This document shows, in pieces, positions 1 to 64,000 of a stretch of DNA of 64,000 bases; the first letter of the stretch is position 1; each line of letters opens with the position of its first letter. The notes beneath the pieces were generated by a model that saw nothing but the letters and a program-made list of their open reading frames with translations, had not been told where the DNA came from and searched no databases. This stretch comes from Nitrospirota bacterium (GTDB taxonomy: Bacteria > Nitrospirota > Thermodesulfovibrionia > Thermodesulfovibrionales > UBA9159). Position numbers and translations under genes: made by a program. The stretch lies in the NCBI GenBank assembly GCA_023475105.1, contig JAMCWJ010000052.1:1-64000 (forward strand), read 5' to 3'.

Positions 1-644
1 ATATACAACCTGTCGGCGACACCAAGGGCGATCGCGCCTCCGCTCCCTCCTTCGCCGATCACGACTGAAATGACCGGGGTCTTCAGTCTCGACATCTCCA
101 TGAGATTCGTCGCGATCGCCTCTGCCTGTCCCCTTTCCTCGGCTCCTATGCCGGGATACGCACCGGGCGTATCGATAAAGGTGAGGATGGGTTTCCTGAA
201 ACGTTCGGCGAGTTTCATCAGACGGAGGGCCTTCCGGTATCCTTCGGGATGGGGCTGGCCGAAATTCCTCGAGATCCTCTCCTTTGTCCCCCTTCCCTTC
301 TGATGTCCGATGATCATGAAGGTGATCTCCCTGATCCTTCCGAAGCCGCCGACGACGGAAGGGTCATCAGCGTATCTCCTGTCGCCGTGAAGCTCGACGA
401 AGTCCTTTGCGAGGAGAGAGATGTAGTCGAGCGTGTACGGTCTATCGGGGTGCCGCGCGATCAGCGTCTTCTGCCATGGAGTAAGGTGCGAAAATATTTC
501 CGAACGGCGCTCTTTCGCCTTTTTCTCGAGTTTCTTTATCTCCGATGCGATATCCGGCTCTTTGCCGTCCGAGAGGCGTCTCAGTTCATCGATCTTCGCC
601 TCGATTTCTTCGATCGGCTTTTCGAAGTCCAGGTAGTATCTCAC
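1..644 (-). CDS. accA: Acetyl-CoA carboxylase carboxyltransferase subunit alpha (partial, runs off window start)
   Basis: Reverse-strand reading [27 protein letters not shown]...[22 protein letters not shown]...FVELHGDR...GGFGRI...[34 protein letters not shown]...[26 protein letters not shown] start overlaps dnaE stop. Confidence 0.95.
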
Positions 645-3600
645 GAAACCGCCACCGTCCCTTTTCCCAGAAGCGCCTCAATCTTCTCTGTCAGGGGACC
701 CGAGGGGTCTACGCAGAGGGACGTCGCCACAACCGCGCACGAACCGTTCACCTCGATCCTCAGGTACAGCTGACACCTTCCTGCGGTGTCGCCGGGGAAA
801 AGGTCCCTGAGCGCGCCGAGTTTTTCCGGAGGCAGCGCGTCCTTCTTCAGGGTTATTTCGATCTTATGCGCGCCGTTCTTCGCAACGAGGTCCTCGAGTC
901 TGGAGATCTCCCTCGAGACGAGCTTCGTTCCCTTCTCGGTCCTGTCAATGGTGCCCTTCACTGCGATCAAGCTCTCCTTGATCACAACATCGCCCCTGGT
1001 CCGGAAAAGCTCGGGGAACACGATCACCTCGGCGCTTCCCTCCTCGTCCTCGAGGGTCAGGTATGCCATACTTTCCGACTTGCCCTTTGTCCTAATCTTC
1101 TTGATGCTGCTCACTACGCCCGCGACCTGAACCTCCTCTTTATCTGCCGTCTCTTCAAGTGCGGCCATCCCTTTTACCTTCAGGGCCGAGAGTGCGTCCC
1201 GGTACTTCGACAACGGATGTCCCGTCAGGTAAAAGCCGAGGGCTTCCTTCTCATGAGTGAGCAGGGTAGCTTCATCCCATGCGGGTGTCTCCACACCTCC
1301 GCCGTCCCCGAAGATATTCTGCTGTCCGAAGAGGCAGCCCATCGAATTCTCACCATGCACGGCGGAATTGGTCACAGCGAGCGTCTCTGCCCTGTGCATT
1401 CCGAAAGAATCCAGAGCGCCGGCCTTCACGAGGCTTTCGAGGACCTTCCTGTTTATCTTCCTTCCGTCTATCCTTCGGAGAAAGTCCTCGAGGGATACGA
1501 AGCCCCCCCCTTCTTCCCTCACGGACAGTATCGACTCGATCGCAGCGGCCCCCACCCCTTTCACTGCCTCGAGACCGAAGCGTATCGCTTTGCCCAGCAC
1601 CCTGAACTCTTTCCCGCTCTCATTGATGTCGGGGGGAAGAATATCGATAGCCATCTTCCCGCATTCCGCTATAGACTTTACGATTTTGTCGGTATTGTCC
1701 GTGTCCGCGCTCAGCGTCGCCGCCATAAACTCGACCGGGAAATGGGTCTTCAGATAGGCGGTCTGATATGCGATATAGGCATAGGCTGCGGAATGAGATT
1801 TATTAAAACCATATCTGGCGAAAGGCTCCATCTTTTCGAACAGTTTCCGGGCCTTCTTTTCCGATATACGGTTCGCGACTGCCCCCCGGACAAAGTCCTC
1901 CTTTTGTTTTTCCATCTCCTCGGCCTTTTTCTTCCCCATCGCCCGCCGCAGGATGTCCGCCTGCCCCATCGAAAAGTTCGCGATCTTGTTGGCGATCATC
2001 ATGACCTGTTCCTGGTAGAGGATAATGCCGTAGGTCTCGTCAAGGATCTCCTTCAGCTGGGGCAATTCGTAGGAGATCTTCGCCTCGCCCTTTTTTGCCT
2101 TTATGAAGTCGTCGATCCATGCCATAGGTCCGGGCCGGTATAGGGCGACAAGGGCGATGAGGTCCTCAAATCTGTTCGGCTGCATCCTTACCAGGATGTC
2201 CCTCATCCCTGCGCTTTCGAGCTGGAACACCCCGGTCGTCTGACCGGAACTGAGGAGCCGATACGTCTCCATGTCGTCAAAAGGGATATCTGCAAGCGCC
2301 AGCTCTTTGCCGTTGTCCCGTATGTAGGCGACGGTCTTTTCGAGGACCGTCAGCGTCTTGAGCCCGAGGAAATCGAACTTCAGGAGGCCGATCGCCTCGA
2401 CAGAGCTCATGTCGAACTGGGTGGTGACGGTGCCGTCCGTCGGGTTCTTGTACAGAGGCGCATATTCGGTGAGAGGCTCCGGGGATACGACCACGCCCGC
2501 AGCATGCGTGGAGGCATGCCGGCAGAGACCCTCGAGCCTCCGTGCGATATCGAGAATCTCCTTCACTTTGGGGTTGTTCTCATACAGTTCCCTGAGTTGC
2601 GCCTCTTCCTTCAGCGCCTCATCTATGGAGATGTTCAGGGTGTTCGGGACCAGCTTCGCGACCCGGTCCACCTCCGCATACGGGACGTCAAGGGACCGTC
2701 CCACGTCCCGTATGGCCGCCTTCGCCGCCATCGTCCCGAAGGTGATTATCTGAGCCACATGATCGTGCCCGTATTCATTCGCGACATACGCGATGACCTC
2801 TCCCCTCCTGTCCTTGCAGAAATCGACGTCGATGTCGGGCATGCTGATCCTCTCGGGGTTCAGGAACCTTTCGAAAAGGAGATTGTATTTTATCGGGTCT
2901 ATCTCCGTTATCCCGAGGCAATACGCCACAAGGCTTCCTGCGGCGGAGCCGCGGCCCGGTCCCACGGGGATACCTTTTTTCCTCGCGTAGTGGATGAAAT
3001 CCCATACGATGAGGAAGTAGGACGCGTAGTTCATCCGGTTTATGATATCCAGTTCGCCCTTCAACCTGTTTCTGTAGCCTTCGGGGGGGTTCTCCCCGAA
3101 GTTCCGCTTCAGCCCTTCCACAGCCAGCTTCTTTAGGTATGTTTCGGGCGTCCCCTCTTTCACCCTGAACATCGGAAGCAGGTTCGTCCCGAGTCTGAAT
3201 TCCACATTGCACCGTTCGGCTATCTTCCGCGTATTCACAACCGCCTCGGGAACCTCGGCAAAGGCCCTCTTCATCTCATCGGGAGACTTCAGGTAGAATT
3301 CGTCCGTCTCGAACCGCATTCTGTTCGCATCGCTCACCGTCTTGCCCGTCTGGATACAGAGCAGAATCTCGTGCGCTCTCGCGTCTTCCCTCCTCAGATA
3401 ATGGCAGTCGTTCGTGGCAACGAGGCCGATCTGCAGTTCCTCCGACAGCTCCCTCAGTTTTCTGTTCGCTTTCTCCTGCGCCTCCAGCCCGTTGACCTGG
3501 ATTTCGATATAAAAATTTTCAGGACCGAGGATCTTCCTGTATTCGAGCGCGCTCTGCCTCGCCTTGTCGGTCATCTCCCTGCTCAGATAATACGGGACTT

Positions 3601-4036
3601 CCCCTTTCAAGCAGGCGGAGAGCCCGACGAGCCCCCCGCTGTACTGCGCCAGCAGGTCCTTGTCGATTCTCGGCCTGTAGTAAAACCCTTCCGTGTAGGC
3701 CCTCGAGACGAGATTTACGAGATTTCTGTATCCGGCGTTGTCTTTCGCCAGGAGGATGAGGTGAAAAGACGATTCCGAGGCGCCCTCTGCCTTTTTTTCG
3801 AGACGGCTTGACGGCGCCACATAGACCTCGCAGCCGATGATCGGTTTTATCCCCGCCTTGGTGACTTTCTTATAGAACTCGACTGCGCCGAAGAGGTTGC
3901 CATGGTCCGTGATGGCGACCGCGGGCATCTTCCACTCCGCCGCCTGCTCCACGAGCTCGTCGATCTTGATGGAACCGTCCAGCAGGCTGTACTCCGTATG
4001 GAGATGGAGCGGTACGTAGTCAGAGTGACGATGCAT
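641..4036 (-). CDS. dnaE: DNA polymerase III subunit alpha
   Basis: 1131 aa; PHP N-terminus [53 protein letters not shown]. Confidence 0.97.
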
Positions 4037-4106
4037 ACAGAATATTAACCGATGCCGGCGGACAAGTTCAACTTCAAAAGTGCTTTGACAAGAAATGTAT
4101 TTAAAC

Positions 4107-4136
4107 TTGACTTTATCGGGTCTGTCGTTCTATACT
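4107..4136 (+). promoter_or_regulatory. Sigma70-type promoter for rpmH (TTGACT-N18-TATACT)
   Basis: TTGACT 4107-4112, TATACT 4131-4136, 16 nt before the rpmH ATG. Confidence 0.6.
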
Positions 4137-4152
4137 TTTCGACGAGGAAATT

Positions 4153-4293
4153 ATGGGTACATACACGACATTCCGGCCACATAACGTAAAGAGAAAAAGG
4201 ACCCACGGCTTTCTGGAGAGGATGAACTCGAAGGGAGGCAAAAAGACCTTACAGAGAAGACGGGCCAAGGGGCGCAAGAGGCTGGTCGTTTAA
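4153..4293 (+). CDS. rpmH: 50S ribosomal protein L34
   Basis: 46 aa [46 protein letters not shown]; absent from ORF track because of its size. Confidence 0.95.
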
Positions 4294-4414
4294 CCCTTAC
4301 CGCTTCTTCGGGTCATCGGCGAGGATCTGCCTTCGCGGAACGCAGTCAAAGTAACCCTTTTTGTGTAGCGTGAGGCTTTTTCTATGGCACTGCCGTGACA
4401 CCGGCGAAAAGACT

Positions 4415-4624
4415 ATGGCAAAAATTGTTATCTTCATATTGAAGGCCTATAAATATCTGCTGTCGCCGTTTTTCCCCCCGGCCTGCAGGTATCTGCCCAC
4501 ATGTTCCGCGTACGCCGCGGATGCGGTACGGAGATACGGTACGCTGAAAGGCGGCTATCTCGCCGTGAAAAGACTCCTCAGATGCCATCCCTTCCACCCC
4601 GGTGGATATGACCCGGTGAAATAA
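4415..4624 (+). CDS. yidD: Membrane protein insertion efficiency factor YidD
   Basis: [42 protein letters not shown]...[12 protein letters not shown]; precedes yidC. Confidence 0.93.
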
Positions 4625-4625
4625 T

Positions 4626-6161
4626 ATGGAAATGGACAAAAGGACACTTATTGCTGTCGTCCTCGCCCTCGCAATTCTGCTCGGCTATCAGTATTTCTTT
4701 GCAAAACAGTCTCCCCAGCCTGTCCGGCAGCCCCAACAGACAGAGACCGGAAAGGCAGCGGAAAAGGCAGAGGCTCTTCCTTCTGTCGTCCCCATTACCG
4801 CCGCTGAAGGCCAGGCGGAGGCGAAAGATATCAGGGTAGAGACGGACTTCTATATCGCCGTCTTTTCGTCGAGGGGGGGGACGGTCAAGAGCTTTGTGCT
4901 GAAAAAGTATAAGGACAAAGACGGCTCGCCTGTTTCACTCCTTGCTGGCCCCGAAGCAGTTCCGGCCCTCGCTCTGGGAGAAAAAGATGATTTTCCGCTG
5001 GCGAAGATCAACTTTTCCGTAAAGGGTTCGGACCTCAACCTGAAGGATTCCCAGAAAGGAACCTTTATTTTTGAGTACGCCTCGCAGAAGTTTTCGGTCC
5101 GGCGGACCTATACCTTTTATGCCGATAGCTACAAATTCGATTTGACGGACGAGGTGAGCGGCCTGCCCGATTACTGGCTCGCCCTCGGTTCCCATTTCGG
5201 CATCCACGACACAAAAGACTCGACGGCCCCCCATATCGGCCCTGTGATTCTACAAGGCACCGACAGGATAGACATCGTCGCAAAAAAACTCGATCAACCG
5301 AAGGAATACAAGGACGGGATAAAATGGGTGGCGCAGGAGGATAAATACTTCTTTGCGTCGATTGTCCCTTCCGCCGGGGTAGTCGAGGCAAAGGCATGGA
5401 GAGCACAAGACTCCGCCGTCATTGCGCTCAAGCTCAAACAGGGTGTGAACAGTTACCTGATTTACGCGGGCCCCAAAGATTACAACAGACTGGAGAAGTT
5501 GGAGGTCGGCCTGCAGCACATAATCGACTTCGGCTTCTTTTCGATTCTGGCAAGGCCCCTTTTCTGGATACTGAAGTTCTTCTACAGTTTCCTCGGAAAC
5601 TACGGCTGGGCTATCGTGCTTCTGACGATCATCGTCCGCATACCCTTCGTCCCCCTTCTGAACAAGAGCCAGAAGTCGATGAGAAAGATGCAGCAGCTCC
5701 AGCCCAAGCTGACCGAGCTGAAAGAAAAGTATAAGAACGACCCGCAGAAGCTCCAGAAAGAGACGCTCGAGATGTACAAGAAATACAAGGTAAATCCCGT
5801 GGGCGGTTGTCTCCCGATGCTCCTCCAGATCCCGGTCTTTTATGCACTGTACAAGGTGCTCATGATCGCGATCGAGCTGAGGGGCGCACCTTTCATGCTC
5901 TGGATCACCGACCTTTCCTCGAAAGATCCGTACTACATTCTGCCGATCGTGATGGGCATCACCATGGTCCTTCAGCAGAAGATGACGCCCACATCGATGG
6001 ACCCCAAACAGAACAAAATGATGATGCTGATGCCGGTGGTATTCACCTTCCTCTTCCTGAACTTCGCGTCGGGACTGGTGCTCTACTGGCTCGTGAACAA
6101 TATCCTTAGCATAATCCAGCAGTTTTTTACCAATAGGAAGCTCGCCAGGGAATCGCAGTGA
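4626..6161 (+). CDS. yidC: Membrane protein insertase YidC
   Basis: 511 aa; periplasmic domain plus C-terminal 60KD_IMP core (PVGGCLPMLLQIPVFYALYKVL). Confidence 0.96.
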   Translation: MEMDKRTLIAVVLALAILLGYQYFFAKQSPQPVRQPQQTETGKAAEKAEALPSVVPITAAEGQAEAKDIRVETDFYIAVFSSRGGTVKSFVLKKYKDKDGSPVSLLAGPEAVPALALGEKDDFPLAKINFSVKGSDLNLKDSQKGTFIFEYASQKFSVRRTYTFYADSYKFDLTDEVSGLPDYWLALGSHFGIHDTKDSTAPHIGPVILQGTDRIDIVAKKLDQPKEYKDGIKWVAQEDKYFFASIVPSAGVVEAKAWRAQDSAVIALKLKQGVNSYLIYAGPKDYNRLEKLEVGLQHIIDFGFFSILARPLFWILKFFYSFLGNYGWAIVLLTIIVRIPFVPLLNKSQKSMRKMQQLQPKLTELKEKYKNDPQKLQKETLEMYKKYKVNPVGGCLPMLLQIPVFYALYKVLMIAIELRGAPFMLWITDLSSKDPYYILPIVMGITMVLQQKMTPTSMDPKQNKMMMLMPVVFTFLFLNFASGLVLYWLVNNILSIIQQFFTNRKLARESQ

Positions 6162-6211
6162 TTTAACCTCCGTTCCCTGCCTCACAGCACCCGCCCCTTG
6201 CATTGAACAGC

Positions 6212-6240
6212 CGAAAACGAGCCGAAATCGGCTGTTTTCG
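6212..6240 (+). terminator. Stem-loop after yidC (no clear U-tract)
   Basis: CGAAAACGAGCCG-AAAT-CGGCTGTTTTCG, one bulged base. Confidence 0.45.
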
Positions 6241-6315
6241 CGAAGGAGTAAAACCTGATAAATCGAAGGGTTATGACTGTTGACTTTCAGCACAGTTTCA
6301 TATATCGTATTGTAT

Positions 6316-8133
6316 ATGGCGGCTAAGCTTGGTCAGATACTCATCACCTCCAATATCATCTCCGAAGAGCAACTCAAACAGGCGCTGAATCTCCAGAAGA
6401 GGGAGGGAGGGCGTCTCGGGACGAATCTCGCAAAATTGGGATATATCACTGAGGACAAACTCGTTTCTTTCCTTTCGAAACAATTCGGCGTTCCCGCGAT
6501 AAACCTTTCGGAATACACGATAGATTCCTCTGTCGTGAAACTCATTCCCCTGGAGATGGCACGGAAATACCTGATCATGCCGATTGCACGTGTCGGCGCA
6601 ACGCTTACGATCGCTATGGCGGATCCTTCGAACGTCTTTGCGATCGATGATGTGAAATTCATGACAGGGTATAACGTCGAAGTCGTGGTCGCCGCAGAAT
6701 CGGCAATACTGACTTCGATAACGAACAATTACGCGAAGGGAGGGGAGGGACTGGTCGCTTCAAAAAAGGGCGGCTCAAGCACCGGTCAGTCGCTGCAGGC
6801 AAAAGACTACACGTTTTCCGAGGCGGAACTCGATATCGAGAGCTCTCTTTCCGTCGACGAGGCTCCCAGCGTAAACGTCGAAGAATTCGATAAGGTAGTC
6901 GGGAGCGCCCTCGACAGTATCGATGTCGTGGAAGACAGGGACGACGCCGAGGTCGTGAAGGAAGTAGAGGCGCCCATCGTGAAACTGGTCAACGGAATCT
7001 TTGTGAACGCAATCAAGGCCGGGGCCAGCGATATCCATCTCGAACCCTACGAGGCTTCGCTCCGCGTGCGGTACCGGGTCGACGGCGTCATGTACACGGT
7101 GATGAACCTCCCTACGAAAATAAAGAGCGCGCTGACATCGAGAGTGAAGATCATGTCGAGGCTCGATATAGCGGAGAGGAGACTGCCCCAGGACGGAAGG
7201 ATAAAGCTGAAACTGGGGAAAAAGCGGGAGATAGACTTCCGGGTGTCGACGCTGCCGACGCTTTTCGGTGAGAAGACCGTACTCAGGATCCTCGATAAAT
7301 CGAATCTCCAGGTCGACCTGACGAAACTCGGTTTCGAGAAAAGGCAGCTCGAAGACTTCATGGAGGCGATCGAAAAGCCCTATGGAATGGTCCTTGTTAC
7401 GGGTCCCACAGGTAGCGGCAAAACAACGACGCTCTATTCCGCTCTGAATCATCTGAACAAACCCGGCATCAACATCATGACATCCGAAGATCCCGTGGAG
7501 TACAACTTTATGGGAATAAACCAGGTGCAGGTCAAGGAAGAGATCGGCCTCACCTTCGCGTCCGCCCTTCGCTCCTTCCTGCGACAGGACCCGGACATCA
7601 TCATGGTGGGCGAAATAAGGGATTTCGAGACCGCGGAGATCGCCGTAAAGGCGGCCCTCACCGGTCACCTCGTGCTAAGCACGCTCCATACGAATGACGC
7701 GCCGAGCACTATCAGCCGGCTGCTTAACATGGGGATTGAACCCTTCCTCGTCTCTTCGTCGGTCATCCTGATACTGGCCCAGAGACTTGCGAGGAAGGTG
7801 TGCCTGCAATGCAAAGACGAGGAAAAAGTCCCCGCCGAGGCACTTGTCAAGATCGGGTTCTCCGAGGAGGAGGCAAAGACCATGAGATGTTACCGGGGCA
7901 AGGGCTGCCCTGTCTGCAATAATTCCGGGTACAAGGGCAGGATAGCCCTATACGAGGTGATGCCGATAAGCGACGAAATACGGGAGTTGATCCTGGAAGG
8001 AGCGTCGGCGAACGAGATCAAGAAGACTGCGGTCAGGCTCGGGACGAGATCGCTCAGGATGAGCGGGCTGTCGAAGGTGAAGGACGGCATCACCTCTATC
8101 GAGGAAGTACTGAGAGTCACTTTTGGGGACTAG
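6316..8133 (+). CDS. pilB: Type IV pilus assembly ATPase PilB
   Basis: T2SSE N-domain plus Walker A GPTGSGKTTTLYSAL and RQDPDIIMVGEIRD. Confidence 0.93.
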   Translation: MAAKLGQILITSNIISEEQLKQALNLQKREGGRLGTNLAKLGYITEDKLVSFLSKQFGVPAINLSEYTIDSSVVKLIPLEMARKYLIMPIARVGATLTIAMADPSNVFAIDDVKFMTGYNVEVVVAAESAILTSITNNYAKGGEGLVASKKGGSSTGQSLQAKDYTFSEAELDIESSLSVDEAPSVNVEEFDKVVGSALDSIDVVEDRDDAEVVKEVEAPIVKLVNGIFVNAIKAGASDIHLEPYEASLRVRYRVDGVMYTVMNLPTKIKSALTSRVKIMSRLDIAERRLPQDGRIKLKLGKKREIDFRVSTLPTLFGEKTVLRILDKSNLQVDLTKLGFEKRQLEDFMEAIEKPYGMVLVTGPTGSGKTTTLYSALNHLNKPGINIMTSEDPVEYNFMGINQVQVKEEIGLTFASALRSFLRQDPDIIMVGEIRDFETAEIAVKAALTGHLVLSTLHTNDAPSTISRLLNMGIEPFLVSSSVILILAQRLARKVCLQCKDEEKVPAEALVKIGFSEEEAKTMRCYRGKGCPVCNNSGYKGRIALYEVMPISDEIRELILEGASANEIKKTAVRLGTRSLRMSGLSKVKDGITSIEEVLRVTFGD

Positions 8134-8144
8134 AGGAGCGTTGA

Positions 8145-9233
8145 ATGGCAACGTTATATGATCTGTTGAAGCAAATGATCGACAGCGGGGCATCGGACCT
8201 CCATATCACGACGGGCACTCCGCCGAGGCTCAGGGTCGACGGCAAGCTGCTGAGCATGGACCATCCGGCGCTCATGCCCGCCGACACCAAGGCCCTCTGC
8301 TACAGCATACTCACCGATGCCCAGAAGCACCGCTTCGAAGAGAACAATGAACTCGACCTTTCCTTCGGCATAAAGGGCCTCAGCAGGTTCCGTGCGAACA
8401 TCTTCATGCAGCGCGGGGCAGTGGCAGGGGCCTTCAGGACCATCCCCTTCACGATCAGGACGTTCGCCGAACTGGGGTTGCCCGAAATCGTGAACGAGAT
8501 GGTGAAGAAACCCCGGGGACTTATTCTCGTGACCGGGCCGACGGGAAGCGGAAAATCCACTACACTGGCTGCGATGATAGACCGGATCAACGAAGAGCGT
8601 TACGACCATATCATCACGGTTGAAGACCCGATCGAATATCTCCACGGTCACAAGAAATGCCTTATCAACCAGCGGGAAGTGAATGCGGACACGATGTCGT
8701 TCAAGTCGGCACTGAAATACGTGCTCAGGCAGGACCCCGACGTCGTGCTGATAGGCGAGATGCGCGACCTCGAAACCATCGAGGCGGCGTTGACGGTTTC
8801 TGAAACGGGCCATCTTACGCTGGCAACGCTCCATACCAATTCGGCGGTCCAGACCATAAACAGAATCATCGACGTCTTCCCTTCCCATCAGCAGGAACAG
8901 ATCAGGGTCCAACTTTCTTTCGTCCTGGAGGGCATACTCTCGCAGCAGCTGCTGCCGAAGAAATCGGGGCACGGGAGGGTGATGAGTGTCGAGATCCTGT
9001 CGCCCAATCCGGCAATCAGGAACCTGATACGGGAAGACAAGGTCCACCAGATATATTCTCAGATGCAGACCGGACAGGCAAAGTCGGGGATGCAGACAAT
9101 GAACCAATCCCTGCTGGAGCTCTATACGAAGGGATTGATCTCTTATGAAGAAGCGATGGGGCGCTCACAGGTACCCGAAGAGCTTCTTACCATGATTCAG
9201 CGGGTCTCAGCCGGTTCGAAAGGGAGGGGGTAA
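8145..9233 (+). CDS. pilT: Type IV pilus retraction ATPase PilT
   Basis: GPTGSGKSTTLAAMID; RQDPDVVLIGEMRDLETI; AIRNLIREDKVHQIYSQMQTG. Confidence 0.94.
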   Translation: MATLYDLLKQMIDSGASDLHITTGTPPRLRVDGKLLSMDHPALMPADTKALCYSILTDAQKHRFEENNELDLSFGIKGLSRFRANIFMQRGAVAGAFRTIPFTIRTFAELGLPEIVNEMVKKPRGLILVTGPTGSGKSTTLAAMIDRINEERYDHIITVEDPIEYLHGHKKCLINQREVNADTMSFKSALKYVLRQDPDVVLIGEMRDLETIEAALTVSETGHLTLATLHTNSAVQTINRIIDVFPSHQQEQIRVQLSFVLEGILSQQLLPKKSGHGRVMSVEILSPNPAIRNLIREDKVHQIYSQMQTGQAKSGMQTMNQSLLELYTKGLISYEEAMGRSQVPEELLTMIQRVSAGSKGRG

Positions 9234-9236
9234 GAA

Positions 9237-10448
9237 ATGCCGACGACTTTTCAGTGGTCAGGGAAAACCATCAGGGGTTCGCTTGAGAGGGGAGAAATGG
9301 TCGCTGCGTCAAAGGATGAGGTGATCGCCCAGCTCAGAAGGAAGAACATAACGGCAACGATCATCACGGAAAAGGGGGGAAAAAGCCCCCTTTTCGCAGG
9401 CCTCGGCGCCCGCGTCGGCGACAAGGATATCGTCGTATTCACCAGACAGTTCTCTACTATGATCGATGCGGGGCTGCCCCTTGTGCAGGGCCTCGACATC
9501 CTTTCCCAGCAGGTCGAAAACAAGACCCTTGCCAAGACCCTCAAAGTTATCAAGTCAGACGTGGAGTCGGGCTCTACATACGCCGACGCCTTGAAAAAAC
9601 ACCCGAAGATATTTTCGGAACTCTACGTGAACATGGTCGCCGCAGGCGAGGCGGGAGGCATACTCGACACGATACTCAACAGGCTCGCCGGTTACATCGA
9701 AAAGGCGATGAAGCTGAAGAAGAAGGTCAAGGGCGCGATGATCTATCCCGCGGTGGTCACCACTATCGCCGTAGCGGTCATCGCGGTCATCATGATTTTT
9801 GTCGTCCCGACGTTTTCCAAGATGTTTATTTCTATGGGTGGAACGCTTCCCCTGCCGACGCGCATCGTGATCGGGCTCAGCAAGACGATCGCCGGAGTCG
9901 GCGGGTTGATCGCGCTCGGTTTTATCGTGGGTTTCATCGTCTTTATCAAGCAAGTGAGGAAGACGGAAAAAGGGACGAAGGTGATCGATGCCATCCTCCT
10001 GAAACTCCCCATTTTCGGGGTGATCCTCAATAAGGTGGCTGTCGCAAAATTCACCCGTACCCTCGGCACGCTCATCAGCAGCGGCGTGCCGATCCTCGAC
10101 GGACTCGAGATTACCGCCAAGACCGCCGGCAACAAGGTCGTCGAATACGCGATTATGGATGTGAGAAAGGCCGTAGCCGAAGGGAAGACCCTGGAGGAGC
10201 CTCTGTCGAAGGCAAAGGTATTCCCGCCGATGGTGACCCATATGATCGCGGTCGGCGAATCTACGGGAGCCCTTGATGCCATGATGAGCAAGATCGCGGA
10301 CTTCTATGACGACGAGGTCGATAACGCCGTCAACAACCTGACGGCGATGATGGAGCCTCTTCTGATGGTATTCCTCGGAACATCCGTCGGCTTTATCGTC
10401 ATTGCGATGTATCTCCCGATATTCAAGCTGATCACCCTCATAAAATAG
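9237..10448 (+). CDS. pilC: Type IV pilus inner membrane platform protein PilC
   Basis: T2SSF repeats: FTRQFSTMIDAGLPLVQGLDIL; MMEPLLMVFLG. Confidence 0.93.
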   Translation: MPTTFQWSGKTIRGSLERGEMVAASKDEVIAQLRRKNITATIITEKGGKSPLFAGLGARVGDKDIVVFTRQFSTMIDAGLPLVQGLDILSQQVENKTLAKTLKVIKSDVESGSTYADALKKHPKIFSELYVNMVAAGEAGGILDTILNRLAGYIEKAMKLKKKVKGAMIYPAVVTTIAVAVIAVIMIFVVPTFSKMFISMGGTLPLPTRIVIGLSKTIAGVGGLIALGFIVGFIVFIKQVRKTEKGTKVIDAILLKLPIFGVILNKVAVAKFTRTLGTLISSGVPILDGLEITAKTAGNKVVEYAIMDVRKAVAEGKTLEEPLSKAKVFPPMVTHMIAVGESTGALDAMMSKIADFYDDEVDNAVNNLTAMMEPLLMVFLGTSVGFIVIAMYLPIFKLITLIK

Positions 10449-10451
10449 TCC

Positions 10452-12113
10452 ATGTATGACGTGGCCCTTTTCAAGCGCTTAAAGGCCCTAATCATATTCA
10501 GGGCCTTTTTCGTGACGCTTCTCCTCGGCACGTTTCTCATCTTCGAGATAGGATTTTACCGGTTTCCATATCCCCATGCAATTCTGTACATCATCGTAAG
10601 CCTCTACGTTCTCTCGGTGATCTACGGCTTTCTCCTTTACCGGCTGAAGAATCTCACCGCCTTTGCCTACGGCCAGCTTTCCGTGGACGCCCTTTCAGAG
10701 ATCGCCCTCATCTTTGTGACCGGCGGCATCGAGAGCTGGTTTTCCTTCATCATGCTCCTGACGGTCATCGCCTCCGCGATCACTCTGAACAAGAGGGCGG
10801 GATTCATCACCGCAACCATCTGCAGCATCCTTTACGGTCTCATGATAGACCTCCAGTTTTACAGACTCATCCCGATAGGGTATGACATCTCGGTGAAGGA
10901 AAAGGACTTCCTCTACAACATCTTCTCCCATATTACCTCGCTGTATCTGACCGCTTATCTGACAGGGTACATGTCTTCACGGCTCGAAAAGACCTCACGA
11001 AGGCTCGCAGAGAGGGATTCCGACCTCAAAGACCTCGCCTTCTTCAACAAGGAATTGATCGAAAGTCTGCCGAGCGGCCTGCTCACGACGGACGTCTCGG
11101 GAAAAATCCTGATCTTTAACAGGGCTGCGGAAAATATTGCCGGCCTAAGCAGGGCGGAAGCGACCGGCAAGGACATCACGGAGATCTTTCCCTTTGTAAC
11201 CCGCCCCCTGGGGGTCCAACGGACGGAAGGAGAGGTTTCCGGCGAGGGCTGGAGCAAGATCATAGGCCTCAGCATCTCCGCCACGATGGACAGCAGCGAG
11301 CACAAGACCGGATACATCTGCATCTTCCAGGATATTACGGAGCTCAAGAACCTTGAGGCCGAACTGAAGTACAAGGAGACGCTGGCGGCCATCGGAGAGC
11401 TTTCCGCAAATATGGCTCACGAAATCAGGAATCCCCTCGCATCGCTGAAGGGCTCCATCGAAATGCTCAGGGAGGGTGCGCTCACCAGAGACCAGGGAGA
11501 GAAACTGATGAGTATCGCCATCAGCGAAATGGACAGATTGAACAAAATCATCACCGATTTTCTCACGTACTCACGACCCAGGAGTCCTGAGTTCTTCCGT
11601 TTCGATCTTACCGCCATGCTCGACGAAACAGTAGAGCTGATCAAGAGCGCTACTGCGAATATCGACGCCATAACGGTGAGAAAAGACTTTGAAGGGCCCA
11701 TAGAGATCGTCGCGGACCCCCAGAAGCTGCGCCAAGTCTTCCTGAATCTTGCCATGAACGCAATAGAATCGATGCCGGACGGCGGAGAGATGCTTCTGAG
11801 CGTACGAAGGCTGTTGAATTCGGTGCTTGTCTCTGTGAAGGATTCGGGCATCGGAATTCCACCGGAGAACCTGAAAGACGTCTTCTATCCCTTTTTCACG
11901 ACCAAGGACAAAGGGACCGGCCTGGGCCTCTCGATCGCCTACAGGATCGTCGAGGAACACAACGGCAGTATTACGGTAAAGAGCCCCTCCGGGCAGGGAA
12001 CGACGTTCGAGGTGCGCATCCCTGCCGCCCCTGACCCATTACTGTTTTCGGGAGGAGCGGCGCAAACAAGCGGCGCCCGGAATCCGGACGTCGCATCCGC
12101 AGGCAAAGGGTGA
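10452..12113 (+). CDS. pilS: PAS-domain membrane sensor histidine kinase, PilS-like
   Basis: N-terminal TM region, PAS, HisKA MAHEIRNPLASLKGSIEML, HATPase GTGLGLSIAYRIVEEH; precedes pilR. Confidence 0.88.
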   Translation: MYDVALFKRLKALIIFRAFFVTLLLGTFLIFEIGFYRFPYPHAILYIIVSLYVLSVIYGFLLYRLKNLTAFAYGQLSVDALSEIALIFVTGGIESWFSFIMLLTVIASAITLNKRAGFITATICSILYGLMIDLQFYRLIPIGYDISVKEKDFLYNIFSHITSLYLTAYLTGYMSSRLEKTSRRLAERDSDLKDLAFFNKELIESLPSGLLTTDVSGKILIFNRAAENIAGLSRAEATGKDITEIFPFVTRPLGVQRTEGEVSGEGWSKIIGLSISATMDSSEHKTGYICIFQDITELKNLEAELKYKETLAAIGELSANMAHEIRNPLASLKGSIEMLREGALTRDQGEKLMSIAISEMDRLNKIITDFLTYSRPRSPEFFRFDLTAMLDETVELIKSATANIDAITVRKDFEGPIEIVADPQKLRQVFLNLAMNAIESMPDGGEMLLSVRRLLNSVLVSVKDSGIGIPPENLKDVFYPFFTTKDKGTGLGLSIAYRIVEEHNGSITVKSPSGQGTTFEVRIPAAPDPLLFSGGAAQTSGARNPDVASAGKG

Positions 12114-12124
12114 GGGAGGGTTCT

Positions 12125-13489
12125 ATGGAACAACGGAAGAGCAAAATACTGGTCATCGAAGATGAAAAGAACATGCGCGAGATTCTGAAAATGCTTCTTG
12201 AAGGCGAAGGATACGGCGTATCCACGGCCATGCACGGCAATGAAGGCCTCGACTGCCTCGACAGGGATATCTTCGACCTTATCATCACCGATATAAAAAT
12301 GCCCGGGGTGGACGGTTTCCAGATCCTGAAAAAAGCGAGGGAGATATCGCCCGACACCTTCGTGATCATGATCACCGCCTTCGGCACCACGGAATCCGCC
12401 ATTGAAGCCATGAAGTTCGGCGCGTACGACTACATACACAAGCCCTTCAAGATCGACGAGATACGGCTGGTAGTGAAGAATGCCCTCGAAAAACGGAAGC
12501 TGATAGGCGAAGTCTCGATCCTCAGGGACAAGATACGAACGACCTATGAATTGGGCAACATCTTTTACAAGAGTTCGAAAATGCAGGAAATACTGAGAGT
12601 GCTGCCGAAGATAGCCCAGAGCAATTCCAATATTCTTATTACGGGTGAGAGCGGCACGGGAAAGGAGTTCGTCGCCACCGCCCTCCATAACCTCAGCCTG
12701 AGGAAAGAGAGAAACCTCGTTGCGATAAACTGCGCTTCTTTCCCCGAGGGCCTTCTCGAGAGCGAACTCTTCGGCCATATGAAGGGTTCCTTCACCGGCG
12801 CCATCTGCAACAAGCAGGGGCTCTTTGAAATCGCCGACGGCGGAACGTTGTTCCTGGACGAAATAGGAGAGATGCCCGCCAACCTTCAGGCCAAGCTCCT
12901 GCGCGTGCTCGAAAACGGAACCTTCAGAAGGGTCGGCGGAACCGGCGACGTACGGGTCGATGTGAGGATCGTGGCTGCCACGAACAAGAACCTGGCCGAA
13001 GAGATCGAGGCGCACCGGTTCAGGGAGGATCTCTACTACCGGCTGAACGTCATCCCGCTCCATATCCCGCCCCTCAGGGAGAGGAAAGAGGATATCCCGT
13101 TGCTTGTTGAGCACTTTATCCGCAAGTTTTCGAACTCCACGAAGAAAATCTCGCCCGCCGCCCTCAAACTCCTTATTCAGAACCCTTGGAAGGGCAATAT
13201 ACGGGAACTCGAAAACCTGATCGAAAGGGTTCTGCTCATGACCGACAAAGAGGAGATAACACCTTCCGACCTGCCCGTGGAGCTGGGCAGCCTTCCCAGC
13301 GGAGACCAGGGCCTGCCCGTCATGTCGAAAAGCGGAATCGATCTCGACGTCATCGTTGAGACCATAGAAAAGAAGTATCTCCTGGAAGCGCTGAATCTTG
13401 CAGAGGGAGTGAAGACAGACGCTGCGAAGCTTCTGAACCTCTCCTTCCGATCATTCCGGCACAGGCTTCAAAAATACGGGATAAAGTAG
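12125..13489 (+). CDS. pilR: Sigma-54 dependent response regulator, PilR/NtrC-like
   Basis: REC domain, AAA+ GESGTGKEFVATALH and GAFTGA-type GSFTGA, C-terminal Fis HTH. Confidence 0.9.
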   Translation: MEQRKSKILVIEDEKNMREILKMLLEGEGYGVSTAMHGNEGLDCLDRDIFDLIITDIKMPGVDGFQILKKAREISPDTFVIMITAFGTTESAIEAMKFGAYDYIHKPFKIDEIRLVVKNALEKRKLIGEVSILRDKIRTTYELGNIFYKSSKMQEILRVLPKIAQSNSNILITGESGTGKEFVATALHNLSLRKERNLVAINCASFPEGLLESELFGHMKGSFTGAICNKQGLFEIADGGTLFLDEIGEMPANLQAKLLRVLENGTFRRVGGTGDVRVDVRIVAATNKNLAEEIEAHRFREDLYYRLNVIPLHIPPLRERKEDIPLLVEHFIRKFSNSTKKISPAALKLLIQNPWKGNIRELENLIERVLLMTDKEEITPSDLPVELGSLPSGDQGLPVMSKSGIDLDVIVETIEKKYLLEALNLAEGVKTDAAKLLNLSFRSFRHRLQKYGIK

Positions 13490-13508
13490 ACGCGGACCCG
13501 GTTCCCTT

Positions 13509-14267
13509 TCATGTGACCCGCCCGGGATGCGTGTAGACGTTGAACCTATTCCCTCTCACGAATCCCACAACGGTCACGCCCCTTTTCGCGGCAATCTCAA
13601 TAGCGAGATTCGTGGGCGCCGTACGTGTCGCGAGGATGGGGATGCCCCATCGAGAGCATTTTGAAGAAATCTCCGAGGAGATTCTGCCGCTCGCTAGCAT
13701 CACCTTCCCCGAAAAAGGGATATGCTCGAGCAGGGCATACCCTATCACCTTGTCGACGGCATTGTGTCTCCCGATGTCTTCCGCAAAACAGAGGATCACC
13801 TCCCCGTCGGAAAGTGCGGCGCTGTGGATACATCCGGTAAGTCTGTATAATTCCGACCTCGCCTGAAAATCGCTGAACATATGCCTCAGGCTGTCTCTGC
13901 CGATAGTGAAGGAGTCTTCAATCATGCCGACTTCATTTTCTTGAGCGAAGGTGATCCCTCCGAGACATCCGGAGGTGATCGTCTTTCCTGCCGTAACAAC
14001 CTCTCCTTCGGCCGGGATATCGACCGTTATCTCTTCCCCGTATTCGATACCCATCCTCTCCGCGCACCAGTTTCCCCTGATGATCCCTTCGTTCATCATC
14101 AGACCCACAACGAGCTCCTTCACCATATGGGGAGTGCAGTAAAGGCTCAGCACCTCCTTGCCGTTCACGGATACTTTCACCCTTTTTTCGACCGCAACGA
14201 GGTCTTCCATACACTCGAACGTTCCGTCCGTATGCCGATAGACCTTTCTTTTCGCAGTCGTCTTCAT
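13509..14267 (-). CDS. fdhD: Formate dehydrogenase accessory sulfurtransferase FdhD
   Basis: VNGKEVLSLYCTPHMVKELVVGLMMNEGII; SGCLGGITF; DIGRHNAVDKVIG; SGRISSEISSK. Confidence 0.93.
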   Translation of the reverse strand: MKTTAKRKVYRHTDGTFECMEDLVAVEKRVKVSVNGKEVLSLYCTPHMVKELVVGLMMNEGIIRGNWCAERMGIEYGEEITVDIPAEGEVVTAGKTITSGCLGGITFAQENEVGMIEDSFTIGRDSLRHMFSDFQARSELYRLTGCIHSAALSDGEVILCFAEDIGRHNAVDKVIGYALLEHIPFSGKVMLASGRISSEISSKCSRWGIPILATRTAPTNLAIEIAAKRGVTVVGFVRGNRFNVYTHPGRVT

Positions 14268-14272
14268 GCTTC

Positions 14273-14302
14273 ATTATACGCGCTCCAAAACGTCACCGTC
14301 AA
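14273..14302 (-). promoter_or_regulatory. Sigma70-type promoter of fdhD (TTGACG-N18-TATAAT)
   Basis: Reverse strand -35 TTGACG at 14297-14302, -10 TATAAT at 14273-14278, 5 nt from the ATG. Confidence 0.65.
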
Positions 14303-14371
14303 ACCGGGCACTGCCGTATCGATCCCGCCCGGCCGTCTTACGACCACGGCAGTCTCATTACCCCGTTGCTG

Positions 14372-14400
14372 TTGAATCGACGGGACGTTGCTGATATAAT
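14372..14400 (+). promoter_or_regulatory. Sigma70-type promoter (TTGAAT-N17-TATAAT) for the transglycosylase gene
   Basis: TTGAAT 14372-14377, TATAAT 14395-14400; divergent from fdhD promoter. Confidence 0.65.
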
Positions 14401-14402
14401 GA

Positions 14403-16574
14403 ATGCACAGACCTGTGCCAACAACAGAACACACAATGCTCACAAGGGCGAAAAAATATGGAGGGCTCACGGCTTCACGGATGACTTCCCGCCGTTTTGT
14501 TCCCGCTTTGCTCTTCGTCTTCCTCCTCTTCGCCGGAGCCGCTGCAGAGGCTGCCGAAGGACTCGTCGAATCATCATACGCGGACCTTGTAAAAGGCAAA
14601 GAGCTCTTCGACGCCGGGAGCTATGCAGGGGCCGTGGAGGACCTTAAGGCTGCTTACTCCGAAGTCCCGGTGATCGGCGACTATGCCCTTTTTTTTATGG
14701 CGCGGGCTTATAACAGGATAGGGAAATTTGAAAAGTCCTCCCGCTGCATCGATGAGCTCCTGAAAAGCTACCCCGATTCGTTCCTCCGAAAAAGGGTGCG
14801 CGCGCTGCGGATCAGGAACCTCCTGGCTTTGCGGGAGACGACCCCTTTCAGCCAAGGGCTTTCCGAAAACGCCTCGCTCCGTCTCCGGAACGACGATACG
14901 GTGATGAGAGAACTGGAGGCGTACGTGACGGACTATCCCGAAGATGCGAAGATGACCTATCATGCGGCCCGGTTCTTCAAGGCATCCGGCAGGGTCGACA
15001 AGGCGAAGGCGCTGTTCCTTAAACTTTACACTGGCGCCAGTTCTTACGCGGATCTCTCGTCGCGGGAATTGACCGCGTCGGACATCGCCCCCCGGGACCT
15101 GCTGGCGAAGTCCTCTGCTCTGATGAAGGCCTTCGAGTATAAGAAGGCCGAGTCCCTTCTCCGAAAACTGCTTTCCCGTGCAGATGAACCACTCAAAGAA
15201 GAGATACTGAAAAACCTCGGCCATTCCCTCTTCCGTCAGAAAAAATACAGGGAGGCAGGAGAGGTCTTTCTCAAGGCAGGAGATCTGTACAACGGCGCAA
15301 GGTCTCTCTACAGGGCAGGCGACCTTGAGGCCTTCAGGGGCATTGTGGACAAATTGAGCGCGATGGAGGACAAACGCGCCGGTACACTTCTCCTCGCCTA
15401 TGCGAGCAAAAAGAGGAGAGAGGGGAAGGGAGAAGAGGCGCTGAACATTTTCAATGAGGTCGGAGAGAAATATCCCGCGTTGGCTGAAGACGCGCTCTGG
15501 GGCATTGCGTGGACCCGCTATCGCGGCGGCCGGTACAAGGAAGCCGCTGACGCTCTGTCGACCCTCGATGCAACGTTCCCGAGTTCCCGGTATCACTACT
15601 GGAGACAGCGATGCAGCGAACGCGCGACCCTCGCCGCCGGCCCGGATGACGGCAGCCAGGGGCGGGAGGATGGCCTGAATGACAAGAAAGCAGGCCTCTT
15701 CGGCAACGGGGCGCCGGGCGGGAATGCGAAGGCTTCCGCGGGGGACTTTTACAGCCTTCTCTCATACACACGGGAGTCAAATCGTGTGAGCGGGCGGTCT
15801 CTCACAAGGGCGGCATGGACTGTGGATTCTGAACGCTCATCGCGCCTGGGCGCTCAGACAGGCGAATTTCCTCCTGAAATTCGTCCGTTCCTTGAACGGT
15901 TCACCATCCTCAGGGAACTGAACATGAACGACGATGCGGCCGTCGAGCTCACCCGCGCCGCCGGCAGGATTTCGAGGCTTGACATGCTTCTGTATCTCGG
16001 TCGGACGCTGCAGAGCGTCGGGGCGTACAAGAAATCGATCAGCCTCGTATCGAGATTTTCCGCACACAAGGGGTACCGTCCGGACAACGGCGCCGGCATC
16101 GACGATATCCTCTACCCGCTCGCATACTGGCCGACGATCAGGGAAGTCTCCGGCCGTTACTCCCTCGACCCCTTCGTCCTGCTCGCAGTGATGAGGGAGG
16201 AAAGCAGATTCGACCCCGGCGCCCGCTCCGTAGCGGGAGCCCTCGGCCTCATGCAGCTCATGCCCCAGACTGCGTTCAGCCTCGACAAGAAGCTCAGGAT
16301 GGACATTTCGGATAGCTCCGAGATATATAATATCAGGGTGAATATCACCGTCGGGGCATACTACCTGCAGTCGCTCCTAAAAGAATTCGGTTCGCTGCCC
16401 GTCGCCCTTGCCGCATATAATGCGGGAGAAGACCGGGTAAGAGAATGGATCCGCCGGGGCAAGTACGCGTCGCACGACGAGTTTATCGAAGATATTCCTT
16501 ATGCCGAGACGAGGAATTACGTAAAGCGCGTGTTGGCCACCTACTTCACGTACCTGAACCTGGAAGACAGGTGA
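14403..16574 (+). CDS. TPR-containing lytic murein transglycosylase (SLT domain)
   Basis: Signal-peptide-like N-terminus, TPR-like repeats, SLT motif AVMREESRFDPGARSVAGALGLMQLMPQTA, AYNAGEDRVREW. The promoter implies the true start lies downstream of 14407. Confidence 0.9.
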   Translation: MHRPVPTTEHTMLTRAKKYGGLTASRMTSRRFVPALLFVFLLFAGAAAEAAEGLVESSYADLVKGKELFDAGSYAGAVEDLKAAYSEVPVIGDYALFFMARAYNRIGKFEKSSRCIDELLKSYPDSFLRKRVRALRIRNLLALRETTPFSQGLSENASLRLRNDDTVMRELEAYVTDYPEDAKMTYHAARFFKASGRVDKAKALFLKLYTGASSYADLSSRELTASDIAPRDLLAKSSALMKAFEYKKAESLLRKLLSRADEPLKEEILKNLGHSLFRQKKYREAGEVFLKAGDLYNGARSLYRAGDLEAFRGIVDKLSAMEDKRAGTLLLAYASKKRREGKGEEALNIFNEVGEKYPALAEDALWGIAWTRYRGGRYKEAADALSTLDATFPSSRYHYWRQRCSERATLAAGPDDGSQGREDGLNDKKAGLFGNGAPGGNAKASAGDFYSLLSYTRESNRVSGRSLTRAAWTVDSERSSRLGAQTGEFPPEIRPFLERFTILRELNMNDDAAVELTRAAGRISRLDMLLYLGRTLQSVGAYKKSISLVSRFSAHKGYRPDNGAGIDDILYPLAYWPTIREVSGRYSLDPFVLLAVMREESRFDPGARSVAGALGLMQLMPQTAFSLDKKLRMDISDSSEIYNIRVNITVGAYYLQSLLKEFGSLPVALAAYNAGEDRVREWIRRGKYASHDEFIEDIPYAETRNYVKRVLATYFTYLNLEDR

Positions 16575-16596
16575 CAGGGGCGGGGACAGGACACGT

Positions 16597-16878
16597 ATGG
16601 GGAAAACACTTTTTGATGACGATACATTTTCAAACACCGGGAAGGAGGAACCACCTTTGAACAGACTCAAGAATCTCGATGAAAAGATCGCCGGGGCGGT
16701 AGGAAAAGTGAAGGCCCTGAAAGAAGACAAAGCGCTCCTGGAGCGGAAGATCAGGGAACTCGAGGCGGAACTGAATGAGAAGAACCAGGAAATCGAAAGA
16801 CTTTCGTCCGAAAAAACGGCCATAAAGAGCCAGATAGAGGAACTGCTGAACGAACTCGAGACAGTGGAACTCGGATAA
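16597..16878 (+). CDS. ZapB-like coiled-coil cell division protein
   Basis: 93 aa coiled coil immediately upstream of zapA-like gene. Confidence 0.55.
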   Translation: MGKTLFDDDTFSNTGKEEPPLNRLKNLDEKIAGAVGKVKALKEDKALLERKIRELEAELNEKNQEIERLSSEKTAIKSQIEELLNELETVELG

Positions 16879-16880
16879 CA

Positions 16881-17147
16881 ATGGGATCGCTAGAAGTCTA
16901 TATCCTCGGGCAGAAATATACCATTAAGGGAGATGCGCCGGAGGAATACATCCAGCAACTCGCCACATACGTGACCGCAAGGATACGGGAAGTTTCCGAG
17001 GCGTCTCCGAACATCACGCCCCTTAAGGCAGCGATTCTTGCTGCGGTCAACATCGCTGACGAGCTCCACAGACTGCGGAATGAGGAAGAAAACATCGCAA
17101 AGAGCATTGAGGAAAAAACCGTTGCGCTGACGAGGTTGTTCGAATAG
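16881..17147 (+). CDS. zapA: Cell division protein ZapA-like
   Basis: GSLEVYILGQKYTIKGDAPEEYIQQLATYVTARIREVS...ILAAVNIADELHRL. Confidence 0.85.
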   Translation: MGSLEVYILGQKYTIKGDAPEEYIQQLATYVTARIREVSEASPNITPLKAAILAAVNIADELHRLRNEEENIAKSIEEKTVALTRLFE

Positions 17148-17280
17148 TGCATAGGATAAAAGGCGGGGACGGATTTCCCCTGTTGTTTCCGCCTTCCGCC
17201 TCTTCCCTTCAACCGTTTCGCTCAAAGGGATCGGCCTTCACCGTCACACAGACACAGTATTTTTGTTGTATAATTCAGCT

Positions 17281-18048
17281 ATGGCTTTTTTGACGGCCCT
17301 TGCAGGAAAAGGCGGTACCGGGAAGACGAGTATTGCTGCGCTCACCGTGAGGTACCTCCTGGAGAAGCGGAGGGGGCCGGTGCTTGCGGTCGACGCGGAC
17401 AGCAACTCGTGCCTGAACGAGGCCCTCGGGATCAGTGTCCATGCCACGGTAGGCCGTTTGAGGGAGGAGTCCCTCCAAGTGGTACGGAGCGGGGGAGAAC
17501 GCCCCGGGGGGATGAGCATGGAACAGCTCTTTGATTACCAGGTCCAGCAGTCGGTTATAGAGTCCGAAGGGGTGGACCTGCTGGTCATGGGCAGGCCTGA
17601 AGGTCCGGGCTGTTACTGTGCCGCAAACAACATAATCAGGAAATACACCGATAAACTGGCAGAGACATATCCCTATGTGGTGATTGACAACGAGGCCGGC
17701 ATGGAGCATCTTTCGAGGCGGACCACTCACAGGGTGGACCTTTTGCTGATCGTGAGCGATCCCACGGTGAAGGGGCTGCATACCGCAAAGAGGATCAATG
17801 AACTCGTCGATGAGCTCGCTCTCGATATAGACAAGAGAGTCCTGATCATTAACAGAGTATCCGAATCGGACGGTGCGCAGCTGAAACAGCTGGCCGAGGG
17901 ACATGGCCTTGTCGTGGGAGGACTCGTCCCCCAGGACAATGCCATTTTCGAATACGATCTTCAGGGCAGGCCGGTATTCGTGCTCCCCGGGGACTCCCCC
18001 GCGTTGAACTCGCTCTATCGAATCCTCGACACCCTGAGCATACCATAA
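17281..18048 (+). CDS. cooC: CooC-like P-loop ATPase (CO dehydrogenase nickel-insertion type)
   Basis: MAFLTALAGKGGTGKTSIAAL deviant Walker A; GPGCYCAANN CxC motif. Confidence 0.85.
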   Translation: MAFLTALAGKGGTGKTSIAALTVRYLLEKRRGPVLAVDADSNSCLNEALGISVHATVGRLREESLQVVRSGGERPGGMSMEQLFDYQVQQSVIESEGVDLLVMGRPEGPGCYCAANNIIRKYTDKLAETYPYVVIDNEAGMEHLSRRTTHRVDLLLIVSDPTVKGLHTAKRINELVDELALDIDKRVLIINRVSESDGAQLKQLAEGHGLVVGGLVPQDNAIFEYDLQGRPVFVLPGDSPALNSLYRILDTLSIP

Positions 18049-18055
18049 CCCCGGG

Positions 18056-18619
18056 ATGAAGCTCCTGATGCATATCTGCTGCGCAAACTGCAGCCTTTAC
18101 CCGCTCAAGAGCATGAGGGCGAAAGAGATAGAAGTCACGGGCTTTTGGTTCAATCCGAACATCCATCCCTATCCCGAGTACTCCCGTCGACTCGATTCAC
18201 TCCGTACGCTCGAACGCCTCTGGGGTCTCAGCATCGAGTACGCGGACCGCTACGGCATCGAAGAGTTTGTCGGAAAGATCGGAGATCCCGACAGAAACCG
18301 CTGTCTCCGGTGCTACGCCATGCGTCTCGAAGAGACGGCAAAAACTGCTAAAAAGATGCACCTCGACGGCTTTACCACTTCCCTCCTTGTGAGCCCCTAC
18401 CAGGACTTCGGAAATATATTGAGCGTCGGCAGGGAAATGGCAAGGCGGCACTCCGTTCCTTTCTATGAGGAAGACTTCAGGGCGGGCTACAAGGAGGCTG
18501 TCTCCCTGTCGAAGGAACTCGGCCTCTACAGGCAAAAGTATTGCGGCTGCCTTTTCTCCGAGAAGGACCGGGGCAGAAAGAAGGGCGGCGCCCCCGCATC
18601 CGGGGCGGGGAAGACATAA
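18056..18619 (+). CDS. queH: Epoxyqueuosine reductase QueH (DUF208)
   Basis: LLMHICCANCSLYPL; FWFNPNIHPYPEYSRR; RCLRCYAMRLEETA; YCGCLFSE. Confidence 0.9.
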   Translation: MKLLMHICCANCSLYPLKSMRAKEIEVTGFWFNPNIHPYPEYSRRLDSLRTLERLWGLSIEYADRYGIEEFVGKIGDPDRNRCLRCYAMRLEETAKTAKKMHLDGFTTSLLVSPYQDFGNILSVGREMARRHSVPFYEEDFRAGYKEAVSLSKELGLYRQKYCGCLFSEKDRGRKKGGAPASGAGKT

Positions 18620-18837
18620 TGGTCCAATCCCTGGGGAAGCTCCTCATAATAGCCGGCATACTGATCATCGTTCTGGGCGGACTGCTTCTCCTCTCAGGCA
18701 AGATTCCCTGGATCGGGAGACTTCCGGGCGACATCGTTATTCACAGGAAACATTTTACCTTCTACTTTCCCCTTGCAACGAGTATACTGCTCAGCATCAT
18801 CATCACTCTCATCCTCTGGTTCCTGGGGAGAAGATAG
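18619..18837 (+). CDS. DUF2905 small membrane protein
   Basis: LGKLLIIAGILIIVLGGLLLLSGKIPWIGRLPGDIVIHRKHFTFYFPLATSILLS. Confidence 0.88.
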   Translation: MVQSLGKLLIIAGILIIVLGGLLLLSGKIPWIGRLPGDIVIHRKHFTFYFPLATSILLSIIITLILWFLGRR

Positions 18838-19883
18838 TGCGGGCACGCTCTGCAGGAAAAGGGGCATTTCTCAGGCGCCTGAGACTGACTTCGTGGATGC
18901 CGGCGGTCCTGCTCATCGTCGCACTTTTTCCGCTGCTGCCTTCGGCAGTTCAATCATCCCCTTTGTCCGCCAAGATTAAGGTGCTCATCCTCGAGGAAAA
19001 CTACAGGATGCCGGGTAATGATGAGAAGCTTGTGCTGCTCGGGAATACCGAGGGAGAATTCCTTATGAACGGAGCACGCTACAGCGGCACCATCGAGGTC
19101 TGGAAGGGTGAAAAAGGGCTCTACATCATCAATGAGCTTCCCCTCGAGGAGTACGTCGCGGATGTCGTTGCATCCGAGGTCGGCATGAACTGGGACCTCG
19201 AAGCGCTAAAGGTTCAGGCGGTCATTGCACGCACCTATGCGGTATACAGAAAAAACGCGGCCTCCAATTCGAGGTTTCACCTCACCTCGTCCGTTCTGCA
19301 CCAGGTATACAAAGGGAACAATACTCAGGTGCAAATCGCCTATGCGGTCAGGGAGACAGCCGGAGAGATACTCACCTATGAAGGGAAGCCGATAGAGGCC
19401 TTCTATCATTCGACCTGCGGCGGCAAGACGGAAAACCCGGAAGAGGTCTTCGGAAAGAGCTATCCCTATCTCAAATCTGTGGAATCCAACTGCGAGCTGT
19501 CACCTTACTGGTTGTGGGAAAGAAAGATACCGAAGGAAGAGATTGAGAAGGCGTTGGGTCTCAAGGGGCTCAAAGAAATGAGGATACTCTCCCACACCTC
19601 GACCGGAAGGGCAAAGGAGCTTGCCGTAGAGGCTGCATCCGGCAAATCGGTTGTGAAGGCAACAGAACTGAGGAAGCTTCTCGGCTGGTCCAGGCTTCCG
19701 AGTACCAACTTTACGATGAAAGAAGAAGCGGATGCAGTGACTTTTACCGGGAAAGGGTACGGACACGGCGTGGGCCTTTGTCAGTGGAGCGCTCTTCAGA
19801 TGGCGCGCGAAGGCAAGAATTACAGAGAGATACTTTCTTTTTTCTATCCGGGGACAGTGATACGCGTCTATGAAGGCAACTGA
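18837..19883 (+). CDS. SpoIID/LytB domain protein
   Basis: GTG start; LPLEEYVADVVASEVGMNWDLEALKVQAVIARTYAVYRK; FYHSTCGGKTENPEEVFG; GYGHGVGLCQWSA. Confidence 0.9.
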   Translation: MRARSAGKGAFLRRLRLTSWMPAVLLIVALFPLLPSAVQSSPLSAKIKVLILEENYRMPGNDEKLVLLGNTEGEFLMNGARYSGTIEVWKGEKGLYIINELPLEEYVADVVASEVGMNWDLEALKVQAVIARTYAVYRKNAASNSRFHLTSSVLHQVYKGNNTQVQIAYAVRETAGEILTYEGKPIEAFYHSTCGGKTENPEEVFGKSYPYLKSVESNCELSPYWLWERKIPKEEIEKALGLKGLKEMRILSHTSTGRAKELAVEAASGKSVVKATELRKLLGWSRLPSTNFTMKEEADAVTFTGKGYGHGVGLCQWSALQMAREGKNYREILSFFYPGTVIRVYEGN

Positions 19884-20928
19884 TTTCGCCTTTGACCTCC
19901 CCGAATCCCTCATAGCCCTCCGGCCGTCGGAGCCGAGGGACGCCTGCAGGCTTCTCGTCCTTCACAGGGACGGCTCCATGGAACACCGCATATTCAGAGA
20001 CCTGCCTGAGTATCTCGGCGAAGGCGACCTGCTGCTCCTGAACAACACAAGAGTCTTTCCTGCGAGGCTGACCGCGACGAAAAAGACCGGAGGGAAGCTC
20101 GCGCTGCTTCTTGTCAGGGAGGTCGAACCCTGTGTGTGGGAGGTGCTCTCGAGAGAGCGGTATACGGGAAGCATATCGCTTACAAAGGAACTCTCGGGCG
20201 ACATATGCGGGGGGAAGTTGCTCCGAATCAGGGAAGACGCCGGGGAGCGACACGATTTCCGCGCATCGCTCCGGAAAGCAGGTTCTATGCCGCTGCCTCC
20301 GTATATCAAGAGAAAGCCGGAAGAAAGGGACCGGCAGTGGTATCAGACAGTGTATGCCCGTGCAGAGGGCTCGATCGCGGCCCCCACGGCGGGCCTTCAC
20401 TTCACCGAAAAGCTCCTGTCGGCCCTTGAGGCGAAGGGGGTCCGCATTCGATTTCTCACTCTGCACGTCGGAACAGGGACATTCAAGCCCATCCGGGCCG
20501 CGCATCTGGAGAACCACGCTATGGATGAGGAGTATTTCGAGTTCGACCGGACCGTCCTCGAAACGATCAGGGAGGTGAAAGAGTCGGGCAAGAGGATACT
20601 CTCCGTCGGAACGACGACGACCAGGGCGATTGAAGGATTTCTCAGCGGGCATTTCAGAAAGATCGAGGCGGAGAACCGGGGAAACGGGGAGTGCGGCATC
20701 GCCGCCCGCCGGGAAAAAATACGCGGCTCCACGAACATCTTTATTTATCCGGGATATTCCTTCACGTCCGTCGATTCCCTTATCACTAACTTCCACCTTC
20801 CTCAGTCGACCCCCTTAATGCTCGCTTCGGCATTTGCAGGGGTCGAAAAGCTTCTCGACGCCTATAAAAGAGCAGTCTCAATGGAATATAGATTTTTCTC
20901 TTACGGAGATGCTATGCTTATTTTGTGA
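19870..20928 (+). CDS. queA: S-adenosylmethionine:tRNA ribosyltransferase-isomerase
   Basis: FDLPESLIALRPSEPRDACRLLVL; NNTRVFPARL; YQTVYARAEGSIAAPTAGLHFT; STNIFIYPGYSF. Confidence 0.95.
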   Translation: MKATDFAFDLPESLIALRPSEPRDACRLLVLHRDGSMEHRIFRDLPEYLGEGDLLLLNNTRVFPARLTATKKTGGKLALLLVREVEPCVWEVLSRERYTGSISLTKELSGDICGGKLLRIREDAGERHDFRASLRKAGSMPLPPYIKRKPEERDRQWYQTVYARAEGSIAAPTAGLHFTEKLLSALEAKGVRIRFLTLHVGTGTFKPIRAAHLENHAMDEEYFEFDRTVLETIREVKESGKRILSVGTTTTRAIEGFLSGHFRKIEAENRGNGECGIAARREKIRGSTNIFIYPGYSFTSVDSLITNFHLPQSTPLMLASAFAGVEKLLDAYKRAVSMEYRFFSYGDAMLIL

Positions 20929-21644
20929 GGGCTAAATTATTGAAACATAGTCTTTTTCGTTCAGGAAGGGTGGTACTCTGGGTAGTCGTCATCGGAGCTG
21001 CGACAGGAGGGTTTGTCCTCGGCTACGTGGTCGGAAAAAACTTTTTTCCCTCTCCTCCTCAGTCTATGACAGGACCGCTGCCGAATGAAACGCAATCTGC
21101 GGCGGCGATCCCCGGGCCTACGGCTGCTCCCGGGGTGGGAACGGCGCCCGCGCTTCTTCCGGATCGGAATTCCCCGGCAGGCAAAACAGCGCAGGGTGCG
21201 TCTTCCGTGCCTTTCGAGCTTCCCCCTGTGAAACGGGAAACGGGAGGGGAAGGAACAGCCGGCTCTTCGAAGGTTCCCGGAGGCAAGGACAAGACCCTCA
21301 CTGGTGCGGCCGCAACGGAGAACGATGGGGCCGCATTGGGCCAGTCTCCCGCACAGGGAAAAGTGGAACAGGCATCGTCCGAACCGGCAGGGGCCTCCCG
21401 TCGAGAAAACGGCTACTCTGTGCAGGCAGGCGCATTCAGGAACCGGAAAGACGCGGAGAAACTTAAACATAAACTTGAAGTCAAGGGGTATAAGGTTAGT
21501 GTAAAGAAAGAAGCAAATACGAAGGGCGTTGTGCTTTACAAGGTTAGAACAGGCGAATTTCGACAGAAAAAGGAGGCGTCGGTCTTTGCCCTCAGACTGA
21601 AGAAGGCTTACGGACTCAACGCCTTTGCGACCCCAAGGGACTAG
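20925..21644 (+). CDS. Membrane-anchored SPOR domain protein
   Basis: N-terminal TM, low-complexity linker, C-terminal YSVQAGAFRNRKDAEKLKHKLEVKGYKVSV. Confidence 0.85.
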   Translation: MRAKLLKHSLFRSGRVVLWVVVIGAATGGFVLGYVVGKNFFPSPPQSMTGPLPNETQSAAAIPGPTAAPGVGTAPALLPDRNSPAGKTAQGASSVPFELPPVKRETGGEGTAGSSKVPGGKDKTLTGAAATENDGAALGQSPAQGKVEQASSEPAGASRRENGYSVQAGAFRNRKDAEKLKHKLEVKGYKVSVKKEANTKGVVLYKVRTGEFRQKKEASVFALRLKKAYGLNAFATPRD

Positions 21645-21655
21645 AAGGAGAAAAT

Positions 21656-22636
21656 ACGGCTACGACCCAGATAGATCTCGATCCTGAAAAGGAACTCTCC
21701 CTTCTCCATGGCAGTCTCACCAAGAATCTCAAAGTCATCGAGGAATTCCTCGGGGTGACGATAAGCGCCCGAGGCAACAAGATTTTCATTCAGGGCGACC
21801 CCCAGGCCGCCCGAAAGGCCGAGGGCCTCATCAATGAACTGCGCTCGCTGAGCGAAGAGGGGTATGGATTAAACCCGGAAGACATTCGTTTCGCCGTGAG
21901 GGCTGCGTCCACCGGCGAAGAGGTGTCGCTCAAGGAGCTCCTCATGAACCACATCCCGGTCTCTTCGAAAAAGAGATTCATTATCCCCAAGACGGAAGTA
22001 CAGCGGCAGTACATAGAGGCGATAAAGACCCACGACATCGTGATAGGCATCGGGCCCGCCGGTACCGGAAAAACCTACCTGGCGATGGCGATGGCGATCA
22101 ACGCCTTCCTCAAGAAGGAAGTGAGCAGGATCGTTCTTGCGAGACCTGCCGTCGAGGCGGGCGAGAAACTCGGCTTTCTTCCCGGCGATATGTACGAAAA
22201 GGTAAATCCCTATCTCAGGCCGCTGTACGATGCCCTTTTCGACATGATGGACCCGGAGAAGGTGGCCAAACTCACCGAGCGCGGAATTATCGAGATCGCT
22301 CCCCTTGCATTCATGAGGGGCAGGACCCTCAATGATTCTTTTATCATCCTCGACGAGGCGCAGAACACCACCTCGGAACAGATGAAGATGTACCTTACGA
22401 GACTCGGCTTCAGTTCGAAAACAGTGATTACCGGAGACACGACCCAGATCGATCTTCCCGCGGGGAAAACGTCGGGACTTGTCGAAATTGAGCGGATATT
22501 GGAGGGGATTCAGGGAATCAGGTTCATCTACTTCTCTGAGCGTGACGTCGTACGCCACAAACTCGTCCAGGAAATAGTGAAGGCATATGAAAGGCACGAA
22601 AAACGGAGTACAGATGCTCCAAAAACTGCAGACTGA
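21656..22636 (+). CDS. phoH: PhoH family ATPase; start assigned to a non-canonical ACG
   Basis: GPAGTGKTYLAMAMA; RPAVEAGEKLGFLPGDM; FIILDEAQNTTSEQMKMYLTRLG. SD AAGGAG then AAAAT-ACG gives (M)ATTQIDLDPEKELSLLHGSLTKNLKVIEEFLGVTISARGN. Confidence 0.88.
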   Translation, partial: TATTQIDLDPEKELSLLHGSLTKNLKVIEEFLGVTISARGNKIFIQGDPQAARKAEGLINELRSLSEEGYGLNPEDIRFAVRAASTGEEVSLKELLMNHIPVSSKKRFIIPKTEVQRQYIEAIKTHDIVIGIGPAGTGKTYLAMAMAINAFLKKEVSRIVLARPAVEAGEKLGFLPGDMYEKVNPYLRPLYDALFDMMDPEKVAKLTERGIIEIAPLAFMRGRTLNDSFIILDEAQNTTSEQMKMYLTRLGFSSKTVITGDTTQIDLPAGKTSGLVEIERILEGIQGIRFIYFSERDVVRHKLVQEIVKAYERHEKRSTDAPKTAD

Positions 22637-24185
22637 AATAACGGCGGCACGAAAGTACGGTCTCCTGCTCGTGCTCTCGCTGCTTACCGCCGTTCTCATT
22701 CAGGGCAGAATGACCACCGAGTCCCTTATCGGCGGGTTCCTCGTGGCATGCCTCCTCCTTTCGATCCTTTACAGGGACATCCAGCGGTACAAGCCTCAGT
22801 ACATGAAGAAATACAGCATGCTGGTGCTGCTCGGCCTCATGATCGTCACCACTGTCATCCTGGGCAGGTTTTCCCATTTTGTGCTGCTGAACCTATCGAA
22901 GGGGTTCGGCTCCCTCTCAGTGGAGGGTTCAGTGTACGGTATGCCGATCGCAGCCGGCGCGATGCTCGTGACCCTGCTCTTTGACTTTCATACCGCCATT
23001 TTCTTTTCCTTCATCGTCAGCCTTTTTTCAGGGCTCTGGCTGAACGACGCCGTGTACCCCGTGTACGCGTTCGTAGGCAGCCTGACCGCGGCCTTCAGCG
23101 TCATGCGCTGCAAAAAGCGCTCTGCTCTTCTCCGGGGAGGAGTTTTTACAGGGGCGGCAAATATCATGACCGCGATAATCCTGCTGCTCTTTCAAGGGCA
23201 GCTGTTTACCGAAAAAGCCGTTTCGACGATACTCTTTGCGACTTCCTCGGGTATCAGCGTTACCGCCGTGGTATCGCTGTTCCTGCCTGTTCTCGAGTAT
23301 GCCTTCACCCTTACGACGGATATCAGCCTCCTCGAACTGCTCGATCTCAATCAACCGCTCATGAAGAACCTCATGATCAACGCCCCCGGCACCTACCATC
23401 ACAGCGTCATCGTCGGAAGTCTTGTGGAGTCTGCCGCCGAGGCGGTGGGGGTGAATCCGCTCCTTGCAAGGGTGAGTGCGTACTACCACGACATCGGCAA
23501 AGTAAAGATGCCCGAGTACTTTGTTGAGAATTACTCGGGCACGGTGAGCAAACACGAAAGGCTTACTCCCCACATGAGCTCAATGATCATCACCTCGCAC
23601 GTAAAGGAGGGAGTCGAACTCCTCCGCCACGAGAAGCTGCCCCAGGCTATCATCGACATTGTTCAGCAGCATCACGGTACGAGTCTGATGACGTATTTCT
23701 TTCAAAAGGCGAAAGACCAGGAGATCGCAAACCAGCCTGCGGAGGAGGAGTATAAGTATCCGGGACCGAAGCCGCAGACCCGTGTGGCGGCCCTCGTGAT
23801 GATGGCCGATGCGGTAGAGGCCTCATCCCGGGTTCTGACAGACCCGACGCCGGCCCGGATTACGGCCCTTGTCGACAGGATTATCAACCACATTTTCCTT
23901 GAGGGGCAGCTGGATGAATGCGAACTGACCCTGAAGGACATATCCGAGATAAAAAAGCATTTTTCTTACATACTCACGGGCATTCTTCACAAAAGGGTGG
24001 ATTACCCGGGATTCGATTTCAGCGAAAAGGGAAGGAAGGAGAACGAAAAAGGGGGCATAGGGGGAGCGTTAAGTACCCCAGGCACGGATGAAGGTCCTCA
24101 TAAGGAATCGGCAAAGGCTCATAAAGACGGATCTCAGACGAATAAGAAGGGACTCCCTGAGGCTTCTTACGTCATTCGGTCTTAA
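22587..24185 (+). CDS. 7TM-HD family phosphohydrolase (PgpH-like, lacking the large extracellular domain)
   Basis: Multiple TM segments; PLMKNLMINAPGTYHHSVIVGSLVESAAE; AYYHDIGKVKMPEYFVEN; start may be 22614. Confidence 0.85.
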   Translation: MKGTKNGVQMLQKLQTEITAARKYGLLLVLSLLTAVLIQGRMTTESLIGGFLVACLLLSILYRDIQRYKPQYMKKYSMLVLLGLMIVTTVILGRFSHFVLLNLSKGFGSLSVEGSVYGMPIAAGAMLVTLLFDFHTAIFFSFIVSLFSGLWLNDAVYPVYAFVGSLTAAFSVMRCKKRSALLRGGVFTGAANIMTAIILLLFQGQLFTEKAVSTILFATSSGISVTAVVSLFLPVLEYAFTLTTDISLLELLDLNQPLMKNLMINAPGTYHHSVIVGSLVESAAEAVGVNPLLARVSAYYHDIGKVKMPEYFVENYSGTVSKHERLTPHMSSMIITSHVKEGVELLRHEKLPQAIIDIVQQHHGTSLMTYFFQKAKDQEIANQPAEEEYKYPGPKPQTRVAALVMMADAVEASSRVLTDPTPARITALVDRIINHIFLEGQLDECELTLKDISEIKKHFSYILTGILHKRVDYPGFDFSEKGRKENEKGGIGGALSTPGTDEGPHKESAKAHKDGSQTNKKGLPEASYVIRS

Positions 24186-24537
24186 CAAGACAGAGCTCAG
24201 CATCCTCCTCGTAAACGACGCCCGGATGAGGGATCTGAACCGCGTCCACCGGGGGATAGATAAGACCACCGACGTACTCTCGTTCCCGATGTACGGGAGC
24301 ATCAGGGAGGCGGCCGCGGAACGGGAGATTCTTCTCGGCGATATCGTGATCAACCTCCACGCAGCTAAGAGACAGGCATCGGAATACGCGACCTCCTTCT
24401 CCGATGAGATAAGACGCCTTCTTATCCACGGGTTCCTGCACCTCCTTGGCCATGACCATGAAAAAACCAGGTACGGGGGAACGAAGATGCGCAAAGAGGA
24501 ACGGAGACTGCGTGATGCCCTTGAAGCGCTGGACTAA
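24088..24537 (+). CDS. ybeY: Endoribonuclease YbeY (rRNA maturation)
   Basis: HRGIDKTTDVLSFPM; LIHGFLHLLGHDHE. Confidence 0.93.
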   Translation: MKVLIRNRQRLIKTDLRRIRRDSLRLLTSFGLNKTELSILLVNDARMRDLNRVHRGIDKTTDVLSFPMYGSIREAAAEREILLGDIVINLHAAKRQASEYATSFSDEIRRLLIHGFLHLLGHDHEKTRYGGTKMRKEERRLRDALEALD

Positions 24538-25213
24538 AAGCGCCAACTTTGCCATAGAAGGCATCCTGCACGGGACGAAAACGCAGCGGCATCTCAGGTA
24601 CCATCTCTACGCGGCGGCATTCATCCTGATCCTGAGCTATGTGCTCGGGATATCGCGAAACGACTTTCTCATCATCTCCCTTACAGTGATCGTCGTTTTG
24701 GTCACCGAGCTCCTCAACACGGCGATAGAGACGGTCGTAGACCTCGTCTCACCCGAGGAGAGTCTGAAGGCGAAGATTGCGAAGGACGTCGCCGCGGGCG
24801 CGGTGCTCACCACGGCTTTCGGCGCGGCCGTAATAGGTTATATCGTCCTGTTGCCCCATATCCGTAAAGGCCTCGAGACAGGGTTCAGCGTCGCCAGGCA
24901 TTCCGGGGAAGAAATTTCGGTCATGGCCGTTGTCCTCGTGCTGATTCTCGTCGTGATCACAAAGGCATATTGCGGCAAGGGGACCCCCCTCAGGGGCGGC
25001 ATGCCGAGCGGACATTCCGCCCTCGCGTTCTCGATATGGGTAGTCGTCGTCTTCACCTCGGGCAGCTTTGTCGCATCGGCCCTCTGTTTCGTGCTTGCCG
25101 CCGCAATCGCTGCAAGCCGGGTCACTTCGAAGATCCATACCGTGGGCGAAGTGCTCCTCGGGGGCGTCATGGGAGCCCTTCTTACCTTCGTGCTGTTCGA
25201 GATATTCCTTTAG
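24515..25213 (+). CDS. Diacylglycerol kinase (DgkA-type) fused to PAP2-like phosphatase domain
   Basis: N-terminal FAIEGILHGTKTQRHLRYH...TELLNTAIETVVDLVSPE; C-terminal GKGTPLRGGMPSGHSALAFSIW. Confidence 0.9.
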   Translation: MPLKRWTKSANFAIEGILHGTKTQRHLRYHLYAAAFILILSYVLGISRNDFLIISLTVIVVLVTELLNTAIETVVDLVSPEESLKAKIAKDVAAGAVLTTAFGAAVIGYIVLLPHIRKGLETGFSVARHSGEEISVMAVVLVLILVVITKAYCGKGTPLRGGMPSGHSALAFSIWVVVVFTSGSFVASALCFVLAAAIAASRVTSKIHTVGEVLLGGVMGALLTFVLFEIFL

Positions 25214-25318
25214 CGCGATGCCGGCTCCCTTTGCGATGTCCAACCGGATTCGGCGAGTAATAAAAGTGGCGCTCGAACGGCAGGGGGCACGGGACGGTAA
25301 GAGAGCTTCGCGATCCTT

Positions 25319-27184
25319 TCATCCCCGCTCGGCGTCTCCTCCTTCCCGCTCCGGCCCCGGCCTTTGAAGATCGTAGAGTCGGCGGTACCTGGCACTTCCG
25401 GCCAAAAGCTGCTCATGAGTTCCCTGCTCCACTATCCGTCCTTCTTCGATCATCAGAATGAGATCCGCCTTCACGATCGTAGAAAACCGGTGAGCTATGG
25501 TGAAAGTCGTCTTTCCTTCCATGAGGCGCTCCAGCGTCTCGTTCAGTTTCGTTTCCGTTGCGGCGTCCAATCCGATGACCGGCTCATCGAAAATAAAGAT
25601 CGGCGCGTTCTTCAGAATTGCCCGGGCCAATGCTATTCGTTGTCTCTCCCCGCCGGAAAGATTCGCCCCGCCTTCCCGGAGGGATGTATCGTACTCATCG
25701 GGAAGCCTCACAATGAAATCATGGGCCTGCGCCGCCTTCGCAGCATCCACTGTTTCTTCAACGCTCGCGTCAGGTTTGCCGTACGTGATGTTTTCACGGA
25801 TCGTTCTCCGAAACAGCAGCGGTTCCTGAAGTACTGCACTAATCTGTTCGCGCAGGGATTTTAGCGTAAATCGGCGAATATCCTGCCCATCGATCAGAAT
25901 CCTGCCTTCCCAGGGGTCATAAAATCTGAGAAGCAGGTTCACGACTGTGGTTTTCCCGGTGCCGCTCGACCCGATCAGGGCCACCCGCTCTCCCGGACTT
26001 GCCCTAAAAGAAAGCTCCTGCAGAACGGGCGCGCCGTGACTATACCCGAATGTTACCTTTTCAAAAACGACATCGCCCCTGAAAGGTGGCGCCTCTCTGG
26101 CGTCAGGGGCATCCGCCACTTTGATTTTGGTCTCCAGTATTTCTGCGACCCTTTCTCCGCACACGAGCGAACCGCCGAGGTCTATGATCAGTTCCGAAAG
26201 CCCTCCCACCGGCCTGTAGAGGTCCCTGAGATAGGAAATGAACACGATGAGATCCCCGGGGGTGATAAAGCCCGCGAGGACCCGTCTGGCCCCGAAATAT
26301 ACCACTATCGCCGTACCGGCTGCAATGATCACTTCAACCGTCCGTCCGAAGCCCTTGCTGACCCTCACTCTTTCTATGGCCGCATTCAGACTCTCCTCGC
26401 TTTGCTCGGCAAAGCGTTTTTTCTCTTGCTCTTCGCCGGCAAATGCCTGCACAACGTCCTGCGAAGTCACGGTCTCCTGAACGAGAGAGGCGACCTCGCT
26501 CTCCTTGGCCCTCCGCCTCCTAGTAAGTTCTGCGACCCTAACCGAAAAAAAGAGCGATATGACATACAGGGGCGGCGCGACTGCCAGGGCCCAGAGCGTG
26601 AGGTGCCAATCCATCAACAACAGGGTGACACCGATGCCGACAAAAGTGAAAACATAGTTTACGAGGGTCTGAATATACTGAGTCAGCAGCAGCTTCAGGG
26701 AATCGATATCCGAGGTGAGCCGAACAACGAGATCTGCCGATCTTTCCGTCCTGTGTTCAAGCATTTGGAGATGTCCGAAGACCTGCTGCCTGATATCGTT
26801 CACTGATCTTTCGCCGGCGCCCGCCATGAAATACTTACGGACGAAGGTACAGAGACTTTCGAGAAAGAATATCGCGACGATGCCCGCACACAGAACAGCC
26901 AGGAGAATCAGCTTGTCGTCACTCGCCAGGGCGGTGAGAAACAAGAACCGCCGCGGCATGGGTTTATTCAGAAGGATGTAGTCGAAGATGATTTTCAGAG
27001 GCCACGGCTTGAGCAGATTCATTATCATAGCGGCGAAAAGGGCGAGGTATGCCAGGGCGAACCGTTTCCAATACCTTCTCACATGGGGGACAAAGGTCCT
27101 GTATACTCTGTTTACTTCCCTCAATTCACTGCCGCCAAGGAAATGAGATAGCTTTTCCACCATTACATGCTTTCGCTGCATCAT
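25319..27184 (-). CDS. ABC transporter, fused permease/ATPase (MsbA-like)
   Basis: TM domain then GSSGTGKTTVVNLLLRFYDP, LSGGERQRIALARAILKNAPIFIFDEPVIGLD. Confidence 0.93.
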   Translation of the reverse strand: MMQRKHVMVEKLSHFLGGSELREVNRVYRTFVPHVRRYWKRFALAYLALFAAMIMNLLKPWPLKIIFDYILLNKPMPRRFLFLTALASDDKLILLAVLCAGIVAIFFLESLCTFVRKYFMAGAGERSVNDIRQQVFGHLQMLEHRTERSADLVVRLTSDIDSLKLLLTQYIQTLVNYVFTFVGIGVTLLLMDWHLTLWALAVAPPLYVISLFFSVRVAELTRRRRAKESEVASLVQETVTSQDVVQAFAGEEQEKKRFAEQSEESLNAAIERVRVSKGFGRTVEVIIAAGTAIVVYFGARRVLAGFITPGDLIVFISYLRDLYRPVGGLSELIIDLGGSLVCGERVAEILETKIKVADAPDAREAPPFRGDVVFEKVTFGYSHGAPVLQELSFRASPGERVALIGSSGTGKTTVVNLLLRFYDPWEGRILIDGQDIRRFTLKSLREQISAVLQEPLLFRRTIRENITYGKPDASVEETVDAAKAAQAHDFIVRLPDEYDTSLREGGANLSGGERQRIALARAILKNAPIFIFDEPVIGLDAATETKLNETLERLMEGKTTFTIAHRFSTIVKADLILMIEEGRIVEQGTHEQLLAGSARYRRLYDLQRPGPEREGGDAERG

Positions 27185-27230
27185 ACGACATCGGCACTTC
27201 TGATTAAGGGTCTCCTTTTCTCCTTATTCT

Positions 27231-28760
27231 TTACATGAGGAGGCGGGCCAGATGGTGCTCCGCTTCCACCAGCACCCGCCAGAGATTTTCGCTCTCACCC
27301 AACTTAAGCTTGATAAGATAATAGCCGATGCTGAGGCTGGTGCGGGCCATAAAGACTTCGACCTGGCGGAGAAAATCGTCGTCCACCTGTTTCGCCTCAC
27401 TCAGGTATTTTTGAAGGAAGACACTTTCAGATACTTTGGCAAGAACATCCTGCCTCTCATAGAACTGATTTCCGAACTGAGCAAGGAATGTCCCTACATC
27501 GAAGGCAGGCGGCATCGTATGGGAGCTGCCGAAATCAATAGCGGCAACAAACCGGGAAGAGGGATCGTCGGAATCCTGTCCGATAAAAATATTCTTGGGA
27601 TGGAAATCCCCGTGCCCCTGGATCAGCTTTTCCGGGTGCTTCCCGTAGAGGGAGGTTTCGAACTCGAGTACCCTGTCCATAATCTCCTGCGCCTTCCGGG
27701 TGTGACGATGCCCGGTCCTGTAGAAGGCCGACATATACAGATCGAGACGACGCCTTTCATCCGAAAAAAACTCGTCCGGCGGAGCGATTTGTAACCGGCA
27801 GTTGTGAAGGCGGGCCAGCCACTCCGCGGTCATTTCGAGATGAGCCCTCGCTTCCCTCGGACCGGCCTCGACCAGTTTGTCGAAAAGGGTTTTACCCCTG
27901 ATACCCTCCTCAACGGTCGTCAGGCTGTCCCGATCATTGCCAAGCGGCTTCGGAACGCGAAATCTTCCTTCCCCGAATCCGTGGCGACGGATCTCATCCA
28001 TGACCTGCGACCTCAGGGCCGCGGAATGCCAGCTCGCCAAATCCTTGTGTTTCTTGATCACGTATCTTTCGCGGAGGTCACCACGGCTGCCGGTCCCGAC
28101 TGTGATTTCCGTTACTTGGGTGCTGCTCGAGCCGGCGCGGGGAATTTCCTTGAAAAAGGGACGGCAACGACCTGCCCTGATCTCTCCCGCCAGTTCTGTT
28201 ACGGTCATGACGGGATGATCGAAAATAGTGGGATAGAGGCCGGCGTAACTCAATGCATGGGTATCGGTTCCTGCAATCGCGGTGAACTTAAGGTCATGCC
28301 AGTCACGCAGCCCCCGATTGCTTTCGGTCACTGTATGATTCGAGCTGAATATTTCGATACCGTCGATGAGGGGATGAAACAGCTCGTAGCGAAGCGGAAT
28401 GTTCTCATTCCGATAAGGGTGCGCCCAGATGATTGCCGCATCGGGAAATTGCCTTCGCATGGTTTCCAGGGAAGTGCCTTTTTGGATTGAAACATCTGCA
28501 CCGTAGACAAGGACGTCACCCAGTTCCGGGGTAGTCACTTCCTGACCGGAGAAGATCACATAATAATCGGGCACTTTAAGACCGCGCCTTAATTCCTCAA
28601 TCTCCTCCGGAGGCCAGAGGTAATGATGATCCGTAAGCACGATGCCCTGCAGACCTCTATCGAAATTGCGCTGCGCGACCTCGAGGGCGCTCACATGACT
28701 GCAGCCGGAATGCTCGGCAGTGTGACAATGCATTTCAAGAAGCATACTTAGGCCACGCAA
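27231..28760 (-). CDS. PHP-domain phosphoesterase fused to APH-like phosphotransferase
   Basis: N-terminal EMHCHTAEHSGCSH, VLTDHHYLWPPEE, WAHPYRN, AGTDTHA; C-terminal IQGHGDFHPKNIF and AAIDFGSS. Confidence 0.85.
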   Translation of the reverse strand: MRGLSMLLEMHCHTAEHSGCSHVSALEVAQRNFDRGLQGIVLTDHHYLWPPEEIEELRRGLKVPDYYVIFSGQEVTTPELGDVLVYGADVSIQKGTSLETMRRQFPDAAIIWAHPYRNENIPLRYELFHPLIDGIEIFSSNHTVTESNRGLRDWHDLKFTAIAGTDTHALSYAGLYPTIFDHPVMTVTELAGEIRAGRCRPFFKEIPRAGSSSTQVTEITVGTGSRGDLRERYVIKKHKDLASWHSAALRSQVMDEIRRHGFGEGRFRVPKPLGNDRDSLTTVEEGIRGKTLFDKLVEAGPREARAHLEMTAEWLARLHNCRLQIAPPDEFFSDERRRLDLYMSAFYRTGHRHTRKAQEIMDRVLEFETSLYGKHPEKLIQGHGDFHPKNIFIGQDSDDPSSRFVAAIDFGSSHTMPPAFDVGTFLAQFGNQFYERQDVLAKVSESVFLQKYLSEAKQVDDDFLRQVEVFMARTSLSIGYYLIKLKLGESENLWRVLVEAEHHLARLLM

Positions 28761-28905
28761 TAAAGCAGGGCATTCCTCACATCAATAGCTCCCGTTCTGC
28801 AGCCGGTGGATGAAGGTTCTGTCGAATTTTTCCGCCGTGCTGTTTCTCAATCTCAGCAATAAAAACGGCCGGCCTCTTTTCTCTTCTTCCCGACATCCGC
28901 TCCGC

Positions 28906-29724
28906 TCATTCCCTCCCCAGGTAAAACACAACGGCGACCGAGGCATGCACCGCGATCTTTCCCGCTTCGATCGCAGTCTCAGGAACGGGAGCGGCCTGAG
29001 CACCGGCCAGAGTTTGTCTGTACACGGGACGAGGCGTTTCCGTTCCACATGAAGGCGCAACGCTTCTTATCCCTGAAATCTTCATCCCCAATGTGCGGGC
29101 GACAAAGCCTGCCTCGTTTCGCGCGTTATCCGCCGCCTTTCTTAACAACTCTTCACAATGTTTCTTAGCGTCCCGCAGAACAAAGGTCACTGCCTGAACC
29201 TCGTTCGCGCCGCTCCGCACAGCGCTGTCGATAATCCTTCCGGCCTCCTCCGTCTTTCCCGTCTTCACCGTCACCTGATGTCTTGCCCTGTAACCCGTAA
29301 GCAGGCTCTTCCTCGTTGCGCTGTCATACTCGTAAACGGGCTGCACGGAGAAAGACGAAGTCTCTATAGAGTCGCCCTTGGCGGGATCAATCAACTGTTT
29401 CAACGCCCTCACGACCCTTTCCGCACCCTTCCCGTTTTCAGCGACCGCTTCACCGGCGGTCTTTTCGGTCGTCTCGACAGCCACGGTGATCACTGCGGTA
29501 TCCGGGGCGAAAAACTCTTTTGCCTCTCCCGTCACCGAAATCGTTCCTTTTCCCCGCTCCCAGGCAGAGTAGTGCTGAGAAGCAGACGCTTCCTCCGGCT
29601 TCAATTCCCGGCAATACGACCTGTCGAATACCACAAACACGAGAGTGAACAGAACGAGACCTGTCACCTGCGCGATCTTCGTTCCCCCTCTCATATTCCC
29701 TCCTTCGCCTTCGTCACCCTGCAT
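28906..29724 (-). CDS. SIMPL (DUF541) domain secreted protein
   Basis: ISVTGEAKEFFAPDTAVITVAVETTEKTAGEAVAEN...GYRARHQVTVKTGKTEEAGRIID; start may be 29694. Confidence 0.88.
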   Translation of the reverse strand: MQGDEGEGGNMRGGTKIAQVTGLVLFTLVFVVFDRSYCRELKPEEASASQHYSAWERGKGTISVTGEAKEFFAPDTAVITVAVETTEKTAGEAVAENGKGAERVVRALKQLIDPAKGDSIETSSFSVQPVYEYDSATRKSLLTGYRARHQVTVKTGKTEEAGRIIDSAVRSGANEVQAVTFVLRDAKKHCEELLRKAADNARNEAGFVARTLGMKISGIRSVAPSCGTETPRPVYRQTLAGAQAAPVPETAIEAGKIAVHASVAVVFYLGRE

Positions 29725-29866
29725 CCACGTCTTTCCAGTGTTTCATTCCCTCCCCTTTTTACCCGGAGTCCCATTGACTCTTCGCATAACCACCTCCTAT
29801 CATTTTCGAAGAAATCAGGGGATAATGCAAGTCTCGAGCGATCTTTGCTTTTGATCCTGTCTTTGC

Positions 29867-31108
29867 TTGCAAAAAAAAATGAAGAAGGGTAACGTAGTAC
29901 GTATGGACGGGGAAAAAAAGGCGGCAACAATAATCGTACCGAAGGGATTTCTTTTTTCTGCCGTCGAGGCGGCGATCAAGAAACCGGGCCGCAAAGACCT
30001 CGCGCTTATCTATTCCGAACCGGAGGCTGTCATCTCCGGCATGTTCACGACGAACAGGATCAAGGCCGCTCCGGTGAAGCTCGATATGCGACGGATCCGG
30101 ACGGGAAGAGGCCGGGCGATCGTAGCGAACAGCGGAAACGCCAACGCCTGTTCCGGAAAACAGGGGATGAAGGATGCCGAGGAGACGGCTGCCCTCGTCG
30201 CAAAGGGCCTGGGGCTCGGCGAATCCGCTGTGCACGTATGTTCCACCGGGGTAATCGGCACGCCGATGCCGATGGAAAGGATACGGGCAGCTATTCCGCG
30301 ACTCATCGCAGGCCTGCGGAAGGAAACGCTCCTTGACGCCGCTGCGGCGATCATGACGACGGACACCTTTTCCAAAGTGGTGAGCCGTAGGGTCAAAGTG
30401 GGGAATGTGACCGGCACGATAGCCGGGATATGCAAGGGCGCCGGAATGATATGTCCGCAGATGGCGACCATGCTCTGCTTCATACTGACCGACCTCTCCG
30501 TAGAAAAGACCGCCCTTGACACGGCACTGAAGGGTGCAGTGCGAAGTTCCTTCAACAGGATAACGATCGACGGAGATATGTCCACAAACGACACCGTTCT
30601 TGTCATGGCGAACGGAAAAGCGGCCAATGAAACAATAAAGGAGGGCTCTCCGGAGTTTTCCGCATTCGCGACTGCGCTCTCGCGTCTCGCCTTCGACCTC
30701 GCAAGGCTGATCGCGAAAGACGGCGAAGGGGCGACCAAACTTATCGAGGTGGAGGTGAGGAATGCGCGAAACCAGCGCGACGCGGATAAAGCCGCCTTCG
30801 CGATTGCGAACTCCCTGCTTGTGAAGACCGCCGTATACGGCAATGACGCGAACTGGGGAAGAATAATGGCCGCTCTCGGATACGCGCGAATAGGACTCGA
30901 AGAGGAAAGGACCGACGTCTATTTCGGCAAGGTGAAGGTCGCAAGGAACGGCATCGCTACGGGCAAAGACAGGGAAGCGGCTGAAGTGCTGAAAGGAAAA
31001 GAGATAAGGATCACCGCGGACCTTCACATCGGCAGCGCTTCCTCAAAAGTCCTCACCTGCGACCTCACCGAGGGATATGTGAAGATCAATGCGCAATACC
31101 GGACCTGA
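29867..31108 (+). CDS. argJ: Bifunctional glutamate N-acetyltransferase/amino-acid N-acetyltransferase
   Basis: IVANSGNANACSGKQG; STGVIGTPMPMERI; AAAIMTTDTFSKV; GNDANWGRIMAALGYA. True start may be ATG downstream (MDGEKK). Confidence 0.95.
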   Translation: MQKKMKKGNVVRMDGEKKAATIIVPKGFLFSAVEAAIKKPGRKDLALIYSEPEAVISGMFTTNRIKAAPVKLDMRRIRTGRGRAIVANSGNANACSGKQGMKDAEETAALVAKGLGLGESAVHVCSTGVIGTPMPMERIRAAIPRLIAGLRKETLLDAAAAIMTTDTFSKVVSRRVKVGNVTGTIAGICKGAGMICPQMATMLCFILTDLSVEKTALDTALKGAVRSSFNRITIDGDMSTNDTVLVMANGKAANETIKEGSPEFSAFATALSRLAFDLARLIAKDGEGATKLIEVEVRNARNQRDADKAAFAIANSLLVKTAVYGNDANWGRIMAALGYARIGLEEERTDVYFGKVKVARNGIATGKDREAAEVLKGKEIRITADLHIGSASSKVLTCDLTEGYVKINAQYRT

Positions 31109-31233
31109 CGGTCATAACAGAACTTATACCCCTAAAATTAGAATTTATAGCCTGCATGAAAATTTTGCTTGACAAATAGATTTTTTTCTGTAATCATATA
31201 ATTGTATTTTAAGCGCCTCGTTACCTCCCCTAA

Positions 31234-31275
31234 GCTGCTGTTCAGTTCCCACGAACAGCAGCTACTTTTCTTTTT
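31234..31275 (+). terminator. Rho-independent terminator
   Basis: GCTGCTGTTC-agttcccac-GAACAGCAGC (perfect 10-bp stem) followed by TACTTTTCTTTTT. Confidence 0.85.
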
Positions 31276-32398
31276 GGGCTCCTAACTCTATCAGTTCGTA
31301 ATTTCTGCTGCCAAGACCGAGTCTTTCTGCCTCATCTATTTGAATTCTATAGTCTTTCTTGTGAAGCTCGAAGAGCACGTCTCCTTTATCCCGCTTGTCT
31401 GTTCCTGTTGCAGATCCCGGAAGTGGTATTGCGCTTTGCAACATAACAACACTAGCCTGCTCGACCGCTACAATATCATCGGATATTAATATCCCTGCAT
31501 CCTGAATTACAGGGACATCTGCCGCAGGCATACAGTCGCATTCAGGCTGTATTTCGGTCAGAAAATTAATATAGAGCACCTTTTTCCGCTCGAAAGTGCT
31601 CAGGACCGCACCTGCCGCCTCTGCCAGAGACTTCATGAACCGTTCATCATCCCCGGGCATCGCGATCGCCTCGGACTGGCATACCCTTACACATCTCCCG
31701 CACCTCCAACAGGTGTTTCCGTCCCAGAAAAGTTGCTCCCCTTCTTCAAACACGATCGCGTCAAGGGGACATACTTCGGCGCACTGATAGCACAACTCGC
31801 ATTTCTCGCTGTCCCATACCAGGTCGCCTTCGCCGATCGTGTGCATCGCCCCCCTGCCGCATTTCCATCCGCAGTGGCGGTGGGCGGAACTCACTCCCCC
31901 CATCGCCAGGTTCTTTATCGCCCCGGCATATCCCGCATTGATGTGGCCTTTGACGTGGCTGCAGACGACCATTCCCGGGATATCGTAGATAAGCGACGCG
32001 ACCGCGATCTCCCCAAGGATCTCGCCGGCTTTCACCATGATATTGTCCTTTCCGTACAGTCCGTCGCCCAGCACAACCGGAGCGCCCACGGAGAGATGGT
32101 TGATGCCGTTCTGATTCGCCACGTCCAGGTAGTCGAGACCCTTTATCCTCACCGTATCGACCACGCAGGGCTTTGCCCCGATTCCCTTCAGTCCTTCGAC
32201 TACTTTTCTGAGAAACACGGGCCGTACGACCCTGTGCGCGCCTTCGGATCCGAAATGCGTCTTTACTGCTACCCATTCCTTCGGACTGAAATAGTTCCCC
32301 AGTCCCACTTCGCTCAACATTCTTTCGAGCTTCCCGGGCATGCTGTCTCCGTATTTCCATTTCAGCGCCCTGGCGGAAGAAAAATAGACCTTTGCCAT
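31262..32398 (-). CDS. DUF362 domain 4Fe-4S protein
   Basis: WVAVKTHFGSEGAHRVVRPVFLRKVV; CELCYQCAEVCPLDAI; CWRCGRCVRVCQSEAI. Confidence 0.9.
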   Translation of the reverse strand: MAKVYFSSARALKWKYGDSMPGKLERMLSEVGLGNYFSPKEWVAVKTHFGSEGAHRVVRPVFLRKVVEGLKGIGAKPCVVDTVRIKGLDYLDVANQNGINHLSVGAPVVLGDGLYGKDNIMVKAGEILGEIAVASLIYDIPGMVVCSHVKGHINAGYAGAIKNLAMGGVSSAHRHCGWKCGRGAMHTIGEGDLVWDSEKCELCYQCAEVCPLDAIVFEEGEQLFWDGNTCWRCGRCVRVCQSEAIAMPGDDERFMKSLAEAAGAVLSTFERKKVLYINFLTEIQPECDCMPAADVPVIQDAGILISDDIVAVEQASVVMLQSAIPLPGSATGTDKRDKGDVLFELHKKDYRIQIDEAERLGLGSRNYELIELGAQKEK

Positions 32399-32422
32399 GC
32401 TTCCTCCTTTATGCAGAATGTT

Positions 32423-33040
32423 CTAAATCCCTTTCAGAAACCACAGCCCGAAAAAAATGAGAAAGGCCCCGCATGCATAGAACAGGAATCTGTATCCCCT
32501 GTCCCCCATCACCCTTTTCCCCTTCGCTATGGCAAAGGAGACGAAACTATACCAACTGAGATCGGCGGTAATATGGCCCATGAAAAAAACCGCAACCCCG
32601 AGCATACCGAATTTGAGGGAGCTGACGAGATATCCCATCCCTATCGTGACCCACCAGATGATCCAGTAGGGATTCGAAACACTGCCGATGATCCCGGACA
32701 TGATCGGATGAATACCCCGCCGCGCGTTTTCTCCGGTCGCCGAAAAGTGCGCGGTCCGCGCATCCTTCATGAGCCGGTAACCCATGTACATCAGAACGAG
32801 ACCGCCTATCACGCCGATTGTCGTTTTGATTAAAGGCGCGGTAAGGAAGGGAGCGATGCCGAGAACGATAAATATGACCAACGCAAGTTCGAGTATTCCA
32901 TGGCCGACGACGACCAGCGGGCCCGCGCTTGCCCCTCTCCTGGCGGATTCCGCAACGGTGAGACTGAAAAGCGGGCCAGGAACGAGGGCGCCTGAGAGGG
33001 CGACGACAAATGAAGAGACGGCGATCAGAAGAAGCGTCAT
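32423..33040 (-). CDS. LysE family translocator
   Basis: ALVPGPLFSLTVAESARRGASAGPLVVVGHGILE...SNPYWIIWWVTIG. Confidence 0.85.
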   Translation of the reverse strand: MTLLLIAVSSFVVALSGALVPGPLFSLTVAESARRGASAGPLVVVGHGILELALVIFIVLGIAPFLTAPLIKTTIGVIGGLVLMYMGYRLMKDARTAHFSATGENARRGIHPIMSGIIGSVSNPYWIIWWVTIGMGYLVSSLKFGMLGVAVFFMGHITADLSWYSFVSFAIAKGKRVMGDRGYRFLFYACGAFLIFFGLWFLKGI

Positions 33041-33069
33041 GGATATCCGGCCCCTTTCCCCGGAAATAC

Positions 33070-33594
33070 CTATGGCACGATGAAAGAGGAGAGTTCAGGG
33101 CTCGCGAACACCAACGTCCAGTAAAGCCTCTTCGCGCCCCTCGCGTAAGCGGCCCCTGCCTCCTTAAAACCGGGGTTCATGATGTTTTCGCAATGCCCCC
33201 GGCTCCTGAGCCATCCGTCCACAACCTCTTCGGCGCTGAGGTAGCCCTCGCCCACATTTTCTCCGTATGTCATCCACCGGTATCCGGACCTTGCGATCCT
33301 CTCGCCCGGCTTGCTTCCGTCACCCCCGTTGTGTCCCATCCTCTCTTCCCGTGCCATGTCCTCTGAATGCGCGAGAGAAGCCTTTGAGAGGGCCTCGTTC
33401 CAATGCACGGGGCGCGTTGCCCTGTAATATCTGCTGCCGCATTTGACGCCTCTCGTTCTTGCGCGGTTCACCAGGTCTATCACCTTTTTTTCTGTTGCCC
33501 GGTCCGGGCGCTGCCCTCCCGCAGCCGGATCAGGGCCGCCCTGGAAAATCACCACAAGGCAGAAGATGCAGACAGATGCAAGTATCTTCTTCAC
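33070..33594 (-). CDS. CAP/SCP domain secreted protein
   Basis: Signal peptide; VIDLVNRARTRG...WNEALSKASLAHSEDMA...YGENVGEGYLSAEEVVDGWLRSRGHCENIMNPGFKEAGAAYA. Confidence 0.9.
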   Translation of the reverse strand: MKKILASVCIFCLVVIFQGGPDPAAGGQRPDRATEKKVIDLVNRARTRGVKCGSRYYRATRPVHWNEALSKASLAHSEDMAREERMGHNGGDGSKPGERIARSGYRWMTYGENVGEGYLSAEEVVDGWLRSRGHCENIMNPGFKEAGAAYARGAKRLYWTLVFASPELSSFIVP

Positions 33595-33619
33595 TCTTTC
33601 TCCTTATCGGGCAGAAAGA

Positions 33620-34789
33620 TCATTTCGGGGTGATGCGATATATTCTATCATCATTGGGCCGCGGTGTGCCTCTGCCGTCCCTGTTGTTCGTCAGAAAATA
33701 GAGCGCACCGTCGGGCCCTTCGACCACGTCCCTCAGTCGTCCGAATCTTCCCGCATCCCCTCCCGAGGAAAACCACTTCTCGACGCGCATCGCCCGCTGC
33801 CCTTCATCGAAGCGTATTCTCACGAGGCATTCGCTCCGCAGGGTCGCCACGAAGAGATCACCCTTCAGGTGCTTGAGGAGGATCCCGCGGGAGAAGGTCA
33901 TTCCCGACGGAGGTGTCGCCTTTTCCCAGACGACGATCGGGTCGATATACTGCGGGAGTCCCGCCGCGCCGATCACATCGGGCCAGCCGTAATTCCCGCC
34001 CTTGACGATGATATTTATCTCGTCATGCCCGAAATGACCGAATTCTCCCGAGGGGCCGTGTTCCGACTCGAAAAGCTTCCCTGTACCGGCCTGCCAGGCG
34101 AGGCCCTGCGGGTTCCTGTTCCCATAGGAGTAAACGGGCGAACCCTTGAAGGGGTTGTCCCTGGGGATCCCGCCCTCGGGGGTCACACGCAGGATCTTTC
34201 CGCCCAGGGAATGGAGGTCTTGGGCGAGTTTCGAATGGAAGGTCTCCCCTGCCGTGATGTAGAGCATGCCGTCCGGTCCGAAGGCAATTCTTCCCCCATT
34301 ATGCAGTCTGCCTGCGGGTATCCCGTCGATAATGACCTTGTCGAATGTCCCTTTGCGCCCCTCGTCCTTAAGCCGGATCACCCTGTTGAAGAGGTCGCTC
34401 CCTTTCCTGTAGGTATGCATCGCGTAGACGTAAGGCTTCCGGGGGAATTCAGGATGAAGGGCCAGGCCCATCAGCCCTCCCTCCCCTGCGTGTGCGACAT
34501 CAGGAGCTGCATAGGGTTCCTTTTGGACTTTCCCGTCCCGTATCAGTCTTATCCTCCCCGGCCTTTCGCTCACAAGCGCTCTTCCGTCAGGAAGAAAGAG
34601 AAGAGACCAGGGGATGTCAAGGTTTTCGGCCCAGACTTCCACGATCACGCCGTCTCCCTCCGGGAGATACACGTCCCCGACATTCTGCGGTATTTTGCCG
34701 ACGATCTGTGAACACGCGGCAAGGGAAGAAAGGAGGTGGAGAAAGATTATCGCGCCCCCTATTCCCTTCGCCGCCGGAGAGAGTTTCAT
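33620..34789 (-). CDS. PQQ-dependent sugar dehydrogenase-like (glucose/sorbosone dehydrogenase) lipoprotein
   Basis: LDIPWSLLFLPDGRALVSERPGRIRLI; LMGLALHPEFP; HNGGRIAFGPDGMLYITAGE; YGNRNPQGLAW. Confidence 0.9.
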   Translation of the reverse strand: MKLSPAAKGIGGAIIFLHLLSSLAACSQIVGKIPQNVGDVYLPEGDGVIVEVWAENLDIPWSLLFLPDGRALVSERPGRIRLIRDGKVQKEPYAAPDVAHAGEGGLMGLALHPEFPRKPYVYAMHTYRKGSDLFNRVIRLKDEGRKGTFDKVIIDGIPAGRLHNGGRIAFGPDGMLYITAGETFHSKLAQDLHSLGGKILRVTPEGGIPRDNPFKGSPVYSYGNRNPQGLAWQAGTGKLFESEHGPSGEFGHFGHDEINIIVKGGNYGWPDVIGAAGLPQYIDPIVVWEKATPPSGMTFSRGILLKHLKGDLFVATLRSECLVRIRFDEGQRAMRVEKWFSSGGDAGRFGRLRDVVEGPDGALYFLTNNRDGRGTPRPNDDRIYRITPK

Positions 34790-35601
34790 TCAAGGCTCCT
34801 ATCGTAGAGTTCCTTCTTGCTCAGGCCGTACTGTTCCGAAATCATTTTCACCGCCTCTTTTCTTCCCTTTCCCTTCTTCATCAACGCCCTCACCTCATCC
34901 AGGGCATCCTCAAAAGAGACCTCCTCCCTTTTCTTCCCCTCGACGATGATCACGTATTCACCCGCGACGGTTGCAGCACGGAGCATCTGCAGAACATCGG
35001 CAAGTCTCCCCCGGAGCACCTCTTCATGGATCTTCGTTATCTCCCTCACAAGCGCAAGGTATCTCTGACCGAAGATCTCCTCCATGTCCTCCAGCGTTTC
35101 GAGGACCCTGTGGGGCGCTTCGTAAAAAACAAGGGTCCTCTTCTCCATGCCGAGTTCCCTCAGCATTTTTCGCCGCTGCGTCTTCCTGGGAGGAAGAAAG
35201 CCCACGAACGTAAACTCCTTTACGGGAAGGCCGGAGATCGAAAGGGCTGCCACGAGGGCTGAAGGACCAGGCACGGAGACGACGTGCAGGGCCTCTTCGA
35301 CGGCCCTTTCGATCAGCACGCACCCGGGGTCCGAGATCCCGGGTGTTCCCGCATCCGATATCAACGCAACCGAGAGTCCTGCACGGAGTTTTGCGAGTAC
35401 CTGTTCGGTTCGCTCCCTCTCCCTTTCGCCCCAGTAACTTACAAGGGGTCTGGAGATTCCGTAATGATTAAGGAGCTTCGAAGAATGTCTCGTATCTTCT
35501 GCGGCGATCAGGTCAACCTCTTTGAGTACCTTCAGTGCCCTGAGGGTCATGTCCTCGAGATTGCCGATCGGCGTCGAGACGATATAGAGAGTTCCTTTCA
35601 T
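34786..35601 (-). CDS. rsmI: 16S rRNA (cytidine(1402)-2'-O)-methyltransferase
   Basis: GTLYIVSTPIGNLEDMTLRALKVLKEVDLIAAEDTRHS; SDAGTPGISDPG; FVGFLPPRKTQRRKML; ALVREITKIHEEVLRG. Confidence 0.95.
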   Translation of the reverse strand: MKGTLYIVSTPIGNLEDMTLRALKVLKEVDLIAAEDTRHSSKLLNHYGISRPLVSYWGERERERTEQVLAKLRAGLSVALISDAGTPGISDPGCVLIERAVEEALHVVSVPGPSALVAALSISGLPVKEFTFVGFLPPRKTQRRKMLRELGMEKRTLVFYEAPHRVLETLEDMEEIFGQRYLALVREITKIHEEVLRGRLADVLQMLRAATVAGEYVIIVEGKKREEVSFEDALDEVRALMKKGKGRKEAVKMISEQYGLSKKELYDRSLE

Positions 35602-35699
35602 AAGAAAATTCTTTCATGCAAGGCTTCAAGAGATGGGGATCATACGGCGAGAAGCCTTCTTACCCGTACCCTCCTACGCCGCGAGCCTCTTGCCCTGCG

Positions 35700-36170
35700 C
35701 TATCTCTTGAAGCCGCCCCTGAACCTGTCAAGCCACATGATATGGCTTTTCTCCTCGTTGATGATCTCCTCAACTACTTCCTTTTCCCTGACTGCATCCC
35801 GTATCCAGTAAAAATAGAGGAGGGTCTCCTTTTCGAAGCCGAGGGCAAAATTCACCGCGTCCTCGACCGTCTTCACCTGCTGCATCGAGGGAAGCGACTT
35901 GTCTTTCCCGAGAAAGAACTCGGACTCCACAATCGCTCTGAGGTACGGCTCGGCCTCGTCCCAATTCACCGGCTCTTCTTCCCTGATGATGTCGATAAGC
36001 TCCCTGAAGGTCTTCTCGTGCTTCAGCTCTTTCCCCGCCAGGGTCGAAAAGAGCTTGTTCAGTCCTTCATCATCCGGGAACTTTGCGGACATCGCCGTAT
36101 AGAAATCATAGCCCAGCTTTTCCGTTTGGACGGCCTGTTCAATCGCCTCTCTGATCGAGAACTTTTCCAT
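35700..36170 (-). CDS. Ferritin-like/rubrerythrin-family protein
   Basis: IEQAVQTEKLGYDFYTAMSAKF...AGKELKHEKTFRELI...INEEKSHIMWLDRF. Confidence 0.82.
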   Translation of the reverse strand: MEKFSIREAIEQAVQTEKLGYDFYTAMSAKFPDDEGLNKLFSTLAGKELKHEKTFRELIDIIREEEPVNWDEAEPYLRAIVESEFFLGKDKSLPSMQQVKTVEDAVNFALGFEKETLLYFYWIRDAVREKEVVEEIINEEKSHIMWLDRFRGGFKR

Positions 36171-36202
36171 TGTCCTTTTCCTCCCTCAATCCGTATTCAC
36201 AG

Positions 36203-36511
36203 TCACTGTAGTTTCAGCAGCCTCCGGAGCTTCCTGTCCGTATTCACGATCTCATCGGCATTGTCGCCTTCGAGACCCCACGAGTACTCACCTTTCGCAT
36301 TTCTGTGGAGCTTCACCTTGACCGGCTTCTGGGGCTTCACCTGCTGTATTTCCGGCTGCTTCCTGAACGGGAAGTCATTCTTTTCAGCAGCCATCGGAGT
36401 CAGGGCGATCAGAAGCGTCAAAATGCCGGAGACTGCCCCAACTCCCAGCGGCAATAATCCCGGGAATGAAAAGCGGCTCCCGCCTTCTCTCACTCTTCCC
36501 CTTTTGCCCAC
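36203..36511 (-). CDS. Small predicted membrane/secreted protein, unknown function
   Basis: 102 aa, hydrophobic N-terminus, basic C-terminus VKVKLHRNAKGEYSWGLEGDNADEIV; packed between ferritin-like gene and nadE. Confidence 0.6.
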   Translation of the reverse strand: MGKRGRVREGGSRFSFPGLLPLGVGAVSGILTLLIALTPMAAEKNDFPFRKQPEIQQVKPQKPVKVKLHRNAKGEYSWGLEGDNADEIVNTDRKLRRLLKLQ

Positions 36512-36513
36512 GG

Positions 36514-38244
36514 TTACATGCTCCTGTATCTGTTGGTAATCGGGAATCTCCTGTCCCTCCCGAAGGCCCTTCTCGTAATCTTTATCCCGGGAGGGGCCTG
36601 TCTCCTCTTGTATTCGCTCCTATCGATCATCCCGATCACCTTTTCGACGCACTCGGATGCGCACTCGCGCGAGAGGATCTCCTCGAAACTCCTGTCCTCT
36701 TCGACATAGGCCTTCAAAACGGGATCGAGGACTTCGTAAGGCGGCAGCGTATCCGTATCTTTCTGGTCCCGCTTGAGTTCCGCCGACGGTTCCTTCCGCA
36801 AAACCCTTTCAGGGATAAGAGCCCGCCCCTCCTTGTTGTTTCTCCATGCGCACAGCTCATAGACCAGCGTTTTCGGAACGTCCTTGATCACCGCAAACCC
36901 TCCTGCCATGTCGCCGTAAAGGGTCGCGTACCCGACGCTCATCTCCGATTTATTGCCGGTGGTCAGCACGAGCCATCCGAACTTGTTCGAGAAGGCCATG
37001 AGGATGTTGCCCCTGATCCTTGCCTGGATATTCTCCTCCGTGCTGTCCGGTGCGCGTCCCTCAAAGTCCTCCTTCAGGGTTTCGAGATAGGTCGTGTAAA
37101 TCTTCACAATCGGCACCTCCAGGAGTTCGATGCCGAGATTGCGGGCGAGCGCAAAGGCGTCTTCCCTGCTCTCGGCCGAGGTGTACGGTGAGGGCATGAA
37201 GAGCCCCTTTACCTTGTCTTTCCCGAGGGCGTCCACGGCGATACTCGCCACAAGGCTCGAGTCGACACCTCCGCTCAGTCCGATCACCGCCTCCCTGAAG
37301 CCGTTCTTAGTGACATAATCACATGTCCCTATTACCAGGGCCTTATAAATCTCTTCGTTCGGGGCCAAGACAACGGCTTCCCTCGCCGGGAGCGCCGTCC
37401 TGGGTTTCAGGGGCCCTTCCCGCGAGATCACTATCCTTTCGACTCTCGGGTTTTCGGCAGTTGCGGCTTGCCGCCTCTTGCGCGGGTCATGCAGCCTTCC
37501 CATAAAGACCGAATCGAGATTCAGATCGACAATGATCAGGTCCTCCTCAAACTGCTTTCCGCGGCAGATGATCTCCCCCCTCTCATCCACGACAATGCTG
37601 TGGCCGTCAAAAACAAGCTCGTCCTGACCGCCCACGGTATTGAGATAGGCGATGATCACCACATTATCCGTCGCCCTCGTGGCGAGCATCTTTTCCCTGA
37701 AGTCCGCCTTTCCGACATGGTAGGGAGAGGCGTTGATATTGATGATGACCTCGGCGCCCGAAAAAGACTGGACGCGGGCAGGCCCCTCGGGATACCAGAT
37801 GTCTTCACAGATATTGACCCCCAGGGCCACATCTCCCAGGGTGTATACGGGATACCTGGTGCCCGCAAGGAAATAGCGTTCTTCGTCGAAGACTCCGTAG
37901 TTGGGCAGGAACATCTTATGGTAGATGTCGACTATGTTCTTGTTATGCAGCACGGCGGCGGCGTTATAAATGTCGTTCTTCCTGTCGACGAACCCTACGA
38001 TCGCCGTGATGTCCCATACCTCCTCTTTGATCTTCCTGAGGGCATCGAGGTTGTCCCCGATAAATTGCGGCTTCAGGAGCAGGTCTTCCGGGGGGTACCC
38101 CGTGACGGCGAGTTCGGGAAAAACGACGAGGTCCGCAGAATAATCTTCCGCCCTTCTGATATAGCCTATGATCTTTTTGGTGTTTCCCTCCAGGTCCCCC
38201 ACAGTGGGATCGATCTGGGCAAGCGCGAGCCTCAATGTCTTCAT
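36514..38244 (-). CDS. nadE: Glutamine-dependent NAD+ synthetase
   Basis: N-terminal CN-hydrolase ([30 protein letters not shown]), C-terminal [38 protein letters not shown]. Confidence 0.95.
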
Positions 38245-38302
38245 TGATAAATAATAATTGAAGGGACCCGATTTGTAAAGGCAGCGGCGCCTCCGTAATC
38301 CG

Positions 38303-38441
38303 CCATCGACTCTGCGTGAGGATGCATTCCAACGGTTTCAGCGGGCCGTATTGCCCCACCTTTCGGGTGAGGCGGCCCGGCTCTCGGAGCGAACGAGATG
38401 AGAGCGAATGCCGTCCTCAGGCAGGGATCAGTTTTCCTGAT
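38303..38441 (+). repeat. Interspersed MITE/REP-like repeat, copy A (full)
   Basis: CCATCGACTCTGCGTGAGGATGCATTC...GCGGGCCGTATTGCCCCACCTTTCGGGTGAGGCGGCCCGGC...GAATGCCGTCCTCAGGC; inverted full copy at 55255-55397, partial at 43772-43815. Confidence 0.85.
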
Positions 38442-38505
38442 GGTAGATCAAGGGCCTCCGGAGGACGTCCCGGTATTGCCTGTTCCCGAAGAGTGTTTCC
38501 CGTTA

Positions 38506-38546
38506 TGATTCAGATCACTGTACGCCGGCGGGTTTCCTGCTACAAT
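38506..38546 (+). promoter_or_regulatory. CRP/FNR-family site (TGAT-N4-ATCA, 38506-38517) upstream of -10 TACAAT (38541-38546)
   Basis: TGATTCAGATCA; centre 38511.5, about 41.5 bp upstream of a predicted TSS near 38553. Confidence 0.6.
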
Positions 38547-38597
38547 GAGACTAGAAAGACAAGAGAGGGTCTGTACATTTTTTCGAGGAGGAACGCC

Positions 38598-40064
38598 ATG
38601 GAACTGAGTGCAAAGACAACGATCGATGAGTTGCTGAAATCCTACCCCTTCCTGATGGATTTCTTCGTGAACAGGTCTCCAAAATTCAAAATGCTCCAAA
38701 GTGCGGTGATGAGGAAGACGGTCGGAAAGGTGGCGCCCCTCTCCCACGTTGCCCACATCGGAGGCATAGAACTCGACCGGCTGCTTTCCGAAATCGCGGC
38801 GGAAATCCGGGCGAGGACAGGGGAGGAAGCGGTCATCGTGAAAGAGACGGGCCCTTCCGCACCGGTTGCCGACGCGCAGCTCAGGCAGGAAATCCTGAAG
38901 GACATCATAAGGGACCTTCACAAGGGCGTCGATATGGCGGTCCTGAAGCAGAGGTTCTACGATCTGATCAGGGACATCGACGCCTCCGAAATAGCGAAGA
39001 TGGAGCAGAAGCTCATTGAAGAGGGGATGCCCGAAAGCGAAATAAAACGCCTCTGCGACGTCCATGTGGAAGTGTTCAAGGAATCACTCGGCCACCAGGA
39101 GGCGCCTTCGGTTCCGCCGGGACATCCCCTGCAGACCTTCATGAAAGAAAATAGGGTGGCCGAAGGGATCGTAAACGAGATCAGGGGTATCCTCGAAACG
39201 CTCTGCGACAGTCCCGACAAGGAACTTTTCAGACAGCACAAGAAGAACCTCCTCGCTCTGATCGACCGGCTCTCTGCCGTCAACCTCCATTATCTCAGGA
39301 AGGAAAACCAGCTCTTTCCGGTCCTCGAACTTCACGATATCTCCGGGCCTTCAGAGGTGATGTGGGCGATCCATGATGATATACGCCAGACATTGAAATA
39401 TGCCCGGTCCCAGGTCTCGGATCTGCAGGTGCCCCTCGTATACGGTACGCTCAAGTACCTGCTTCAGAGTGTGCTCGATATGATCTACAAGGAGGAGCAT
39501 ATCCTCTTTCCGATGGCGGTTGAAATCCTGAAGGTTGAAGATTGGGCCAAGGTAAAAAGAGGGGAAGAGGAGATCGGGTACGCGTGGGTCGAACCGGAAA
39601 AAGGATGGGTGCCCGGAGAGGCGGCCGCTCCTGCTGAAGCGAAGGGAGTGGAAGCGGGCAAACTGGCCATGAATACCGGCAGCCTGAGTCTCGAACAGGT
39701 GAACCTGCTTCTGACCCATCTTCCTGTCGACATCTCCTTTGTGGACGAAAATGACGAGGTCGCCTATTATTCCCAGACAAAGGAAAGGATATTCCCGAGG
39801 AGCCCCGGCGTGATCGGCAGGAAGGTCCAGAGGTGTCATCCTCCAAAGAGCTTTCACGTGGTTCAGAGGATTCTCGACGACTTCAGGAAGGGGAAAAGAG
39901 ATACGGCCGAGTTCTGGATACAGATGAAGGGCAGGTTCATCCATATCCGGTATTTTGCCGTGCGGGACCCCCTCGGCAATTACCGGGGGACGATGGAAGT
40001 GACGCAGGACGCGACGGATATCAGAAAACTCGAAGGGGAGCAGAGACTTCTCGACCGGGATTAA
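38598..40064 (+). CDS. DUF1858-DUF438-PAS protein with hemerythrin-like helical region
   Basis: N-terminal MELSAKTTIDELLKSYPFLMDFFVNRSPKFKML (DUF1858); DUF438 region; HYLRKENQLFPVLE...MIYKEEHILFPMA His/Glu helices; C-terminal PAS-like NLLLTHLPVDISFVDENDEVAYYSQTKERIFPRSPGVIGRKVQRCHPPKS. Confidence 0.85.
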   Translation: MELSAKTTIDELLKSYPFLMDFFVNRSPKFKMLQSAVMRKTVGKVAPLSHVAHIGGIELDRLLSEIAAEIRARTGEEAVIVKETGPSAPVADAQLRQEILKDIIRDLHKGVDMAVLKQRFYDLIRDIDASEIAKMEQKLIEEGMPESEIKRLCDVHVEVFKESLGHQEAPSVPPGHPLQTFMKENRVAEGIVNEIRGILETLCDSPDKELFRQHKKNLLALIDRLSAVNLHYLRKENQLFPVLELHDISGPSEVMWAIHDDIRQTLKYARSQVSDLQVPLVYGTLKYLLQSVLDMIYKEEHILFPMAVEILKVEDWAKVKRGEEEIGYAWVEPEKGWVPGEAAAPAEAKGVEAGKLAMNTGSLSLEQVNLLLTHLPVDISFVDENDEVAYYSQTKERIFPRSPGVIGRKVQRCHPPKSFHVVQRILDDFRKGKRDTAEFWIQMKGRFIHIRYFAVRDPLGNYRGTMEVTQDATDIRKLEGEQRLLDRD

Positions 40065-40068
40065 AGTC

Positions 40069-40842
40069 TCACGTCCTTGCCCACATAAAAAGGATTACCA
40101 CAGCGAGGACGATTCTGTAATAGACGAAGACATCGAGCGGATTCTTCCTCACGAAGCGAAGCAGGAATCTGATCGCAAAAAGACCCGAGACAAAGGCGGC
40201 CAAAAAACCGACGGCGAATATATCGAGATGATAATGGCCGTGATCTTTCAGGAGTTTTCTTCCCTCGAGCAGGGTGGCCCCTCCTATGATCGGCGTAGAC
40301 AGGAGGAACGAGAACCGCACCGCGGCTTCCCTTGTAAGGTCCCTGAACAGTCCGGCCGTCATCGTGATGCCCGATCGCGAAACACCAGGGATCAGCGCGA
40401 CCGCCTGGGCACCGCCGATAAAAAGCGAATCCGCGAGCGAGGTCCGCTTTTTCCTGCTCTTGCTTTTTTTCTCCGCGGCGAGCATAAAGAGACCGAAGGC
40501 GATCGTCGAAAAAGCGATAACCAGGGGGTTTCTCAAGGTTTGCTCCACGGCGTCTCCGAACAGGACTCCGGCAAGTCCTGCGGGTATCGTCGCGACCGCG
40601 ATGAAGAGAAGCATCTTTCTGTCCGAGGAGAGCATCTTCAGCCAGTCCTTGTAAAAGCAGATGAGCAGGGCGACCAGGGTACCGGCATGAAGCGCCACGT
40701 CGAACAGGAGCGTATTCACCTCGCCCTTCCATCCGAAGAACCAGGGGAAAAGGATGAGGTGGGCCGTACTGCTCACGGGAAAGAATTCCGTAATCCCCTG
40801 AACAAGACCCAACACCACTGCCCTCATCATTTCAGATTCCAC
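40069..40842 (-). CDS. uppP: Undecaprenyl-diphosphate phosphatase
   Basis: GLVQGITEFFPVSSTAHLILFPWFFGW; PGVSRSGITMTAGLFRDLTREAAVRFSFLLSTPIIGGA. Confidence 0.94.
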   Translation of the reverse strand: MESEMMRAVVLGLVQGITEFFPVSSTAHLILFPWFFGWKGEVNTLLFDVALHAGTLVALLICFYKDWLKMLSSDRKMLLFIAVATIPAGLAGVLFGDAVEQTLRNPLVIAFSTIAFGLFMLAAEKKSKSRKKRTSLADSLFIGGAQAVALIPGVSRSGITMTAGLFRDLTREAAVRFSFLLSTPIIGGATLLEGRKLLKDHGHYHLDIFAVGFLAAFVSGLFAIRFLLRFVRKNPLDVFVYYRIVLAVVILFMWART

Positions 40843-40868
40843 AGAACCTCCGTAATGTAGTGCGGCTA

Positions 40869-41927
40869 TTACGGGCGCCTCTTGCTTTTCGAGCGATCGA
40901 AGAGCCCCGGTTCGCCCCCGAGGGGTATATCGAGGAGGGCATAAGCCTTTTCCGAGGCCTTTCTCCCCTGCGAAGTCCTGATCACAAATCCCGATTTCAG
41001 CAGATACGGCTCGATCACATCGAGCAGTACGTCCGACTCTATCTGAAGGGTCGAAGCGAGGGCCTCGATGCCTACAGGACCTCCCTTGTAATTCAGGATG
41101 ATCGTTCCGAGTAGTTTCCGGTCCGTCTCTCCAAGGCCGTGCTCGTCGATGCCTTCGAGAGCCAGGGCCTCCACGGCCACGGCCTTCGTAATTCTCCCCT
41201 GGGCCCGCACCTGCGCATAGTCGCGTACGCGCTTCAAGAGCCGGTTTGCGACCCTCGGCGTCCCCCTCGCTCTCCTGGCAATCTCAAAAGCGCCTTCCTG
41301 TTCTATCGCAACCTCCAGTATCGCGGCGGAGCGTTTCACGATCCGGACAAGGTCTTTTTCGACGTAGAAATCGAGGTCTCTCGTGATGCCGAAACGCTCC
41401 CTCAGAGGAGAAGAGAGAAGCCCTGCCCGCGTCGTGGCTCCTATCAGCGTGAAGGGTTCGAGTCTGTAGCGGTGGGTCCTCGCATGCACGCCCTTGTCGA
41501 AAATGAAATCCACGGCAAAGTCCTCCATGGCCGGATAGAGGAATTCCTCGACGATTTTCGGTATCCTGTGGATCTCGTCGATGAAGAAGACGTCTCCTTT
41601 TTCCATATGCGTCAGGATCCCCATCAGGTCGCCGCCTTTTTCGAGGGCCGGTCCGGAAGAGGTGATGATCTTCGTCCCCATCTCGCTCGCGATGATATGG
41701 GCCAGCGTCGTTTTCCCGAGCCCCGGAGGACCGTTGAAAAGGATATGGTCGAGGGGCTCTTTCCTCTGCAACGCAGCCTCGATGGCGATCTTCAGGGTTT
41801 CGACTATCTTGTCCTGGCCTATATACTCCGAGAGTTTCTTCGGCCTCAGGCTGAGGTTGTTCTCCTCATCGAGGGGGCTCTTCTCTTTCAGGATATCGGA
41901 CAGCCCGCCTTCTTCCTCATAGATCAT
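40869..41927 (-). CDS. ruvB: Holliday junction branch migration DNA helicase RuvB
   Basis: [57 protein letters not shown]. Confidence 0.97.
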
Positions 41928-42556
41928 TGTCTCTGTCCCCTGTACACTTCCTCGAACAGTTCCTCGGACGAGCTGATGCGGGGGCTCCGCCTCATCGCCT
42001 CCTCTATCATCTTCCGCGCCTCGGGAAGCTTGTGCCCGAGCTGGTTCACCAGGACGTCCTCCACTTCCTTCCTGAAGTCCTCAGCGACTTCTTCGGGCGC
42101 TTCTACTTCCTGCATCAGCGCATACTTCGCCGCCTTCCCCTTCAGCGCGGCGATGATCTTTTCCGCCTTCCTCTCGCCGATGCCCTTCAATTCCTTCAGC
42201 GCCTTCGCATCCTTTCCCTCGATCGAGCGCGCGATCTCCCTCACCGGCTTCACAAGTGCCCTCACTGCTGCCGAGGGGCCGATATCCTCGACCGATATGA
42301 ACAGCTCGAAAAATTCCTTGTCAAGGGAGGACGGGAAACCCACAAGCACGGGTTTCGGCTGCCTCTCCGTCTGGTTATAGGAGATATGGAGTTCCAGTTC
42401 CTCGCCGTCCTTCTTTTCCGCCTTTATCCTCTTCATGGCGTAGGCGGGTACCAGGATGTCGTACCCTACCCCGTTCACGATGAGGGTAAGCCTGTCATCC
42501 CTTCCGCGGTCCATTCTCACTATGCCCCTCAGATAAGAGATCATCGCTCTCTCCAT
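41924..42556 (-). CDS. ruvA: Holliday junction branch migration protein RuvA
   Basis: [33 protein letters not shown]; Hh[20 protein letters not shown]; adjacent to ruvB and ruvC. Confidence 0.94.
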
Positions 42557-43026
42557 CCCGTTTTTCTGTAAAACGCCGTCAGCGCGACCGCCAGCGCGTC
42601 GGAGGCATGGAACGATTTCAGGTCCGAAATGCCGAGCAGGTCCTTGATCGTCTCTTTCACCTGGCCCTTGTCCGCCCCTCCGTGTCCCACAAGGGAATTC
42701 TTCACCTCTTTCGGGGTGATCTCGGTCATCGCAACGCCATTCTGAAAAACAGACAGGTACATGATACCCAAAACGCCGCCCAATAATATACCGGCCTTCG
42801 GGTATTTGACAAGGGAAAAGACGTTTTCTATCGCGATCAGGTCAGGGCCGAGCGTGCGGATCAGCTGATTGAGGTCGGCATGAATCTGGAACAGCCGGTG
42901 GGAGATATGTTCTCTCGGAGAGGTCCTGATATACCCGCATTTCAGCAGGGAAGAAGCGCTTCTCCCGCACTCGATCGCACCGAAGCCCGTGCTGGCGAGA
43001 CCGGGGTCCAGACCGAGTATTACCAT
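42541..43026 (-). CDS. ruvC: Crossover junction endodeoxyribonuclease RuvC
   Basis: MVILGLDPGLASTGFGAIE; IAIENVFSLVKYPKAGILLGGVLG; HASDALAVALTAFY. Confidence 0.95.
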   Translation of the reverse strand: MVILGLDPGLASTGFGAIECGRSASSLLKCGYIRTSPREHISHRLFQIHADLNQLIRTLGPDLIAIENVFSLVKYPKAGILLGGVLGIMYLSVFQNGVAMTEITPKEVKNSLVGHGGADKGQVKETIKDLLGISDLKSFHASDALAVALTAFYRKTGWRER

Positions 43027-43071
43027 GACGGCAGGCCGGGGACAGCCGGCCCGCGGGCGGAGACGAAAAGG

Positions 43072-43665
43072 CTATCTCTTCCTCGGGCTTTCAAAGAGTA
43101 TCTCCTCCACCATCTGGCAGAGGACATGCCCCAGGGTGATGTGCGTTTCCTGTATTCTCGGGGTGTTTTCGGAAGGGACGATGAATCCATAGTCGGCCCT
43201 GGATGCAAACTTTTCCCCCTTCGCTCCGGTAAACACGATAGTCCTGAGTTTCCTTCTCTTTGCCACATCCATCGCCTTGAGGACGTTGCCGGAATTTCCG
43301 CTTGTGCTTATCGCAAGAACGACATCGCCTTCTTCAGAGAGAGACTTGAGCTGCCGCGCGAAAATCTCGGTGAAGTCGTAGTCGTTGGCGATCGAGGTGA
43401 GGACCGCCACGTCGGTAGTGAGGGCTATCGCAGGAAGGCCGGGCCTTTCCCTTTTGAACCTGTTGATAAATTCCGCCGCGATATGAGAGGCGTCCGTGGC
43501 GCTGCCGCCGTTGCCGAAGAGGAGGAGCTTCTTGCCGTCGTTGAATGCCTCTGCAATGAGCTTGGAGGCCTCCATGATAGCGTCGACGTGTTCCTTTACG
43601 AATTTATCCTTTACCGAGATGCTTTCTTCGAAGGCTTTTAATATCTTCTCTTTCATCCAGGCCAT
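43072..43665 (-). CDS. gmhA: Phosphoheptose isomerase (SIS domain)
   Basis: KKLLLFGNGGSATDASHIAAEFINRFKRERPGLPAIALTTDVAVLTSIANDYDF...SGNSGNVLKAMDVAK. Confidence 0.93.
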   Translation of the reverse strand: MAWMKEKILKAFEESISVKDKFVKEHVDAIMEASKLIAEAFNDGKKLLLFGNGGSATDASHIAAEFINRFKRERPGLPAIALTTDVAVLTSIANDYDFTEIFARQLKSLSEEGDVVLAISTSGNSGNVLKAMDVAKRRKLRTIVFTGAKGEKFASRADYGFIVPSENTPRIQETHITLGHVLCQMVEEILFESPRKR

Positions 43666-43771
43666 TCTCTATCCGAACAAATTACCTTCCGTCTCACAGA
43701 ACTTCCGGGGGATGGGTCTAGACTAATACAAGCGCTCTTTGCTTGTCAACGCTCATCAATACTCATCAAAA

Positions 43772-43815
43772 CCATCGACTCCGCGTGAGGATGCATTCGA
43801 ACGGTTTCACCGCGC
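43772..43815 (+). repeat. Interspersed MITE/REP-like repeat, copy C (truncated)
   Basis: CCATCGACTCCGCGTGAGGATGCATTCGAACGGTTTCA, same left end as copy A; runs to the 3' end of the neighbouring lipoprotein CDS. Confidence 0.75.
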
Positions 43816-44809
43816 CTCACCGGTCAACGGTTCGCTCTCCTTTACCGGCCCGATCGCCCTTATCATGTACCAGACCTTCTTCCCGGTCCTTACTGCGTCC
43901 GTGAATGAGGGAACCTTCACCTCCCCGATTGGGGTAAATTCCTTTTCATCTCCGGTCCTCCTGAAGACCCTGTATCCCCTCACCCAGGCTTCCGCGCTCT
44001 CCTTCCAGGTCAGATAGACCTTCGTGTCCTCCACGATCCTGAGATCGCCCGGAGCCGAAGGGACAAAATCAGAAGGGGCCACGGCGATCTCCTGTGAAGC
44101 ATACCCCTCGTCCTCGACATCGGCGTCATGGAGCGACCTGACCACGTAATACACTGTCGTTTCGGGGAAAAGCCTCGTGTCCTCAAAGGAAGTCTTGCAC
44201 ACGGGCTCGCCGTTGAGGGGAACCCCGGAAAACTTACCCTTTTCGAGGGATCTATATACATTGTAGCAGATACCCTCTCCCGAACTTTTCCAGGTGAGTT
44301 CCATGGAATCGGACATTATCCTGAAGCGGATTGCTTCGGGAGGCAAGGGCAAAGGCTTCGGGACTACCGAGACGATATTCGAATCGTTGCTCGCCACCCC
44401 TTTCGGATTAACGGCGACGACTTTATACCGGTAGGCCCGGTCTGTTTCAAAAGTGCCGTCTAAAAAAGTGTTACGGTCGTTCTCCACGGTCTCAATTTTC
44501 TCGAAAGGACCGCCTCCCCCGGACCTCAGGACCACAAAGCCCTTCAGGGAGTCCCTTAGATTGTCGGGATAGGACCACGCAAGAATAATCTTGGCTTCCC
44601 TGTGGATAGCCGAAAGCCGCGATGGCGCTTGGGGCTTTTCGTAAGCCTTCAGCGTGGGAGGTCCTTTCCTGCCGCAGGAGACCGTTAATACCAGGACAAT
44701 GATGAGTAACGAGTAACGAGTCACAAGTGACGGATAATCAATACGGGTATCACTGCTGTTCCATCGGCCCAAGAATCTCCCCGCATCCCTCCCAGCCGGA
44801 ACGACCTCT

Positions 44810-44820
<11 letters not shown>
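43807..44820 (-). CDS. Fibronectin type III-like lipoprotein
   Basis: Lipobox-like [22 protein letters not shown]3-like repeats. Likely start GTG at about 44724. Confidence 0.75.
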
Positions 44821-46192
<1,372 letters not shown>

Positions 46193-46258
46193 GGCCTAAG
46201 AATAATGATTTTCAGCCTTTTGTGTCAAGGAGTTTTGAAATATGATATGATAACACCG

Positions 46259-47080
46259 ATGCCAGAGGCCAAACTTAAAGTAATCCTTCTACGGCATACT
46301 CCCAACCCCGAGGAGACTATTGCCATGGCTGCCAGGCTCTGCTACAGCCCCTCCGATATCTGGTCCTTAAGGGAGAAGATCGAGACGAAAGACCAGAGAG
46401 AATTTGTGGAAAAACTGATGAAAATAGGGCACATGAGCCCGATTGAACATGCATCTTTTACTTTTGCTGTTGAAGGAATATCCCGTGCGTGCTCGCACCA
46501 ACTCGTGAGGCATAGACTGGCATCTTATTCCCAACAGTCTCAGCGATACGTAAGCGAAGAGACTGGATTTGATTATATAATCCCGCCGACAATCAGAGGA
46601 GATAAGGAACTGATGACATTTTATGAAAAGTTTATGGACGAAGCTCAGCAGGCATATAATCATATCGTTAAGAAACTTAACGAAAAAGGCAAGAAAGGTG
46701 AAATAGCTAACCAGGATGCAAGATTTGTCCTTCCTAACGCTACTGAAACAAAGATAATGCTGACAATGAATGCACGGGAATTGCTGCACTTCTTCAGACA
46801 GCGCTGCTGTTTCAGAGCTCAATGGGAGATTAGAGAGATGGCGCATCAAATGTTATTATTGGTGAAAACTGTCGCACCAATAATCTTCGAGAAATCAGGA
46901 CCCGCCTGTGTAAATGAACCATGCCCCGAAAGAGTAATGTATTGCGGAAAAGCAAGGGAGATAAAAAGGATCTATGGTAGATTTGTGAAAGGCAAGAATA
47001 AGGCTGTCAATAAGGGGACGGGAGGCAGTGCGAAGAAGAGCAAGGTATTAGGCTCTCAAAAAGGACTATTTCAAGAATAG
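46259..47080 (+). CDS. thyX: FAD-dependent thymidylate synthase
   Basis: RHRLASYSQQSQRY (ThyX signature); ETKIMLTMNARELLHFFRQRCCFRAQWEIREMA; start possibly 46247. Confidence 0.95.
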   Translation: MPEAKLKVILLRHTPNPEETIAMAARLCYSPSDIWSLREKIETKDQREFVEKLMKIGHMSPIEHASFTFAVEGISRACSHQLVRHRLASYSQQSQRYVSEETGFDYIIPPTIRGDKELMTFYEKFMDEAQQAYNHIVKKLNEKGKKGEIANQDARFVLPNATETKIMLTMNARELLHFFRQRCCFRAQWEIREMAHQMLLLVKTVAPIIFEKSGPACVNEPCPERVMYCGKAREIKRIYGRFVKGKNKAVNKGTGGSAKKSKVLGSQKGLFQE

Positions 47081-47103
47081 AAAGTGCTTTCCTCTTACTA
47101 CCC

Positions 47104-47263
47104 GTGCCATATGTATATATTCTGAGATGTTCAGATGGGTCATACTACACAGGGTCGACGTATAATTTAGAACGACGGTTGGCAGAGCATAATGCACAGA
47201 TTTTGACGGATTTACTGCAAAGAGACTACCCCTAGAATTGGTTTATAGTTGTGAGATGTCCCC
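47104..47263 (+). pseudogene. GIY-YIG nuclease (UPF0213/YhbQ-like), frameshifted remnant
   Basis: Frame 1: VPYVYILRCSDGSYYTGSTYNLERRLAEHNAQ, stop at DYP*; another frame continues GFTAKRLPLELVYSCEM. Confidence 0.75.
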
Positions 47264-47463
47264 TCTCCCTCATGGATTCCTGTGCACCGCTGTGTGACCT
47301 TCCGGGACAAACCGGGTCATCCCCGGGAATCCCGGCGCCTCCGCCGTCACCCCCAAAAGCCCCCTCTGTCGTCCTGCATTCGGACCCGTTGCGGCAGAGG
47401 TGTGAGTCGCAGAAAAATCTGCTATGATAAAAAAACCTTTTCTGCTATACAAGGGGATAAGGC

Positions 47464-48453
47464 ATGACCTTAGCGAACTTTCTTGATTCCTACATCGGCA
47501 GGTATATTGTCCAGGCGTGCTGCCACTCCCTGGTCGCAGCGCTCGTCGCAGACAGGGCTATCCAGGCCTGGAGAATCACCGATCCGCTCGTACAGCAGCG
47601 GTTCAGCCTGATCGTCGTGCTCTTTCCGATCGTTTCCTTCCCGGCCTACCAAATGATAAACCCGGAGAGGGGATCGCTCTCTTTCAGGCTGGAAGCGCTC
47701 TTCGACAGCGGCAGGTGGCTGAATATGGAGTTATGGGGAATAATTCCGTTGAATGTCGTCTTCGTCTGTATCCTTTCCGTCACCGCCTTTGTCTTTCTTT
47801 TCCAGGAGATGATCCCCGTTGTGAAACATACCGTTGAATCGCGGGGGCCGGCATCCCCGGAGGAAGAACCCGTTGATCCGGTCGTGGGCAAGGCGCTCGA
47901 GCATCTCCCCGGCGGAATGCCCCGGGTCTCCGTGATAGAAGAAGATGAGTTCATCCTCTTTTCCTCCACGGGCAGAAGCCCGACGGTCTTCCTCTCGAGA
48001 GGCCTGATCGACCTGCTGAACGGCGAGCAGCTCAGGGCCGCGGTCGCACACGAGGCTGCACACATTGCGAGGAACAGGCGTCCTCTGCTCATCATCGTGT
48101 TTCTTATCCGAATCCTCATGTTCTTCAACCCTGTGGTCCTCGTCGAATTCAGGCGCATCATCCAGGAAGAGGAAAAGGTGTGCGATGACATCGCCGTCCG
48201 TTTCACACACAAACCCCGGGCGCTGGCCGAAGTCCTGAGGAAATTCAACTCTGAAAGGGAAGACCTCAGCCTCGAAACGATAAAGAAGCCCTCTGCGCTC
48301 GGGGCCGCCCTCGAAGACTACAGCCATAACGTGCATCTTGAAAGCAGGATCAAGAGACTCGAAGAGGGGCCGCCGCACAGGACGGGGGGAGAGTGGGTGA
48401 AGTTCCTCCTCACGCTTGCGGTGATTGTTGCGATCAACTATTTTGTTGTTTGA
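47464..48453 (+). CDS. M56 family (BlaR1-like) membrane metallopeptidase
   Basis: TM helices; zinc motif AAVAHEAAHIARNRRPL; EEEKVCDDIAVRFT. Confidence 0.83.
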   Translation: MTLANFLDSYIGRYIVQACCHSLVAALVADRAIQAWRITDPLVQQRFSLIVVLFPIVSFPAYQMINPERGSLSFRLEALFDSGRWLNMELWGIIPLNVVFVCILSVTAFVFLFQEMIPVVKHTVESRGPASPEEEPVDPVVGKALEHLPGGMPRVSVIEEDEFILFSSTGRSPTVFLSRGLIDLLNGEQLRAAVAHEAAHIARNRRPLLIIVFLIRILMFFNPVVLVEFRRIIQEEEKVCDDIAVRFTHKPRALAEVLRKFNSEREDLSLETIKKPSALGAALEDYSHNVHLESRIKRLEEGPPHRTGGEWVKFLLTLAVIVAINYFVV

Positions 48454-48468
48454 TGAAAGGGGTGAAGC

Positions 48469-48996
48469 GTGCGTAAGAACGTTCGGGGGTTCCTGTATTT
48501 TGCGGTGACCATCGCGATCCTCGTCGGGGTGCTCCGGGTCACGAACTGGCTGCCCGAGGTGCTCCAGGGGGGCATGATGAAGAGTTACGGCAGCATCGAA
48601 GACGTGAAATCGGACCTGGGCGTCAGGGACATTTATGTTCCTTCTTACTTCCCCCAGAATCTTGCCTGGCCCCCTTCGAGGATCCTGGCGCAGTCGAGAC
48701 CCTTTCTTGCGGTCGTGATGGAGTTCACGCAGGGGAAGACCGGCGACGTCGCCCTCGTCATATCCCAGGCCGCAGACAAACGCTTCGCCCCGGACGGAAC
48801 GATAGCGATACTGCAGATAAAAGACCAAGTGAATTATACCCTGAAGGGGCGGACTGCCCTGCTTGAAGTCGGGACATGCGGGAACGAAATCCCCTGCAGC
48901 AGGATTTCCTGGGACGAAGCGAACTACAGGATCAGTCTGACGATAAAGGCGCCCCCTTTCGAACTGGTGAAAATCGCGGACAGTATGCTGCGCTGA
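48469..48996 (+). CDS. Membrane-anchored protein with DUF4367-like C-terminus (tentative)
   Basis: GTG start; one N-terminal TM; C-terminal WDEANYRISLTIKAPPFELVKIADSML; coupled to the M56 gene. Confidence 0.6.
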   Translation: MRKNVRGFLYFAVTIAILVGVLRVTNWLPEVLQGGMMKSYGSIEDVKSDLGVRDIYVPSYFPQNLAWPPSRILAQSRPFLAVVMEFTQGKTGDVALVISQAADKRFAPDGTIAILQIKDQVNYTLKGRTALLEVGTCGNEIPCSRISWDEANYRISLTIKAPPFELVKIADSMLR

Positions 48997-49115
48997 CCCG
49001 CGCCGCTCAAGATGCCGGACCATGGCCGGAAGGCGAACCCTCGCGCCGGTCAATCCCTTTGACTTTCATTATTTTTTTAGGATCTTCCTCTCATCCCCGT
49101 AGGACAATTTTCCCC

Positions 49116-49144
49116 TTGAAATAGGAACTTCTTCCAATTATATT
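49116..49144 (+). promoter_or_regulatory. Sigma70-type promoter (TTGAAA-N17-TATATT) upstream of redox cluster
   Basis: TTGAAA 49116-49121, TATATT 49139-49144. Confidence 0.5.
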
Positions 49145-49201
49145 CCCTGCGAACCTCTGCTATAAATAAATTAGAAGAGAAGAGAAAGGAGGTGGAATAC
49201 G

Positions 49202-49546
49202 ATGTTCAGGTACAAAGGAGGACGAAAGGTTGGAAAGGGGACCTACTGGAACATTTCGAACGGAAGCCGGATCGACATTGCCGATGAAGGGACGCTTCCG
49301 GGGGACGCCAACACGACGTACACCAGATTTCCACCGGGTATTGTGCTCCTTGCAGGCCCCGCAATAGGACTGTTGTATGTCATCGCCATGCCTTTCATCG
49401 CACTCGGGACCATCGCGGCCCTGATAGGGAAAAAGCTTGTGACCGGACTTGCCGGTCTGCTCGGGAATCTCGTCTCATTCGGGTGGAGACCGAGTGAGGC
49501 CAACCTGACAGGCAAGAAGAAGGGGAAAAAGAAGACACCCAAATAA
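49202..49546 (+). CDS. Small membrane protein, redox-cluster associated (paralogue 1)
   Basis: Hydrophobic core LLAGPAIGLLYVIAMPFIALGTIAALIGKK; C-terminal SFGWRPSEANLTGKKKGKKK; SD AAAGGAGGTG. Confidence 0.75.
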   Translation: MFRYKGGRKVGKGTYWNISNGSRIDIADEGTLPGDANTTYTRFPPGIVLLAGPAIGLLYVIAMPFIALGTIAALIGKKLVTGLAGLLGNLVSFGWRPSEANLTGKKKGKKKTPK

Positions 49547-49586
49547 GCGGAAAGGGCACGACAGGCCCTTGGGAGAGGAGGATACG

Positions 49587-49982
49587 ATGAACACGCTTTA
49601 CGACTATTTGACCCATATCAAGGGGGTAGAGTATCTGATCTCGGTTGCATTCATCGCCGTATACATCGTGTATGCGGAGGTGCTGAAGCCAAAGCCTTTC
49701 AAGACCCTGAAGGAAGGGGGAAGGGAAGACCTGGAATTCGTGAAAAGTCACCGGGACGCTGCCAGGACGACCATCAAGAGAATCGTCGCGGCCCCGTTTA
49801 TCGGTCTGGGCTACATCGTGATGCTTCCCTTTGCCTTCGCCTTTGCCGTAGGCGCCGCCGCGCTCAACGGCGTACTGGGTCTGGCAGGGAGAAGCGCATC
49901 CTTCGGCTGGAGGCCCACTGAGGCATATCTCGCCGGCAAAAAGAAAAAGAAGGAAGAGAAAAAAGAGGATGAAACGAAATAA
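49587..49982 (+). CDS. Small membrane protein, redox-cluster associated (paralogue 2)
   Basis: Two hydrophobic segments; C-terminal SFGWRPTEAYLAGKKKKKEEK, matching paralogue 1. Confidence 0.75.
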   Translation: MNTLYDYLTHIKGVEYLISVAFIAVYIVYAEVLKPKPFKTLKEGGREDLEFVKSHRDAARTTIKRIVAAPFIGLGYIVMLPFAFAFAVGAAALNGVLGLAGRSASFGWRPTEAYLAGKKKKKEEKKEDETK

Positions 49983-50080
49983 CCTGAATACCTGTACCGA
50001 AGGAAACATCGGCGGTTCCCCGGGAGGAGATGCCGGGAAGGTCGAAAGCCGCGGGAACTGCCGAACAGGAGGCACCTTAT

Positions 50081-50548
50081 ATGAAAAAAATGATTCTTAT
50101 AGTCCTCATTGTCAGCGCTCTTCTCTCCTTTGCCGCCTCACTGTATGCGGGAAGCCCGGCAAAGGCCCCGGATGTGGTCACCCTTGACACGCTGAAGGAC
50201 AAATACGAGCCTGTTCTGTTCACCCATGAGCGGCATACCGGCCTCGCGGGAAACTGCGGCGTCTGTCATCACGAACACGGCAATAACGGAAGTCTTCCGT
50301 GCAAAAGCTGCCATTCCCTTGACGCTGCAGCATTCAAAAACTCGGTTACTCATAATTTTAGTGCCTGCAAGAGTTGTCACGGCGCATATTCTCCCGAGAA
50401 CCCCGGGATTCCCGGACTCAAGGTTGCATATCATACCCAGTGCTTCAAGTGCCACCGGGGAATGGGTGATGTCGGCAAAGGGCCTCAGGGCTGCACTGAG
50501 CTCTGTCATGCGAAAAGAGACGTGACGATGAGCAAGAAATCCCAATAA
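50081..50548 (+). CDS. Small periplasmic multiheme cytochrome c (class III/c7-like)
   Basis: Signal peptide; CGVCH, CKSCH, CKSCH, CFKCH plus CTELCH (CX3CH). Confidence 0.85.
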   Translation: MKKMILIVLIVSALLSFAASLYAGSPAKAPDVVTLDTLKDKYEPVLFTHERHTGLAGNCGVCHHEHGNNGSLPCKSCHSLDAAAFKNSVTHNFSACKSCHGAYSPENPGIPGLKVAYHTQCFKCHRGMGDVGKGPQGCTELCHAKRDVTMSKKSQ

Positions 50549-50571
50549 TCCTTGTTTTAAAGGAGGCTTTT

Positions 50572-51582
50572 ATGGCGAAGACACCTGAAAAACACGTTGT
50601 AGACGAAACGAGCTCCGCACCGAAAGACGGCGGAAACGGCCTTAAGGAAGCCGCCCCAGGGAGGATTTCCCGGAGATGCTTTCTGGGGACCGTGACCGCG
50701 GCCGGGGCTTCCGCCCTCATCAGCCCTTCCGCGCTGAACGCTGCAGGGGAGTTTGCCGGCTGGCCGAACCGCTTCGGCATGCTCACCGACCTGACCGCAT
50801 GTGTGGGGTGCCGCAGCTGCGAGAAGGCCTGCAACGAAGCGAATAATCTTCCCAACCCCTCGACTTCCTTCGATGACCCGTCGGTTTTCAACGAGGTGAG
50901 GAGACCGACGGCAAAGGCATATACCGTCGTCAACAGGTACCAGGACCCCAAAGACAAAAACAAGTTCGTCTACCGTAAGATACAGTGCAACCATTGCAAC
51001 GAACCGGGATGCGCCACCGCCTGCCCGATACACGCGTACAATAAGACGCCCGAAGGGCCCGTCACCTACAACGAGGACCTCTGCTTCGGGTGCAGATACT
51101 GCATGACTGCCTGTCCCTTCTATGTGCCGGCCTATGACTACGACAGCGCACTCGAACCGAAGATCGTGAAATGCACGATGTGCTACGGCAGAGTGAAGGC
51201 CGGAGGAATCCCGGCTTGTGCAGAGACCTGCCCGACGGGGGCCATCACCTTCGGCAAGAGGGAAGACCTCCTCAAGCTCGCAAGGGAAAAGATCACAAAA
51301 AACCCCGACAGGTATATCGATCACATTTACGGCGAAAAGGAAGCGGGAGGGACAAGCTGGATGTACATCTCAGGGGTCCCGTTCGGTCAGCTGGGCTTTC
51401 CGACGAACATACCGAACAAGCCCCTTGTCGAAGAAACGAAGGGGTTCCTTTCGGCAGTGCCTCTGGTCCTTACCGTCTGGCCCGCCCTCTTCGGAATGTG
51501 TTACGCGGCTCTGCGCCACAGGGATGAAGTGGAAGAGGAAAAGGCCAAATCCAAGAAGAATGAGGAGGAGAAAAATGGCTAA
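50572..51582 (+). CDS. Tat-exported, membrane-anchored 4Fe-4S ferredoxin-like electron transfer subunit
   Basis: Tat-like ISRRCFLGTVTAAGASALI; CVGCRSCEKACNEAN, CNHCNEPGCATACP, CFGCRYCMTACPF, CAETCPTGAI; C-terminal TM. Confidence 0.9.
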   Translation: MAKTPEKHVVDETSSAPKDGGNGLKEAAPGRISRRCFLGTVTAAGASALISPSALNAAGEFAGWPNRFGMLTDLTACVGCRSCEKACNEANNLPNPSTSFDDPSVFNEVRRPTAKAYTVVNRYQDPKDKNKFVYRKIQCNHCNEPGCATACPIHAYNKTPEGPVTYNEDLCFGCRYCMTACPFYVPAYDYDSALEPKIVKCTMCYGRVKAGGIPACAETCPTGAITFGKREDLLKLAREKITKNPDRYIDHIYGEKEAGGTSWMYISGVPFGQLGFPTNIPNKPLVEETKGFLSAVPLVLTVWPALFGMCYAALRHRDEVEEEKAKSKKNEEEKNG

Positions 51583-52813
51583 CGGAACCATCGCCAGAAC
51601 AGACAATTTCCGATCCTGGTTCATGGAAAAACTCCTGATGGGCATGACTTGGCCCGAATACATGAGGACCCTGATTACGCCCTTCAACGTGATAGCCGCA
51701 GGCATACTGGCCATAGGATTGCCCCTTATCGCAATGAGGTTCTATATCGGGTTGTCCCTGGTGACGCACAGCTCGAACGAGTATCCCTGGGGCCTCTTCC
51801 TCGGCTGGGGGCTCTTCGGGGGCGTGCCCCTGTCCGCCACCGGGTTTGTCATGGCCACCGCCTACTATATCTTCGGTTTCAAAAGATACCACCCAATCGT
51901 GAGGCTTGCCGTGCTCACCGGACTCCTGGGCTATTTCTTCGCGGTCGTCTATCTTCTCACCGACCTCGGCAGGCCGTGGCGCATCTACTACCCCATGGGC
52001 GTGGCGTTCGGCACCGCCTCTGTACTGTTCCTTGTAGCATGGCACGTCGCCACCTACCTCACGGTCCAGCTCGTCGAATTCAGCCCCGCCGTTCTGGAGT
52101 GGCTGAAGTCGCGCAGGGTCCGCAGATGGGCGCTCAGAGTGACCATCGGAATGACCATCGCAGGCATCATCCTCTCGACGCTCCACCAATCGGCCCTCGG
52201 CGCCATGTTCCTTCTCGCACCGGGGAAGGTCCATCCGCTCTGGTTTTCCTCGTATATACCGGTCCTCTACCTGAGTTCGAGCGTCTACGCGGCCCTCTCG
52301 ATGGTGATAGTGGTGAGCACGCTCTCTGCCCGTTTCCTGAAAGACAAATGCGGCAAGACCTTTCTCTCGAGCCTGCCCAAACTGACGCTGGGACTCGGCA
52401 AAGGCGCGGCCATCGCCATATACGTGTACTTTGCGATAAAGGTCATCGCCCTTACCCATGACAGCAACTGGCACCTTCTGAACACGGGCTACGGCTACTG
52501 GTATCTCGTCGAGATATTCCTGCTCGTCCTCGCCCCCGCCCTCATCTACAGCATCGGGTTCAAGAAACGCAGCGTCAATACGGTGAGGTTTGCGGCTTTT
52601 CTCGCGGTCTTCGGCGTGGTCATGAACAGGATCAACATCGCGATCATTACCTTTAACTGGAACCTTCCCCACCACTTCGCGCACATTATTCCTCCCTGGA
52701 AAGAAGTGGCGGTCGTGCTCTGCATCGCGACGATCCACGTGCTTGTGTTCCGCTGGATCCTGAACAGGATGCCCGTTCTGAGAGAAGAATCCGACTATGA
52801 AGACGCTCACTGA
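51575..52813 (+). CDS. NrfD/PsrC-like polytopic membrane quinone-interacting subunit
   Basis: Starts MANGTIARTDNFRSWFMEKLLMGM; many TM helices; WGLFLGWGLFGGVPLSATGFVMATAYYIF; overlaps preceding stop. Confidence 0.9.
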   Translation: MANGTIARTDNFRSWFMEKLLMGMTWPEYMRTLITPFNVIAAGILAIGLPLIAMRFYIGLSLVTHSSNEYPWGLFLGWGLFGGVPLSATGFVMATAYYIFGFKRYHPIVRLAVLTGLLGYFFAVVYLLTDLGRPWRIYYPMGVAFGTASVLFLVAWHVATYLTVQLVEFSPAVLEWLKSRRVRRWALRVTIGMTIAGIILSTLHQSALGAMFLLAPGKVHPLWFSSYIPVLYLSSSVYAALSMVIVVSTLSARFLKDKCGKTFLSSLPKLTLGLGKGAAIAIYVYFAIKVIALTHDSNWHLLNTGYGYWYLVEIFLLVLAPALIYSIGFKKRSVNTVRFAAFLAVFGVVMNRINIAIITFNWNLPHHFAHIIPPWKEVAVVLCIATIHVLVFRWILNRMPVLREESDYEDAH

Positions 52814-53007
52814 TACGGATACGCGCCTTACACCAGGGCCGGCGGAGTCCGGTCCCGGCAGGGGTATTCACCGGAACGGAGCGAACGCCTCCGCGGTTTT
52901 GCCGGGCCGCGGCACGCTTCTTCCGGCGTCCGGGAACGTAACTGCATGCATTAGGGTATCGTTCTGCTTTCCCTCGGTATACTTTAAGTGCTTGCAAGGG
53001 GGTATCT

Positions 53008-54456
53008 ATGCAAAAAATAAGAAGAATACTCGTTGTTTTGATACCGCTGTTGCTTGCGGGCGCCGCTCTCACTGACGGGGCGGACGCCAAAGATATCGTC
53101 CTGTCCGACGAGGCCGGAACTTGTCTGGGATGCCACGGAAAGCAGGGAATAGTGAAGACCTTCGAAAACGGGGAATTGCTTTCGGCATATGTAAGCCCGG
53201 AGAAGTTCGCAGCTTCGGTCCATAATTTCCTGCCCTGCTCCGGATGCCATAGCGATTTTTCATCGGACAATCATCCATCGAGGAGGTTCAGAAGCAAGAA
53301 GCAGTACCAGATAAAGACCTCCCGGGAATGCAGACGCTGCCATGGGGACCAGCAGCTGAAGGAGAACCCCATCCATGCCGGCCTGCTCCGTGCGGAAGGA
53401 GAGGGAAAACCCGCTGTCTGCACCGAATGCCACGGCGCTCACTCGGTCAGTCCGATAAAGGGAGGCAAGGTCTTCGCCAGTGAGACGCAGTACTGCCTCG
53501 GCTGCCATGGGCATCCTCTCTCCATGGCTTTCAGAAACGGAGAACAGCTGTCCCTCTCCGTAGACAAGAAATTGCTCGATACGTCGGTACATGGCAAGCT
53601 CAGCTGTTCGGACTGTCATTACGGCTTTTCCTCCGAAGAACACCCGCAGCGGATCTTCAAGAGCGGAAGGGAATACACGCTCGCCTCTTCGGAGAGCTGC
53701 AGACGATGCCATTTCGACAAGTACAGCAAGACGATCGAAAGCATCCATTACACCGTGCTCAGCAAGGGGAACCTGAAGGCCCCGGTCTGCACCGATTGCC
53801 ACGGCGCGCACTCGATATCAGGGGGAAGCAGGGAGAGATCGCTCACCACAAAGAGGTGTCAGCGCTGCCATCCGGCAATATACGATGTGTACGCGAGAAG
53901 CATCCACGGCAAGGCCCTCTTCGATGAGAAGAACCAGGATGTCCCCGTCTGCATCGACTGCCACAAAGCGCACGACATATTGAATCCCCACACGCTCGAT
54001 TACCGGGAGAGGATCCCGACCATGTGCAGCAATTGCCACGCGAACAAGGCGATCATGGGGAAATACGGTCTCTCGACGGACGTGGTGAAGACCTATCTCT
54101 CGGACTTCCACGGCGTGACCCTCGGCTTTTACCGGAAGCAGCGCGAGTCCCTCGATAAACCCGCCCGGCCGATCGCCGTCTGCACCGATTGCCACGGCAC
54201 CCATAACATAACCAGCACGCGCGGCACCGATGCGGCAGTCCTGAAGGCAAACCTGGTGCAGAGATGCCAGCAGTGCCACAAAGACGCGCCGAGGGATTTC
54301 CCCAACACCTGGTTGTCCCATTACGAACCGAACATGAAAAGCGCGCCCCTCGTGTTTCTGGTGAATCTCCTCTACAAGATATTTATCCCGGTGCTTGTGG
54401 TGGGTTTGTTCCTCCAGATCCTGCTGCATATATGGCGCTATGCGGTGGACAGATGA
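53008..54456 (+). CDS. Thirteen-heme c-type cytochrome with C-terminal TM anchor
   Basis: 13 CxxCH motifs counted by eye (CLGCH, CSGCH, CRRCH, CTECH, CLGCH, CSDCH, CRRCH, CTDCH, CQRCH, CIDCH, CSNCH, CTDCH, CQQCH); C-terminal PLVFLVNLLYKIFIPVLVVGLFLQILLHIW. Confidence 0.93.
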   Translation: MQKIRRILVVLIPLLLAGAALTDGADAKDIVLSDEAGTCLGCHGKQGIVKTFENGELLSAYVSPEKFAASVHNFLPCSGCHSDFSSDNHPSRRFRSKKQYQIKTSRECRRCHGDQQLKENPIHAGLLRAEGEGKPAVCTECHGAHSVSPIKGGKVFASETQYCLGCHGHPLSMAFRNGEQLSLSVDKKLLDTSVHGKLSCSDCHYGFSSEEHPQRIFKSGREYTLASSESCRRCHFDKYSKTIESIHYTVLSKGNLKAPVCTDCHGAHSISGGSRERSLTTKRCQRCHPAIYDVYARSIHGKALFDEKNQDVPVCIDCHKAHDILNPHTLDYRERIPTMCSNCHANKAIMGKYGLSTDVVKTYLSDFHGVTLGFYRKQRESLDKPARPIAVCTDCHGTHNITSTRGTDAAVLKANLVQRCQQCHKDAPRDFPNTWLSHYEPNMKSAPLVFLVNLLYKIFIPVLVVGLFLQILLHIWRYAVDR

Positions 54457-54469
54457 AAAGGAGCGAAAG

Positions 54470-55228
54470 ATGAAAGAGAAAGAGACGGGTATGGGAGAGA
54501 GGATAAGGAGATTCAGCACCTCCCTCATTGTCGAACACTGGGTGCACGTGTTTGCTTTCGTGGTCCTCGTCGTGACCGGGATATCCCAGAAATTCTTTTC
54601 CCTCGACCTTTCCCGGTGGCTCATCCTGAAGCTCGGCGGTATCGATAACGTCAGACTGATCCATCGCTGCGCCGGGATTGTCTTCATGGTCGCTGCGTCA
54701 GTGCATATTGTCGGCGCATCCGTGGGTATCGTCCTCAAAAAGAGACAGCCGTCAATGGTCATCACCAAGAACGACCTAACCGACGCCGTTCGCGATCTCC
54801 GGTACTACCTCGGGGCCGAAAATTCTCCCGCACTGTGCGACCGTTACACCTACAAGCAGAAATTCGAATATTGGGGCATTCTTACGGGGGGTCTTCTGAT
54901 GATCGCTACGGGGCTTGTCCTGTGGTTCCCCACCTTCGTGGTCGGATTTCTTCCCGGACAGGTCATTCCCGTGGCAAAGGCGCTCCACTCCAACGAGGCC
55001 CTCGTCATTATCCTTCTCATAGCGGTATGGCATATCTATAACTCCATATTCAGTCCCGAGGTCTTCCCGCTCGACACGAGTATCTTTACGGGGTATATCT
55101 CGAGAGAAAGAATGTCCCGTGAGCATCCCCTCGAGCTGATGCGGATCGAAAACCGGACCCAGGATGAGGCGGGCAGGAAACGCCGCAGGAAGGCCCGCAA
55201 GCTCGAAACGGAGGAAATGTCCCGATAA
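54470..55228 (+). CDS. Cytochrome b (b561/formate dehydrogenase gamma-like) membrane subunit
   Basis: VEHWVHVFAFVVLVVTGISQKF; RLIHRCAGIVFMVAASVHIVGA; ILTGGLLMIATGLVLWFP; HSNEALVIILLIAVWHIYN (His ligand candidates). Confidence 0.85.
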   Translation: MKEKETGMGERIRRFSTSLIVEHWVHVFAFVVLVVTGISQKFFSLDLSRWLILKLGGIDNVRLIHRCAGIVFMVAASVHIVGASVGIVLKKRQPSMVITKNDLTDAVRDLRYYLGAENSPALCDRYTYKQKFEYWGILTGGLLMIATGLVLWFPTFVVGFLPGQVIPVAKALHSNEALVIILLIAVWHIYNSIFSPEVFPLDTSIFTGYISRERMSREHPLELMRIENRTQDEAGRKRRRKARKLETEEMSR

Positions 55229-55254
55229 ACGGCGTCCCGGCGCCAAAATTCGTT

Positions 55255-55397
55255 ATCAAGAAAACCCGATACCGCGTGAGGACGGCATTCTCTCTCATTC
55301 TCGCTTCGCTCCGAGGCGCCGGGCCGCCTCACCCCAAAAGGTGAGGCGATACGGCCCGCTGAAAACCATTCGAATGCATCCTCACGCAGAGTTGATG
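55255..55397 (-). repeat. Interspersed MITE/REP-like repeat, copy B (full, inverted relative to copy A)
   Basis: Reverse complement CCATCAACTCTGCGTGAGGATGCATTCGAATGGTTTTCAGCGGGCCGTATCGCCTCACCTTTTGGGGTGAGGCGGCCCGGC...GAATGCCGTCCTCACGC. Confidence 0.85.
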
Positions 55398-55464
55398 GTG
55401 GATTTGGGTGCGGCTCTTCGCTTGACATTCCTCCTAGGGTGGTATAACGTACAAATAAAGAGAT

Positions 55465-57288
55465 ATGCGAAGAAGAATAACCTTTTCAGTTATCCTCGGC
55501 ATATTCACTATTCTGATCGGTCTCGGTGTCGTAAGCTACCTGAGTGTCAATGACAGCATCCAGCGTTCCCTCGGAAACCGTCTCGCCCTTGCAAATATCA
55601 TCGGAAAATATTTCGACTACGTGCTCGAAACGAACCTCACGAGACTCTACGACATCTCGATCTCCGGCAGAATCGACTTCGAGGACAATGACTGGGAGCC
55701 CGAAAAAAGGGCGCTCAAGGCCGCGTATGAGTACTCCATATTCACCGACAGGATTTTCCTTATGGACGTCTACGGAAACGTCGTGATGACGTATCCTCAC
55801 AAGGAGGGAGAAAAGGTGAACCTCCTCAGTATCCCCTATGTGAGCAGGATGCTCACGGAAGGCAAGCCGGTCATTTCCGATGTCTATACGATCGATGCGA
55901 CGCAGAGAAAAGTGATCTTCGCCTTCGTCCCGCTCAAAAATAAGGAAGGAAAACCGATCGGGGTCGCCGGGGGGGAGATCAATCCGACCAATTACACCTT
56001 CACCAAGATCATCAAGTCGATTCCGGTCGGCACGCACGCCACTATCGAGCTCGTCGACAGCCACGGCACCATTATCGCTTCGAGCGACCCGAAACGGATT
56101 CTGACGAGCAGCGACCATAACAAGTTCCTCGGCAATCTGATAGCGGCAAGGAAAAGCACCGTCGGCACCTGCCACAGATGCCACACCGAGGAAGACCCGG
56201 ATCAAGTCAGGACGAACGACATGCTCGCCTTTGTTCCGCTCTCCGCAGCTCCCTGGGGCATCTCGGTGAGAGAACCGCAGGATATCGTCTTTTCGCCTTC
56301 CACAAAATTGAAAAAGGGCTTTTTCGTCCTGACACTCTTGTCCCTGGTGACCGCCCTGATCCTTGGGATCGGGCTGAGCAGGGGCATTGTGAAGCCGATA
56401 CAGTCGCTCATCAACGCAACGGAGAGGATCGCGAAGGGGAATCTCACGGAACCGGTCAAAACGTCGAGCAGGGACGAGATCGGCACCCTCGCCCGGAGTT
56501 TCGACGCCATGAGGGTAAAGCTTCACGAATCCCTCGAAAGCATCCACCGCCATAACATCGAGCTCGAAAACCGCGTGATCGAGAGGACGCAGCAGATCCA
56601 TCAGAGCCGCCGCAAGGTCGAGAACCTGCTGAAGAAGCTGATTTCCTCTCAGGAAGAAGAGCGGAAAAGGATCGGCCGCGAGCTCCACGATGAGATCCTC
56701 CAGGATATTTCCGCCTTTCTCATCAAGCTCGACATCTGCAAACTCTATCCCGACAAGGTCACCGGCGAAAAGATAGAGGAGATGAGACAGATAGCCCTCA
56801 AGACGATCGACGGCATCCATAACGTCATCCAGAACCTGCGCCCGACGATCCTCGATGACCTCGGCCTCGAAGCCGCCATCAAATGGCTCCTCGACAAGCA
56901 TCTCGGTGAAAAGGGGATACGCTACCACCTTACGATAGACATGGAGGCGAACCGGAGATTCGACCCGCGCATCGAGATCACGCTCTTCAGAATCATCCAG
57001 GAATCGCTTTCGAATATCGCGAGGCATGCGGATGCAAAAAATGTGTTCATGATATTGAAGACCGAAAGGAATTCGGCCATCGTCGACATAGAGGATGACG
57101 GGGAAGGGTTCGATGTGCATTCCGCGCTCCGTCACGCAACGGACGGAGGGAGAGGGCTCGGGATCCTGGGGATGAAGGAAAGGGCCTCGCTCCTCGACGG
57201 AAAGCTGGAGGTATGTTCGTTGCCCGGGCACGGGACCAAAATAAGCCTGAAGATTCCTTTGACACCCCTGGAGGTAACAAATGCCTAA
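55465..57288 (+). CDS. NarL-family sensor histidine kinase with predicted extracytoplasmic Cache-like domain containing a CxxCH c-type heme motif
   Basis: N-terminal TM, sensor region with TCHRCHTEED, second TM, HAMP-like, RELHDEILQDISAFLIKLDIC (HisKA_3), HATPase GLGILGMKERASLLDG. Confidence 0.9.
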   Translation: MRRRITFSVILGIFTILIGLGVVSYLSVNDSIQRSLGNRLALANIIGKYFDYVLETNLTRLYDISISGRIDFEDNDWEPEKRALKAAYEYSIFTDRIFLMDVYGNVVMTYPHKEGEKVNLLSIPYVSRMLTEGKPVISDVYTIDATQRKVIFAFVPLKNKEGKPIGVAGGEINPTNYTFTKIIKSIPVGTHATIELVDSHGTIIASSDPKRILTSSDHNKFLGNLIAARKSTVGTCHRCHTEEDPDQVRTNDMLAFVPLSAAPWGISVREPQDIVFSPSTKLKKGFFVLTLLSLVTALILGIGLSRGIVKPIQSLINATERIAKGNLTEPVKTSSRDEIGTLARSFDAMRVKLHESLESIHRHNIELENRVIERTQQIHQSRRKVENLLKKLISSQEEERKRIGRELHDEILQDISAFLIKLDICKLYPDKVTGEKIEEMRQIALKTIDGIHNVIQNLRPTILDDLGLEAAIKWLLDKHLGEKGIRYHLTIDMEANRRFDPRIEITLFRIIQESLSNIARHADAKNVFMILKTERNSAIVDIEDDGEGFDVHSALRHATDGGRGLGILGMKERASLLDGKLEVCSLPGHGTKISLKIPLTPLEVTNA

Positions 57289-57937
57289 GACCACGGTACT
57301 CATCGCCGACGACCATGCCCTCGTGAGGGAAGGGATTATCGCGTTCCTCAAGCTGTGCGACGATATCGAAGTCGTTGCGGAAGCGTCCGACGGCCTCGAG
57401 GCCATCGAAAAGGCGAAGAAGGTCAACCCCGACGTCATCCTGATGGACATCGCAATGCCGAAGCTCGGCGGCCTCGAGGCGACACTCGAGCTGAAGAGGA
57501 TAAACCCCGACGCGAAGATCCTGGTCCTTACGCAGTACGATGACAAGGAGTACATCGCGCGCTTCCTGAAGGCGGGGGTATCGGGATACCTCCTCAAGAG
57601 AGCCGTCGGGAGCGAACTCATCTCCGCCATACGGGCGGTGAGCAGGGGCGAATTTTACCTCTTTTCCTCGATCGCATCGAAGGTGGTGGCGGGCTATCTC
57701 GGAAAAGAGAGGGAAGCGGCCGTCGAGGACCCCTACGAAAAGCTTACGGACCGGGAAAAGCAGGTGCTGAAACTGATCGCGGAGGGCTTCACGCACAAGG
57801 AAATCGGCGACATGCTCAACATCAGCACGAAGACCGTCATAGCCCATCAAACCAATATCGGCGAAAAACTCGGAGTGGGCAGCAGGGCCGGCCTCATCAA
57901 ATTTGCGATCCACAGAGGGATTATCAAGATAGACTGA
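57281..57937 (+). CDS. NarL/LuxR-family response regulator
   Basis: REC VLIADDHALVREGI...ILMDIAMPKLGGLEAT; HTH LTDREKQVLKLIAEGFTHKEIGDMLNISTKTVIAHQTNI; overlaps kinase stop. Confidence 0.93.
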   Translation: MPKTTVLIADDHALVREGIIAFLKLCDDIEVVAEASDGLEAIEKAKKVNPDVILMDIAMPKLGGLEATLELKRINPDAKILVLTQYDDKEYIARFLKAGVSGYLLKRAVGSELISAIRAVSRGEFYLFSSIASKVVAGYLGKEREAAVEDPYEKLTDREKQVLKLIAEGFTHKEIGDMLNISTKTVIAHQTNIGEKLGVGSRAGLIKFAIHRGIIKID

Positions 57938-57995
57938 GCCCCGTTACTTCTCGCTCCGCTCCGACGGATGCCCCCTGAAACAAAGGAGGCGGTTC

Positions 57996-59684
57996 CTAGC
58001 GCAGCAGCAGCTTCAGCAGTTTCAGGAAATGTATCCTCCATCCCTTTATCGGCCAGTCAAGTTCGTGCTTGTCGCACAGTGAATCGAGGTTATTGAAACG
58101 GAGGATCTCTTTTCTGAGCGCCTCATCCGGACGCCCCGCACCGTCGATCCGCTCAATGAGAGACTTTGCCTTTACGATATGTCTCCTGATCATCGCCCCG
58201 TTCTCACTACCGATCACGCCATAGGCTTCCTTGATGTCGACGAGCTTGAGCGCAGCATCGTACGTCGCCCGGACGATATCGTCCCTTTTCATCCATTTCG
58301 TCTCGTAATTGAGGGTATACTTCCAACTCGGCATGAGCATCGCCTGCCGGTGCTCCCGGAGGGTCCTGGCGCAAAGCCGGTAGCCGAACTTCTCCGGCTC
58401 CTCGAAGATGCTGCTGCCCGGGTCTACGAAGGGCGCAAGGGGCGCTATCATCGGAAGCAGCCGCCCCGACCCGCCGAACGTCCGCAAAAGCTCTTCGCAG
58501 TATCCGACCGTCCCCATGACCGATTCGTAATCCTGGAAGGGCAGACCGACCATGAAAAATACGTCGATCCTCTTGCAGCCGACTTCGAAGAGCGAAGCGA
58601 TCATCTGCTCCAGTTCCCTGTTGCCGTATGCCTTCCCGAAGGTCTTCCTCACCTTCGGATCGTGGGATTCCGGCGATACCTCTACATTGAAGTTTTCGAG
58701 GCAATCGGCCACCTTCCGGATGAATTCCTGCGGCGGCGGGGTAAAGAACTCGACGCTCACTTCATTTTTTATCCGATACTTCCGGACGGCATCCAGAAAT
58801 TTTCTCGCATATTCCTCGCCGGCCTGCAAGAAGTCACCTATGACCATGACGGGAGCCCCCGTGTACTCGGAAATCTTCCGGATGTCCTCTGCGAGGAGTT
58901 CCGGGGGCCTGAAACACGGTCTCTCCCTCATGCAGAGTTTTTTGAAGGAGGAGAGCGACCCTGCGCAGGAAGCGCAGTTATGGCTGCATCCCCTGCACTG
59001 AAACACCGCGGTGACCGGATAGGTGAGCCAGTACTTGAACGGAATGTACCCTGACGGATCACGGTATTTTATCGCCATTTTGAGAAGATGGAGATAATCG
59101 AACTGAATGTAATCGAGACTCTCGGGCCTGTTCGAGAGCTCGTTTATGATCACCCTTCCGGTGCCGTCCCTCCAGACGAGGTTCGGCACCGCCTCGAAGC
59201 CCGACCCGGATTTTATCGCCTCGATCAGCATTCGCAGGGGCTCTTCAGCCGAGTCCCCGAGCACGATGAAATCCACGAAAGGATAGTCCGCCATGATCTC
59301 ACGGTGATAATAAGTGGCCGAGAACCCGCCGAGAATGACCGGTTTTCGGGGATGGTGTTTTTTCAGCAGCTCGGCGAGACTGAGGCTGCCATCTGCGTGC
59401 GGGAGCCAGTGAAGGTCGATGCCAAAGGCAAGGGCATCCAGTCTTCGTATGAATTCCTCGGGATCGAAGGATTCGCTCCTGAGCATCTTCATGGCGAGGT
59501 TTACGATCCGCACGGGGATCCCGTGGCGGTGGAGATAATCGGACATCGTCAGAAAACCGATGGGGTAGATCTCAAAGATCGAGGAAGACGGTATCACGTC
59601 GCTAATGGGGCCGTAAAAGCCGGGATGCTCCCGGAAGCGGAAGACCGTGGGCGGATGAAGAAGGATCAGATCAGGTCGAGGCAT
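57996..59684 (-). CDS. B12-binding-domain radical SAM protein
   Basis: N-terminal LILLHPPTVFRF...FLTMSDYLHRHGIPVRIVNLAMKML; CSHNCASC (CxxxCxxC). Confidence 0.85.
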   Translation of the reverse strand: MPRPDLILLHPPTVFRFREHPGFYGPISDVIPSSSIFEIYPIGFLTMSDYLHRHGIPVRIVNLAMKMLRSESFDPEEFIRRLDALAFGIDLHWLPHADGSLSLAELLKKHHPRKPVILGGFSATYYHREIMADYPFVDFIVLGDSAEEPLRMLIEAIKSGSGFEAVPNLVWRDGTGRVIINELSNRPESLDYIQFDYLHLLKMAIKYRDPSGYIPFKYWLTYPVTAVFQCRGCSHNCASCAGSLSSFKKLCMRERPCFRPPELLAEDIRKISEYTGAPVMVIGDFLQAGEEYARKFLDAVRKYRIKNEVSVEFFTPPPQEFIRKVADCLENFNVEVSPESHDPKVRKTFGKAYGNRELEQMIASLFEVGCKRIDVFFMVGLPFQDYESVMGTVGYCEELLRTFGGSGRLLPMIAPLAPFVDPGSSIFEEPEKFGYRLCARTLREHRQAMLMPSWKYTLNYETKWMKRDDIVRATYDAALKLVDIKEAYGVIGSENGAMIRRHIVKAKSLIERIDGAGRPDEALRKEILRFNNLDSLCDKHELDWPIKGWRIHFLKLLKLLLR

Positions 59685-60321
59685 GAGGCGCTCCGCTCCC
59701 GTATACGCTGTTCACATACTCTTCGGTAACTTCCTTCGCCGCCTCCTCCATTTCGGCGAAGAGCGTCTTTGCGAGACGGTTCTTTGCGATCCGCGCGGGC
59801 GCGGGAAGGACGACGGAGTTGCTCACCATTCTCGTTTCGAGATTGTAGAGATGGAAGATACCGCCGATAACCTCCCTGAACCGGCTTTCCGGATAGGTCT
59901 TCCTCGCGAGATCCGCGAAGGAACGAAACTCTTCCGGGTCTTTGAGGAGTTCGGTCACAAAACCTGCCAGCGCCTCGATCCTCCGTTTCCGTATCTCTTC
60001 AATGTCGTCATGCAGGGCATTTACCCTGAAAGGAAGCGGCAGTTTTTCAAGAAAGGCCTTGTCGACGTCCTTTGTCTCCTCGAAAATCTCCTCAATCCCG
60101 GCTTCACTCCCCGCTTCAAAAGAACGGGCGGCGTGCCTGATGATCAGCGCATCCTTCTCGATTTCCTTGAGCACATTCTCCTCGAGAAAATGCTGGAAGG
60201 GGGAAAGGAGCAGACTCAACATGCCGTGCCCGTTCAGCCGCCGGATACACCTCCGGCTGAACTCGTGCATCATTTCAGAATGGGTGCTGCAGAGGAGGCT
60301 TACCCTGTCCATCGCTTGCAC
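59671..60321 (-). CDS. Protein of unknown function, coupled to radical SAM gene
   Basis: 216 aa, stop overlaps start of radical SAM gene; no domain recognised. Confidence 0.65.
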   Translation of the reverse strand: MQAMDRVSLLCSTHSEMMHEFSRRCIRRLNGHGMLSLLLSPFQHFLEENVLKEIEKDALIIRHAARSFEAGSEAGIEEIFEETKDVDKAFLEKLPLPFRVNALHDDIEEIRKRRIEALAGFVTELLKDPEEFRSFADLARKTYPESRFREVIGGIFHLYNLETRMVSNSVVLPAPARIAKNRLAKTLFAEMEEAAKEVTEEYVNSVYGSGAPHAST

Positions 60322-60574
60322 GGGGAGTGTCGCATCCGCTTAATCCCGTCTCCCGGGAACCTCAAAACAGACCTCCCTTGTCGTCGAACATCGGCAGCCG
60401 CACTCGTTCCCATAACCCGGCCTGCATGTGAAGGCCACGGCATTCCCGGACTCTTTTTATGCCGCCACGCACCGGCGAAAACGCTGCGGCAGTCGTCGAA
60501 AACCTTTTCTCCAAAAGACCTGATAGTATACTTAAAAAATCGGCAGGTTGTCGATGACCGGTTGAAGCCGGCAT

Positions 60575-61510
60575 TCAAAGTCCGAGTTCCGCCAGCAGTC
60601 TCTTGCCCGCCTGCTTCAGTGCCTTTTTCCCCCTGATCTCCTTGAGGGAAAAGGGCAGGATCGCCACAGGCAATCCCTCCGCCAGCCCCATGAGATCGGT
60701 CAGATACCGCTCCTGAATCTTCATCAGATTGCTTAAAGATGGAGAATCGGGATTCCTGATCACCCTGTTGATGATCATTCCATGGAGGGTGATCCGGTAC
60801 TCCCTGAGTGTCTCGACTACCCTCCGGGCCTGTCTTACCACAAGCGCTTCCGGGTTTGCGACGAGGACGAAGGCCGAATTTTCGTGAAGGTACGCGGAGA
60901 TCCTTTCCGAAGCGCCGATCCATTGCTCCATGATACCGGAGATCGACCTTCTGCCGGTGATCTTCCTGCCGATCCTGTCGAGGCCTTCGAATACCCTTGA
61001 GCCTGCGCTGAGATGTCTTTTTATGTATGCCGGCATGTTCAGGAGGTTCAGTGTCTCTCCCGCAGGGGCGGTGTCCCAGACGATACGGTCGTACGCGCAC
61101 GCCCCTGCCAGGTCGACGATGAGGTCGAGCATCGTCTCTTCCCTCAGGGAGGGCGCAGACCCGATATAATCCAGGAGTTGGTGGCGGGACTCGCCGTCCA
61201 GCCCCTCCATATCGACGAGACAGGAAAGGATTTCGTAGAAATCGGGGCCGAACTTTTCCTTCCACCGCCTCAGGATCGCCGCATCGCTTATTTCGACGGC
61301 GTCGAGCCGGTCCCCGAGGGATCGTATCGTATCTCCGATCTCCTCCTCGAAGATGTCCGAAAGGGACGGGGTCGCATCGGAGGTGATGATCAGCGTTCTC
61401 TGCCCTGAAGATGCGAGCTGCAGGGCTACGGCTGCCGAACACGTGGTTTTGCCCACGCCGCCCTTGCCCCCGAACATGACCATCGCTCTGCACGCAGGGC
61501 CGTTCTCCAT
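60575..61510 (-). CDS. ArsA/GET3-family ATPase
   Basis: VMFGGKGGVGKTTCSAAVALQLASSGQRTLIITSDATPSLSDIF; IVWDTAPAGETLNLLNMP. Confidence 0.87.
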   Translation of the reverse strand: MENGPACRAMVMFGGKGGVGKTTCSAAVALQLASSGQRTLIITSDATPSLSDIFEEEIGDTIRSLGDRLDAVEISDAAILRRWKEKFGPDFYEILSCLVDMEGLDGESRHQLLDYIGSAPSLREETMLDLIVDLAGACAYDRIVWDTAPAGETLNLLNMPAYIKRHLSAGSRVFEGLDRIGRKITGRRSISGIMEQWIGASERISAYLHENSAFVLVANPEALVVRQARRVVETLREYRITLHGMIINRVIRNPDSPSLSNLMKIQERYLTDLMGLAEGLPVAILPFSLKEIRGKKALKQAGKRLLAELGL

Positions 61511-61821
61511 ACCAGAATTCTACCCCACTTGTGCGGGAAAAGCCATCTGTCCGCCTTTATCATTCATGAGTCCTCGTTTCCACGTGCGGATTTCGTCCCA
61601 CATGACGGGCGCCCCCTCTGCGCAAAACCTTGAGATTCAGCCACAGACTAAAGGCAAGAGTTTAGGCAGCCTTTTGCCGATAACTTCAAATTGACAGGGG
61701 GTCTTTTCTTATGATAAGAAGTAATCACAGAACGGTCCCGGAGTCGGCTATAAATAGAGGCAGCCCGGTTTGTCGGCGCAAGCTGCCCGATGGCGCGAGA
61801 ATTAAGGAAGGAGAAGTGGCC

Positions 61822-64000
61822 ATGCGGATGAAATATTTCTTTTCCCAAACGAAAGGGTTTGTATGGGTCACTTTTTTTCTTGTTTTCACACTTCTCGGAA
61901 GCACGGTCCGGGCGGATCAGCCAATGGACATTCAGCAGGACAGCAATGCCTCTGAAGAATTCATGCCTCTCCGCGCTCCATCACCGGGAGCAAATGCAGT
62001 CCCTCCTGTTACCTGTTTTGCCGGCAGCTACGAAATCGAAGGGCCTCCGTTATTTCCCGGCCGTTCGGATGGGCTTGGGACCGAAGTGACCGTTCTGGGC
62101 GTTCAGATGTCGATCCCCGGCGCCTGCCCGGAAGTTTTGGGGAGAGTACGCCTCGGCCTGCACGGAACGTCTCTTCTCGCGCATTGGACCAGCTGCTCCG
62201 GCACGCTCCGCAATGTTACCCTCTCCGCCCGGCTGGACGGTTTTACGTGTCGTCTCTTGGACGGAGCGCTGATCCTTCCCGGCGCCACGAGGCGGTTCCA
62301 GGCCCATCTGAAACCACTTTCGGAAACGGGTGATGGCACCGTCGGCGGCGACGGCGATGGAGGGGGCACGCCAGCGGGAGGAGGTTCGAACAGCGGCACC
62401 ATCCAGATGGCTTTCCAGCGCTATTATCTGTCCCTGTCGCAGCGGACAGCGCCAAAGGGGTATATGCCAAAGGGCGCTCTCAGCAACGCGAACAGGCAGA
62501 TAGCGGCGATGCCGATCTCATTTGATAGGTGGGTAAGTCTCGGCGGGCCTGCGGAGGGCGCAGTAAATGCCCTCGCAGTGGACCCGCTTGATACCGCGCA
62601 TTGGCTCGCGGGAGGCGCCTACGGCGGGATTTGGGAGACCCATGACGCCGGAGCGACGTGGACGCCAAGGTCGGACGAGCAACTTTCACTCGCTATTTCG
62701 GCAATCGCCTTTGCGCCGAGTTCCCTGAATGTGGTTTACGCGGGGACCGGGAGCTACGGTATCTACCCCGGGATCGGTATCCTCAAATCGATCGACGGAG
62801 GCGCCACCTGGGGCCTGATTTCCGGACAAACTTTCGCCGGTTTGGGGGTCTCTGCGATCAGAGTTTCAGCTTCCAGTCCAAGTGTCGCCGTCGTGTCGAC
62901 CATGGACCACATAGCCTCACTTTTTCCCGATGCTCATTTTCCGCCCGGACCGAAACCGAAACCGGGAGTTTACGCTACGGATACCGGCGGCTCTTTCTGG
63001 AACCTGACTCTTCAGGGTAATGCGACGGATGTTGTAATACACCCGACATGGCCCTGGCTGTATGCCGCCCTCGGAGCGTCAAAGGGAGACCCCTCGAATG
63101 GAGTATATCGCACGAAGAATAACGGCACGAAATGGGATCCGATCAGTGGACCGTGGAGCGGTAAATCGGGCGGTGTGGGAGAGATCAAGCTCGCCTCGGC
63201 GCCTTCCAACCCGAACACACTCTACGTGAGTGTCCGGGACGCATATGACGGGAAGGGCAAGGATGGCCGGCTTCTCGGGCTCTGGAAGACGACCAATGCG
63301 TGGGACGACACCCCGGTCTGGACCGAGATCCCGTGGAACGGCCCTCAAAACACCGACTATATGGTAGGACGGACCTTCCATACCATAACGGTACATCCGA
63401 CCGATCCCCACATCCTTTACGCCGGGGGAGTCTTTCTCTACAAATATGACGGCGCGCAGTGGCACCCCTACTCGGGGGCGTTTCACAGCGACGGGTCGAT
63501 CGACTACTTCACGCACGTCGACCACAATGCCCTTGCGTGGGTGCCTCCGCTCAACCTCCTTGACGGTAATGACGGAGGCGTCGCCATGAAGAACGAAGAC
63601 GATGAAGGGAGCTTATGGCAAGGCCGGGGCGGCAACCTCGTCCTGGGCGCTCTCTACTCGGGAGACGTGAAGCCGGCTTCTCTCAAGGAAGAAGAGCCTG
63701 CGCCGGCGGCTGTTCTTGCGGGAGTTGTCGACAGCGGTGTCCATCTCATGGATGTTTCCGTCGGATCGTGGAGCAAGCTACTGGGAGGGGACGGCATGGA
63801 TGTCTTCTTCGGGGCGAACAGCAAAAGAGGCGGTTGGAGCCTCTACGGAGGCACGCCGTACTTGATGCGCAGGACGACCGGTACGCCGAATGGGGCGACA
63901 GTGAGCGAATCTATACCCGTGGCCGAGCTCTATGGCGGAGGAGGTTTTCGGATGAAGCCCTGCCCCGCCAATGATAACATAGTATTATTCGGCGGGGATC
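61822..64000 (+). CDS. Large secreted BNR/sialidase-type beta-propeller protein (partial, runs off window end)
   Basis: Frame open from ATG 61822 to window end; SD AAGGAAGGAG; signal peptide VWVTFFLVFTLLGSTVRA; BNR-like GIWETHDAGATWTP, GILKSIDGGATWGLISG, GVYRTKNNGTKWDPI. Confidence 0.85.
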   Translation, partial: MRMKYFFSQTKGFVWVTFFLVFTLLGSTVRADQPMDIQQDSNASEEFMPLRAPSPGANAVPPVTCFAGSYEIEGPPLFPGRSDGLGTEVTVLGVQMSIPGACPEVLGRVRLGLHGTSLLAHWTSCSGTLRNVTLSARLDGFTCRLLDGALILPGATRRFQAHLKPLSETGDGTVGGDGDGGGTPAGGGSNSGTIQMAFQRYYLSLSQRTAPKGYMPKGALSNANRQIAAMPISFDRWVSLGGPAEGAVNALAVDPLDTAHWLAGGAYGGIWETHDAGATWTPRSDEQLSLAISAIAFAPSSLNVVYAGTGSYGIYPGIGILKSIDGGATWGLISGQTFAGLGVSAIRVSASSPSVAVVSTMDHIASLFPDAHFPPGPKPKPGVYATDTGGSFWNLTLQGNATDVVIHPTWPWLYAALGASKGDPSNGVYRTKNNGTKWDPISGPWSGKSGGVGEIKLASAPSNPNTLYVSVRDAYDGKGKDGRLLGLWKTTNAWDDTPVWTEIPWNGPQNTDYMVGRTFHTITVHPTDPHILYAGGVFLYKYDGAQWHPYSGAFHSDGSIDYFTHVDHNALAWVPPLNLLDGNDGGVAMKNEDDEGSLWQGRGGNLVLGALYSGDVKPASLKEEEPAPAAVLAGVVDSGVHLMDVSVGSWSKLLGGDGMDVFFGANSKRGGWSLYGGTPYLMRRTTGTPNGATVSESIPVAELYGGGGFRMKPCPANDNIVLFGGD

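Follow-up and report, generated by a model that had tools for sequence, protein, structure and literature searches.

The window, i.e. the whole stretch of 64,000 nucleotides of Nitrospirota DNA that was analysed, carries a run of redox genes for which the first-pass annotation had described seven genes on the same strand. All seven were open on the + strand within 49202-55228, and their reading frames and Pfam/NCBIfam matches agreed with that description. The boundaries given there (49116-55228) were too narrow, as the conserved unit consists of 11 colinear + strand genes at 47464-57937, which adds a peptidase, the protein F6, a sensor kinase and a response regulator. The genes, in their order along the unit, and the predicted regulatory elements were as follows:

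47464..48453, + strand: M56/M48-type membrane metallopeptidase with an HExxH motif (Pfam Peptidase_M56)
48469..48996, + strand: F6, anchored periplasmic protein of unknown function, conserved beside the peptidase
49100..49113, + strand: predicted operator box A, TAGGACAATTTTCC, upstream of box B
49122..49139, + strand: predicted operator box B, TAGGAACTTCTTCCAATT, upstream of sm1
49161..49166, + strand: possible -10 element TATAAA of the putative promoter, from the sequence
49202..49546, + strand: sm1, small membrane protein with an SFGWRPxEAxLxGKK-type C-terminus (family alignment)
49587..49982, + strand: sm2, small membrane protein paralogous to sm1 by sequence homology, with an extra N-terminal helix
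50081..50548, + strand: c4, small c3-like periplasmic cytochrome with 4 CXXCH and 1 conserved CX3CH
50572..51582, + strand: HmcB-family Tat-type ferredoxin with four 4Fe-4S motifs and a C-terminal TM helix (NCBIfam)
51575..52813, + strand: HmcC-family NrfD-type quinone-interacting membrane subunit (PF03916, NCBIfam HmcC)
53008..54456, + strand: c13, 13-heme cytochrome c with 13 CXXCH, a signal/anchor and a C-terminal TM helix
54470..55228, + strand: FdnI-type diheme cytochrome b (PF01292, 1kqf_C)
55465..57288, + strand: sensor histidine kinase (dCache with a CXXCH motif, HAMP, HisKA_3)
57281..57937, + strand: LuxR-type (GerE) response regulator, conserved beside the kinase

Identical gene order was found in all 13 extended loci examined, some of them with an extra sm copy; the F6 match was not seen in one (L033), and in another (L040) the contig edge falls inside the kinase. 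Minimal loci (n = 7 examined) were missing sm2, c4, HmcB and HmcC, with sm1 unseen in two of the seven and the kinase match unseen in L044. The peptidase, which scored 38.5 bits against Pfam Peptidase_M56 (over the cut-off), was kept in place in 20 out of 20 extended and minimal loci, and F6 adjoined it in 19 of the 20. No Pfam family was matched by F6; its AF2 model had a pLDDT of 88.5 and gave weak RseB/PsbP/DcrB-like matches in the fold search. At the other end of the unit the regulator adjoined the kinase in the loci examined wherever the sequence extended that far. The HmcB and HmcC genes overlap by 8 nt and c13 is spaced 13 nt from cytochrome b. The gap from HmcC to c13 is 194 nt in the window and ranged from 5 nt to about 1 kb across loci.

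The small membrane proteins sm1 and sm2 are homologous to each other. For sm1 no Pfam or NCBIfam family was matched, and sm2 was found among the loci examined in the extended type only. The family is wider than the locus and includes stand-alone copies under the same operator, one of them a stand-alone sm gene with an operator site in the host genome (G000:C33:27685). These copies weaken the earlier proposal that the paired small proteins are specific subunits of the complex.

The seven-gene run had been read as a quinone/cytochrome redox module with a core of NrfD, ferredoxin and multiheme cytochrome, and homology, synteny and trees all agreed with this. The ferredoxin matched Pfam Fer4_11 and scored 402.8 bits with NCBIfam HmcB, followed by HybA with 225 and QrcC with 74 bits (QrcC cut-off 400). 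The NrfD-type subunit scored 419 bits with NCBIfam HmcC, as compared to 193 for HybB and 65 for QrcD (QrcD cut-off 570). The curated NCBIfam cut-offs are 420 for HmcB and 550 for HmcC, and both the locus proteins and those of the true Hmc operons L052/L053 (341-409 and 408-486 bits, respectively) fall below them. As true Hmc operons of the phylum fail the cut-offs likewise, we rejected the low scores as evidence against kinship. At the family level the two proteins are an HmcBC pair that scores just as high as the genuine Hmc operons of Nitrospirota do. The small multiheme cytochrome of the first-pass annotation was present, with its heme motifs corrected to four CXXCH and one CX3CH, all of which were kept in every homologue aligned. 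This c4 resembles the C-terminal domain of the 16-heme HmcA and of the nine-heme cytochrome c, both with solved structures. HmcB/HmcC with c4 is best supported as an Hmc/Nhc-type quinone module without HmcA, HmcE and HmcF.

The neighbouring c13 has exactly 13 CXXCH motifs, all invariant among ten aligned homologues, and a C-terminal TM helix, as expected for the anchored 13-heme cytochrome that had been proposed. Exactly 13 further invariant histidines precede the TM helix; H474 lies inside it. Apart from L018, which looks decayed, every other extended or minimal locus examined likewise has 13 motifs. Because of the 13 extra invariant histidines, the hemes of c13 can all be bis-His, which argues for electron transfer over catalysis. 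The cytochrome b matched Pfam Ni_hydr_CYTB (PF01292) and, with a profile, E. coli FdnI (1kqf_C, E=6e-18). Its residues H23, H65, H173 and H188 are invariant and align onto FdnI histidines, which we take to be the heme b ligands H18, H57, H155 and H169 of the FdnGHI structure. A single 730-aa frame in L037 encodes both c13 and cytochrome b, and the two also look fused in distant relatives from Betaproteobacteria MAGs; both observations favour a joint function. Homology, synteny and trees also bear out the earlier view of a distinct 13-heme/cytochrome b pair, and the best-supported assignment is a module of c13 and cytochrome b that appears analogous to CbcL/CbcBA/Mco.

The CXXCH motif of the sensor kinase was kept in 12 of 18 full-length homologues (loci L028-L047), so a covalently bound heme on the kinase is possible but non-universal. 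The spacing between box A and box B was 22 or 23 bp in 22 of 24 loci of the extended and minimal types, and A/T-rich hexamers like TATAAA were found at the same offset in other loci. Both locus types, extended and minimal, conserve box B ahead of sm1, with some of the weaker operator matches near shuffle levels when scored by box B alone. Box B had no second match within 3 mismatches inside the window. Sites with at most one mismatch to the box B pattern were detected in 23 out of 55 carrier genomes compared to 0 out of 25 related non-carriers. Of 32 such sites, 25 stood immediately before a gene of the sm or c13 family, several of these being stand-alone sm genes. A near-exact box B site was also seen ahead of a five-heme cytochrome (L083). 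The two boxes form a predicted tandem operator, which would be bound by the neighbouring LuxR-type regulator.

We surveyed 396 Nitrospirota genomes, many of them MAGs, with co-occurrence counts that ignore phylogeny. The c13 gene gave 64 strong matches in 63 of the genomes; HmcC was directly upstream on the same strand in 35 of the 64 and not beside the other 29. All 35 close HmcC relatives in the 396 genomes (E<1e-150) adjoin a 13-heme gene; a script placed 34 of them there, and the remaining one (G296:C162) has a shorter 13-heme match 60 nt downstream. The co-occurrence of HmcC and c13 is far beyond chance. The distinct assortment that had been described thus stands in that the genes co-occur, but it is made up of two modules of different age, with 29 of the 64 c13 matches lacking HmcC. 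In the trees, cluster-type HmcC formed a single, fully supported clade, separate from the HmcC found in HmcA-bearing operons, where HmcA was assigned by family in two operons and by heme count in the rest. Extended-type c13 likewise formed one clade (98/98) as compared to the minimal types; the outgroups of this tree, from Acidobacteria and Chloroflexi, were found via the c/b pair and have no HmcC directly upstream. The simplest reading would be that an older c13/cytochrome b operon took up the HmcBC module on a single occasion. Transfer of the locus between lineages is also suggested, because the window gene paired in the HmcC tree with G033 from another class (91/87) and the same-family G198 was placed elsewhere.

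Several named complexes were considered and rejected. For canonical Hmc, the host has no 16-heme HmcA (c4 was the sole match to the HmcA family NF045713 in the host genome, with 35 bits against a cut-off of 400), and no HmcE/HmcF-type genes were found with Pfam/NCBIfam among the 11 genes of the locus. The Hmc operons of L052-L055 and L061 do appear to have such genes, judging from gene size and placement. Nhc fits only in the missing HmcE/F, as c4, with 5 motifs, scores 48.8 bits where the cut-off of the nine-heme cytochrome family is 640. Qrc was rejected on the QrcC and QrcD scores given above and on the lack of a molybdopterin-type protein among the 11 genes; a separate search gave no QrcD, but as its control was silent too, this result carries no weight. 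Alternative complex III has two NrfD subunits (ActC, ActF) and a large ActB, whereas there was one NrfD gene in the matches of the window contig and nothing ActB-like among the 11 genes.

The known relatives and analogues act or are proposed as quinol:cytochrome oxidoreductases in the case of CbcL and CbcBA of Geobacter (PMC9129911) and of SirCD and Cbc4 (PMC11434368), as a quinol/methanophenazine:cytochrome oxidoreductase in the case of Mco of ANME archaea (PMC9012536), and as quinone:cytochrome oxidoreductases in the case of Hmc/Nhc of sulfate reducers (PMC4215793). Hmc has been described in Thermodesulfovibrio (PMC5165239). The locus shares with Hmc/Nhc the HmcB/HmcC family proteins and, in c4, a homologue of the C-terminal domain of HmcA/nine-heme cytochrome, and as in Nhc its HmcA counterpart is shortened and HmcE/HmcF are lacking (PMC4215793). 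It differs in that cytochromes with 16 or 9 hemes are missing, as are HmcE/HmcF, and its HmcC is a separate clade, joined to the c13/cytochrome b module and a two-component system. With CbcL/CbcBA/Cbc5/Mco it shares, by architecture only, a multiheme c-type and a diheme b-type cytochrome (PMC9129911, PMC11434368, PMC9012536). However, c13 has 13 hemes and its own C-terminal anchor, the cytochrome b is mostly a separate gene, and HmcBC-c4 is attached in about half of the loci. Cbc4 (CbcSTU) and SirCD are similar, by description only, in their cytochrome c, FeS protein and membrane quinol-dehydrogenase subunit (PMC11434368), whereas the locus has the HmcBC subfamily (NCBIfam) and the extra 13-heme/cytochrome b module. 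HybAB of E. coli hydrogenase 2 is likewise built as an FeS-NrfD pair (225 and 193 bits), but there are no hydrogenase genes in the locus and HybB is distant in the HmcC tree. No one-to-one match to a named complex was found among those that could be checked, the Geobacter and ANME systems being compared by description. The open-access literature, outside which most subscription journals fall, gave no published description of the locus or of both modules together. The locus is best filed as a two-module set of different ages with its own two-component system. What seems to be new is the joining of Hmc/Nhc-type HmcBC to a CbcL-like c13/cytochrome b with a dedicated two-component system, each kind being already known.

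The host, a sulfate-reducing Nitrospirota bacterium (3.28-Mb assembly), encodes dsrA and aprA, both above cut-offs, and a DsrMKJOP-like locus (by inspection). Away from the locus it encodes a decaheme cytochrome of the OmcA/MtrC family (488.8 bits, cut-off 209.3), and this gene directly follows a nine-heme cytochrome and a 407-aa protein whose porin matches were all sub-threshold. The inventory of multiheme genes was based on PF09699, and further ones are present. The host thus likely has an outer-membrane conduit with a putative porin. With dsrA, aprA and OmcA/MtrC beside the putative porin, extracellular electron transfer by the host is plausible.

We consider it probable that the locus encodes a regulated menaquinone:periplasmic-cytochrome oxidoreductase with two quinone-linked modules, in line with the roles shown or proposed for relatives or analogues of each module. 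The electron-transfer steps, their direction, the partners involved and the link between regulator and operator are our inference, as follows. The cytochrome b, whose two b hemes would span the membrane, would exchange electrons with menaquinone and hand them to the adjacent anchored c13, which would serve as a heme wire into the periplasm with all hemes potentially bis-His. HmcC may be a second menaquinone-interacting subunit, linked through the four [4Fe-4S] clusters of HmcB to c4, which could pass electrons to the c13 wire or to soluble carriers. The onward acceptor may be the separately encoded OmcA/MtrC-type outer-membrane cytochrome. The sensor kinase would read the periplasmic redox state or a ligand, possibly via a c-type heme, and its LuxR-type partner would turn on the operon from the tandem operator. 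Net flow from menaquinol to the periplasm is the more likely direction in the host, with the reverse possible. This preference follows from the likeness of the older c/b core to outward-running enzymes and from the candidate outer-membrane cytochrome of the host; the conduit used as support here was observed in the host genome only. Counted against this reading were the 194-nt gap between the modules and the MtrB/PioB-type porins, which were not enriched in carriers (3/30, 5/25, 6/25). Among the HmcBC relatives, HybAB and Hmc/Nhc are also able to run inward or to act across the membrane, which by analogy counts against the outward direction.

Under inward flow, c4 and c13 would receive electrons from hydrogen, formate or other donors in the periplasm, and HmcBC and cytochrome b would reduce menaquinone for sulfate reduction, replacing Qrc/Hmc. 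This would agree with the missing HmcA in the host, with the tie of Nhc-like systems to hydrogen use (PMC4215793) and with the presence of dsrA in 59 of 64 carriers versus 118 of 332 other genomes, a comparison not corrected for phylogeny. A full-length Hya-type hydrogenase small subunit was also frequent in extended carriers (25/30 versus 4/25 minimal carriers, p=6e-7). However, this hydrogenase has a b-type cytochrome of its own adjacent in nearly all extended-carrier loci inspected and would not need the locus, and a group-1 hydrogenase was found in 16 out of 25 non-carriers as well. We therefore rejected the hydrogenase as a partner of the locus, its distribution being probably a lineage signal, and with the older c/b core resembling outward-running enzymes we regard inward flow as rather unlikely. 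A catalytic c13, acting as a multiheme reductase or oxidase (e.g. HAO/OTR-like) that cytochrome b connects to quinone, is highly improbable. Hydroxylamine oxidoreductases were the best fold matches of c13, but they were weak (E 1.7e-3, TM about 0.3) and came from an AF2 model of moderate quality built without hemes (pLDDT 77, pTM 0.53), and the invariant histidines suffice for every heme to be bis-His.

The chances are only a little short of even that HmcBC-c4 and c13-cytochrome b are two independent enzymes that share an operon, a regulator and the conditions of use. The c13 matches with no HmcC beside them (29/64), the different phylogenetic ranges of the modules and the variable gap between them, from 5 nt to about 1 kb, point in this direction, whereas the invariable presence of cluster-type HmcC at c13 (35/35) and the single clade of extended c13 suggest functional dependence. 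This alternative bears on assembly alone, and the oxidoreductase function that we favour could hold under it as well. That both modules form one supercomplex, with the NrfD and FdnI-type quinone sites joined by the heme wire, seems unlikely. If true, electrons taken from menaquinol at one site could return to menaquinone at the other, giving a bc1-like proton-motive Q-loop from unrelated parts.

Uncultured Thermodesulfovibrionales are regular in anoxic soils, sediments and the subsurface, and little is known of how their quinone pool is linked to the periplasm. The locus gives them a recognisable quinone-periplasm module, in which two known quinone:cytochrome designs were merged into one operon, apparently by a single recruitment. 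For sm and F6, two membrane-protein families still without a name, it provides a setting in which they can be tested, and the promoter element and sensor kinase offer a route to reading the conditions under which the module is used.

Next to the M56-type peptidase gene lies an anchored periplasmic protein, F6.

48469-48996, + strand: F6, paired with the M56-type peptidase

The fold of F6 was confident in the AF2 model, with only weak matches to RseB/PsbP/DcrB-like folds. It is conceivable that F6 and the peptidase form a peptidase-sensor pair.

In L018 and G090:C53 the locus was found to be cut down in a way that resembles the outcome of in-frame deletions: the NrfD-type membrane subunit HmcC is reduced to its C-terminal part, and the 13-heme cytochrome c (c13) carries 9 hemes. 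This shortened locus may represent decay or an assembly chimera.

Just downstream of the full locus in L009 (15116-17527) there is a second multiheme c/cytochrome b pair together with a nine-heme protein. Elsewhere in the Nitrospirota (L048-L051, L060), larger paralogous proteins with 13 to 17 hemes are followed by a cytochrome b-like gene of ~210 aa, and the paralogue of L049 has an N-terminus resembling the domain of the small membrane protein (sm) family.

The host genome carries a further multiheme cluster on C82 (L101). Besides proteins with 11, 5 and 4 hemes, it encodes a PPIase, an NHL beta-propeller and a protein of 676 aa for which the family search gave no matches. On C87 (L103:330-4543) a putative porin, a nine-heme cytochrome and an OmcA/MtrC-family decaheme cytochrome stand side by side, likely forming an outer-membrane electron conduit.

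The tandem operator (window 49100-49139) was also detected upstream of stand-alone sm-family genes, in the host (C33:27685) and in other genomes, and likewise precedes c13-type paralogues. Its presence before both suggests that these genes constitute a regulon.
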